Positions 1 to 39,853 of a stretch of DNA of 39,853 bases are shown in pieces. This stretch comes from an uncultured Myxococcales bacterium. Lineage in GTDB: Bacteria > Myxococcota_A > UBA9042. Where the stretch lies: NCBI GenBank assembly GCA_937910235.1, contig CALENB010000265.1:1-39853 (forward strand), in the 5' to 3' direction. The number at the start of each line of letters is the position of its first letter. Positions within the stretch are counted from its first letter, which is position 1. The notes beneath the pieces are model-generated. The model saw only the letters and a list, made by a program, of their open reading frames with translations, made no database searches and was not told the DNA's origin. The translations under genes and the position numbers were made by a program.

Positions 1-1
1 T

Positions 2-868
2 GACAGCGTGCGCGAGTTGAGCATCAACGTCGCGGCGTCTGTGAGCGCGCTGCCCAAAGGCCAAGTCTTCGTGGGCGAGCTGCCCAGCGAAGTCGAGGTG
101 CGCGTGCGCGGTCGTTGGAGCGGCATTCGCGAGCTGTTGGTCGACCACAGCCGACGTTTGAGCATCGATCTGTCGGCCTACCGGGGCGGTGAGCGCTACG
201 CCTTCGATCTTCGGGACGTGCAGATGCAGCTCGCTACCCGGGACGTCGAGGTGTTGGCCGTTCGGCCGGCGGCGTTGGATGTGCGCCTCGAGCGCCTCGC
301 GCGTCGACTCGTGCCGGTGCAGGTCTCTACGACCGGCGACCCCGCGCAGGGATTCGGGATCGGACCCCAGAGCGTGAAAGTGAACCCGGCGCAGGTGGAG
401 GTCTCTGGGCCGGCCAACACGGTGCGTGGTATTCGGCGGGTGCGTGTCGCGCCGATCGACCTCAGCGGCGCCGACCGCGACCTACGCATCCGGGCCCGCC
501 TGCTCGGGGTCGGCGGTCGCCACGTGAAGCTCTCGATTGAAGAGGTGGACGTTCAGATTCGCTTGGAGGAGCACGAGGTCAGCCGCAAGCTCGCGCACCG
601 GCCGATCGTGCTGCGCGGCTGCCCGGACGGCATCCGCTGCATGCTGACGCCGACGGAGACGACGGTGACGGTGCGAGGCAAAGCCCGGACGGTGCTCGCG
701 TTTGTCGACCACCCGCCCGACAACTTGGTGTTTGCCGACGTCGGGCCCGCGATATCACGCAAACAGCGCGAAGTGCGACTCCAGCTTCCGGCGCTCAAGG
801 GGCTCGCTCTGACCGTCTCGCCCGCGGTTGCAAAGTTCAAGTTGCTAGGTGAGATTCCGGCCGACTAG
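2..868 (+). CDS. YbbR-domain protein, 5' end missing (partial)
   Basis: The frame is open to the left edge, so the true start lies outside; the first usable start seen is GTG at 8. The visible 286 residues are built of repeated beta-rich YbbR-like units: alternating hydrophobic stretches with 'VEVSGPANTVRGIRRV' at about residues 130-145, the typical YbbR 'V.vsGp...v..i..v' signature, and similar weaker units before and after it. YbbR proteins (CdaR in Firmicutes) are usually anchored by one N-terminal membrane helix and often sit next to a diadenylate cyclase gene; that part would be outside the window. The next gene, lysC, starts 36 bases downstream on the same strand and may be co-transcribed. 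No enzymatic motif is visible. The family call rests on pattern recognition, and the link to c-di-AMP is inference only. Confidence 0.75.
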   Translation, partial: DSVRELSINVAASVSALPKGQVFVGELPSEVEVRVRGRWSGIRELLVDHSRRLSIDLSAYRGGERYAFDLRDVQMQLATRDVEVLAVRPAALDVRLERLARRLVPVQVSTTGDPAQGFGIGPQSVKVNPAQVEVSGPANTVRGIRRVRVAPIDLSGADRDLRIRARLLGVGGRHVKLSIEEVDVQIRLEEHEVSRKLAHRPIVLRGCPDGIRCMLTPTETTVTVRGKARTVLAFVDHPPDNLVFADVGPAISRKQREVRLQLPALKGLALTVSPAVAKFKLLGEIPAD

Positions 869-904
869 GCACCGATCGTAAGGATAACGACCCTAAGGAT
901 ACGA

Positions 905-2131
905 ATGGCGACGATCGTTCAGAAGTTTGGTGGCACGTCGGTGGGAACGCCGGAGCGGATTCAACGCGTAGCGGCGCGCGCGGTTCGGGCCCACCGCGCC
1001 GGCAACCGCGTCGTCGTCGTCGTCTCAGCGATGTCGGGTGAGACCAACCGGCTGCTGAGTCTGGCCGGTCAGATCAGCCAAGCGCCGCACCACCGCGAGA
1101 TCGACGTGCTCGTTAGCAGCGGTGAGCAGGTCTCGATCGGTCTGGTCGCGCTGGCCTGTTGTGAGTTGGGCGTCGAAGCGCGCAGTTTCCTCGGCAGTCA
1201 GGTGCGTATCACCACGGACGACGCGCACGGCATGGCGCGGATCCGTGATATCGACGCAGATTCAGTGGTGGCAGCGCTCGATCGCGGCGAAATCGTGGTG
1301 GTCGCGGGCTTTCAGGGCGTCAACGAAGACGGTCAGATCACGACGCTCGGTCGCGGGGGCAGCGATCTGTCGGCGGTGGCGATGGCGGCCGCGCTGAAAG
1401 CCGATGTCTGCGAGATCTACACAGACGTCGACGGGATCTACACGACCGACCCTCGGGTCGTCGCGGACGCCCGTAAGATCGACCGCATCACGTTTCACGA
1501 GATGCTAGAGCTGGCCAGCCTCGGCGCGAAGGTGCTGCAGACGCGCTCAGTCGAATTTGCGATGAAATATGAGGTCCCGCTGCACGTGCGCTCTTCGTTT
1601 GACGAGAGCGAGGGCAGCTGGGTGGTTCCAGAGGAGGAAGGTATGGAAGGGGCTGTCGTTACAGGGGTTGCCTTTGATCGCAACACCGCCAAATTGACCG
1701 TTCTTGGCGTTCCCGACGTCCCCGGCACCGTCGCTGACCTGCTGTTTCCGCTCGGAGAGGCGGGCATCAACGTCGATGTGATCATTCAGAACACCGCGAT
1801 CGATGGCCGCACAGACGTGACATTCACGGTCTCGCAGACCGAGATGGAGCGCGCGGTGGCGTTGGCGCAGGTCGTCGCCAACCGTCTTGGCGCGAGCGGT
1901 ATCGTCGCGGACGCCCATGTCGCCAAGGTCTCCGTTGTGGGCGCGGGCATGCGGTCGGAGGCGGGTGTCGCTGTGGCGATGTTTCGGCATCTGGGTCAGG
2001 CCAACGTCAACATCCAGCTGATCTCGACGAGCGAGATCAAGATCTCGTGCATCATCGACGAGAAGTTCACCGAGCTCGCCGTGCGGGTGTTGCACGAGGC
2101 GTTCCGGCTGCACGAGGCGCCGGCGGCCTAG
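905..2131 (+). CDS. lysC: Aspartate kinase
   Basis: Phosphorylates L-aspartate with ATP, the first cytoplasmic step towards lysine, threonine, methionine and diaminopimelate. The 408-residue protein starts with the amino-acid kinase signature KFGGTS at residues 7-12, has the FQG and GRGGSDLSA nucleotide/substrate loops in the first half, and the [13 protein letters not shown] segment typical of aspartokinases. The last about 140 residues hold two ACT domains, the usual site of feedback inhibition by lysine and/or threonine. Length matches monofunctional aspartokinases (about 400 residues). ATG at 905 follows an AAGGAT ribosome-binding stretch. No homoserine dehydrogenase domain is fused. Its 3' end overlaps the end of the convergent HhH gene by about 65 bases. 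Confidence 0.97.
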
Positions 2132-2489
2132 CGGCGAGCCGGCCGGCGCTGACACGACGCGCCGGCGACGGACACAACAGCGACGCGAGGTGATGCGCCG
2201 TCACCGGACCAACCCCCGGCGCACGAACAAGCTCCCCTGCGGAGCGGCACGGCCAACGCCCACACCACTGCGCCAGCCGCCGCGCGCTGCGCGCTGAGAC
2301 ACCCGCGGCTTGCCGCCAATCGGCCGGTGCGGCCCGCCGCGGCGTCAGGCAGCCGTCGCGCAGCAGCTGCCTGCCGTGCTGCACGAGCGCTGACCGATCC
2401 ACCGGCTCAGGCGTGACGCCGCCGAGGGCGACGCGGAGAATCCAGGCCGCGCCCACCAGCAACCACCGCGCGCTCACCGCATCACGCAT
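2067..2489 (-). CDS. Small helix-hairpin-helix (ComEA-like) protein
   Basis: A 140-residue frame whose ATG overlaps the end of radC (ATG at 2489, radC stop at 2484-2482), so translational coupling is likely. The N-terminus has a short hydrophobic stretch (about residues 9-23) that could be a signal or membrane anchor. Residues about 86-105 read [19 protein letters not shown], a good helix-hairpin-helix DNA-binding motif (L..xPGVGP..A..L) as in ComEA-type proteins. The C-terminal 30 residues are Ala/Arg/Pro-rich and run into the 3' end of the convergent lysC gene, so the tail is unusual. ComEA proteins bind incoming DNA in the periplasm; whether this one does is inference. It could also be a chance extension of a shorter HhH gene. 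Confidence 0.5.
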
Positions 2490-3117
2490 CGCCGAACCAC
2501 CCGCCAGCGCGCAGGCTGCGCCAGCCGCCACGGGCCACGACCACGTGATCCACGAGCGGGACGCCACAGATCGTCGCGGCGCGGTCGACGCCGACGGTGA
2601 AACGCACGTCTGCGTCGCTCGGCTCCGGATCGCCCGAGGGGTGATTGTGGACCAACGCCAACCGCGCCGCCCCCAAGGCCAAGGCCGGCCGCAGCACGTC
2701 GGCCGGGGTCGCGTGGACCCCAGCCACGCCACCGCCGATGCGATGCTCACCGAGCAGGCGTTGCCCAGGATCGAGCGCCAAGACCAGCAGCACCTCGGTC
2801 TCCAGCGCGATGAGCGGACCACAATGCTCCGCGAGCCGCGCCGGTCGATCCAACCGCTGGTCCGATGGTGGCGTGGTGATCCAACCCATTCCGAGGTCGA
2901 GCGCCGCCAACAACGTCCTGCGCTCCTGCTCGCTGATCCCGCCAAGCGGCCGCCTCAGGCGTCGCACCAGACCCGCCACACCGCCGCTCCGTTCAAGCAA
3001 GCGCGCGGCGCGCGGGCGCTGCTGGTCACCACCAAGCAGGGTGGCGAGGGCGCCAACCATCCCCTCGCCAAGCTGCGTGTCGACCTTGACCCATTGCCCC
3101 GTCGGATTTGCCTGCAT
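2482..3117 (-). CDS. radC: RadC/JAB-domain (MPN) protein
   Basis: A 211-residue RadC-family protein. The JAMM metal site is intact: H157-x-H159-x7-S167-x2-D170 within HNHPSGDPEPSDAD, plus an upstream Glu at about 107. The N-terminal 80 residues correspond to the RadC helical/HhH-like region but are divergent. ATG at 3117 is chosen because AGGAGG lies five bases upstream; an in-frame ATG at 3171 has no comparable site. Family members are predicted metalloproteases or nucleases of unsettled function, not truly needed for repair; in several bacteria the gene belongs to the competence regulon. It is coupled to the HhH gene downstream. The fold and motif are clear, the role is not. Confidence 0.9.
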   Translation of the reverse strand: MQANPTGQWVKVDTQLGEGMVGALATLLGGDQQRPRAARLLERSGGVAGLVRRLRRPLGGISEQERRTLLAALDLGMGWITTPPSDQRLDRPARLAEHCGPLIALETEVLLVLALDPGQRLLGEHRIGGGVAGVHATPADVLRPALALGAARLALVHNHPSGDPEPSDADVRFTVGVDRAATICGVPLVDHVVVARGGWRSLRAGGWFGDA

Positions 3118-3297
3118 GCCCACCTCCTGTTGCTGGAGGATGGAAGCAAGAGTCGCGCCAACGCCAAACAACGCTGCACGAGCCGAGCCAAGATGCTAGG
3201 TTCACTGCGGTTGTGTTGTTCAAACTTGTGACCGACCGGCGCGATTTGGCCGGAAATGCGGGTCTCGAGACGGTCCCACGCGCGCCGGTAGGACTTG

Positions 3298-3325
3298 TTG
3301 ACCGCACGCCGGGAACCCGCACAAT
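3298..3325 (+). promoter_or_regulatory. Possible sigma-70 promoter for the FG-GAP lipoprotein
   Basis: TTGACC (3298-3303), 16-base spacer, CACAAT (3320-3325), about 55 bases before the ATG at 3380. The -35 matches five of six consensus bases and the -10 four of six. It lies in the 262-base intergenic region between radC and this gene. No transcript data. Confidence 0.3.
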
Positions 3326-3379
3326 GAGCCGTGGTGAGGGCATCAGGGCCACATATGGCCCATGCAAGCGAGGAGAATC

Positions 3380-6300
3380 ATGCACGCCAAGTCGATGAGA
3401 CGCACACAACTTGGGTCGCCGAACCAGACCGTCACGCCGGACGGCGCGCGTGTGCTGCTGGTTCTGACCCTCGTCGGCGCGCTGGCGATCGGCTGCAGCT
3501 CTGGCGATCCGACATCCGGTAACGCCCCCACGTCACCCACGATCACGGTGGACGTGACGACGCCCACGGCGCTCGGCAACACGAGCGGAAACGTGCATTT
3601 CGGCGGCACACTGACCTCGAGCGACCCAACCGTCACGAACCTCACGGTCGAACTCAAAGTGAAGGGCGTCTCCGTCGGCAAAGCCCAGGGCGGCACGTTT
3701 TCGGTCGACGTCGACAGCACCATCAAAGACACCAAAGGCAAGCCGGTCTTCAAGGACGGCAAGGTCTGCATCTCATTTGAAGCGGCGGGCACGCTGGGAG
3801 CCTCAGGGACCAAAACCCACTGCGTGACCTCCGACAACACCGATCCAGTCGTGACGTTTACAGCGCCGGAGGCGGACTCGGTGCACGTCGGATCGGTCGC
3901 GTTATCGGCCGTCGTAGCCGACAAGTACGTCAAGGACATCAACGTGTCGGTGGACGGCCAGCGCGTCATCGGCTTCTGCAATGAGAAGCTCCTCGGCCCA
4001 GACGACAAACCGCTGTGCACGATGGCCAAGTGCAAGGCGCAGTACAGCGATTGCTTGAGCGGCCAGGGCGCGTTCTTCGTCGAGATCAATCGGGCGACAG
4101 CGCCAACCAAGGTCGTGAAGATCGCCATCGAAGCGACGGACATGACGGGCCACACGACCAAGATCGAGCGCAGCGTGACGGTGCTGCGCCCACCGACGTG
4201 GGACGTCGCACACACGTTTGACGACCATCCCAAGCCCCGCATCGGCGAAATCAACGATCTGCTCATCTACGACTTTGACCAGGACACGGTGCTGGACACG
4301 CTGATCGCGACGACGACGGGCGTGTGGTTGATGGCGGGCACCAAGAATCTCACGACCGGCAAGGGGGTGGGCACACTGCAGCCACCGCTGCAGGTGAGCG
4401 GGGCGCCGTTGACGCGATTGGTGTTGGTCGACATTGACGGCGATGGCCTCAAAGACGTGTACGGCACGGGCGCGCTGTCGCTCGATACGCCCGACAAGAG
4501 CGGCGTCGCGGCGTTTCTGACGAAGAAGGGCGGCATCCGGCAAGTTCAGCAGATCCCGCTTGAGGGCAGCGTCAGAGCGATCGCGACGGGGGATATGGAC
4601 CGGAACGGGGTGATGGACGTCGTGGCTGGTGCACAAGAGGACCAGTTCGCGATCCAGATCGTACCCGCGCTGCTGCCCGCGCAGCTGCTGTGCCCGAGCG
4701 CGAAAGACGACAAGCGGCTCTGCAAAGGCGTGACATCCGTCGAGGATCTCGGCCAAGCGACGATCTTCGGGCTGCCCACGGCGTACGCGTTGAGCGGCGG
4801 AATCAGCGCGCTGGTCGTGGCCGATTTCGTGATCACCGGTAAAGAGGTCTACCCCGACATCGCGATTGGACGCGATCAGAGCGCGACCCTGACGGTCTGC
4901 CCGAACAACAAGGGCAAGCTGATGGCCTGCCAGGATGTGCAGAAGAACGAGTTCACCGCCGACATGACCGACCACTCGCTCATGGTGCCTGTCGACTGGA
5001 ACAACGATGGCAAGATGGACCTGATCGTCGCCTCGAAGGGGGCGGGACGGGTGCGCTGGATCGCGAGCTTGGGCAACGGCAAGTTCGAGGCGGACCCCGG
5101 CACCACGCGCCAGCACCTGCTGAGCGACGTGACCTCGCTGAGCGTTGGCCCGGTCGGTCCGGCCGGCAAGGACTATGTCATGATCGCGTATGGCGGTCGC
5201 ACCGTGACGCTGGTGCCGGTTCAACTCGACGACCGCTCCCATATCGACAAGTGTTTTCGCTCGTGGATTCTGGGTGGTTCCATCACCACGGTGCGCCACG
5301 GCGATTTGGACGGCGACGGCGACGTGGAGCTCATCGGTATCGACCGGGCCCCGCATGGGATCGCGGTGGCGCTCGGTACCGGTGATGGCAACTACCACGC
5401 GGCGACGGTGCATCGCGTCTGCGGCTTGAAAAAAGGCGGCTTTCTGTTCGGAGACTTGCCGGTCGCCCACTTCAAGCTGGGCGACGTGAGCGCGGATGGA
5501 AAGCCGGATCTGATGTTGATCTCCAACGCCGTGACGTCGCGGCGCTCGCGCTTGGCCAATCAGTGCCAATCCAAGACCGACAAGAGCCAATACACGCCGC
5601 AGCCAGCGCACGTGGTGCATCTCTACGTCAACGAGGGCAAGAGCCTGGGGGAGGCCGCCCGCGCGGGGGAGTGGGGTCCGTACACGACCGTTGGCCTGCA
5701 AAGCGCGCACGCTGTGAAGGAGAAGGGCGAGGGCACCTGTGGCACCGCGATGGCGGATCTCTCGGGCTTTGAGCTCGGCGAGTTCAACGGCAAGCCGCCG
5801 ATGGACATGGTGCTGTCACGAGAGCAGGACTACACGGTCGGGACGCCGCCAGACGCGGAGGGCGACTGCCCCTTCAAGGAGCAAAACGAGGTCGCCAACC
5901 TGTTTGGCTTGGAGAAGGGCGGCACCGACGAGTCGCCCGGCCCGTTCTGCAAGAACTTCAAGGACGAAGACGACAAGAAAAAAGACCCCCTCTCGAGCGC
6001 CAGGGGCGGCGCACCGCTGGCCCGCGCTTCCGTGGTGACGTTTGTGAACGGCGACCCGAGCAGCCCCTTTGGTCTGTCCGCCAGCAACCGCCCGGACGAC
6101 CCGGTAGAGCTGCGACCCCAGTTCATGTTCGCGGGTGGCCGCAAGCCGATCGCGCTGGTGGTGGGCCACTTCGACGCCGACAATATCGACGATATCGCGA
6201 CGCTGATGAAGCAAGAGAACGACAACAAACAGCTCGACCACCTCGCGCCGCGGGTGCGGATCTTCAGGGGTACGCCGGCGACGGAGGGCGGCATCGTCAA

Positions 6301-7033
6301 GCCGGTGCTCTACTTCCAGCAGGGCACCGATCAGGGCGTGAAATATCAAAACGAGAACGAAAACACCCTGAAGCTGCCCATCGCAGTGGAGAAGCAGGAC
6401 TTCTGGACGTTAGTGAATCCTCAAAACACCAACGGAAAGAAGATCAGCGTCAGCTACCTCATCACGGACGCAAATCCGATGCGGATGCGGAGCGCGCGCT
6501 TCTGCAAGTCCGGACAGTTCGACAGCCTGTTCACCCTGAACAACGTCGACCCCATCAGCAACAACTTCAGCTTCCTTCGGGCCCAGGGCAACTTGGTCGT
6601 CGACAAGGCCACGACGCTGTCAGCCGGCTCAGCGTTGAGCGGGTTCGGAGTCATCGACGCAGACGGCGATAAGTGTACCGACGTGCTCTTCGCCAAGGAC
6701 GGTCAGCTCGCCTTTGCCAAGGGCACGACCACGACGTTTGAGAGCAACCAGTACTTCTTCCCCATCGATTTCAAGAATCTAACCGCGGTCGAGGTCTTCG
6801 ACGTCAACAACGACGGCACGCTGGACATGGTGTTGGTCGATGGCAACAAGAGCGCGGTGAACTTCTACCTCAACGATGGCAAGGGCCACTTCGTCGAAGC
6901 CAAGGCGTCGCTGCCAGTGCTGCCCGACGCGAGCAACTTGCAGCTGGGCGACGTGGACGGCGATGGCTGCAGCGATCTCGCGATCAAGGGCACTTACGGC
7001 GTCGCGATCGTGATGAGCCTGGCGTGTAAGTAG
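3380..7033 (+). CDS. Large FG-GAP/VCBS-repeat lipoprotein
   Basis: A 1217-residue predicted surface lipoprotein. A long N-region precedes a hydrophobic core and a lipobox ending AIGC, with the lipid-modified Cys at residue 39. The start at 3380 is preferred over an in-frame ATG at 3362 because AGGAG lies four bases upstream of it. Roughly residues 50-290 are beta-rich, Ig-like. At least nine FG-GAP/VCBS-type calcium-binding units follow, recognisable as D-x-D/N-x-D/N-G-x2-D: DIDGDGLKDVYG, DMDRNGVMDVV, VDWNNDGKMDLIV, DLDGDGDVELIG, VSADGKPDLM, FDADNIDDIAT, IDADGDKCTDVL, DVNNDGTLDMV and DVDGDGCSDLAI. Such repeats fold as beta-propellers and usually mediate extracellular binding. No catalytic domain is seen. 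Many Cys residues suggest an exported, disulfide-bonded protein. Partner unknown. Confidence 0.85.
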   Translation: MHAKSMRRTQLGSPNQTVTPDGARVLLVLTLVGALAIGCSSGDPTSGNAPTSPTITVDVTTPTALGNTSGNVHFGGTLTSSDPTVTNLTVELKVKGVSVGKAQGGTFSVDVDSTIKDTKGKPVFKDGKVCISFEAAGTLGASGTKTHCVTSDNTDPVVTFTAPEADSVHVGSVALSAVVADKYVKDINVSVDGQRVIGFCNEKLLGPDDKPLCTMAKCKAQYSDCLSGQGAFFVEINRATAPTKVVKIAIEATDMTGHTTKIERSVTVLRPPTWDVAHTFDDHPKPRIGEINDLLIYDFDQDTVLDTLIATTTGVWLMAGTKNLTTGKGVGTLQPPLQVSGAPLTRLVLVDIDGDGLKDVYGTGALSLDTPDKSGVAAFLTKKGGIRQVQQIPLEGSVRAIATGDMDRNGVMDVVAGAQEDQFAIQIVPALLPAQLLCPSAKDDKRLCKGVTSVEDLGQATIFGLPTAYALSGGISALVVADFVITGKEVYPDIAIGRDQSATLTVCPNNKGKLMACQDVQKNEFTADMTDHSLMVPVDWNNDGKMDLIVASKGAGRVRWIASLGNGKFEADPGTTRQHLLSDVTSLSVGPVGPAGKDYVMIAYGGRTVTLVPVQLDDRSHIDKCFRSWILGGSITTVRHGDLDGDGDVELIGIDRAPHGIAVALGTGDGNYHAATVHRVCGLKKGGFLFGDLPVAHFKLGDVSADGKPDLMLISNAVTSRRSRLANQCQSKTDKSQYTPQPAHVVHLYVNEGKSLGEAARAGEWGPYTTVGLQSAHAVKEKGEGTCGTAMADLSGFELGEFNGKPPMDMVLSREQDYTVGTPPDAEGDCPFKEQNEVANLFGLEKGGTDESPGPFCKNFKDEDDKKKDPLSSARGGAPLARASVVTFVNGDPSSPFGLSASNRPDDPVELRPQFMFAGGRKPIALVVGHFDADNIDDIATLMKQENDNKQLDHLAPRVRIFRGTPATEGGIVKPVLYFQQGTDQGVKYQNENENTLKLPIAVEKQDFWTLVNPQNTNGKKISVSYLITDANPMRMRSARFCKSGQFDSLFTLNNVDPISNNFSFLRAQGNLVVDKATTLSAGSALSGFGVIDADGDKCTDVLFAKDGQLAFAKGTTTTFESNQYFFPIDFKNLTAVEVFDVNNDGTLDMVLVDGNKSAVNFYLNDGKGHFVEAKASLPVLPDASNLQLGDVDGDGCSDLAIKGTYGVAIVMSLACK

Positions 7034-7110
7034 GCGCTGAACGCTTGATTTTACGCGGCGGAAGGCCGATCGCCGTGACGACGCGGTGGCAGCAGACAAC
7101 CAAGGCCCGG

Positions 7111-8571
7111 CTACGGCTTCTGGTCGATTTTGGTTTGCGCGCGAAAGGCGTCGATGATGTCAGCGTCGATGTCGACGTACAGCGTGTGTTCATCGGAGAC
7201 GTAGACCAACCCAGGCGCGGATCCCTTGGCTTTGCGGACGTGTCGCGCGTGGGTCCACGTCACCTCGACACGGTCGCCACGCTTGAGACCACTACCCCAG
7301 GCCACCAGCGCGGCGCAGGCGAGCAGCTCCGCGGTTGACGGCAAGTGAGGGCCTGGGTGCCGCAGCAGCAGGTGCGCGCCGGTGCGGCCTCGGACGTGCA
7401 TCCAGATGTCGCGACCGCGGGCGAGGCGCGTCACGAGCTTGTCGTTCGCCACCGCGCTCTTGCCGAGCAGCACCTCAGCGCCGGCCGGCGACCGGTAGCG
7501 CACGATCCCCGTCGGCAGCGCCGTGGGCGGCCGCGTCGGTTTGTCCTGCGGTGCTGTCTGGGCGGCGCGGATGCCGAGCTCGACGGCCCGCTGCGCCAAG
7601 TCAACCGCGTCGGCCTCGGGTGAATCGCAATCGTCCAGCAGCGTCTGCAGGCCATCGTTGCGGGCGCGCGCCGCGACCACACGCGCCTCGATCTCCGCGA
7701 ATCGCCGCGAGAACCCGCGCGCCCGCCGAAAGATCCGCGCCAAATTGGTAGCGGGGGACAGCTCCCGTTTGAGCGCGATCGTGACGGTCTCACCTGGTAG
7801 CCAGGGCACATCCAACGTGATCGTGTCTGCGCCGGACGGCACCTGCGCGAGGCAGATCTTCAGCACCTCGCCCTGGGTTCGCAGCGACTCGGCTTGGCTC
7901 GCGCGCGCTAGGTCACCTTCCAGAGCTTTCACCAGGCGCTGCTCCCGCCGCTGTGCGCCGCGTACAGCCCGCCGCAGCGCGCTGCCCTCCCCCTGCGCCT
8001 CGTGCTGCGCTGCGATGCCCTGAGCGCGGCCCCTCGCCGCCGTCTCGATGGCTGCTGCATCACTAGCCGCCATGGGCGCGACGGCGGCCGCAGCCTTGAC
8101 CCGCGCGCCCAAGCTCGCGTCGGCACGCCCCGGCCACGCCGGCCGACACCGACCACGCGCGTCGACCCAAGCGAGCTGCGGTGGGCTCTTCTCGGGGCCA
8201 CGCCACGGCACGAGCCAAGCCAGGGCGTCGTCACCCCGCGCCCAGCCCAGCGCGACGCCATCGGTCAGGGCGCGCACCTCGCGCAGCCGCTGACCGACGA
8301 GGGTCTTGCGCAAAAACATCGTAAAACTACCCTGCGGCGTACGATTGGGCCGCCGCAGGTCGGTCCGCCAAGCGCCGACCTGACCATCGCGGGCCCACAC
8401 TTCAAGCAGCAACCGACGGGACTCGGGCGGCTGGTCCGGCCGATACAACGCCAGCTGCACCACACCGTCGAGCTCGGGTCCACGCACCTGCTGCACGATG
8501 GCGCCGCGCAAGGTGGCTAGGGCCGCGGCGAGCTGCGTCAGGCGATCAGGCGTCGGCGCGGTAGTGGCCAC
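7111..8571 (-). CDS. NFACT (RqcH/Tae2-like) protein
   Basis: A 486-residue NFACT-family protein, a family that binds obstructed 50S subunits and recruits tRNA for tailing of stalled peptides (bacterial RqcH). The C-terminal NFACT-R domain is clear: DIWMHVRGRTGAHLLLR, then ACAALVAWGS and HVRKAKGSAPGLVYVS. The N-terminal NFACT-N domain is recognisable by FTMFLRKTLVGQRLREV at about residues 83-99; the middle is charged and helical. The family is usually 550-580 residues, so this is short. The conserved Asp-Arg pair of RqcH appears as D104-G105. GTG start at 8571 has GGAGG five bases upstream and lies inside the last codons of moaC (26-base overlap). Family membership is secure; RQC function is inference. 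Confidence 0.85.
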   Translation of the reverse strand: MATTAPTPDRLTQLAAALATLRGAIVQQVRGPELDGVVQLALYRPDQPPESRRLLLEVWARDGQVGAWRTDLRRPNRTPQGSFTMFLRKTLVGQRLREVRALTDGVALGWARGDDALAWLVPWRGPEKSPPQLAWVDARGRCRPAWPGRADASLGARVKAAAAVAPMAASDAAAIETAARGRAQGIAAQHEAQGEGSALRRAVRGAQRREQRLVKALEGDLARASQAESLRTQGEVLKICLAQVPSGADTITLDVPWLPGETVTIALKRELSPATNLARIFRRARGFSRRFAEIEARVVAARARNDGLQTLLDDCDSPEADAVDLAQRAVELGIRAAQTAPQDKPTRPPTALPTGIVRYRSPAGAEVLLGKSAVANDKLVTRLARGRDIWMHVRGRTGAHLLLRHPGPHLPSTAELLACAALVAWGSGLKRGDRVEVTWTHARHVRKAKGSAPGLVYVSDEHTLYVDIDADIIDAFRAQTKIDQKP

Positions 8572-9028
8572 TGCGGCCTCCCCATTTCTCCAGCAGGCGG
8601 AGACCGTCGATCCGAGCGCTGCGGTCGACGGCTTTGATCATGTCGTACAGCGTGAGCGCGGCGACCGACGCGCTCGTCAGCGCCTCCATCTCGACCCCGG
8701 TCCGATCCACCGCTTCGACGCGCGCGACCAGCCGCACACGGTGCGTGGCGGCGTCCGGTTCGGCGTTCAACTCCACCTTGGAGATCCGCAGTGGATGGCA
8801 GAGCGGGATCAGATCGGCGGCGCGCTTGGCCGCTGCGATGCCGGAAATCCGGGCGATCTGCAGCGCGTCGCCCTTTGCGCCGCCGCCCGTCACAACCAGC
8901 GTGAAGGCGTGAGGCGACAGCTGCACCCACGCCTCTGCGATGGCGCCACGTGCCGTCTCGGGCTTGTCACCCACACCGACCATGCGCGCGCGACCGGCAT
9001 CATCCAGATGGGTGAGCCGCTCAGTCAT
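8546..9028 (-). CDS. moaC: Cyclic pyranopterin monophosphate synthase
   Basis: MoaC converts the MoaA product (3',8-cyclo-dihydro-GTP) into cyclic pyranopterin monophosphate in molybdenum-cofactor synthesis. The 160-residue length is typical. Signature segments are all present: LTHLDDAGRARMV at 5-17, AKGDALQIARISGIAAAKR at 51-69, LIPLCHPL at 73-80, GVEMEAL at 111-117, LYDMIKAVD at 127-135 and LLEKWGGRSG at 145-154. The ATG at 9028 lies within the end of fbp (stop at 9023-9021), so the genes are translationally coupled; the 3' end overlaps the NFACT gene. No other moa/moe gene is in the window, so the rest of the pathway must be elsewhere. Confidence 0.97.
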   Translation of the reverse strand: MTERLTHLDDAGRARMVGVGDKPETARGAIAEAWVQLSPHAFTLVVTGGGAKGDALQIARISGIAAAKRAADLIPLCHPLRISKVELNAEPDAATHRVRLVARVEAVDRTGVEMEALTSASVAALTLYDMIKAVDRSARIDGLRLLEKWGGRSGHYRADA

Positions 9029-10022
9029 GGACGGACACCATCTGCTCGTAGAGCCGCACGTCGACCGTGTTGCCGATGATGAGCGGCGCGCGGGCGTGCA
9101 AGCCATCGGGCTGGATGTCGAGGATCCGACGTACGCCATCACTGGCGGCGCCGCCGGCTTGCTCGATGATCATGGCCAACGGCTGCGCTTCAAAGAGCAG
9201 CCGCAGCTTGCCGCCTGGTGTCACCGAGTCTGCCGGGTACAGAAAGATGCCGCCGTAGATCAGGTTGCGATGAAAATCCGCCACGAGTGAGCCGATGTAG
9301 CGGCCAGTGGTCGCCGAGTAGCGGGGCTCTGCGCGGCTAACCACGTGGTCGACGTAGGCCCGGGTCCCACCCATCCAGCGCAGCCGGTTGGCGTGGTTGA
9401 CGCTGAGGCACTTGCACGTGTCTGGCAGTCGCATGTTCGGGTGGCTCAACACGAACTCACCGACGCCCGGATCGAGCGTGAAGCCGTCGACGCCCTGCCC
9501 TGTCGTGTACACAAACATGGTCGAAGAGCCGTAGACCGCGTAACCCGCAGCCACAAGCTCGTTCCCGGCGCCCAGAAAATCAGCTTCGGTCGGGTTGCAG
9601 TCGACGTTGGCGCGGCGGCGGACGCTGAAGATCGTACCGATCGAGACGTTGGCGTCGATATTGGACGACCCGTCGAGCGGATCAAAGGCGATGAGATAGC
9701 GCCCCGAGGTGGCGCCAGCGCTGGTCGGCACAAACGACACGTCTTCTTCGGACGCCGTCGCGCTGACCATGGGCAGATCGTCCAGCATCGCCTGCAACAT
9801 GTCGTTGGCGATGATGTCGAGTTTGGTGACCTTCTCGCCCTGCACGTTCGTGTCCCCGGTCTTGCCGAGCACGTTGAGCAGGCCCGCCTTGGCGACCATC
9901 CGCGACACCACCTTCGTGGCTGTGGCGATGTGGCTCATGAGCAGGTTGAAGTCACCGGACGCTTCACGGTGATGGCGGGCGCGCTGCAAAATGTGGCGCG
10001 ACAGGGTCAGCATCTCAGCCAT
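9021..10022 (-). CDS. fbp: Class I fructose-1,6-bisphosphatase
   Basis: Hydrolyses fructose 1,6-bisphosphate to fructose 6-phosphate in gluconeogenesis or the pentose phosphate cycle. The 333-residue protein carries the family hallmarks: metal-binding EED at 92-94, FDPLDGSSNID at 113-123, VSIGTIFSV just after, the YIGSLVADFHRNLIYGG block and the active-site GKLRLLFEAQPLAMIIEQAGG region near 280-300. Length equals the family norm. ATG at 10022 follows GGGGAG with a six-base spacer. First gene of an fbp-moaC-NFACT operon with overlapping junctions. The 92-base stretch upstream contains a GCGCGC/GCGCGC inverted repeat but no obvious promoter. Confidence 0.97.
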   Translation of the reverse strand: MAEMLTLSRHILQRARHHREASGDFNLLMSHIATATKVVSRMVAKAGLLNVLGKTGDTNVQGEKVTKLDIIANDMLQAMLDDLPMVSATASEEDVSFVPTSAGATSGRYLIAFDPLDGSSNIDANVSIGTIFSVRRRANVDCNPTEADFLGAGNELVAAGYAVYGSSTMFVYTTGQGVDGFTLDPGVGEFVLSHPNMRLPDTCKCLSVNHANRLRWMGGTRAYVDHVVSRAEPRYSATTGRYIGSLVADFHRNLIYGGIFLYPADSVTPGGKLRLLFEAQPLAMIIEQAGGAASDGVRRILDIQPDGLHARAPLIIGNTVDVRLYEQMVSVHD

Positions 10023-10114
10023 GGTCGTCTCCCCGGCGCGCGCATGAGGGCGCGCGTGGGGCGTTGGTAACAGAGGCTAGAGGCCATTCCAAGCGTGGCA
10101 CGCGCAACCGGGGT

Positions 10115-11410
10115 TCACCGGTCCCGCGAAGTCGGCCGCGAGGGGCGCGTGGCGCGCGGAGACGTGCCGCGGCTCGACGATCGGCTCGACGACGACCGGT
10201 TGGACGAAGACCGACTCGACGAGCGCGCCGCCGGACGGCTGGTCGCACGGCTCGGCGAGCTAGCGCGGGGCGCGCTGCCATACGGGTTGGCGCGACGGCT
10301 GTACCCGGGCGCGGCCCGACCTGGCGCCGCGCGACCGGGCGCGGCGCGACTGGGCGCCGTGCGACCGGGGGCCGGACGATACACAGGACGCGTGGCCGTC
10401 GGCGCTGGGCGAAACTGCGTCGGCGCGCGTGGCGCAGGGCGGTACGCCTGCGAGGGCGCCGGCCGGTACGCGGGGCGCGAGCCAGGCCGGGACGCAGGCT
10501 GATAGGCCCGCGAAGGCGCCGGGCGATACGCTGGATTGCCAGACGGTCGTGTCGTCGGCTGATAGCCCGGACGAACGGCCGGCTGGTACGTCGGCCGCGT
10601 GTTTGGCTGTCGGCCGGGCGCCGGACGGTAGGCGCCAGCTACCGGGCCGCGGCGACGGGGCGACGCGCCACGGACGCTGCCGACCTGGGTCGTGGTGACG
10701 GGTGACCGCGTCCAGGTCTGAACGGTGGCGCGGCGCGGGCCGGCGTTGTAGGTCACGACGCGACCGCCCTGGCCGCGGATCCGACCGGTGTGACCGATGC
10801 GCACGGACTGGCCATACACGCCAGACACCCGGGTGTGCGGGATGATCACGGTCTGCACCGAGCGGCGGTAGATGTGCTGCTGGCTCACGAACGTCCAGTA
10901 CGCGAAGTGACTGAAGACGACCCCCGCCGGGCCAAGCGGCGCCCAGCCGACGCAGCCGCCGCCGCTGCGCCACGTCACCCAAGCGGGTCCCCAGACGTTG
11001 CCCGGAATCCAGATCCAACGATGGACGTTGTCCCACGCCCAGCGTCCGTAGTGGTACGGCCCGGAGCCCCACGCCTCGTCGCTGGCCCAGGTCCAACCGT
11101 AGTCCGTGTAGTCCCATTGGCCGTAGAAGTACGGTCGCCAGCCGGCCGTTCGGTTAGCGTGCGGAACCCAGACGTTGCCAAAACGCGCGCTGTTGGTCCA
11201 AACGCCATAGCTGCTGAGGTAGCCAAAATCGACCTGTGTGGCCGACACGGGCGCTCGCGCGTTGTACCCCGAAGCGTAGGCGTCATCCTGCACATAGACA
11301 GGACCGCAACCGCTCGCGAAGGCACCGGCGAAGACCATGACGGCCAGCGCGGAGCTCAAGATCCATGGGCGCGCGCGCGTGGTGGGAGTACGTGGCGTGA
11401 AGTGTGGCAT
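10115..11410 (-). CDS. DUF6600-type lipoprotein with low-complexity tail
   Basis: A 431-residue secreted lipoprotein: hydrophobic stretch at about 16-33 and lipobox ending ASGC, Cys35. ATG at 11410 has AGAGGAT upstream; an earlier in-frame ATG at 11473 would put 21 extra residues before the signal. Residues about 50-200 are rich in Trp, Tyr and Gly with motifs such as YGVWTNSARFGNVWVP, YFYGQWDYTDYGWTW and HYGRWAWDNVHRWIWIPG, the pattern of DUF6600 (often found in FecR-linked surface proteins). The last about 200 residues are repeats of Y(R/Q)PAP and RAAPG followed by an Arg/Ser-rich tail, basic and probably disordered. Function unknown; a cell-wall or polyanion-binding role would fit the basic tail but is speculative. 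Confidence 0.8.
   Translation of the reverse strand: MPHFTPRTPTTRARPWILSSALAVMVFAGAFASGCGPVYVQDDAYASGYNARAPVSATQVDFGYLSSYGVWTNSARFGNVWVPHANRTAGWRPYFYGQWDYTDYGWTWASDEAWGSGPYHYGRWAWDNVHRWIWIPGNVWGPAWVTWRSGGGCVGWAPLGPAGVVFSHFAYWTFVSQQHIYRRSVQTVIIPHTRVSGVYGQSVRIGHTGRIRGQGGRVVTYNAGPRRATVQTWTRSPVTTTQVGSVRGASPRRRGPVAGAYRPAPGRQPNTRPTYQPAVRPGYQPTTRPSGNPAYRPAPSRAYQPASRPGSRPAYRPAPSQAYRPAPRAPTQFRPAPTATRPVYRPAPGRTAPSRAAPGRAAPGRAAPGYSRRANPYGSAPRASSPSRATSRPAARSSSRSSSNRSSSSRSSSRGTSPRATRPSRPTSRDR
10308..10367. repeat. 15-bp tandem repeat, four copies
   Basis: Four consecutive 15-base units of the form GGCGCSGYGCGACYG (first copy slightly diverged). They lie in the DUF6600 lipoprotein gene and encode the pentapeptide repeat RAAPG/TAPSR in its disordered tail. 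Copy number may vary between strains by slippage. Confidence 0.75.
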
Positions 11411-11506
11411 GACGAGATCCTCTCGGCCCTGGGAATTGGCAGGCCTACGGTGCGTGAACGCGCTCTGCGCCATTCTATTCGTTCCTGGCCAGATCTTCGA
11501 CCCGGG

Positions 11507-11535
11507 TTGGCGCGGAACGCGGCGGACGGTAGGCT
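11507..11535 (+). promoter_or_regulatory. Possible promoter for the ferredoxin operon
   Basis: TTGGCG (11507-11512), 17-base spacer, TAGGCT (11530-11535), 43 bases before the ferredoxin ATG. Matches are modest (-35 four of six, -10 three of six). The same TAGGCT -10 with a TTGCCG -35 occurs before the Ser/Thr kinase gene. Confidence 0.22.
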
Positions 11536-11577
11536 CGCCGCCTCACGTGCTGACTGTAACCCGCTGGAGAACGCTTC

Positions 11578-11955
11578 ATGGCGTATATCATCACCCGCCT
11601 CTGCACAGACTGCGTCGACATGGGCTGCGTTGAGGTTTGCCCTGTCGAGTGCATCTACGAGCTGGCTGACGAACCGACGCCCGAGCGTCCAAACATGCTC
11701 TACATTCACCCTACCGAGTGCATCAACTGCGGCGCCTGTGAGCCGGAGTGCCCGTGGCAGGCGATCTATGAGGAGGAGGAGATGCCGGCAGCCCGTGCGG
11801 CCGACGTCGCGTTGAACGCGCTGTGTGAAGAGCGCCCATCGCTGTTTGTCATCGCCAAGATGGGTCGCGACGATCAGGGCCGGCTGGTGCACAAGCCGGC
11901 GCCCGCGGGGGACGCAGTCGCCAAAAACAAGGCGAAATGGGGCGTTGGGGATTAG
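11578..11955 (+). CDS. fdxA: 7Fe ferredoxin (3Fe-4S/4Fe-4S, FdxA type)
   Basis: A 125-residue electron carrier. The cysteines are at 9, 12, 17, 21, 25, 48, 51, 54 and 58. Positions 9/17/58 and 21/48/51/54 match the 3Fe-4S and 4Fe-4S ligand spacings of Azotobacter ferredoxin I, and Cys12 and Cys25 match its two extra cysteines. Typical segments are [12 protein letters not shown] and [17 protein letters not shown]. About 55 residues beyond the second cluster form the usual FdxA-like C-terminal extension. ATG at 11578 is preceded by GGAG at eight bases. The stop overlaps the probable start of the TPR gene. The redox partner cannot be read from the context. Confidence 0.93.
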
Positions 11956-13219
11956 CGCCGCCGAACGAAGGAGCGGGCACACCGCGTGGCTGGCGACCGG
12001 GCTGGCGCTGATCGTGGCGATGAGCGCTTGCGGTGGTGCGCAACCCGCGCAGCGTCCGATGGCGCCACGCGATCGTGTTCGTGAGGCGATGCAGGCGGGC
12101 AACCTCGGCAACGCGGAGTCCGAAGCGCGCGTGCTGGCCCGTGGCGGTTCGCTCGACGATCAGCTGCTGCTCGCGGAGGTGTTGCTGCTGCGCGGGCGCC
12201 ACGCCGAGGCCGCTGACCGCCTCGCACCTCTCGCGCAGCAGCACCCGATGCACGCGGAGGTGGCGGGCCTCTATGCCCGCGCGCTGGACGCGCTGGGTCG
12301 CCGCGCGAAGGCCGTCACGGCCTACGCACGGCGGCTGCGACTCGCCCCGGGGGACGCCAAGGCCGCGCTACGGATGGGCAGCTTGTTGCTCGCGCAGGAC
12401 GACGCACTGCACGCCTCGCAAGTTGCGGCGGCCGGCATCAAACTGCACCCCAGAGACGCGGAGCTGCGGCTTCTCAGCGCGCGCGCGCTGCTACGCCGGG
12501 GCCGCCTCCCGCTCGCCCTGAAGGCCGCTAACGCCGGGCTGCAGATCGACCCAGAACAGGTCAGCGGCTGGTTGGTGTTGGCGCGAATTCAGGTCGGGCT
12601 GGGGGAGCACGCCCAGGCCGAGTCGAGCCTGAAGCGTGGCCTCACCTACGACGCACAGCGCGTCGACGCGCTGCGGCTACTGGCCTCGCTCCGTGCGGCC
12701 CGCGGCGCCCACGATCTAGCCGTGATCACGCTGCGCCGTGCCCTCGCTGTGCAGCCGGATAGCCCGTCCCTGCTCAACGCCATCGCGACACAGCGACACC
12801 GACTCGGGCAGACGAAACAGGCCATCGCCGCGCTCAGAAAGGCCGTCAAGATCGCGCCCAAACAGCTGGTGCTGCACCGCAACCTAGCCGAGCTGCTACT
12901 TGAGGTCGGTGAGATCGCCGAGGCTGTCCGCATCGCCCGTAGCGCCGCGGCGCTCGCGCGGCGGGCCGATCCGATGGATCCGCGGCTCCGCGCGGCGATC
13001 GAAGAGACCCTGTCGCGTGTTGTCTGCGCCGAGGTGATGCTGACCCACATCTGTAGCGGCGGACGTGACGCAGCCGAGCTCGCCAACGCCCTGCGGACCG
13101 CCTTCACGCAGGACGGTGTGACGCTCGATCAGACGCACATGGAGACGACGGCAGCTGAGGTCGCCAGTCACGTGAAACGCGCAGCCGCACGCTGCAAACG
13201 GCCAGGAGCCACGCCATGA
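11945..13219 (+). CDS. TPR-repeat lipoprotein
   Basis: About 424 residues. The signal peptide ([17 protein letters not shown]) and a lipobox-like Cys at residue 29 are clear, but the start is not: TTG at 11945 is the last good start before the signal and overlaps the ferredoxin stop by 11 bases; an AAGGAG lies inside, at 11968-11973, without a well-spaced ATG, GTG or TTG in frame. From residue about 50 to 350 the chain is a run of roughly eight TPR units, e.g. A..Y.[23 protein letters not shown], [23 protein letters not shown] and [29 protein letters not shown] lipoproteins act as protein-binding scaffolds in the envelope. The gene is coupled to moxR by an ATGA overlap, as TPR and MoxR genes often are. 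Confidence 0.82.
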
Positions 13220-14163
13220 CCCAGAGAGCTGCAGCCGCGCGCTGCCATGAGATCATTGACGCGGTCGAGCGTGTTTTCCGGGGTAAACGCGAGGTCGTCG
13301 AGCTCGTGATGACGGCGATCCTGGCCCGCGGCCACGTCTTGCTCGAGGACGTTCCGGGCGTCGGCAAGACCACGCTGGCCCGCACGTTTGCGCACGTGCT
13401 CGGCCTCAGTCATCAGCGAATTCAGTTCGCGAGCGACCTCATGCCAGCCGACATCACCGGGGTTGGGATCTTCGACCAGACCAGCGGTAACTTCGAATTC
13501 AAGCCGGGGCCCGTGTTCTGCAACGTGCTGCTGGCGGACGAGATCAACCGCACGACGCCTCGAACCCAGAGCGCGTTGCTAGAGGCGATGGCCGAAAACC
13601 ACGTCACCGTCGACGGCACCACCCACAAGCTACCGCAGCCGTTCGTGGTCCTGGCGACGCAGAATCCGCGCGAATTTCACGGCACGTATCCCCTACCAGA
13701 ATCGCAGCTCGACCGGTTCTTGGTGCGTTTGAGCGTCGGTTATCCGAGCCCGGACGTGGAGCGCGCGCTGGTGCGGCACCATGGTGCGCCGCTCGATCTG
13801 TCGGACCTGCCGGTGTTCCTCGATGAAGCCGGGCTGTTGGGGCTCGTAGCTTCCGCCACGGACGTGCAGGTCAGTGACGATGTGCTCGGGTATCTGCATG
13901 GTTTGGTGCGCGCGACGCGAGAGAGTCGGCACATCGAGCTGGGCCTGTCGACCCGCGCGGCGATCGGGTGGTATCGATGTGTGCAGGCCTATGCGCTCGT
14001 GCGGGGTCGCGCGTTCGCCACGCCGGACGACGTTCGACACACCTTCCTGCCCATCGCGGCGCACCGCGCGATCCCGGCTGGTCACGCTGGCGGCAGCATT
14101 GATCGGCTGCAGGTCGAAGCGATTCTGCAGAGCCTGATCGAATCGGTCGCGCCACCGATGTAA
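13216..14163 (+). CDS. MoxR-family AAA+ ATPase
   Basis: A 315-residue MoxR ATPase, a chaperone-like AAA+ family that usually helps activate metalloenzymes or von Willebrand-domain protein complexes. Walker A is VPGVGKTT at 46-53, Walker B is LLADEINR at 105-112, sensor 1 is VLATQNPREFHGTYPLPESQLDRF (starting near 150). The C-terminal lid follows (about 220-315). Length is typical. ATG at 13216 overlaps the TPR gene's stop (ATGA). MoxR genes are normally followed by DUF58 and vWA genes; none follows here, the next gene being convergent. Confidence 0.95.
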   Translation: MTQRAAAARCHEIIDAVERVFRGKREVVELVMTAILARGHVLLEDVPGVGKTTLARTFAHVLGLSHQRIQFASDLMPADITGVGIFDQTSGNFEFKPGPVFCNVLLADEINRTTPRTQSALLEAMAENHVTVDGTTHKLPQPFVVLATQNPREFHGTYPLPESQLDRFLVRLSVGYPSPDVERALVRHHGAPLDLSDLPVFLDEAGLLGLVASATDVQVSDDVLGYLHGLVRATRESRHIELGLSTRAAIGWYRCVQAYALVRGRAFATPDDVRHTFLPIAAHRAIPAGHAGGSIDRLQVEAILQSLIESVAPPM

Positions 14164-14199
14164 CCCCAGGTCGTCGGCCAAGCAGGGCTATGTGGGCCG

Positions 14200-14225
14200 G
14201 CCCGGGTCTGAACGTCTGACCGGGC
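14200..14225. terminator. Hairpin between convergent moxR and kinase genes
   Basis: GCCCGGGTC and GACCGGGC pair with one bulged G around a nine-base loop in the 69-base gap between two convergent stop codons. There is no T-run, so it is at best a weak or Rho-assisted bidirectional terminator. Confidence 0.3.
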
Positions 14226-14232
14226 GCCGTCC

Positions 14233-17200
14233 TCAGTTCGGCTCAGCCATCGTGCGCACCCGGCGGCGAATGGCCTCCGCCTGCTGCGCAGCGCCCGCGG
14301 CTGCGTACACGTCGGCCGTCTCGCTCAGCAGCGAGCCGACATCTCGGTCCGACGTCAGCACATCCGCCTCCAACAGGTCGGCGAGCGTCATAAGACACTC
14401 AGCGCGCTCCAGCGTCGCGGCGGTAGGAGGCACCAGCTCGAACGAGTCCGCCAGCGCAGTGTGCGCATAACTGTAGTCCCCCGCGGCGGCCGAGGCGCGC
14501 GCGGCTAGCAACAACGCGCGCACGTGGAGCGGCGTGGCGGTAGCGAGCACCGCTTGCCGCGCGGATTCCTCGGCGAACGCCAGCGCGCGCGTGTAAATGC
14601 CCTGGGCCATTTGAATCTCGCCGCGCTGTCGGAGCGCGTCGGCTAGGCCGGTGAGGTCCGTGAGCGCCGCGAAGCTCCGGCACGCCTTGGCCAGCGCGGC
14701 GTCAGCCTCGTCGATGGCACCGCGCTGCATCAGCACCGTCGCGAGCAGCACCGAGACCTCGGCCGCCAGCCGCGGGCGATCGACGCGACCCAGGGCATTC
14801 AACGCTTCGCCGAGCTGCGCTTCCGCGTCGTCGAGCTCACCAATGTCCCGCAACGCAACGGCTAGGGTGCGCAGCGCCTCGCTTTCGCGAACGAGATCAC
14901 GCGCCAAGCGGGCCTTCGTCAGGGCTGTGCGCGCAAACTGGACGGCGTGGACGCCGTCGTTGATCTCACGATAGGCGTCGGAGATGCGGATGGAGAGGTC
15001 AGCCTCGAGCTGGAAGCCCGGCGCAAAGGGGAGATCACGCAGCGCCGCGAGCCAATGATCCAACGCCCGATGCACGTCGCCGCCGGCCCGCAGCGCGTCT
15101 CCCATGGCGCGGCGAAGATCGGGCAGCCGGGCGACGGCCATATCGAGGCGTGAGCTAGCGATCGCGTCGATCTGCTGCTTCAGCGGCTCGATCGTGTCCT
15201 CGGCGTGGCCGAGCGCCGTCTCAGCGCCGGCCCATGCCGACAACAGCGGCGCGCCGAGCCGATACCAAGCCTCGACATCGACGGCGGGCAAACCGCGGAG
15301 CGCTTCAATCGCCTCATGGGCGCGCTCGCTGAGCGTCTCGGAGTCGCCAAGCGCGAGCAGACAGGGCACCGCCGCCTGCGCGGTCTGCGCGAGCCCCTCC
15401 GCTCCTGCGTCGACTTCACCGTGAGTTTGCAGATCCAGGCAAATCTGGCGGGCGAAATCAAAGGCCTGGATCGCCTCGGGCAAGGCTCCGAGCGAGAACA
15501 TCGTCAACCCGGCGGTGCGTGCGTGACCGGCCGCGTCCTGCAGCACACCAGCCTGTGTCTCCAACAGCGCGAGGCGAGGCGCCCAGAGCCGTGGCCGCTC
15601 ACGCGCACGATCGGTGAGCCAGGACAGCGCGGCGACGGTGTCCACGGCATGGTTCGCAGTGGAGACGAAGAGATCTCGGCGAAAATCACCGAACACGTAT
15701 TCGTCTTGATTCGAGAAGCGGCTGGCTGGCACCGCCCGCAAGGCACCGGCAGCGACGAGATGGTTGAGATCATCGCGGACAGGGCGCCCCATCGCGGCCT
15801 CAAGCATGGCTGGCCAGACAGGCGTGCCGAGCTGCACGGCACATCGAAGCAGCGCCTCAGCGCTGGTGCCGAGGGCCACGTCCGTTGGCTCGGGCGGCGG
15901 CACCTTGAGGACGGAGCCTGTCGTGACCATGCCGTTCAACCCGGGCGGCACATCGTTCTCATCGCCGACCCAGCCGGCGACGACCAGCACGGGCGTGGCA
16001 CCGAGCTGGCGTACCAGCCGGCGCAGGAAGCCGTGCTCTGACTCGGTCAGAAACTCGACGCGCTCCAGCACGAAGACCAAGGCGCCACGGCCCGCCAGCG
16101 CCCGCAAAACGTCGGAGAGCGCGGAGCCCCCTGCCATGCGCGCGACCTCGGGCACCGCCTTGGCGTGGCCGAGATGGGGCGAATCTGGAAAGTCGACGTC
16201 GAGAAACATCCCAGCGAGGTGCGCAACCTGACTCGCGCGGCCGGCGCGCTCAGGCATCAGCGCCTGCGCCCAACCGAGCAGCTTTCGCCGAGCCAGCGCC
16301 GGCGGGTCGTCGTCGAAGACCGAGGCGCTCGCACGAACCTGATCAAACAGGCAGCTGAGCGGCACGCGCCCCTCTGGCGGCGGCACACGAATCCGTACGA
16401 CCGTGGGCGCCTCAACCCGCGATTTTGCGTGCCGCACGTAGGCATCCAGCGTCTCGTACAGGCACGCACGGCCCGGCGCGGCGAGCCCGACCAGCTCCAG
16501 GCGGACGCGGTCTTTGGCGCGCTCGAGGCGCTCGTCGAGCAGCGTCAGCGTCGGCGCGATCACCTGCGGCGAGGCTTGCGGCGGGCGCGGTTTGGAGAGG
16601 GTCGTTCGGCTGCTGCGTCGAGCGGCGCGGGAGACCGGCCGCTCCTGCGACGCGACCTCCTCCTCCAGCTCCTCCAGCATCTCGATGATGTCGCGGGCGC
16701 CTGCGGGTCGATCCTCGGGGCGCTTCGTCAGCATCCTCTGACAGAGCTCCTCCAGCATCGGCGGAAACGTCAGATCAGGTCGCCGCGTAGCGAGGGGAAC
16801 CGGGGCCTGCAGCTGGTGCGCGCGCAGGAAATCCTGAGGCGTCTCGCCGTCGACGGGCAGGTACCCGGTCAACATCTCGTAGAAGATAACGCCGAGCGAA
16901 TAAAGATCGCTCGGGGGTCCAACATCCTGCCCAGCGGCTTGCTCGGGGCTCATGTAAGCGGGCGTGCCCAACACCAAGCGCGCTTGAGTCAAACGCGGGT
17001 TGTTGCTGCTGCCGGCGGACGCGATGTGCCGCGCGAGGCCGAGATCTACGACCTTGACGTAGTCCTCCATCGAACCCACGCGCGTGAGCAGGATGTTGTC
17101 GGGCTTCAAATCGCGGTGAATGATCTCTGCTTCGTGGGCTTCGATCAGCGCCTCGCAGACGCGCTGGGTCACCCGAATGGCCCGCCGAAGCGGGAGCCAG

Positions 17201-17550
17201 CGCTCGCGATCGAGCAGATCGCCCAGCGAGCCACCGTCAATGTACTCCATGGCGATGTAGGTCTTGCCGGCTTCCGTCGCGCCGATGGAGTAGACCGTGC
17301 AGACAAACGGCGAGCGAATGCGCGCCAAGATCCGCGCCTCCTGCATGAAGCGCTCGTCCGCCTGCAGCTGCTTGGCCAGGTCGGCTCGCAGCACCTTCAG
17401 GGCGACGGAGCGGCCGAGTCGGATGTCCTCAGCCTCGTAGACCGCGCCCATGCCGCCGCGCCCGATCAGTCGGACGATGCGGTACATATTGTCGACGAGG
17501 GAGGCTACGCCAAGCTCGTCGTCAACCTGTGAGAAGGGATTGTGAGTCAT
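14233..17550 (-). CDS. Ser/Thr protein kinase with degenerate AAA_16-like and TPR regions
   Basis: 1105 residues. The kinase domain (about 23-295) is complete: glycine loop IGRGGMGAVY at 29-38, Lys52 in VALKVL, catalytic HRDLKPDN at 145-152, DLG (169-171) in place of DFG, and GTPAYMSPEQ at 195-204. Residues about 340-640 resemble the AAA_16/STAND ATPase segment common after such kinases, but Walker A reads GLAAPGRA (355-362; Lys to Arg, Thr/Ser to Ala) and the Walker B-like strand LVFVLER (491-497) lacks its Asp, so ATP use there is unlikely. From about 640 to the end are helical TPR-like repeats. There is no transmembrane segment, so it is cytosolic. This architecture is frequent in Myxococcota. 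ATG at 17550 follows GGAG at eight bases. Substrates unknown. Confidence 0.92.
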   Translation of the reverse strand: MTHNPFSQVDDELGVASLVDNMYRIVRLIGRGGMGAVYEAEDIRLGRSVALKVLRADLAKQLQADERFMQEARILARIRSPFVCTVYSIGATEAGKTYIAMEYIDGGSLGDLLDRERWLPLRRAIRVTQRVCEALIEAHEAEIIHRDLKPDNILLTRVGSMEDYVKVVDLGLARHIASAGSSNNPRLTQARLVLGTPAYMSPEQAAGQDVGPPSDLYSLGVIFYEMLTGYLPVDGETPQDFLRAHQLQAPVPLATRRPDLTFPPMLEELCQRMLTKRPEDRPAGARDIIEMLEELEEEVASQERPVSRAARRSSRTTLSKPRPPQASPQVIAPTLTLLDERLERAKDRVRLELVGLAAPGRACLYETLDAYVRHAKSRVEAPTVVRIRVPPPEGRVPLSCLFDQVRASASVFDDDPPALARRKLLGWAQALMPERAGRASQVAHLAGMFLDVDFPDSPHLGHAKAVPEVARMAGGSALSDVLRALAGRGALVFVLERVEFLTESEHGFLRRLVRQLGATPVLVVAGWVGDENDVPPGLNGMVTTGSVLKVPPPEPTDVALGTSAEALLRCAVQLGTPVWPAMLEAAMGRPVRDDLNHLVAAGALRAVPASRFSNQDEYVFGDFRRDLFVSTANHAVDTVAALSWLTDRARERPRLWAPRLALLETQAGVLQDAAGHARTAGLTMFSLGALPEAIQAFDFARQICLDLQTHGEVDAGAEGLAQTAQAAVPCLLALGDSETLSERAHEAIEALRGLPAVDVEAWYRLGAPLLSAWAGAETALGHAEDTIEPLKQQIDAIASSRLDMAVARLPDLRRAMGDALRAGGDVHRALDHWLAALRDLPFAPGFQLEADLSIRISDAYREINDGVHAVQFARTALTKARLARDLVRESEALRTLAVALRDIGELDDAEAQLGEALNALGRVDRPRLAAEVSVLLATVLMQRGAIDEADAALAKACRSFAALTDLTGLADALRQRGEIQMAQGIYTRALAFAEESARQAVLATATPLHVRALLLAARASAAAGDYSYAHTALADSFELVPPTAATLERAECLMTLADLLEADVLTSDRDVGSLLSETADVYAAAGAAQQAEAIRRRVRTMAEPN

Positions 17551-17580
17551 ACACCGCGCTCCATTTTGAACAGCGCCGGT

Positions 17581-17610
17581 AGCCTAAGGCAGGACGCAGC
17601 GAACCGGCAA
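17581..17610 (-). promoter_or_regulatory. Possible promoter for the Ser/Thr kinase gene
   Basis: On the reverse strand TTGCCG (17610-17605), 18-base spacer, TAGGCT (17586-17581), 30 bases before the ATG at 17550. It is similar to the candidate before the ferredoxin gene. The rest of the 140-base gap to yggU shows nothing further. Confidence 0.22.
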
Positions 17611-17690
17611 GGCATCGGCAGACTCTGAGGCCAACTCTCACGACCGGGCCGTGCAGACGACCGACGACGATCACGGTGGCGGACGATGCC

Positions 17691-18008
17691 CTAGATGAGC
17701 GCGCGCGTCAGCGCTGCCTCGATCTCAGACCGCGACGCGTCGCAGCACACCCTTTTGTCGCGACTCGCAGCGCCCGAGATAAGCGCGACCTCCGACCGGC
17801 GCAACCCGAGCAGCTTGGCGATCCAGATCACCAGCGCGCGATTCGCCTTGCCGTCCACCGGCGGCGAGGCCACGGCCACACGCAGGCGGTCGCCGTGCAG
17901 CCCCATGAGCTGAGAGCGCTTGGCGCCGGGCTGCACCCGCAGCGCGAGCACCACCGCGCCGTCCGCGCCGCTGATCGCGCTGGCGAGATTCGCGGCCCCC
18001 TCGCTCAC
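17691..18008 (-). CDS. DUF167/YggU family protein
   Basis: A 105-residue member of the small DUF167 (YggU) family. Typical segments are [16 protein letters not shown] at about 21-36 and [19 protein letters not shown] at about 42-60, then the [21 protein letters not shown] block. Length is normal. GTG at 18008 overlaps the ruvB stop by four bases (GTGA), making it the last gene of the ruvC-ruvA-ruvB-yggU operon. The molecular role of the family is not established. Confidence 0.9.
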
Positions 18009-19036
18009 AACAGCGAACCCTGCCCACGGTCCCCGACCGGCAAGCCGAGGTGGGTGAACGCCGGCTCCAGCGCGATGCGGCCGCGGGCGGTGCGGGCGAT
18101 GAAGCCTTGCTGGATGAGATAGGGCTCGTACACGTATTCGATCGTGTCGCGCTGCTCACTCAGCGCCGCAGCGAGCGTCTCGACCCCGACCGGGCCGCCT
18201 TTGAACGTGTCGCAGAGCAGCCGCAGATACCAGCGGTCCATGGCGCCGAACCCCGCGCCGTCGATCTCAAGCTGATCGAGCGCTTTGGCCGCCAGTTCAA
18301 GGGTGATGGCCCGCGCGCCCTCATACTCGGCGAAGTCGCGCACCCGCCGCAGCAGCCGATTGGCGATGCGTGGCGTGCCTCTCGACCGGCGCGCGATCTC
18401 CCAGGTGCCCTCCGGCACGATGGCGACCCCGAGCTGTCGGGCAGACTGCGCGACGACGTCGGTCAACTCTGCCGTCGAGTAGTAGGACAGCCGTGCTTCC
18501 CAGCCGAAACGGGAGCGCAACGGGCCGGTCAACAGCCCCGTTCGTGTGGTCGCCCCGATCAGGGTGAAAGGCGGCAGCGGCAGCTTGACGGTGCGAGCGC
18601 TCGGTCCATCGCCGACCACGATGTCGAAGCGATAGTCCTCCATCGCCGGGTATAGATTCTCCTCGACGACTGTGTTGAGCCGGTGGATCTCGTCGATGAA
18701 CAGCACGTCTCCCTCGCTGAGGCCCGTGAGAATGCCGGCTAGATCGCCTTTTCGCTCGATCGCTGGCCCCGACGTCGTCACCAGGTTCACCCCCATCGCG
18801 TTGGCGGCGAGGTAGGCGAGCGTGGTTTTTCCCAGCCCTGGCGGACCAGACAGCAGCATGTGACACAGCGGCTCACTGCGGGCCCGCGCCGCGCCGACAA
18901 AGACCTTAATGTTCCCCACCACGTTCTGCTGCCCCACATAGGTGGCGAACGAGCGCGGTCGGAGCGCGACGTCGGGACGCCGCTCTTCGGGGGCCAGCTC
19001 AGCGGTGATGGGATCGTCGGTGAGACGGCTCTTCAA
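18005..19036 (-). CDS. ruvB: Holliday-junction branch-migration ATPase RuvB
   Basis: Motor of the RuvAB complex that moves Holliday junctions during recombination and fork repair. Walker [13 protein letters not shown] at about 63-74, Walker [11 protein letters not shown], sensor 1 [22 protein letters not shown], and the C-terminal winged helix ending in [19 protein letters not shown]. Two starts are possible: TTG at 19054 overlapping the ruvA stop as TTGA (349 residues), or TTG at 19036, which has AGGAG five bases upstream (343 residues). I chose the latter for its ribosome-binding site. Either length is normal. Confidence 0.96.
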
Positions 19037-19050
19037 TCGGGCTCCTGGAC

Positions 19051-19677
19051 TCAACCGTCGATGCGCAGGGCAGCGAGGGCGGCGGTGATGAGCGCGCCGA
19101 GGTCTCCAGCGCGGGTGGCGGCCTCGGGGCCCTCGAGCAGCGCGTCGATGGTGGACGCCGCGATCGGCGACTTATACCCCAGATGGATGAGCGCGCTGAT
19201 CGCGTCGTCAGCGATGGGCGGACGCAGCGAGCGTGGGGTGGGCGACGTCTGTTCCTCCGGCAGCTCTGCGAGCAGCTCGACCGGGAGTCGATCGCGGAGC
19301 CGGACGATCAGGAGCTCGGACGTGCGTTTGCCGATGCCCTTGGCGTTCGTGAGCGGCCCGGGCTGGCCTGCGTGGATCGTGTGCGCGATCTCAGCGGGCG
19401 ACAGACAGGACAGCAGCGCCAAGGCGCCTTTGGGACCGACGCCGGAGACCGACGTGAGGAGGCGAAAGAGATCACGCGCCGCCAACTCGACGAATCCGTA
19501 CAGCAGCAGCGCGTCTTCGCGCACGACTGTGTGAATGCTCAGGGCCAGTACGGCGCCATTTTTGAGGGTCTCCAGGTCGCGCTCCGTCACAAACACCTCG
19601 TAGCCCACGCCCGAGACGTCGAGCACGATGTGATCGGACGCGATGCGGTGACAGACCCCGCTGAGCCAAGCGATCAT
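19051..19677 (-). CDS. ruvA: Holliday-junction DNA helicase subunit RuvA
   Basis: Binds four-way junctions as a tetramer and loads RuvB. The 208-residue protein has the N-terminal OB domain ([27 protein letters not shown]), two HhH motifs in the middle ([17 protein letters not shown] at about 73-89, [19 protein letters not shown] at about 108-126), an acidic/Pro linker and a C-terminal RuvB-binding domain ([17 protein letters not shown]). ATG at 19677 overlaps the ruvC stop (ATGA). Confidence 0.96.
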
Positions 19678-20357
19678 CGACGCCCCCTCCCCTTTGCGCC
19701 GGCCATGACGGCGGCATAGTAGGCCCGCGAAGCGCTCGCCTTGGGCGCTGGGCTCACGGTCCGCTGCGCGTCGACGACGTGGGCGACGGCCATGATCTGA
19801 GCGATGTGGGCGCCCGCATCGCGCGAGTGGGTCAGCGCGACGGCGAGCGCGTCCGCCTCGTCTTCTTGCGGCAGCGCCGCGAGCGCGAGTTGCAGCTGCA
19901 CCATGTGGCTGACTTGCTCCTTGCTGGCGCGACCAGAGCCGACCACGGCGCGCTTGATCGTCGCCGGCTGGTATTGGGTCACGCGGAGCCCCCGGGCGGC
20001 GGCCAGTGCGATCGGCAGCCCGCGCGTCTGACCGATCACCAGCGCGGTGCGTGGATTCTTGTAGACGAAGGCCTCTTCGACGGCGACGACGTCGACCTGA
20101 TGATCGAGCAGCAGCGCCTCGAGGAGCGTCAGCAGTTGGCCGAGCCGCTCCGGCAGGGTGGCGCTGGTCGGCATGCGAAACACACCGCTGGCGATGTGCC
20201 GCACGTCGGCGCCGCTCGCCTCGATGATCCCCCAGCCAAAGCGTCGACTGCCCGGGTCAACGCCGAGGATACGGGTTGGCGCACGCGCGGACGTGTTCGC
20301 CGTGTTGCGTGGCGGGGTGCGCGGCGGGGTGCGTGGCGGGGTGCGCGGTGCGTTCAA
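19674..20357 (-). CDS. ruvC: Crossover-junction endodeoxyribonuclease RuvC
   Basis: Cuts Holliday junctions symmetrically. 227 residues; catalytic acids are visible as D34 in ILGVDPGSRRFGWG, E94 in VAVEEAFVYKNPRTA, and the DEADALAVALTH block at 166-177. The start is TTG at 20357, with GGAGG six bases upstream; no later ATG or GTG precedes the catalytic core. The result is an unusual N-terminal extension of about 28 residues with RTPP repeats encoded by a 12-bp tandem repeat, plus about 40 residues of basic tail after the core. First gene of ruvCAB-yggU. Confidence 0.94.
   Translation of the reverse strand: MNAPRTPPRTPPRTPPRNTANTSARAPTRILGVDPGSRRFGWGIIEASGADVRHIASGVFRMPTSATLPERLGQLLTLLEALLLDHQVDVVAVEEAFVYKNPRTALVIGQTRGLPIALAAARGLRVTQYQPATIKRAVVGSGRASKEQVSHMVQLQLALAALPQEDEADALAVALTHSRDAGAHIAQIMAVAHVVDAQRTVSPAPKASASRAYYAAVMAGAKGRGRR
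20307..20348. repeat. 12-bp tandem repeat in ruvC 5' end
   Basis: Units GCGTGGCGGGGT, GCGCGGCGGGGT, GCGTGGCGGGGT and a partial fourth. On the reverse strand each unit encodes Arg-Thr-Pro-Pro at the N-terminus of RuvC. The multiple is in frame, so copy changes would only lengthen or shorten the tail. Confidence 0.85.
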
Positions 20358-20423
20358 ATGGGGCCTCCGCCGTCAGGGTAGCGGGCCGGGTCGGTGCCGA
20401 CCATCCATGCGCGCGGGAAAGCG

Positions 20424-20453
20424 TTGCTGGTTTGGGTTCGCGCCCCCTATGCT
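20424..20453 (+). promoter_or_regulatory. Possible promoter of the cyclophilin lipoprotein gene
   Basis: TTGCTG (20424-20429), 18-base spacer, TATGCT (20448-20453). The ATG is at 20462, only eight bases after the -10, so the mRNA would be leaderless or nearly so. This fits the absence of a Shine-Dalgarno sequence. Confidence 0.3.
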
Positions 20454-20461
20454 GTGCGCCC

Positions 20462-21907
20462 ATGACTCATCGCCACACCCCAGCGTCGCAATCAGCTCCG
20501 CCTCAGCGCAGGCCCCACGCCCTGCGCGACCTAGCGACGCGCGTGCAGCTGACGCCTGCCGTGCTCCTGCTCGGTGCGCTCACGGCAGCGACGCCGCCCA
20601 TGACCGGCTGCTCCGAGGCGGGGGACATGTGGGGCCAGATCGCCTTGCCGCCGCTCGCCGAGCCCATCGCCCAGGGGGAGCATCCGCAGTTGACGCCGCG
20701 CGCCGCCGACGATCAGGCCGACGAGGCCGAAGATCCAACCGCCGCGGACGAGGCGAGCGGGACCGGCGGCAACCCCGGCACGTCGGTAGCCAGCACTTCA
20801 CAAGCAGATACGCCGTCCGCTGGCGTCGCGTCGACGGACAAGTCCAAAGCGGGCTCAGCGGGGGCGCTCAAGCCGCAGGGCGCCGCCGCAGTCGCGGTCA
20901 GCGCCGCTGACAAGGCCAGGCTGGCGCAGGCGGCGAAGGCCAAACTGCGCAAGGCGACGGACGCCGAACGGCGAGCGCGCGCCGCCCGCGTCGTGCCCCT
21001 CAAGGGCGTCGTGGTCGATCCGCGGAGTGTGCATGGCCGGCCGCCGCGCGCTGATTTTCCGTTGTTGGCGGTGTTCGCGCGGATCCGGCAGATCGCGTCG
21101 GTCGGCGAGGTGCGGTATCTCAGGCCGTGGCTGAGCCAGCGCACGCTGGACGTCGTGGCGCGTCAACATGGCAACAGCCCCGTAATCCCGGTGGCGCCGC
21201 GCACCCTCTGGCAGCGCATCTCCGGCAAGGTCGTCGGTGTCGAATACACCGGTAGCCGCGCGATCATGACGCTGCAGCGCGGCCAGATCACAGACAAGCT
21301 GACCTTCTACGTCGAGGGTGGCACGTGGCGGCTGGACCTCGGCGCTGACGGTCGACCGACCGGCCCGACGCCGAAGAAACCTGCGATCAGCTTGCGCGAG
21401 GCGACCCACGGGATCCCAGGCCGCGGGCCGCTCGTCGCCGTGTTTCAGACGACGGCGGGACGGTTTCGATGCCAACTCAATGACGCGCTCGCCCCCGAGA
21501 CCGTCACTCACTTCGTTGGACTCGCGCGCGGCAAGATCGGCCCGGTCAACGCCGGCGGGCGCGTCCGACGCTTCTACGATGGGCTGCGCTTTCATGCCGT
21601 GGCCGCTGGGAAGCTGATTCAGAGCGGCGACCCCGGCGGCATGGGCGTGGGCGGCGCCGGCCTGACGATTCGTGACGAGTTCGATCCCAAGCTACGGCAC
21701 GACCGCGCCGGCGTGCTCGCGCTGGCCAGCGCGGGTCCACACACGGGCTCATCCCAGTTTTACGTCACACTCGCGGCCGCGCCACGGCTGGATGACCACC
21801 ACGCGGCGTTCGGTCAGTGTCGTGACCTCGACATCGTGCGCGCGATCTCTCGCTCCGCGCCGAGCACCGTGACGATCGAGAAGCTGACGATTCAGCGCGG
21901 ATTCTAA
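20462..21907 (+). CDS. Cyclophilin-type peptidyl-prolyl isomerase lipoprotein
   Basis: 481 residues. The hydrophobic stretch 30-45 and MTGC lipobox (Cys50) suggest an envelope lipoprotein. Residues about 60-200 are Ala/Thr/Asp-rich linker, then a middle domain of unknown fold (about 200-300) that resembles a small beta-rich sensor. The C-terminal about 170 residues are cyclophilin: VAVFQTTAGRFRCQL, FYDGLRFHAV, IQSGDPGGMGVGG, GVLALAS, SSQFYVTLAAAPRLDDHHAAFG. The usual FHR/FHK is FHA here, so the catalytic Arg of typical cyclophilins is absent. Such proteins help fold exported proteins. Divergent from ruvC by 104 bases. Confidence 0.88.
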   Translation: MTHRHTPASQSAPPQRRPHALRDLATRVQLTPAVLLLGALTAATPPMTGCSEAGDMWGQIALPPLAEPIAQGEHPQLTPRAADDQADEAEDPTAADEASGTGGNPGTSVASTSQADTPSAGVASTDKSKAGSAGALKPQGAAAVAVSAADKARLAQAAKAKLRKATDAERRARAARVVPLKGVVVDPRSVHGRPPRADFPLLAVFARIRQIASVGEVRYLRPWLSQRTLDVVARQHGNSPVIPVAPRTLWQRISGKVVGVEYTGSRAIMTLQRGQITDKLTFYVEGGTWRLDLGADGRPTGPTPKKPAISLREATHGIPGRGPLVAVFQTTAGRFRCQLNDALAPETVTHFVGLARGKIGPVNAGGRVRRFYDGLRFHAVAAGKLIQSGDPGGMGVGGAGLTIRDEFDPKLRHDRAGVLALASAGPHTGSSQFYVTLAAAPRLDDHHAAFGQCRDLDIVRAISRSAPSTVTIEKLTIQRGF

Positions 21908-21955
21908 GCGGATTCTGAGCGGACGCTGCGTCGATGCCGGGCGGCGGTGACGCGT

Positions 21956-24679
21956 CTACGTCTCGCCGACGCGGGCCGCTTCGGGCGCTGGTAGCCCGGC
22001 GGTGTCGTGGTCGCGACCGGTGGTTGCGCTGATGCCGTCGTCGGCGCCAGTCGAGGTCGAGGCCGCGCGCTCAGGTCGCCGGCGCGGCGTCGGCCACATG
22101 CAGACGGCGCCGCCCAGCACCATCACGATCGCGCCCAGCCACAGGAAGCTGACAAACGGAAAGACGATCGCCAGCAGCGTGATGAAGCTCTTGCCCTGCT
22201 GGGGCCGCATGGCGAGGTAGAGGTCATGCTCAAACGTCGAGTGAATCGCCACCTCTGTCGTCGGCGAGCTGTGTTTTGCGTAGAAGCGAATCTCTGGCGT
22301 CAGCAGCATCCCGGCGGAGATCGGCACGATGTCGACACGTCCCGCCTTGCCTTCGAGCCTGACTTTGTCGGCAAATCGCGCCCAACGCACGCCTGGCATC
22401 GGTGGCGCTGTCATCATCGACACAAAGCCTGTCTTCGCCTCGGCCGTAGCAAAATGCACGGTGAAGTCCATCTGCCCGGGTACGGTCTCGACCGTCGCGC
22501 GGAGGGCGGAGCGCTTCTCGAAATGGGTGCGTGTACCCTTGAAGATCGGCATGGCCAGGCGCGGCGCGACCTTGGCGATCTCCCGCACTTGGTCGCCCAG
22601 GGTCAGCCGCAGCACCAGCGGATCGGACGAGGGCAGGATCGCCACCTTGGTGCCCAGACGATGCGCGAAATAGCGCTCGGCGAACGCGCGCCCTTCTGCG
22701 GCGTCTGCGAACGTCAGCGCGACCCGCGGAGAGCCTGGCTGACTGGTCGCAGTGACCGCACCTTTGGCGCCCTGCTGCGCTAGCTGGAGCATCGCGGCGA
22801 CGTCTGCGACGGCGACCTTCTCCTGTCGATCCATGACCACGACGGTGGCGCGGCTGCGAACGTAGGCGCCATCGGGCTCCCAGACCTCATCGCTGTTGGT
22901 GTAGAGCAGCCCGTACTCGCCGACCTCCGTGCGATCGCCGGAGTCCAGGGCGACTTCGGGCTGGTAGATGCGAAACGCGTTGCCGGCGAAGGCGAGAAAC
23001 GAGAAGACGACACCCAAGTGAACGATATAGCCGCCGTAGCGACGCTTGTTGCGCAACGTCAACATGGCGAGCGCGGTGAGGTACGGCTCACCCTTGGATT
23101 TGCGCCGCGCGCGCGCGCCAACGTGGAACTCGTTGGTGATGGCGATGATCACGAAGATAGCGAAGAGCACCGAGATCACGCCGTAGATTTCGGCCCGTCC
23201 GATCGCGTCAGCCCATTGCCCATAGGCGGTCGCAAAGTCGAGTTCACGCCGGTCGGCGAGACGAAGGATGTTGCGGACGCTCCACGCGGTGACCAGCGTG
23301 GCGGTGATCACGCTCGCCAGCCCAAGCGGTCGGCGAAAGTTCTTCTCGAAGTTCTTGCGGGTCGCGCGGCGCCACGAGATCAAGGGACCCACGCCGGTCA
23401 GCAGCAGCAGCGACATGCCAAGCGGCGCCATGACACGGTTGAACCACGCCTCGCCCAACTCCACCGGCTGCGTCATCGGATCGGCGGGGATGCCGACGGT
23501 GCTCAACACCTCGGCGATCTGGTTGTAGAGCGCACGGAACGCCTCAGCCTCGGAGATTTTTGAGAACAGCGTGCCCCACATGACGACAAAGGCGCAGCCG
23601 ACCAGCAGCACGTTGTTGAGCACAAAAAACGCCTCGCGGCTCATCATGCTGTCGAGTTCGTCGTCGGCGCGCAGCTCTTTCCAGCGATAGGACACCAGCG
23701 CGATCGAGACGATGAGGATCACCAGCATGTACCAGAGAAACCAAGGCGCCAGCGTGGAGTCAGCGAAGGCGTGCACCGAGTCGATGAGCTGCGATCGGGT
23801 GAGGAAGGTGCCGAAGATGGTGAGCAGGAACGTGAGGCAGACGAGCACCGCGTTCCACCGCCGCAGCATGTTGCGTCGCTCTTGGATCATGACCGAGTGC
23901 AGAAAAGCCGTGGCCGTGAACCAGGGGATCAAACCGGCGTTCTCGACGGGATCCCACATCCAGAAGCCGCCCCATCCGAGCTCCTGATAGGCCCAGGCGC
24001 CGCCGAGGATCAGGCCGATCGTGAGAAACAGCCACGACACCAGCGTCCACTGTCGGGTGTCGCGCAGCCACTGACTGTCGAGCTTGCCCGTGATCAACGC
24101 GGCGGCGCCAAAGGCAAAGGGCACCGTGAAGGTCATGTAGCCCGTCAGCATCGACGGCGGGTGGATCGACATGAAGGGGTTCTGCAGCAGCGGGTTCATG
24201 CCGCGGCCATCCGCCGGGCCACCGTAGCTCTGAAAGACCTCAAAGGGGTTGCTCTCCCACACCATCAGCGCCGCAAAAAAGGCGATGGCGGTGTGCAGTA
24301 CGCCGCTCACCCAGCCCAGGAATACGGGCGATTGGGTGCGATTGCGGCCGACCGAGATGACGGCGAAGGTGGACAAAACGGCCGTCCAGAACATCAGCGC
24401 GCCCTTCTCCCCGCCCCAGAATCCGGCGAGCAGGTAGGCGAACGGCATGTCGCGATCGGTGTACGCGGCGATGTACTTGTTGCTGAAGTCGTGGGTGACG
24501 AGGCCGTAGACCAGCGCGGCGCTCATGGCGAGGTAGATCAACCACGAGGCGAACATGAGGTGCCGACCCGCGTCGAGCAGCGAGGGCGACCTGAGCTTTG
24601 CGCCGACGTAACCGACGAGCGCGGTCGCGACGGTCGCGAGAAAGGCGAGGTAGAGGAGCGCGGTGCCGACGTCATGCAT
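21956..24679 (-). CDS. ccmF: Cytochrome c-type biogenesis protein CcmF/NrfE (haem lyase), long form
   Basis: An inner-membrane haem lyase subunit of system I cytochrome c maturation, 907 residues with about 14-15 membrane helices. The tryptophan-rich WWD motif WAYQELGWGGFWMWDP lies at 229-244, conserved periplasmic His at 173 (SIHPPSML), GMNPLLQNP at 160-168 and RRYGGYIVHLGVVFSF at 547-562. Family members are about 650 residues; here an extra stretch of about 165 residues (roughly 622-790) without helices interrupts the last periplasmic domain before the SPTTEVAIHST and EHDLYL segments. No ccmE, ccmG, ccmH or other ccm gene is present within this window. ATG at 24679 has a weak ribosome site. 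Confidence 0.94.
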   Translation of the reverse strand: MHDVGTALLYLAFLATVATALVGYVGAKLRSPSLLDAGRHLMFASWLIYLAMSAALVYGLVTHDFSNKYIAAYTDRDMPFAYLLAGFWGGEKGALMFWTAVLSTFAVISVGRNRTQSPVFLGWVSGVLHTAIAFFAALMVWESNPFEVFQSYGGPADGRGMNPLLQNPFMSIHPPSMLTGYMTFTVPFAFGAAALITGKLDSQWLRDTRQWTLVSWLFLTIGLILGGAWAYQELGWGGFWMWDPVENAGLIPWFTATAFLHSVMIQERRNMLRRWNAVLVCLTFLLTIFGTFLTRSQLIDSVHAFADSTLAPWFLWYMLVILIVSIALVSYRWKELRADDELDSMMSREAFFVLNNVLLVGCAFVVMWGTLFSKISEAEAFRALYNQIAEVLSTVGIPADPMTQPVELGEAWFNRVMAPLGMSLLLLTGVGPLISWRRATRKNFEKNFRRPLGLASVITATLVTAWSVRNILRLADRRELDFATAYGQWADAIGRAEIYGVISVLFAIFVIIAITNEFHVGARARRKSKGEPYLTALAMLTLRNKRRYGGYIVHLGVVFSFLAFAGNAFRIYQPEVALDSGDRTEVGEYGLLYTNSDEVWEPDGAYVRSRATVVVMDRQEKVAVADVAAMLQLAQQGAKGAVTATSQPGSPRVALTFADAAEGRAFAERYFAHRLGTKVAILPSSDPLVLRLTLGDQVREIAKVAPRLAMPIFKGTRTHFEKRSALRATVETVPGQMDFTVHFATAEAKTGFVSMMTAPPMPGVRWARFADKVRLEGKAGRVDIVPISAGMLLTPEIRFYAKHSSPTTEVAIHSTFEHDLYLAMRPQQGKSFITLLAIVFPFVSFLWLGAIVMVLGGAVCMWPTPRRRPERAASTSTGADDGISATTGRDHDTAGLPAPEAARVGET

Positions 24680-24921
24680 GCCAGGATCCAGGGTAGCGCT
24701 CGCTCAGGCGATGCGCGGCGGAACCATACCCGACTCTTAGCGCGGGGGAAGCGCACAGTTGCCAACCGCCGATGTGGGCTTGATTCGGCGCGTCGTCACG
24801 CCGCTCTTGGGCTAGGCGCGCGGGCACGGGTTCGTGGTATTGTCTTGGCGCTGCGGCCGCGACGGCGCACGTCACGCGGCGCGGAGACAGTGAATCGTCG
24901 TCATCGCCCTGAGGAGCACCC

Positions 24922-27081
24922 ATGGCACGTTCGGGAACGGACCCTGAGTTTCGCACACGCCTCTGCCAACGCTGGCTGGCGGACGCCTGCACGCACATGC
25001 GCCGGCAGCTGCAGATGGCTACCCAGGTGCGGCAGGCCGTCGCGGCGGGGTTAACACGCGAAGAGGCGCAGCTCTCTGTCGAGGCGACCGCGGCCGACGT
25101 GGCGCGACTTGAGCGGACCCTAGCGGCGATCGCGGCCGAGGCGGACGGGGCGAAGATCGATCTGCCCATCGACGTGCTGGTCGACCAGGGAGACCTCGAC
25201 GCGATCGACCGCAGCATGCTCATCCTGGCGGTCGCGCCGCATGTGGACGTGGAGATCAGAGACGCGATCGCGCGTTTCAATGACAACCTGCTCGCCAACT
25301 ATGTCGACGTGCGCCTGTGCCTGGAGTTTCTGACCGATGATCCGGTGGAGCGCTTGGCGATGCGGAGCCGCTTCTCGTCTGGCGGCAGTCTGCTGCAGTC
25401 GCGGATGGTCAGCCTCGATCGTCCGCGTGACGCTGGCGGCGACAACCTGCTGAGTTACGAGATCTCGCCGGCGCCGCGCGCGATGCAGCTGTTGCTCGGC
25501 GAAGTCGGCCTGCTCGACTCGGCGATGGAAGATATGGCGTCGTTTGAGACGCCAACCGTGACGCTGAACGACGTGGTGCTGGCGGAGGGGATCCTCACCC
25601 CCCTCCTCAGTCTCCTCGAGCAGCACACAGGCCACGGCGACGGCACAACGGTCACGCCCTTTTCTCTGCCCACCGGGTTGGTCGTGGAGATCAGCGGTCC
25701 ACCCGGCGTCGGTAAAAGTTTGCTCGTTCGTGCGCTGGCCAATCGGCTGAATCGCCCGATTCTTGAGCTCGACGCGGCGCGCCTGAGCGACATGCACGAC
25801 GAGCAGTTCCGACGCACGCTGCTCTCGGGGCTCGATCAGGCACGACTCGCCGGCGCCGTGGTGGTGCTGGACGGTGTCGACGGCCTGCTCGGCAAGCAGT
25901 CCTCCAAGGTCAACGAGGTGCAGGTCACCCTGCAGCGCCATCCTGGCATCGTCATCCTGACGTCGCGCGACAGCAACGAACTCGACAGCAACCTCGATCG
26001 CTTCGTGGTGCAGCGTCTGATGCTGCCGACCCCAGGGCCGCGCGAACGTGAGCGGCTGTTTGCGCTTCACCTGCCTAAAGGGGTGCGATTCGCCGACGAC
26101 TGCTCCTTGCGTGAGCTGGCCGGGATCTACGCGTTCCCCGGCGCCCTGGTCCGCAACGCCATGCAGGTCGCAGTCAATCGCGCATATGCGGCAAACCCGG
26201 GCGATCCGCAGATCACCAAGGAGATCTTGCGCAAGGCCTGCCATGAGCAGATTCGCGCCAGCCTCGACGAATACGCAGTGCGCAAGCAGGTGCATCTCAC
26301 GCTCAGCGATGTGGTGCTGCCGCCGGAGACCATGCTCGACATCCAGGAGCTGTTCACCGCCGCCAAGTACCGCGGCCACGTGCTGCATAACTGGGGTTTC
26401 AACGAGAAGATGAGTACCGGCAAGGGTCTTGTCGCGCTGTTTTCCGGCGAACCTGGCACCGGCAAGACGCTGTGCTGCACGATTTTGGCGAACGAGCTGG
26501 GCATGGAGCTGTTTCAGATCAGCATCCCGCGGGTGGTGAGCAAGTGGATCGGCGAGACCGAGAAGAACATCGAGAAGATCTTCGAAACCGCGCGCGCTAA
26601 CCACGGCATGCTGCTGTTTGACGAGGCCGATTCGCTCTTCGCGAAACGAACCAAGGTCGAGTCGAGCGTCGATCGCTACAGCAACATGGCCACCAACATG
26701 TTGCTGCAGGAGATCGAGAACTTCGAAGGCATCGTCGTGCTGACGACGAACATCGACAAGAACATGGACGACGCGTTCAAGCGCCGGATCCAGTTCAAAG
26801 TCGACTTCCCGTTCCCAGAGCCGGAGATGCGGGCGAAGATCTGGCAGACGCTGGTGCCGAGCACGTGCCCGATCGACGCGGATGTCGACTGGGACATGCT
26901 CGGCAAGCAGTACGAACTCTCGGGTGGTCACATCAAGAACGCGGTGCTGCGCGCAGCCTATCAGGCAGCGGCGGAAGAGAAGCCGTTGAACGACAGCCAC
27001 ATGGAATACGCTGCGCGGCAGGAGTGCAAGAACGCTGGCCGTGTGTTTCGGGCTGCCGGCGACTACGATCTGCTGGCGTAG
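24922..27081 (+). CDS. Two-domain AAA+ ATPase
   Basis: 719 residues, soluble. An all-helical N-terminal domain (1-210) precedes two AAA modules. Module 1: Walker A GPPGVGKS at 259-266, but Walker B reads VVVLDGVD (313-320), with Gly in place of the catalytic Glu. Module 2: Walker A GEPGTGKT at 509-516, Walker B MLLFDEAD at 563-570, sensor 1 VVLTTN (605-610) and an FKRRIQF arginine-finger region near 619-625. So module 2 probably hydrolyses ATP and module 1 probably only binds it. Similar ATPases accompany contractile injection systems or act alone; no sheath, tube or baseplate gene is seen here. ATG at 24922 follows GAGGAG. Precise role unknown. Confidence 0.85.
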
Positions 27082-27135
27082 CGCCTCCCGTCGGCCCCGC
27101 CCTGGTGCAGGGCTACTCCCTCTGGCGGCCCGTTT

Positions 27136-27164
27136 TTGCCGGGTCGCAGCGCTGGCGATACAGT
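27136..27164 (+). promoter_or_regulatory. Possible sigma-70 promoter for the outer-membrane protein gene
   Basis: TTGCCG (27136-27141), 17-base spacer, TACAGT (27159-27164), 42 bases before the ATG at 27207. Each hexamer matches four of six consensus bases. The 125-base gap also carries a short CCCG/CGGG hairpin that could end the upstream gene. Confidence 0.33.
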
Positions 27165-27206
27165 GGCCATGAAGTCCTGGTGACCACATCTGTTGGAGCT
27201 CTCCCT

Positions 27207-28382
27207 ATGCATACACACCGACGCGCGCCCCACAAACCTCTCCTGCTGGCGCTCGCTGCCAGTCTCACCGCGCTCACGACGATGGTGACGACACCGGCCA
27301 GCGCCAAACCCTTCAAGAACGGCGATCTCTTCGCCGGGCGCAGCGTGCGACCGGACACCACCGATCAGTTCTTCGACTTCGGCCTGAAGTTCTCGATCGC
27401 GCCGGTCAACGCGATCATCAAGGCGGTCGTGAAAAAGGAGCTCGACAGCTACGCCAAGGAGAACCCGGAGGCAGCCGCGATGCAGGAATACCTGCAGTAC
27501 GCCGACACGGAGCAGATGCGGGCGTTGGCGAACAGCGGTGATCTCGACAAGTACAAAGCTGCGCTAAAAGAGGAGATGACAAAACAGGGCGCGACGTTGA
27601 GCCCGGAGCAGACCGCCGCGATCGACGCCATCGACTCGGCCAAGCTGAAGACCATCGCCGACATGGTCGACATCATGAACGATCCGGACGACACGCTGAC
27701 GTTTTCCCTGTCGCCTTGGGTCGCCGTGAACTTCAAGCATCTGCGCATCCGGGCGGACATCGCGATCGCCGGGTTCTCAAGCGATCAGCTCGACATGCCC
27801 TCTCTGCAGCTCGGCAACCTAGGGCTGGAGTTCTCCACGGGATCGAGCCACGGCGCGGCCGGCGCGGCCTTCGGCTGGACGGTGGGTGTGCGCGGCTGGG
27901 CGCCCACGGGCACCGACGACTCGAACCTGCTCGCCCTCGCCAACGTGAGCGCAGCGCCGCGCTTTTTCCACGAGTACGCGACGGTCTCGCCGTTTGCGAT
28001 CGTCGGGATGGACTTCACGTTCCTGCAGTGGAGCCTGCACGGCGAGTACGTACACATGGTGGCTGTGCGTGAGGGCCAGACAGCGCTCAACGACATGGCC
28101 TATGTGCAGGCCGGCTCTGGCCTATTGCTCTACATGAAGTGGATCGGCGTCTCGCTCGAACTCGACGGCATGTTTGACATCAAGAACGCTGACGCGATGG
28201 GCGGAACTTGGCTCTTCACTGGCGGTGTGCGCGGCTACCTGGGCCCGGTGAACGTCGGCCTTGGTGTGCAGGTGCCGCTCGCGAAGCCAGGTTCGGACGA
28301 CGCCTACTTCACAGCGGGTGGCCTGGCGACGGGGTCGCCGGCCGCCGTCAACGTGCTGCTCGACGCGAAGATGCGCTTCTAG
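27207..28382 (+). CDS. Putative outer-membrane beta-barrel protein, unknown family
   Basis: 391 residues. A classic signal peptide (hydrophobic 11-28) ends ASA at 31-33 with Lys34 as the likely first mature residue. Residues about 60-150 are charged helices (KKELDSYAKENPEAAAMQEYLQ..., start of a possible coiled coil). From about 165 the sequence alternates short hydrophobic and polar runs with aromatic residues, and it ends in DAKMRF with a C-terminal Phe, the recognition signal for barrel assembly. ATG at 27207 has GGAG eight bases upstream. I do not recognise a family. It is followed 55 bases later by a radical SAM gene on the same strand. Confidence 0.72.
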   Translation: MHTHRRAPHKPLLLALAASLTALTTMVTTPASAKPFKNGDLFAGRSVRPDTTDQFFDFGLKFSIAPVNAIIKAVVKKELDSYAKENPEAAAMQEYLQYADTEQMRALANSGDLDKYKAALKEEMTKQGATLSPEQTAAIDAIDSAKLKTIADMVDIMNDPDDTLTFSLSPWVAVNFKHLRIRADIAIAGFSSDQLDMPSLQLGNLGLEFSTGSSHGAAGAAFGWTVGVRGWAPTGTDDSNLLALANVSAAPRFFHEYATVSPFAIVGMDFTFLQWSLHGEYVHMVAVREGQTALNDMAYVQAGSGLLLYMKWIGVSLELDGMFDIKNADAMGGTWLFTGGVRGYLGPVNVGLGVQVPLAKPGSDDAYFTAGGLATGSPAAVNVLLDAKMRF

Positions 28383-28437
28383 CGCAGCTCTGCCACACTG
28401 CCGCGCGCTCGCCCATCTGGCGGGGAGGATGGCGGAG

Positions 28438-29763
28438 ATGGCGGATAGGTACCCACGCGTGATGGTTGCAGACGAAGAAGGACGGATCTTTGATCATCCC
28501 GAGCTGGAGATGCTGGTTTGGGATGGCGAGTCGTATCGTCGCCCGGAGCTGGAGGAGCTGATTCAGCTGCCGAAGGGCAGTGATCTCTTCGCCCTGCCTG
28601 GCCGCTCGCCGCTCGCGATCGATCCCGAGACGGACGACGTCATCGAGCTCAACGAGGGACCCGATGGTGGTCAGCTGAACGCGGTCAGTGGTTTTGTCGC
28701 GCCCGCCTATGTGCGCCTCTACCATCCCGCTTACGAGACGCGCGAGGGCGCGCCGGACCTGCCGCTGTACGCCTATGGCGCGGTCGGCTGGATGAACGGC
28801 CGGCTGTACACCCCGGCGATCCGGGTCGATAGCGACAAACGCCAAGATCCCTATCGATTTGACGTGGCCGAGGTCGAGGCGCGCGTGCTGGAGTTCAAGC
28901 TCCGCTACCCGCTCAACGCCACAGTTCGCCACCTCGAGCACTGCGCGCTGGTCTATCATTGCCGCGCGGCGCAGAACTACTTCCTCGGTCGCTGGGAGGC
29001 GCCGCTGCCAGCCGCCTCGACCTGCAACGCGGCCTGCCTCGGCTGTATCTCCGACCAGCCTGACGTCAACATCGAGGCCGCCCACGCACGCCTGCAGATC
29101 CCGGCCAATCCCAAAGACCTCGTCGAGGTCGCCGTGACCCACCTCGAACGGGAGCCCAACGGCGTCGTGAGTTTCGGCCAAGGCTGCGAAGGCGAACCGT
29201 TGGTGCAGGGACCGGTGCTCGAAGCGACCGTCCGCGGCATCCGCGAGCGCACGTCGGCAGGCGTCATCAACCTCAACAGCAACGCGTCGCTGCCCAAAGT
29301 CGTGGCGCAGCTTGCTGAGGCCGGCCTCGACGCCATGCGCATCAGCGTCAACAGCCTGCGTGAGCCCTACTACAACCGCTACTACCGGCCCAGCGGCTAT
29401 ACGCTCGCCGATGTGCTGCAATCGGCCCGCGAGATGTCCTCCCGCGGTCGTTTTGTCTCCTTGAACTACTTCGTCTTTCCCGGCGTCAGCGACAGCCCAG
29501 CAGAGATCGAGAGCCTGTGTGCGTTCATTGAAGCGGGCGGGATCACCATGATCCAGCTGCGCAACTTGAACATCGATCCGGAGCTGTACCTCCGCGAGCT
29601 GGGGGAAGGCGCGGTCGAGGATCCAATCGGGATTGTTCCCTTTATCCACACCCTGCGCGCGCGCTTCCCCAAACTGCGCTTTGGTTACTACAACCCGCCA
29701 CGAACCCGGCAGGGGCGGCCTGGGCCGCTCCCCGGCGCCAACCTGGCGCCGTTGTACGCCTAG
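28438..29763 (+). CDS. Radical SAM protein of unknown reaction
   Basis: 441 residues. The 4Fe-4S/SAM motif CX3CX2C is at Cys196, Cys200 and Cys203 (TCNAACLGC), followed by a partial TIM-barrel with VSFGQGCEGEPLVQ (GGEP-like), VINLNSNASLP and MRISVNSLREPYYNRYYRP. The first 190 residues form an unusual N-terminal domain that ends with two further cysteines (C169 and C175 in HCALVYHC) next to AQNYFLGRWEAPLP, just before the cluster motif; they may bind metal. The start is ambiguous: ATG at 28438 lies nine bases after GGGGAGG and is preferred to the ATG at 28429, which directly abuts it. Substrate cannot be deduced. Confidence 0.85.
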   Translation: MADRYPRVMVADEEGRIFDHPELEMLVWDGESYRRPELEELIQLPKGSDLFALPGRSPLAIDPETDDVIELNEGPDGGQLNAVSGFVAPAYVRLYHPAYETREGAPDLPLYAYGAVGWMNGRLYTPAIRVDSDKRQDPYRFDVAEVEARVLEFKLRYPLNATVRHLEHCALVYHCRAAQNYFLGRWEAPLPAASTCNAACLGCISDQPDVNIEAAHARLQIPANPKDLVEVAVTHLEREPNGVVSFGQGCEGEPLVQGPVLEATVRGIRERTSAGVINLNSNASLPKVVAQLAEAGLDAMRISVNSLREPYYNRYYRPSGYTLADVLQSAREMSSRGRFVSLNYFVFPGVSDSPAEIESLCAFIEAGGITMIQLRNLNIDPELYLRELGEGAVEDPIGIVPFIHTLRARFPKLRFGYYNPPRTRQGRPGPLPGANLAPLYA

Positions 29764-29771
29764 CCGGAGCT

Positions 29772-29825
29772 GGCTAGCCCGAACTAGACCTGCCAAGACC
29801 TAGCCAAACCGCGGCTAGCCCGCGG
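29772..29825. repeat. CTAG-rich direct repeats and hairpin between radical SAM and ssb genes
   Basis: The decamer GGCTAGCCCG occurs at 29772-29781 and again at 29813-29822; CTAG occurs four times in 45 bases. A CCGCGG-CTAGC-CCGCGG hairpin (29809-29825) overlaps the ssb stop codon. The spacer lies between two convergent genes and could end transcription, but lacks a T-run. Confidence 0.5.
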
Positions 29826-30180
29826 TGGCCTGCGCCTGCTCGAGCGGCTTTCGGTCGAGGAAATCAACGCGGCGGGCGATGACCTCGCGCGAGAGCCGAC
29901 GTTTGCCGTCCTTGTCGGTCCACACGTCGCTCGAGATGCGGCCCTCAACGAACACCTGGCGCCCCTTCTCCAGGAAACTCCCGCACGTCTCGGCGAGCTT
30001 GCCGAAGGCGATGACGTCGTGCCAATCGGTCTCGTGCACGTCGTCCTTCTCTCCCTCGCCCTTGCGCACACGACCGGTGGCCAAACGCATCCGCGCCACC
30101 GCGCCGCCGGCCGGCGTCGCCTTCATCTCCGGCTTTGCGCCCAAACGACCAATGAGCAGCACCTTGTTGAGATCAGCCAT
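29815..30180 (-). CDS. ssb: Single-stranded DNA-binding protein, short and without acidic tail
   Basis: 121 residues. The OB fold is clear: MADLNKVLLIGRLGAKPEMK at the start, ARMRLATGRVRKGEGEKDDVHETDWHDVIAFGKLAE, then SFLEKGRQVFVEGRISSDVWTDKDGKRR and the last strand. It stops at LEQAQATAG, so the Gly/Pro-rich linker and the acidic DDDIPF-type tip that recruits RecO, PriA and other partners are missing. ATG at 30180 follows GGAGG by six bases; an ATG at 30192 would add four residues. A tail-less SSB beside recA recalls competence-specific SsbB of Bacillus subtilis, but that is analogy only. Confidence 0.93.
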   Translation of the reverse strand: MADLNKVLLIGRLGAKPEMKATPAGGAVARMRLATGRVRKGEGEKDDVHETDWHDVIAFGKLAETCGSFLEKGRQVFVEGRISSDVWTDKDGKRRLSREVIARRVDFLDRKPLEQAQATAG

Positions 30181-30272
30181 ACCTTCCTCCAATTGCGTCC
30201 CTCGACGCGTCCGTGGGCACCGTTGGCCCCTGTCTAGCTCGAACCATCCCGACGTCGAGCGATCGCCGTACT

Positions 30273-30291
30273 GCGTGACGAACGGTCACGC
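30273..30291. promoter_or_regulatory. Inverted repeat between recA and ssb
   Basis: GCGTGAC and GTCACGC (7 bp, perfect) around GAACG, in the 152-base gap between the recA stop and the ssb start. It may be an operator for ssb or part of a recA terminator; no T-run follows. Confidence 0.35.
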
Positions 30292-30332
30292 GAGTCTGCG
30301 GGGTCTCTGAATTGCTGGGGCGGTGAGGCGAC

Positions 30333-31349
30333 CTATGCCTCGGCGGCGACCACCTCCGTCGCGCGGATGGCGTCTTCGACACGCGCCATCAACTCCGCGT
30401 CTGCCTCCAGCTTCTTGACGGCCGCGGCCTTGCCCTGCCCGAGCAGCTCCTCGCCCAGTCGGTAGTACGCGCCGCTGCGCGTCACCACCTCGAGCTCCTG
30501 CGCGACGTCGAGCAGCTCGCCGGCGTGGCAGAACCCGGTGCCGAAGTGCAGTTCGATCTCGACGTTGCGAAAGGGCGGCGCCATCTTGTTCTTCACGACC
30601 TTGACCCGGACTTTGTTGCCGTAGATCTCGTCGCCGCGCTTCAGAGAGCCAATCCGACGCACATCGAGGCGACAGCTGGCGTAGAACTTCAGCGCGTTGC
30701 CGCCGGTCGTGGTCTCCGGGCTGCCGAACATCACGCCGATCTTGTGGCGGATCTGGTTGATGAAGAGCAGCGTCGTGCCGTTCTTGTGAGCCAAGGCCGC
30801 CAGCTTGCGCATCGCGCGACTCATCAGTCGGGCATGCAGGCCGACGTTGTGATCACCCATCTCGCCCTCGATCTCGGCGCGCGGCGTCAGCGCGGCGACC
30901 GAATCGACGACGATGAGCGCCACGGTGCCGCTGCGAACGAGCTGCTCAACGACCTCCAGCGCCTGCTCGCCACAATCGGGCTGGGAGACCAACAGCTGGC
31001 TACAATCGACGCCGATATCACGGACATAGGTCATGTTGAGGGCGTGCTCCGCGTCGATGAACGCGCACACCCCACCGTCGCGCTGCGCCTCCGCGATGCA
31101 GCTCAGGGCAAGGGTGGTCTTGCCGCTCGCCTCGGGGCCATAGATCTCCACGATCCGGCCCTTCGGGATGCCGCCAATGCCAAGGGCGCGGTCCAACGTG
31201 AATGAACCGGTGCGGATCACCCCCTCATCCCACACCGAGTCGCCGTCGAGCGACATCAGGATGCCGCGCCCAAACGCCTTCTCCAGCTTCTGCACAAGGC
31301 CGCTCAGCGCCCCCTCATCCGTACCGCGCTTCAGTTTCATGATGCTCAT
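30333..31349 (-). CDS. recA: Recombinase RecA
   Basis: Forms the nucleoprotein filament for homologous recombination. 338 residues, with Walker [12 protein letters not shown] at 71-81, Walker [11 protein letters not shown] at 145-154, loop 1 [20 protein letters not shown] and loop 2 [21 protein letters not shown]. Several positions that are nearly constant in RecA differ: QPDCGEQ for QPDTGEQ, IRHKIG for IRMKIG, GSPE for GNPE, and ASCRLDV for ASVRLDI. ATG at 31349 has GGAGA four bases upstream. The C-terminus is only mildly acidic. It may be a second RecA paralogue (Myxococcus has two) or simply lineage-specific. Confidence 0.96.
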
Positions 31350-31365
31350 CTTCTCTCTCCCCTGT

Positions 31366-31407
31366 GGCGCGACGATTGCGCGCCGACGACACCGTCCATC
31401 GGTGTCG
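31366..31407. promoter_or_regulatory. Two stem-loops upstream of recA
   Basis: GGCGCG-ACGATTG-CGCGCC (31366-31384) and CGACACCG-TCCAT-CGGTGTCG (31387-31407) lie side by side in the 109-base gap between the comM stop and the recA start. Both arms match perfectly. They could be operator sites or a transcription brake; no recognised LexA site is identified. Confidence 0.4.
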
Positions 31408-31458
31408 AAGTCGTCTGCGAGGACCTCTCGCAACGTGTGGTCAAGCGTCCGAAGACCC

Positions 31459-32985
31459 TCAGGCAGCCGCCATCGCAACTTGGTCGAAACGCCGGTATTG
31501 CAGGGCTTCAGCGATGTGTTCGACCCCCACGGCGACGGCTTGATCGAGGTCGGCGATCGTCGCGGCGACACGCCAGATGCGGTCGTGCGCCCGCGGCGAG
31601 AGACCAAATGTCGCAAGCGCACGCAGCAGCACGTCGTGCACGCCTTCGGCCAGCGGCATCTGTTTCCGCAGCGTGCTCATCGGCACGCTCGCGTTGGTGG
31701 CCTGCGACACGTCGCCATAACGATCGAGCTGGCGCTGTCGCGCGCGGGCCACGCGTGCCTGGACGACCGCCGTTGGCTCGCCGCGGGACAGGCCGCGCAG
31801 CAAGTGAGAAGGGAGCGGATGCAGCTCGATCTGAATGTCGATGCGGTCGAGCAAGGGGCCGCTCAGACGGCTCTGATAGCGCTGAAGCTGAGCCTCGGTG
31901 CAGCGACACGGGTGGACCGACGAGCCTGCCCACCCGCACGGGCAGGGGTTCAGGGCGGCGACGAGCATGAAACGGCTGGGAAAGCGCACGACCTGACGGG
32001 CGCGGGCGATCGTGACGAAGCCATCCTCGAGCGGCTGTCGCAGCGTCTCCACGACGCCGCGGGGAAATTCGGGCAGCTCGTCCAGAAAGAGGACGCCGCC
32101 GTGCGCCAGAGAGACCTCACCCGGGCGTGGTAGGCTGCCGCCGCCAACCAACGACGTCGCGCTGCCGCTGTGGTGTGGCGCACGAAAGGGGCGCAGGTGG
32201 AGCAGACCGCCACCGCGCGGCAGCAGGCCGGCGACGGAGTGGACTTTGGTGACGGTCAGGGCCTCAACGACGGTGAGGGCGGGCAAGATGCCTGGCAGTC
32301 GACGAGCTAGCATCGTTTTGCCAGTCCCAGGCGTGCCGCTCATGACGATGTTGTGGCCGCCAGCCGCCGCTACCTCCATGGCGCGCTTGGCGACGTCCTG
32401 ACCTCGTATGTCCGACCAACAAGGCTGGGCGGTGTGGGCCGTGACCACCGGAAAGACTGGAACCTCGGGCCAAACGCCTGTTCGCAGCGCGGCGACGAGA
32501 CTGGCCAAGTCGCCAGCGAGACGCACCTCGATCCCAGGAACGGCCTGAGCTTCAGCGGCGTTCGCCGGGCAACAGATCACCCCCCGCAAGCCCAGCCGCT
32601 GCGCCAACTCCGCGACCGCGAGCACGCCCCGCACCGGACGGAGGGCGCCCGACAACGCCAGCTCACCGACCGCGAGCCATCCGCTCAGGTCGTCGGCGCT
32701 GACGTCTTCAGTGCAGACCAACACAGCCAAAGCGACCGGTAGATCCAAATAGGTGCCTTCCTTGCGCAGGTCGGCTGGCGCCAGGTTGACGATGACCCGG
32801 GCGCGCGGAAAACGAAGGTCGCTGTGACGAATCGCGCTGCGCACCCGCACCCGGGACTCCCGCACCGACATCTCCGGCAAGCCGACGATGTCCATCAGGG
32901 GGGTGCCCTGCGAGGTCTGCACCTCGACATCGACCAGCTGCGCGTCGACCCCCACCACCGCTGCACTCTGCACTCTTGCCAACAT
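31459..32985 (-). CDS. comM: YifB/ComM-family magnesium-chelatase-like ATPase
   Basis: 508 residues. In naturally transformable bacteria ComM is a hexameric branch-migration helicase that widens the recombination tract. N-terminal Lon-like domain (1-170, [19 protein letters not shown] at the start), Walker A GTPGTGKT at 217-224, Walker [10 protein letters not shown] at 299-307, a four-cysteine zinc site (C348, C350, C360, C362), [17 protein letters not shown], and the C-terminal Mg-chelatase lid (about 400-500). ATG at 32985 has an ideal AAGGAGGTGACC immediately upstream; the longer frame from 33051 is not used. Preceded by a candidate sigma-54 promoter and followed by recA. Confidence 0.95.
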
Positions 32986-33010
32986 GGTCACCTCCTTCGA
33001 GGCACTGAAC

Positions 33011-33029
33011 ATCGCAAGGGCCGTGCCAA
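33011..33029 (-). promoter_or_regulatory. Candidate sigma-54 promoter of comM
   Basis: Reverse strand TTGGCACGGCCCTTGCGAT: the -24 (TGGCACG) and -12 (TTGC) elements match the sigma-54 consensus with exactly ten bases between the GG and GC. The GC doublet lies 28 bases before the ATG, so a start site about 12 bases downstream would leave a 15-17-base leader carrying only the Shine-Dalgarno sequence. This geometry is hard to explain by chance. Confidence 0.65.
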
Positions 33030-33076
33030 GTTTGAAATCGCATATTTTCACGTAGTTACAAATCGAAGCGCGCCTG

Positions 33077-33118
33077 GTGAGACCGCCGAATGGGACCAGA
33101 GTGAGACCGATGGGACCA
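33077..33118 (-). repeat. Four TGRGACC repeats upstream of the sigma-54 promoter
   Basis: Heptamers TGAGACC (33078), TGGGACC (33091), TGAGACC (33102) and TGGGACC (33111) form two near-identical copies of GTGAGACCGATGGGACCA, the first with four inserted bases. They lie about 75-116 bases upstream of the predicted sigma-54 start site, the distance at which enhancer-binding proteins normally sit. Regulator unknown. Confidence 0.5.
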
Positions 33119-33165
33119 CGCAGCGGTCGGTATCAGCGCTAAGACGACGCGCGGCGTAGCGCTAA

Positions 33166-33194
33166 TTGCTGGCGATCTGAGCTTCTGCTAGCGT
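33166..33194 (+). promoter_or_regulatory. Weak promoter candidate for the kelch lipoprotein gene
   Basis: TTGCTG (33166-33171), 17-base spacer, TAGCGT (33189-33194), 71 bases before the ATG at 33266. An imperfect inverted repeat (CTAGCGT/ACGCTGG) overlaps the -10. Matches are poor, so this is tentative. Confidence 0.2.
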
Positions 33195-33265
33195 TCGGAT
33201 ACGCTGGCAACCCAACGGGGAGCAGGTTTGGACGAGGCTCGATGGGCCACCCGGCAGGAGCTTTG

Positions 33266-36200
33266 ATGCGCGCGAGTCCGATTCACCTCGTTCTGGCGAT
33301 GAGCCTCCTCATCTCTGGAGCGGTGGTCCTGCAAAGTTGCGAGAGCTGCAACACCAGCGGTTTGCGACGCTATGGTTCGACCTGCGGCTCCGACAGCGAA
33401 TGCTCAGGTGGCGTGTGTTTTCGTGGCCGGTGCACCAAATCGTGCCAGGCCGACTCGGAGTGCGCCGGCGGCATTTGCATCGCTCAGATCTGCCAGACCA
33501 ACGACGATGACTACGACGGCGACGGGCTGACCAACGGGACTGAGCTCGCCCTCGGTACAGACCCGCAAAACGAAGACAGCGACGGCGACGGCCTCTCCGA
33601 CAAGGCGGAGATCGGCAACGTCTCGAGCCCAACCGACACCAACAAGGACGGTAAAATCGACGCCCTTCAGTCGAACAAGCACGACTTCGACGGGGACTGC
33701 ATGGTCGACGCCTACGACCTCTCCGTGACCGACCCGCAAAAGACCGGCCTGCCCGACGTCAAGCAGTTCTGCAACACAGGCGTGTGCGCGGACCACCTCA
33801 GCGACGTGACCATCGTCTGTGCCAAGAAAGCACCGACGTACACGGGCGTCGTGCTGGGCTGCGTGGGCTGCCAGTGCCACCTCGACGCCGCGAAAGTGCC
33901 GGATTGGCAAGGCACAGAGCTGTTCTGCGACGGGCTCGACAACGACTGTGACGGCCTGACTGACGAAGACCTGACGTTCAACAAGAAGTCCGTCGGACAA
34001 GGTTGCGCCGGGCTGTATGGCGTCTGCGCGCAGGCCGACGCGAATGGTCAAGTCCCACAAGGCACAGTCGAGTGCGGTACAGACAAGCTCATCACCTGCT
34101 CCGTGCACGGCAATGGCTCGCAATCGGTCGCGCTGCCTGAGCGCTGCAACTACGTGGACGATGACTGCGACGGCAAAAGCGATGAGGACTTCACGTGGCA
34201 AGCGTCAGCCACGTCGCCGATCCTCAACACGGGCGAAGCGTGCAACGTCTGCGGCGCCAAGACGCTGATTTGTCCAAGCGGCGCGCCAGCGAACCCACCT
34301 GTCGTCGCCTGCAGTGGCGACGCGACACGCGCGGTCTGCTCAGCGGTGCCCTACGATGCTGGCTTCGTCGAGCGCTTCGCCGGTCGACCGCAGCCCCGGC
34401 TCCACTGGTCGGCCGCCCTCGCGGGAGATCCGACCCGACTCCTCGTGTATGGCGGCGCGGTGTACTCACCGATCGGCGCTAGCATACGGGCCGACCTGTG
34501 GACGCTCGACGTCACCCCGAACACGCCTGCAGCGTGGAAACGGCTACGGAACCAGGCCCCCGGGGCGGTAGACGGCGGCGCGCTCGTCGCCGACCCAGAC
34601 GGTAAGCGAACGCTCCTGGTCGGCGGTCGAATCGATGGCCAAACCTCGGACAAAGTGTGGGCGCTCGACACGCAAATGATCTGGACGATCGCGGCCGACG
34701 TGCCGCCGCTGACGTTGGCCGCTCAGGGTGATGGGTTGTCTGCGGCGATTGTGGGCAGCGGCGCGACGAGACGGCTCGTTCTGTTCTCCCCCACCAGCCC
34801 AGCAGCGGCGCATTGGGTTGCGGTTGGCGGCGCGTCGGCTTGGCAGGCCCTGACGCTGCCGGCACCGCCTGCCGGTCTTGCCAAGTTGACGGGTACGCCA
34901 GGGTGCTTGGTGCCAGCCATCGGTGGCAGCGCCTATGCGCTGGTGCTCTCCAACCCAACCGTCGGCGAGCCCAGCGCGACGTACCGCATCCGCGCCACGT
35001 CAGCCGGCGTGAGCCTCGACGTTGTCGCGGCGAGCGGATCCGCGCCTAGCCGGCTGGCTGCGATGTGCGTCTTGCGCGCTGACGGCACCCTCTCGATCTT
35101 TGGAGGGCACGTGGCCAGCGCGCCCAGCGCCGGTGGCGCCCGACGCGCTGTGTTTGGGGGACCAGCTGAGACCGCGACAAGCTTGGTTTGGTCGGACGAC
35201 AGCGCAACACCGCTCGCCAAACTAGAACGCAGTGGCGGCTGGAGCGGCCAACTCGGCGGCACGACCCTGGTCTTGGGTGGATATCGCCGCACCGGCGGCA
35301 CCTCAGAGCCCTGGCACCGGCTCAGCACCGACGGCCCCGTAGCGCTCTCGAACGGCGCGATCCAACTCGAAGGCCTGGACGCCCCAGCCCCACGGCCGCG
35401 CGTGGGCGCGGCGAGCGGCTACGCTGCAGGCGTTGGGCTATGCGCGGCGGGAGGGCTGGGCTTCGACCTTCCCGATGAGGGCCAAACAACGGCGCGGGTG
35501 CTCCCGCTCACAGACGCATGGTGCGCGGACGACGCTGGCGCGTGGACGCAGGTCGCGACTGGACTGCCCCCGTTTGCTTTCGGAATTTCCGGCGTTGACC
35601 CTGGCACCAAAGCGCTCGTGCTCGCTGGTGGACTCAAGCTGACGGTGGACACGCCTGTCTTCAAAGCCGAGCGAATCTGGCGCGCTGGCCTCGATTTCCG
35701 AAAATCAAAACAGGCGACATCCCAACTGCTTGAGGTCACTGACGCCGTCCACCAGCTGGCGTTGCCAACCGGTGTGCTGACGTCACTGCCGAAGGACAAG
35801 GCCGGCCCGCTTCTCGCCGGGTCCAGCGTCGTCGTCGACAAGGCCCGGCGCCGCCTCATCAGCTTTGGCGGCTTCCATGACACGGCGCCAACCGACAACC
35901 TTTGGGTCCTCGATTTGGCTACGATGACATGGCAAGACGTCGCGAAGAACTACCCCGTGGGGACCAATCGGCCGCTTCCTGGCTACGGCCAGCTCGTGAC
36001 GTACATCTCAGCCGCCGATTCGCTGCTTGTGGCCGGCGGCGCAAATTTCCTTGAGTCTGTCGACAGCAACACACAGCTGCGGCAACCGGGGGAGTGGGTG
36101 ATCGTCTACCAGACCGCTAGCGGCGCCAAGTTGGCCGTCACAGACAACCCGTGCTACGGCCCCGACACGTCACTGCTTTGGAGCGTGCCGACCCTGAGCA

Positions 36201-36655
36201 CACCGGTCTTCGGCTATCACGCGGTGCCCACGTTCGCCGACCTGGACGGCACCACGCTGCCGACCAAGCCCCTGCTGCGACTCCAGTTCGGCCAGCCAGC
36301 GTTCACGCCGGTGCTCTTTGATGCCGCCGGAAACCACGGTATTCTGGCGCTCCAGCCCGCAGTCCAGTACGCCAAGGTGGACGCGAACAAGCAGACGTGT
36401 CCGGGCCTCGTGACGTCGACATGGACTGACGCGAGCGTGCAGATGCGCCTGAGCATCGGACAGTGCAACGGCGCGCCCCGTGTGTTTCTGGATGAAGGCG
36501 GTCTGACCACGATGCCGGACAGTCTGGTCGGGTCAATCGGACACTATGACGACATTGGCCGACGATCCTGGGTCTGGAGCGGCCTCGGCCCCGACGGTCG
36601 CCTCGGCTCCGGGCTGTGGTCCCTGTCCCAAACCTGCACCCCACCGGCGCCATGA
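33266..36655 (+). CDS. Kelch/MopE-like lipoprotein with TSP3 and DNDCDG motifs
   Basis: 1129 residues, predicted surface lipoprotein: short signal and VLQSC lipobox (Cys25). Residues 36-78 hold two small cysteine-rich EGF/Dickkopf-like units (STCGSDSECSGGVC, KSCQADSECAGGIC). 82-150 hold thrombospondin type-3 calcium repeats (DYDGDGLTNG, DSDGDGLSD, DTNKDGKID). At 221-234 and 294-307 lie CDGLDNDCDGLTDE and CNYVDDDCDGKSDE, the Put_metal-binding motif of MopE-like proteins. The rest (about 370-1120) is a kelch-type beta-propeller with RLLVYGGAVYSP, RLISFGGFHDTAP and SLLVAGGANF. ATG at 33266 follows AGGAG by five bases. Such proteins are abundant in Myxococcota; ligand unknown. Confidence 0.88.
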   Translation: MRASPIHLVLAMSLLISGAVVLQSCESCNTSGLRRYGSTCGSDSECSGGVCFRGRCTKSCQADSECAGGICIAQICQTNDDDYDGDGLTNGTELALGTDPQNEDSDGDGLSDKAEIGNVSSPTDTNKDGKIDALQSNKHDFDGDCMVDAYDLSVTDPQKTGLPDVKQFCNTGVCADHLSDVTIVCAKKAPTYTGVVLGCVGCQCHLDAAKVPDWQGTELFCDGLDNDCDGLTDEDLTFNKKSVGQGCAGLYGVCAQADANGQVPQGTVECGTDKLITCSVHGNGSQSVALPERCNYVDDDCDGKSDEDFTWQASATSPILNTGEACNVCGAKTLICPSGAPANPPVVACSGDATRAVCSAVPYDAGFVERFAGRPQPRLHWSAALAGDPTRLLVYGGAVYSPIGASIRADLWTLDVTPNTPAAWKRLRNQAPGAVDGGALVADPDGKRTLLVGGRIDGQTSDKVWALDTQMIWTIAADVPPLTLAAQGDGLSAAIVGSGATRRLVLFSPTSPAAAHWVAVGGASAWQALTLPAPPAGLAKLTGTPGCLVPAIGGSAYALVLSNPTVGEPSATYRIRATSAGVSLDVVAASGSAPSRLAAMCVLRADGTLSIFGGHVASAPSAGGARRAVFGGPAETATSLVWSDDSATPLAKLERSGGWSGQLGGTTLVLGGYRRTGGTSEPWHRLSTDGPVALSNGAIQLEGLDAPAPRPRVGAASGYAAGVGLCAAGGLGFDLPDEGQTTARVLPLTDAWCADDAGAWTQVATGLPPFAFGISGVDPGTKALVLAGGLKLTVDTPVFKAERIWRAGLDFRKSKQATSQLLEVTDAVHQLALPTGVLTSLPKDKAGPLLAGSSVVVDKARRRLISFGGFHDTAPTDNLWVLDLATMTWQDVAKNYPVGTNRPLPGYGQLVTYISAADSLLVAGGANFLESVDSNTQLRQPGEWVIVYQTASGAKLAVTDNPCYGPDTSLLWSVPTLSTPVFGYHAVPTFADLDGTTLPTKPLLRLQFGQPAFTPVLFDAAGNHGILALQPAVQYAKVDANKQTCPGLVTSTWTDASVQMRLSIGQCNGAPRVFLDEGGLTTMPDSLVGSIGHYDDIGRRSWVWSGLGPDGRLGSGLWSLSQTCTPPAP

Positions 36656-37362
36656 CTGATCAGCAATGGACCGGGGCTCACCCCGTCGCGCCTATGGACT
36701 GGGACGAGCTCAACCGTTGGTCAGAGCGGCTCCGTAAGTTCGCGCACGATCTGAACAACGCACTGGTACCAGCCTTTGCCCACACCGATCTGCTGCGACT
36801 CAAGTTGGGACATCAAGCCGATCTGTCGCAGCTAAATGTGTTGCCCGCGCAGCTCGAGCTGGCACGCATGACCGCGCAGCGCGCGGTGAGCGCCATCGTT
36901 CGCCAACCGGCGGCGAGCGCGCCGACTTGGCGCAATGTCGAGCTGGAGCTCATGATGCACTGCCGACAAGCCGCCACTGACTTCACTTGGGATGACCCGG
37001 CCGGCGATGCAGCACATGCGGCCTGGCCGACAGGTGACGCTCGCCACGTCTTACGCGCGGTGGTCCACAACAGCTGCGAGGCCATGAAAGGAAGCGAATC
37101 GGGCAGCGTCGCGATTCGGATCCGAGCCACGCCGACCTACGTTGACTTCAGCGTCTCCGATAACGGCCCAGGCTGTCCCGACTTGGCCGCCGCCGCCCAG
37201 ACCAAGCTCGTCAGACACGGTCATGGTCACCTCGGCATCGGGCTGACCTCCGCAGCGACGGTGGCACGACGAAATTTGACCGAATTACGCATCGCCAACG
37301 CCCCGAACGGCGGCTTTTTGGCTATGCTGCGCGTTCCGCGGCGCAAGTCGTCGGAGACTTGA
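36652..37362 (+). CDS. Sensor-less histidine kinase (cytosolic)
   Basis: 236 residues, starting at ATG 36652 that overlaps the previous stop (ATGA), so it is co-translated with the kelch lipoprotein. It contains only the catalytic core: a dimerisation helix with phospho-acceptor His32 in FAHDLNNAL, N box with Asn140 in VVHNSCEAM, G1 SDNGPGC at 169-175 and G2 GHGHLGIGL at 190-198. There is no PAS, GAF, HAMP or membrane segment, and no response regulator next to it. The dimerisation and ATP-binding domains are complete, so it may act with a separate sensor. Signal and partner unknown. Confidence 0.85.
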   Translation: MTDQQWTGAHPVAPMDWDELNRWSERLRKFAHDLNNALVPAFAHTDLLRLKLGHQADLSQLNVLPAQLELARMTAQRAVSAIVRQPAASAPTWRNVELELMMHCRQAATDFTWDDPAGDAAHAAWPTGDARHVLRAVVHNSCEAMKGSESGSVAIRIRATPTYVDFSVSDNGPGCPDLAAAAQTKLVRHGHGHLGIGLTSAATVARRNLTELRIANAPNGGFLAMLRVPRRKSSET

Positions 37363-37388
37363 CCTGGATCGCGCGCCGGCACGATACT
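37359..37388 (+). promoter_or_regulatory. Sigma-70 promoter candidate of the GH39-like gene
   Basis: TTGACC (37359-37364, five of six), 18-base spacer, GATACT (37383-37388, four of six), 40 bases before the ATG at 37428. The -35 contains the histidine-kinase stop codon. Confidence 0.42.
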
Positions 37389-37400
37389 GTTGCCGGCGCG
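37372..37400. promoter_or_regulatory. Ten-bp perfect palindrome centred on the -10 box
   Basis: CGCGCCGGCA (37372-37381) and TGCCGGCGCG (37391-37400) flank the nine bases that include GATACT. This is a typical repressor-operator position, although the same hairpin could instead terminate the upstream operon (no T-run follows). Confidence 0.5.
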
Positions 37401-37427
37401 AACCCCGCGTCATAGAAAGGACAACCA

Positions 37428-39377
37428 ATGCTCATCCGACGCTCAATGATGGTCGCGCTGACTCTATGGTCAGCTGGCTGTATGACCGATCCCCAGGCCA
37501 CACTGCCCAAAGACACCAACGAGGTGCGGATGCGCTCGGTCGTGATCGATGCGGCGACCTGCCGCCACAAAGACGGTAGCTTCAAGGCGTGTGCGACCAT
37601 CGCAACGAAGGACATGCGACGCGTCGCGGAGATGCGCGGCGTGATCGGCGCACCCATCAAGGCGCTAGAGCTCGATGACGACGCCAACGCGAAGGCGAAG
37701 ACCTACGGCAACCTGAGCGCGTTTTGGTCTCGGATCCCGATGGGGTACGGCTGCGACCACTCGATTCAAGGGATCTTTCCGGACGGCACCAAAGATCCAA
37801 ACATCATCGCCAACTACAATTTCAACAAGTTGGACGACCTTGTCGGCGCCGTTCGCAACGCCCGGCGGGTGCCCCTGTGGACCGCCGGCTTCGGCTTGGG
37901 CGACGGCAAAGGCACCTGCGCCTACGGCAACGTCGGCATGACGGAGGCTGGCAAGCCTGTCGCCGAGCAGCTCGGGGCGGTGATCGGCAACGCGGACGCG
38001 GACATCACACGCTGGGCCCAGGTCGTGCGCAGGATCACGAAGCGCTACAATCGCGATCTACCGGCAGAGAAGAAGAGCGAGATCGTCTGCAATCCGCCGG
38101 CTGGCCAAGAGAAGGATTGGCGCTGCAGCGCGAGTCTGTTCGACATTGAGTTCGGCCGGGATCCCAACGGCGCGGGAGGATTCACGACCGCGACGAAATC
38201 GACCTGGCTCAAGACCTACAAGGCGTTTGCCAAAGAGATGCGCGAGGAGTTCCCCTACCCCGCCAACTCGGTCTTGCTGTATGGACCCTCCGTCGTCATC
38301 CGAAGCTCCGCGGAGGCCTCGAACACGGACGCATCCGACCCCAAACGGTCGTGGCTGTACGACTTCATCGACTACGTCGTCGCTCAGAAGCTGGCCCTGA
38401 GTGTGCTGTCGTTCGAAGTTGAAGCGGCGACGCCCGTGGAAGCGCGAGACATCGCCAAACACGTGCGCGCCTACGCCGACAAAAAGGGACTCAAGGACGA
38501 ATCTGGCAACCCAATACGCCTGTTTGTCACCGATCTGCGTCTCAACGACAGCAAGGTGCCTGAGAGCTTGGCCAAAGACGCTACCCGATTCTCGGCATAC
38601 CTGGGCGCCTTCTATTCGGCGACCAAGATCTTGTGGCAGGGCTATGTGGACGGCGCGACGGTCGGCCGCGTCATGCGCTTCCCGACGAAGAACCCGAGCG
38701 AGTTCAGTCCGACCGAATTGGCCCAAACCGCCCTCGACAGCGATCTGCTCTGGTTCGACCAGCCGAAACCGGTGTCGCCGGGTGACCTGAAACCCGGCGC
38801 TTGGCATGCATTCTGGTTCAACAGCGACTTCCTTGGCAGCGGCGGCGGAACGCTAGACGGCTGCGCAGATCCGAAGGGATGTCCGGACATCGCCGCCAAC
38901 GCCCGGCACAAGGGCATGGTTGTGGTCGAGCACGGCCCCGATGCCGTCGGGCTCTCGGGCGAAGTTGAGAGCAATGAAGTGCGAGGGCTCATCGCAATCG
39001 CGACCCGAGAAAACTGCGTGTCGAGCGCGGTCGATCAGCTCGGCCAACCAATCGACTGTGTCGCGGCCGGCGAATTTCCCTTCCCGGCTGTGACTGAAGG
39101 CCGAAAGCGGGTCATCCGCGCCATGGTGGCCGACCTTCACGTGACAGTACCCAGCGCCAAAGAAGTGCTGATGCACAACTTGCGGGTAGAAGTGAAAGGG
39201 ATCCCAACGGACGCGAAGACCGTGGGATACCGATGGGCGCGCATGGACGGCACGGCGGCGAGCTGGGGCGGCTTCGTGTTCCCGGAGCAGGGCGTGTTGG
39301 ACGTGCATGACGGCGTCTTTCATGTCCAGCGCACCGTCGCAGTTCCGTCGATGCACTACTTCGAGTTCCTGTACTAG
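37428..39377 (+). CDS. GH39-like (clan A) lipoprotein, catalytic residues altered
   Basis: 649 residues, lipobox SAGC (Cys18). The sequence follows the order of landmarks of glycoside hydrolase family 39: FWSRIPMGYGCDHSIQGIF near 99-117, YNFNKLDDLVGAV near 130-142, PLWTAGFGLGDG near 149-160, then RITKRYNRD and LFDIEFGRDPNG at 237-248, where FEVWNEPN is expected, then LLYGPSVV, FIDYVVAQKLALSVLSF and LFVTDLRLND (365-374), where the nucleophile segment iTEWn is expected. Both glutamates of the family therefore appear as aspartates (D245 and D369). The C-terminal about 200 residues are beta-rich. ATG at 37428 follows AAGG. An extracellular carbohydrate-binding or altered hydrolase role is inference. 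Confidence 0.62.
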   Translation: MLIRRSMMVALTLWSAGCMTDPQATLPKDTNEVRMRSVVIDAATCRHKDGSFKACATIATKDMRRVAEMRGVIGAPIKALELDDDANAKAKTYGNLSAFWSRIPMGYGCDHSIQGIFPDGTKDPNIIANYNFNKLDDLVGAVRNARRVPLWTAGFGLGDGKGTCAYGNVGMTEAGKPVAEQLGAVIGNADADITRWAQVVRRITKRYNRDLPAEKKSEIVCNPPAGQEKDWRCSASLFDIEFGRDPNGAGGFTTATKSTWLKTYKAFAKEMREEFPYPANSVLLYGPSVVIRSSAEASNTDASDPKRSWLYDFIDYVVAQKLALSVLSFEVEAATPVEARDIAKHVRAYADKKGLKDESGNPIRLFVTDLRLNDSKVPESLAKDATRFSAYLGAFYSATKILWQGYVDGATVGRVMRFPTKNPSEFSPTELAQTALDSDLLWFDQPKPVSPGDLKPGAWHAFWFNSDFLGSGGGTLDGCADPKGCPDIAANARHKGMVVVEHGPDAVGLSGEVESNEVRGLIAIATRENCVSSAVDQLGQPIDCVAAGEFPFPAVTEGRKRVIRAMVADLHVTVPSAKEVLMHNLRVEVKGIPTDAKTVGYRWARMDGTAASWGGFVFPEQGVLDVHDGVFHVQRTVAVPSMHYFEFLY

Positions 39378-39726
39378 CGGCCCCGTTCGCACGGTGCGGC
39401 CCTTGTCCTCGGGCCTCCAGCAAGATCCACGATCGCAGTGTACTTCGGGCAGCCACGAGTCAGGCGCCGTCGTCATGACTTGCGTCGCAGGGTGCTGAGA
39501 TGATGCGCAATCGGGGGGCATCCGAGCCCACCTGTATGTAGGCCCATCGCTCGAATCCTGCGCTCCCAGACACGACGGGTTCGTCCGAGCCATTCAACCG
39601 TGAACGACGCCTGTAGACGGCGTCCCCAAACCGCCACAATCCGGTGAAGCCCACCGTCTTCGACGCTACCCAGAATTGACCCCCCTGTACTCGTGAAAAC
39701 TGCCCCCCCTCGAACTGGGCGCGCAT

Positions 39727-39758
39727 GTTGACGCGCGACAATTGTTGTCGCGCTCAAC
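39727..39758. repeat. Strong stem-loop
   Basis: Arms GTTGA(C)GCGCGACAA and TTGTCGCGCTCAAC pair over 14 bases with one bulged C around a three-base loop TTG. No T-run follows on either strand, so it is more likely a protein-binding or structural site than an intrinsic terminator. Confidence 0.6.
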
Positions 39759-39777
39759 AAACTCAACACGCCAAACA

Positions 39778-39833
39778 CCCTGTTTTCACGAGAGTCCTCG
39801 GGTTCTTGCGAGAGGCATCCCGTGAAAACAGGG
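39778..39833. repeat. 13-bp perfect inverted repeat
   Basis: CCCTGTTTTCACG (39778-39790) and CGTGAAAACAGGG (39821-39833), 30 bases apart. The core CGTGAAAAC also appears at 39692-39700, where CTCGTGAAAAC (39690-39700) is an exact 11-base inverse of 39782-39792. Confidence 0.8.
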
Positions 39834-39853
39834 CGCTCGGCGGGCGGTGGAGA

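Follow-up and report, generated by a model that had tools for sequence, protein, structure and literature searches.

A putative sigma-54 promoter with an enhancer-like array upstream of comM-recA in Myxococcota recurs at candidate DNA-uptake and recombination genes

INTRODUCTION

The known switches that turn on bacterial competence rely on sigma-70 together with CRP/Sxy, on ComK or on dedicated alternative sigma factors. In the Sxy/CRP-S regulon of the Pasteurellaceae and Vibrio, comM, radC and DNA-uptake genes are placed under one specific promoter element, and the competence genes of Haemophilus include both comM and radC (PMC5809987). A role of sigma-54 has been described in Ralstonia solanacearum, in which RpoN1 is required for natural transformation. 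However, in the part of that study considered here, the requirement is attributed to pilA and type IV pili, together with PehR, and no sigma-54 promoter is seen at comM, recA or comEA (PMC4371752). The description of the Desulfovibrio sigma-54 regulome does not mention competence or DNA uptake (PMC4641369). In the open-access literature, to which our survey was confined (subscription papers and preprints being outside its scope), we encountered no description of a sigma-54 regulon that includes comM, and the novelty of the system described below is therefore provisional.

The window, that is, the whole stretch of 39,853 nucleotides analysed here, is contig C265 in the 7.1-Mb genome of an uncultured member of the Myxococcota and carries comM downstream of a putative sigma-54 -24/-12 element and an array of short repeats. 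Like the sigma-54 promoters of the NtrC/PspF/NifA class, this region combines a -24/-12 element, candidate activator sites ∼75-115 bp upstream and an IHF-like element between them. Unlike in that class, the array consists of short heptamers that occur in either orientation, its unit varies between families and the target is a recombination operon. The likeness to the Sxy/CRP-S regulon lies in the genes that share one promoter element, whereas that regulon uses sigma-70 with CRP and Sxy, involves neither sigma-54 nor an enhancer array and belongs to another phylum. Within the Myxococcota, Myxococcus xanthus likewise has a second RecA paralogue; however, its recA genes are described as having their own promoters and forming no operon (PMC7029660), whereas here recA follows comM with the sigma-54 promoter upstream. 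On the basis of sequence comparisons, we consider it likely that the comM-recA operon is transcribed from a sigma-54 promoter activated by an enhancer-binding protein (bEBP) acting on the array, as part of a family-wide regulon for DNA uptake and recombination (competence).

RESULTS AND DISCUSSION

A sigma-54-type element precedes comM

The sequence-only reading of this DNA had claimed a near-perfect -24/-12 element with GG-N10-GC spacing in front of comM and four TGRGACC heptamers at enhancer distance upstream of it, and both claims hold (Table 1). The spacing is exact, with GG at -24 and GC at -12, the match is to the sigma-54 consensus TGGCACGNNNNTTGCW, and the comM ATG lies 28 nt past the end of the element. 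The exact 16-mer occurs only once in the 7.1-Mb genome; this statement, as all others that concern the host genome as a whole, is based on pattern searches.

Table 1. Coordinates of the features at the comM-recA locus
Feature	Position in the window	Strand	Basis
Putative sigma-54 -24/-12 promoter element TTGGCACGGCCCTTGC	33029-33014	minus	Sequence, 11/12 to consensus, conservation
Predicted transcription start	∼33002	minus	∼12 nt downstream of the -12 GC, from standard sigma-54 geometry
comM (YifB/Mg-chelatase-like AAA+ protein), 508 aa	31459-32985, ATG at 32985	minus	Pfam ChlI, Mg_chelatase, Mg_chelatase_C
comM ribosome-binding site AGGAGG	32991-32996	minus	Sequence
recA paralogue 3' of comM	30333-31349, start ATGAGCATCATG at 31349	minus	Pfam RecA, 9.8e-121
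Enhancer-like array, four TGRGACC heptamers	33078-33117	unassigned	Sequence; equivalent arrays before comM in relatives
Heptamer 1, TGAGACC	33078-33084
Heptamer 2, TGGGACC	33091-33097
Heptamer 3, TGAGACC	33102-33108
Heptamer 4, TGGGACC	33111-33117
IHF-like element TAACTACGTGAAA, between array and promoter	33058-33046	minus	8/9 to YAANNNNYTGAAW, by inspection

Near-consensus sigma-54 patterns number 70 in the genome versus 64 for the reversed control, which is no excess. The promoter match by itself is thus not decisive and was dropped as evidence on its own; conservation was needed, and it is the position, the array and the conservation together that lead us to accept the element. The same count would favour the view that a degenerate motif is matched by chance in GC-rich DNA. 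However, the conservation of the site, its specificity for comM and the enrichment of the array together with the promoter (see below) all speak against chance and, as the site is conserved, we regard this explanation as already refuted and its residual probability as negligible. No Rfam match was found inside the window, and an explanation by an RNA family was dropped on this ground.

The element is conserved upstream of comM in the phylum

Absence of the site from relatives was one of the outcomes that the sequence-only reading had named beforehand as speaking against its promoter; instead, the site is retained. All comM upstream regions were scored alike, with a shuffled expectation of at most 0.3 per group. 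A site matching at least 10 of the 12 positions within 130 nt upstream of comM is present in all 22 genomes of the same family, although in one of them (L048) the threshold is reached only at a different position. It is also present in 20 of 25 genomes from the rest of the class and in 22 of 54 from other classes of the phylum, versus none of 76 unrelated bacteria outside the phylum. The site is also specific: when the 162 open reading frames of 250 aa or more around the comM loci were scored, a match of at least 10/12 was reached only five times, each time at comM. In a 78%-identical relative, the core TTGGCACG....TTGC is kept and the four spacer bases are changed. For several families that belong to other classes, the site recurs between -27 and -31 relative to the start codon, a position that would yield an almost leaderless message.

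A fixed change was observed in f5, another family of the class (loci with comM upstream DNA: L062, L064, L067, L069, L071 and L321-L324). Most comM promoters of this family keep TGGCACG, with TGA (TTGA or GTGA) replacing TGC at -12. TTGA instead of TTGC at this position is unusual for sigma-54 sites and counts against the sigma-54 reading.

A heptamer array whose unit varies between lineages

The four heptamers, which read GGTCYCA on the comM strand, are spaced by 13, 11 and 9 bp from start to start, and the array lies about 76-115 nt upstream of the predicted start. A comparable cluster, with at least three heptamers spaced in this way, is present only once more in the genome (contig C386; reversed control, 0). 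This second cluster is a 15-bp tandem repeat and was ruled out as a regulatory site.

Relatives carry arrays at the corresponding distance upstream of comM, with letters that vary by lineage. In the same family, the units are TGAGACY/RGTCTCA, found in either orientation, and one genus has the variant TGATACY; in other families of the class the units are GTCCAA/CTGGAC, GGGACA and CCGGAC. As exact 6-mer repeat counts overlook degenerate arrays, including the TGRGACC array of the window itself, the presence of arrays in relatives, notably in distant families, was established partly by inspection. Matching positions with differing letters are what would be predicted if orthologous activators had changed their specificity and the promoter had been retained. 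We incline, although only slightly, to a broader view, in which an old sigma-54/bEBP competence switch at comM governs the uptake and recombination of DNA in much of the phylum Myxococcota. Its enhancer units would have been re-coded by lineage (TGAGACY, TGATACY, GTCCAA, GGGACA, CCGGAC), the promoter and the gene order would have stayed fixed, and the DNA-binding domain of the activator would have co-evolved with the arrays at several genes.

The sequence-only reading had also suggested a search for such clusters upstream of other sigma-54 promoters, and this search was successful. A GAGAC-type half-site followed at 48-78 bp by TGGCAYGN5TGC gave 61 and 43 matches in the two orientations (104 in total) in the 22 family genomes, versus 1 and 2 (3 in total) for the reversed control of the array-plus-promoter pattern. 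At 71 distinct sites with sequence, the downstream genes were classified. IHF-type bend sites are common, but not obligatory, between an enhancer and a sigma-54 promoter; 21 of the 71 sites have an IHF-like element of at least 8/9, versus ∼2.4 in shuffles, and most of these elements share one or two fixed positions.

The array lies between comM and a divergent kelch/metal-binding-motif gene at 33242, which is kept beside comM in several family members, and it could in principle serve that gene rather than comM. However, the sigma-54 site is directed towards comM, both array and site are retained at comM in genomes of other families whose upstream genes differ, and at other loci the array stands in the same arrangement before different genes. 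We consider an assignment to the divergent gene very improbable.

comM is followed by a second recA

The gene 3' of comM, separated from it by 109 nt, encodes a RecA paralogue and, because another full-length recA is present elsewhere in the genome, it represents a second copy. The gene order suggests that recA is probably co-transcribed with comM as the first gene of the operon. A recA gene 3' of comM on the same strand is found in most of the class (nearly all members with sufficient sequence) and the adjacency was also seen in two of the families sampled in other classes. Family f7 has comM without an adjoining recA, and outside the phylum none of 71 genomes has recA adjoining comM.

An inverted repeat, CGACACCG-N5-CGGTGTCG, lies at 31384-31404 in the comM-recA gap and may be a regulatory or RNA hairpin element.

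Candidates for the activator

The genome encodes ∼18 bEBPs (strong PF00158 matches), and the presence of rpoN is implied by them. In 20 comM neighbourhoods, no bEBP gene lies near comM except in one genus, where it is ∼4 kb away, and an activator encoded beside comM was dropped as a candidate explanation on these grounds. Among the bEBP genes of the window's own genome with readable upstream DNA, there was no convincing case of an array upstream, and none of the ∼18 bEBPs could be tied to the array.

The failure to link a bEBP to the array would fit a model in which the heptamers are bound by a distinct regulator, for instance a small HTH protein acting as repressor or co-activator, with the sigma-54 activator bound elsewhere or acting from solution. 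The form of the array would also fit, as its units are direct as well as inverted and variably spaced, unlike the single dyad typical of Fis-type HTH domains. Nevertheless, the distance from array to promoter is an enhancer distance, the array and the sigma-54 site are found together far more often than in the control, and no other comparably strong conserved upstream element was seen. A separate regulator is thus an alternative that we hold to be clearly unlikely, and binding of a bEBP to the array is the reading that we retain.

On contig C230, an array-bearing sigma-54 site lies directly 3' of one bEBP gene (L258; ATPase at C230:8223-8726). The part of this gene that encodes the ATPase contains a single in-frame TGA, and the gene may be a pseudogene or affected by a sequencing error. 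The downstream site was not accepted as proof of the identity of the activator.

Genes downstream of array-plus-promoter sites

At the 71 classified sites, comM is the most frequent of the genes given here (12 sites). Next in number come a lipoprotein with a lamin-tail domain (8 sites, one of them on contig C330 of the window's own genome; its match to Pfam LTD falls short of the curated cut-off) and radC (7 sites in family relatives). Downstream of radC comes a ComEA-like helix-hairpin-helix membrane protein, which was seen in L315 and called by motif, with no Pfam match. The promoter element is thus common to comM-recA and radC-comEA in the family, the latter pair being seen in relatives. 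The remaining genes encode S8 proteases (subtilases, 6), Uma2 (6), a secreted protein of 185 aa that has no match in Pfam (5; L199, L203, L205, L220 and L250), HRDC proteins (4) and NuiA-type nuclease inhibitors (2). In part of the matches, which were read individually, and among the clustered genes of the 71 sites, there was no comEC, dprA or pilus gene. At L222, L204, L262 and L209, all of them in family genomes, array-bearing sigma-54 sites precede, by inspection, HicA/HicB-like, other toxin-like and transposase frames, so that the regulon either extends beyond competence or contains passengers. When the pattern was built with the unit of family f5, its matches in that family were almost exclusively at comM.

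This gene content bears on the nature of the regulon. Sigma-54/bEBP control could be real and yet serve a response to DNA damage or recombination stress, or a programme of predation or phage defence, rather than DNA-uptake competence. Beyond competence, comM acts in general recombination as well, and comM, recA, radC and HRDC would fit repair equally, whereas Uma2 and the HicAB/PIN-like genes would fit defence or stress. Moreover, one of the two recA genes of M. xanthus lacks a LexA box (PMC7029660). On the other hand, the ComEA-like membrane protein and the NuiA-type nuclease inhibitor suggest the handling of incoming DNA, and comM and radC, like genes of the comEA type, are components of known competence sets (PMC5809987). 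A repair or stress regulon therefore has some weight, but we regard it as unlikely, and a competence regulon remains our preferred reading.

In the mechanism that we propose for this competence regulon, sigma-54 RNA polymerase would occupy the -24/-12 element and remain silent until activation. The bEBP would bind the heptamer array 75-115 bp upstream, and a bend in the DNA, perhaps made by IHF at the conserved YAAN4YTGAAA element, would bring it to the polymerase, where it would use ATP to open the promoter. As the same activator would act at the other sites, one signal could turn on comM, the second RecA, RadC, ComEA and further genes together, with natural transformation as the expected outcome.

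These observations suggest that DNA uptake and recombination are switched on by a route absent from the open-access literature searched. A sigma-54 switch would tie DNA uptake to an ATP-driven, all-or-none and signal-responsive activator, and the promoter, the array and the operon offer a concrete handle on whether and when Myxococcota take up DNA. In addition, a repeat unit that varies at a fixed set of genes constitutes a natural experiment on the joint change of an activator and its sites.

Two further sites were noted in the window's own genome. On contig C435 (L176:3160-3630), five half-sites and the sigma-54 site TGGCATGGGATTTGCT precede an msrA-like frame with a long leader. At C9:36032 (L017:1370-1610), three half-sites lie upstream of a sigma-54 site, and the next ∼90 nt, which end in a hairpin and a T-run, possibly encode a sigma-54-driven small RNA.
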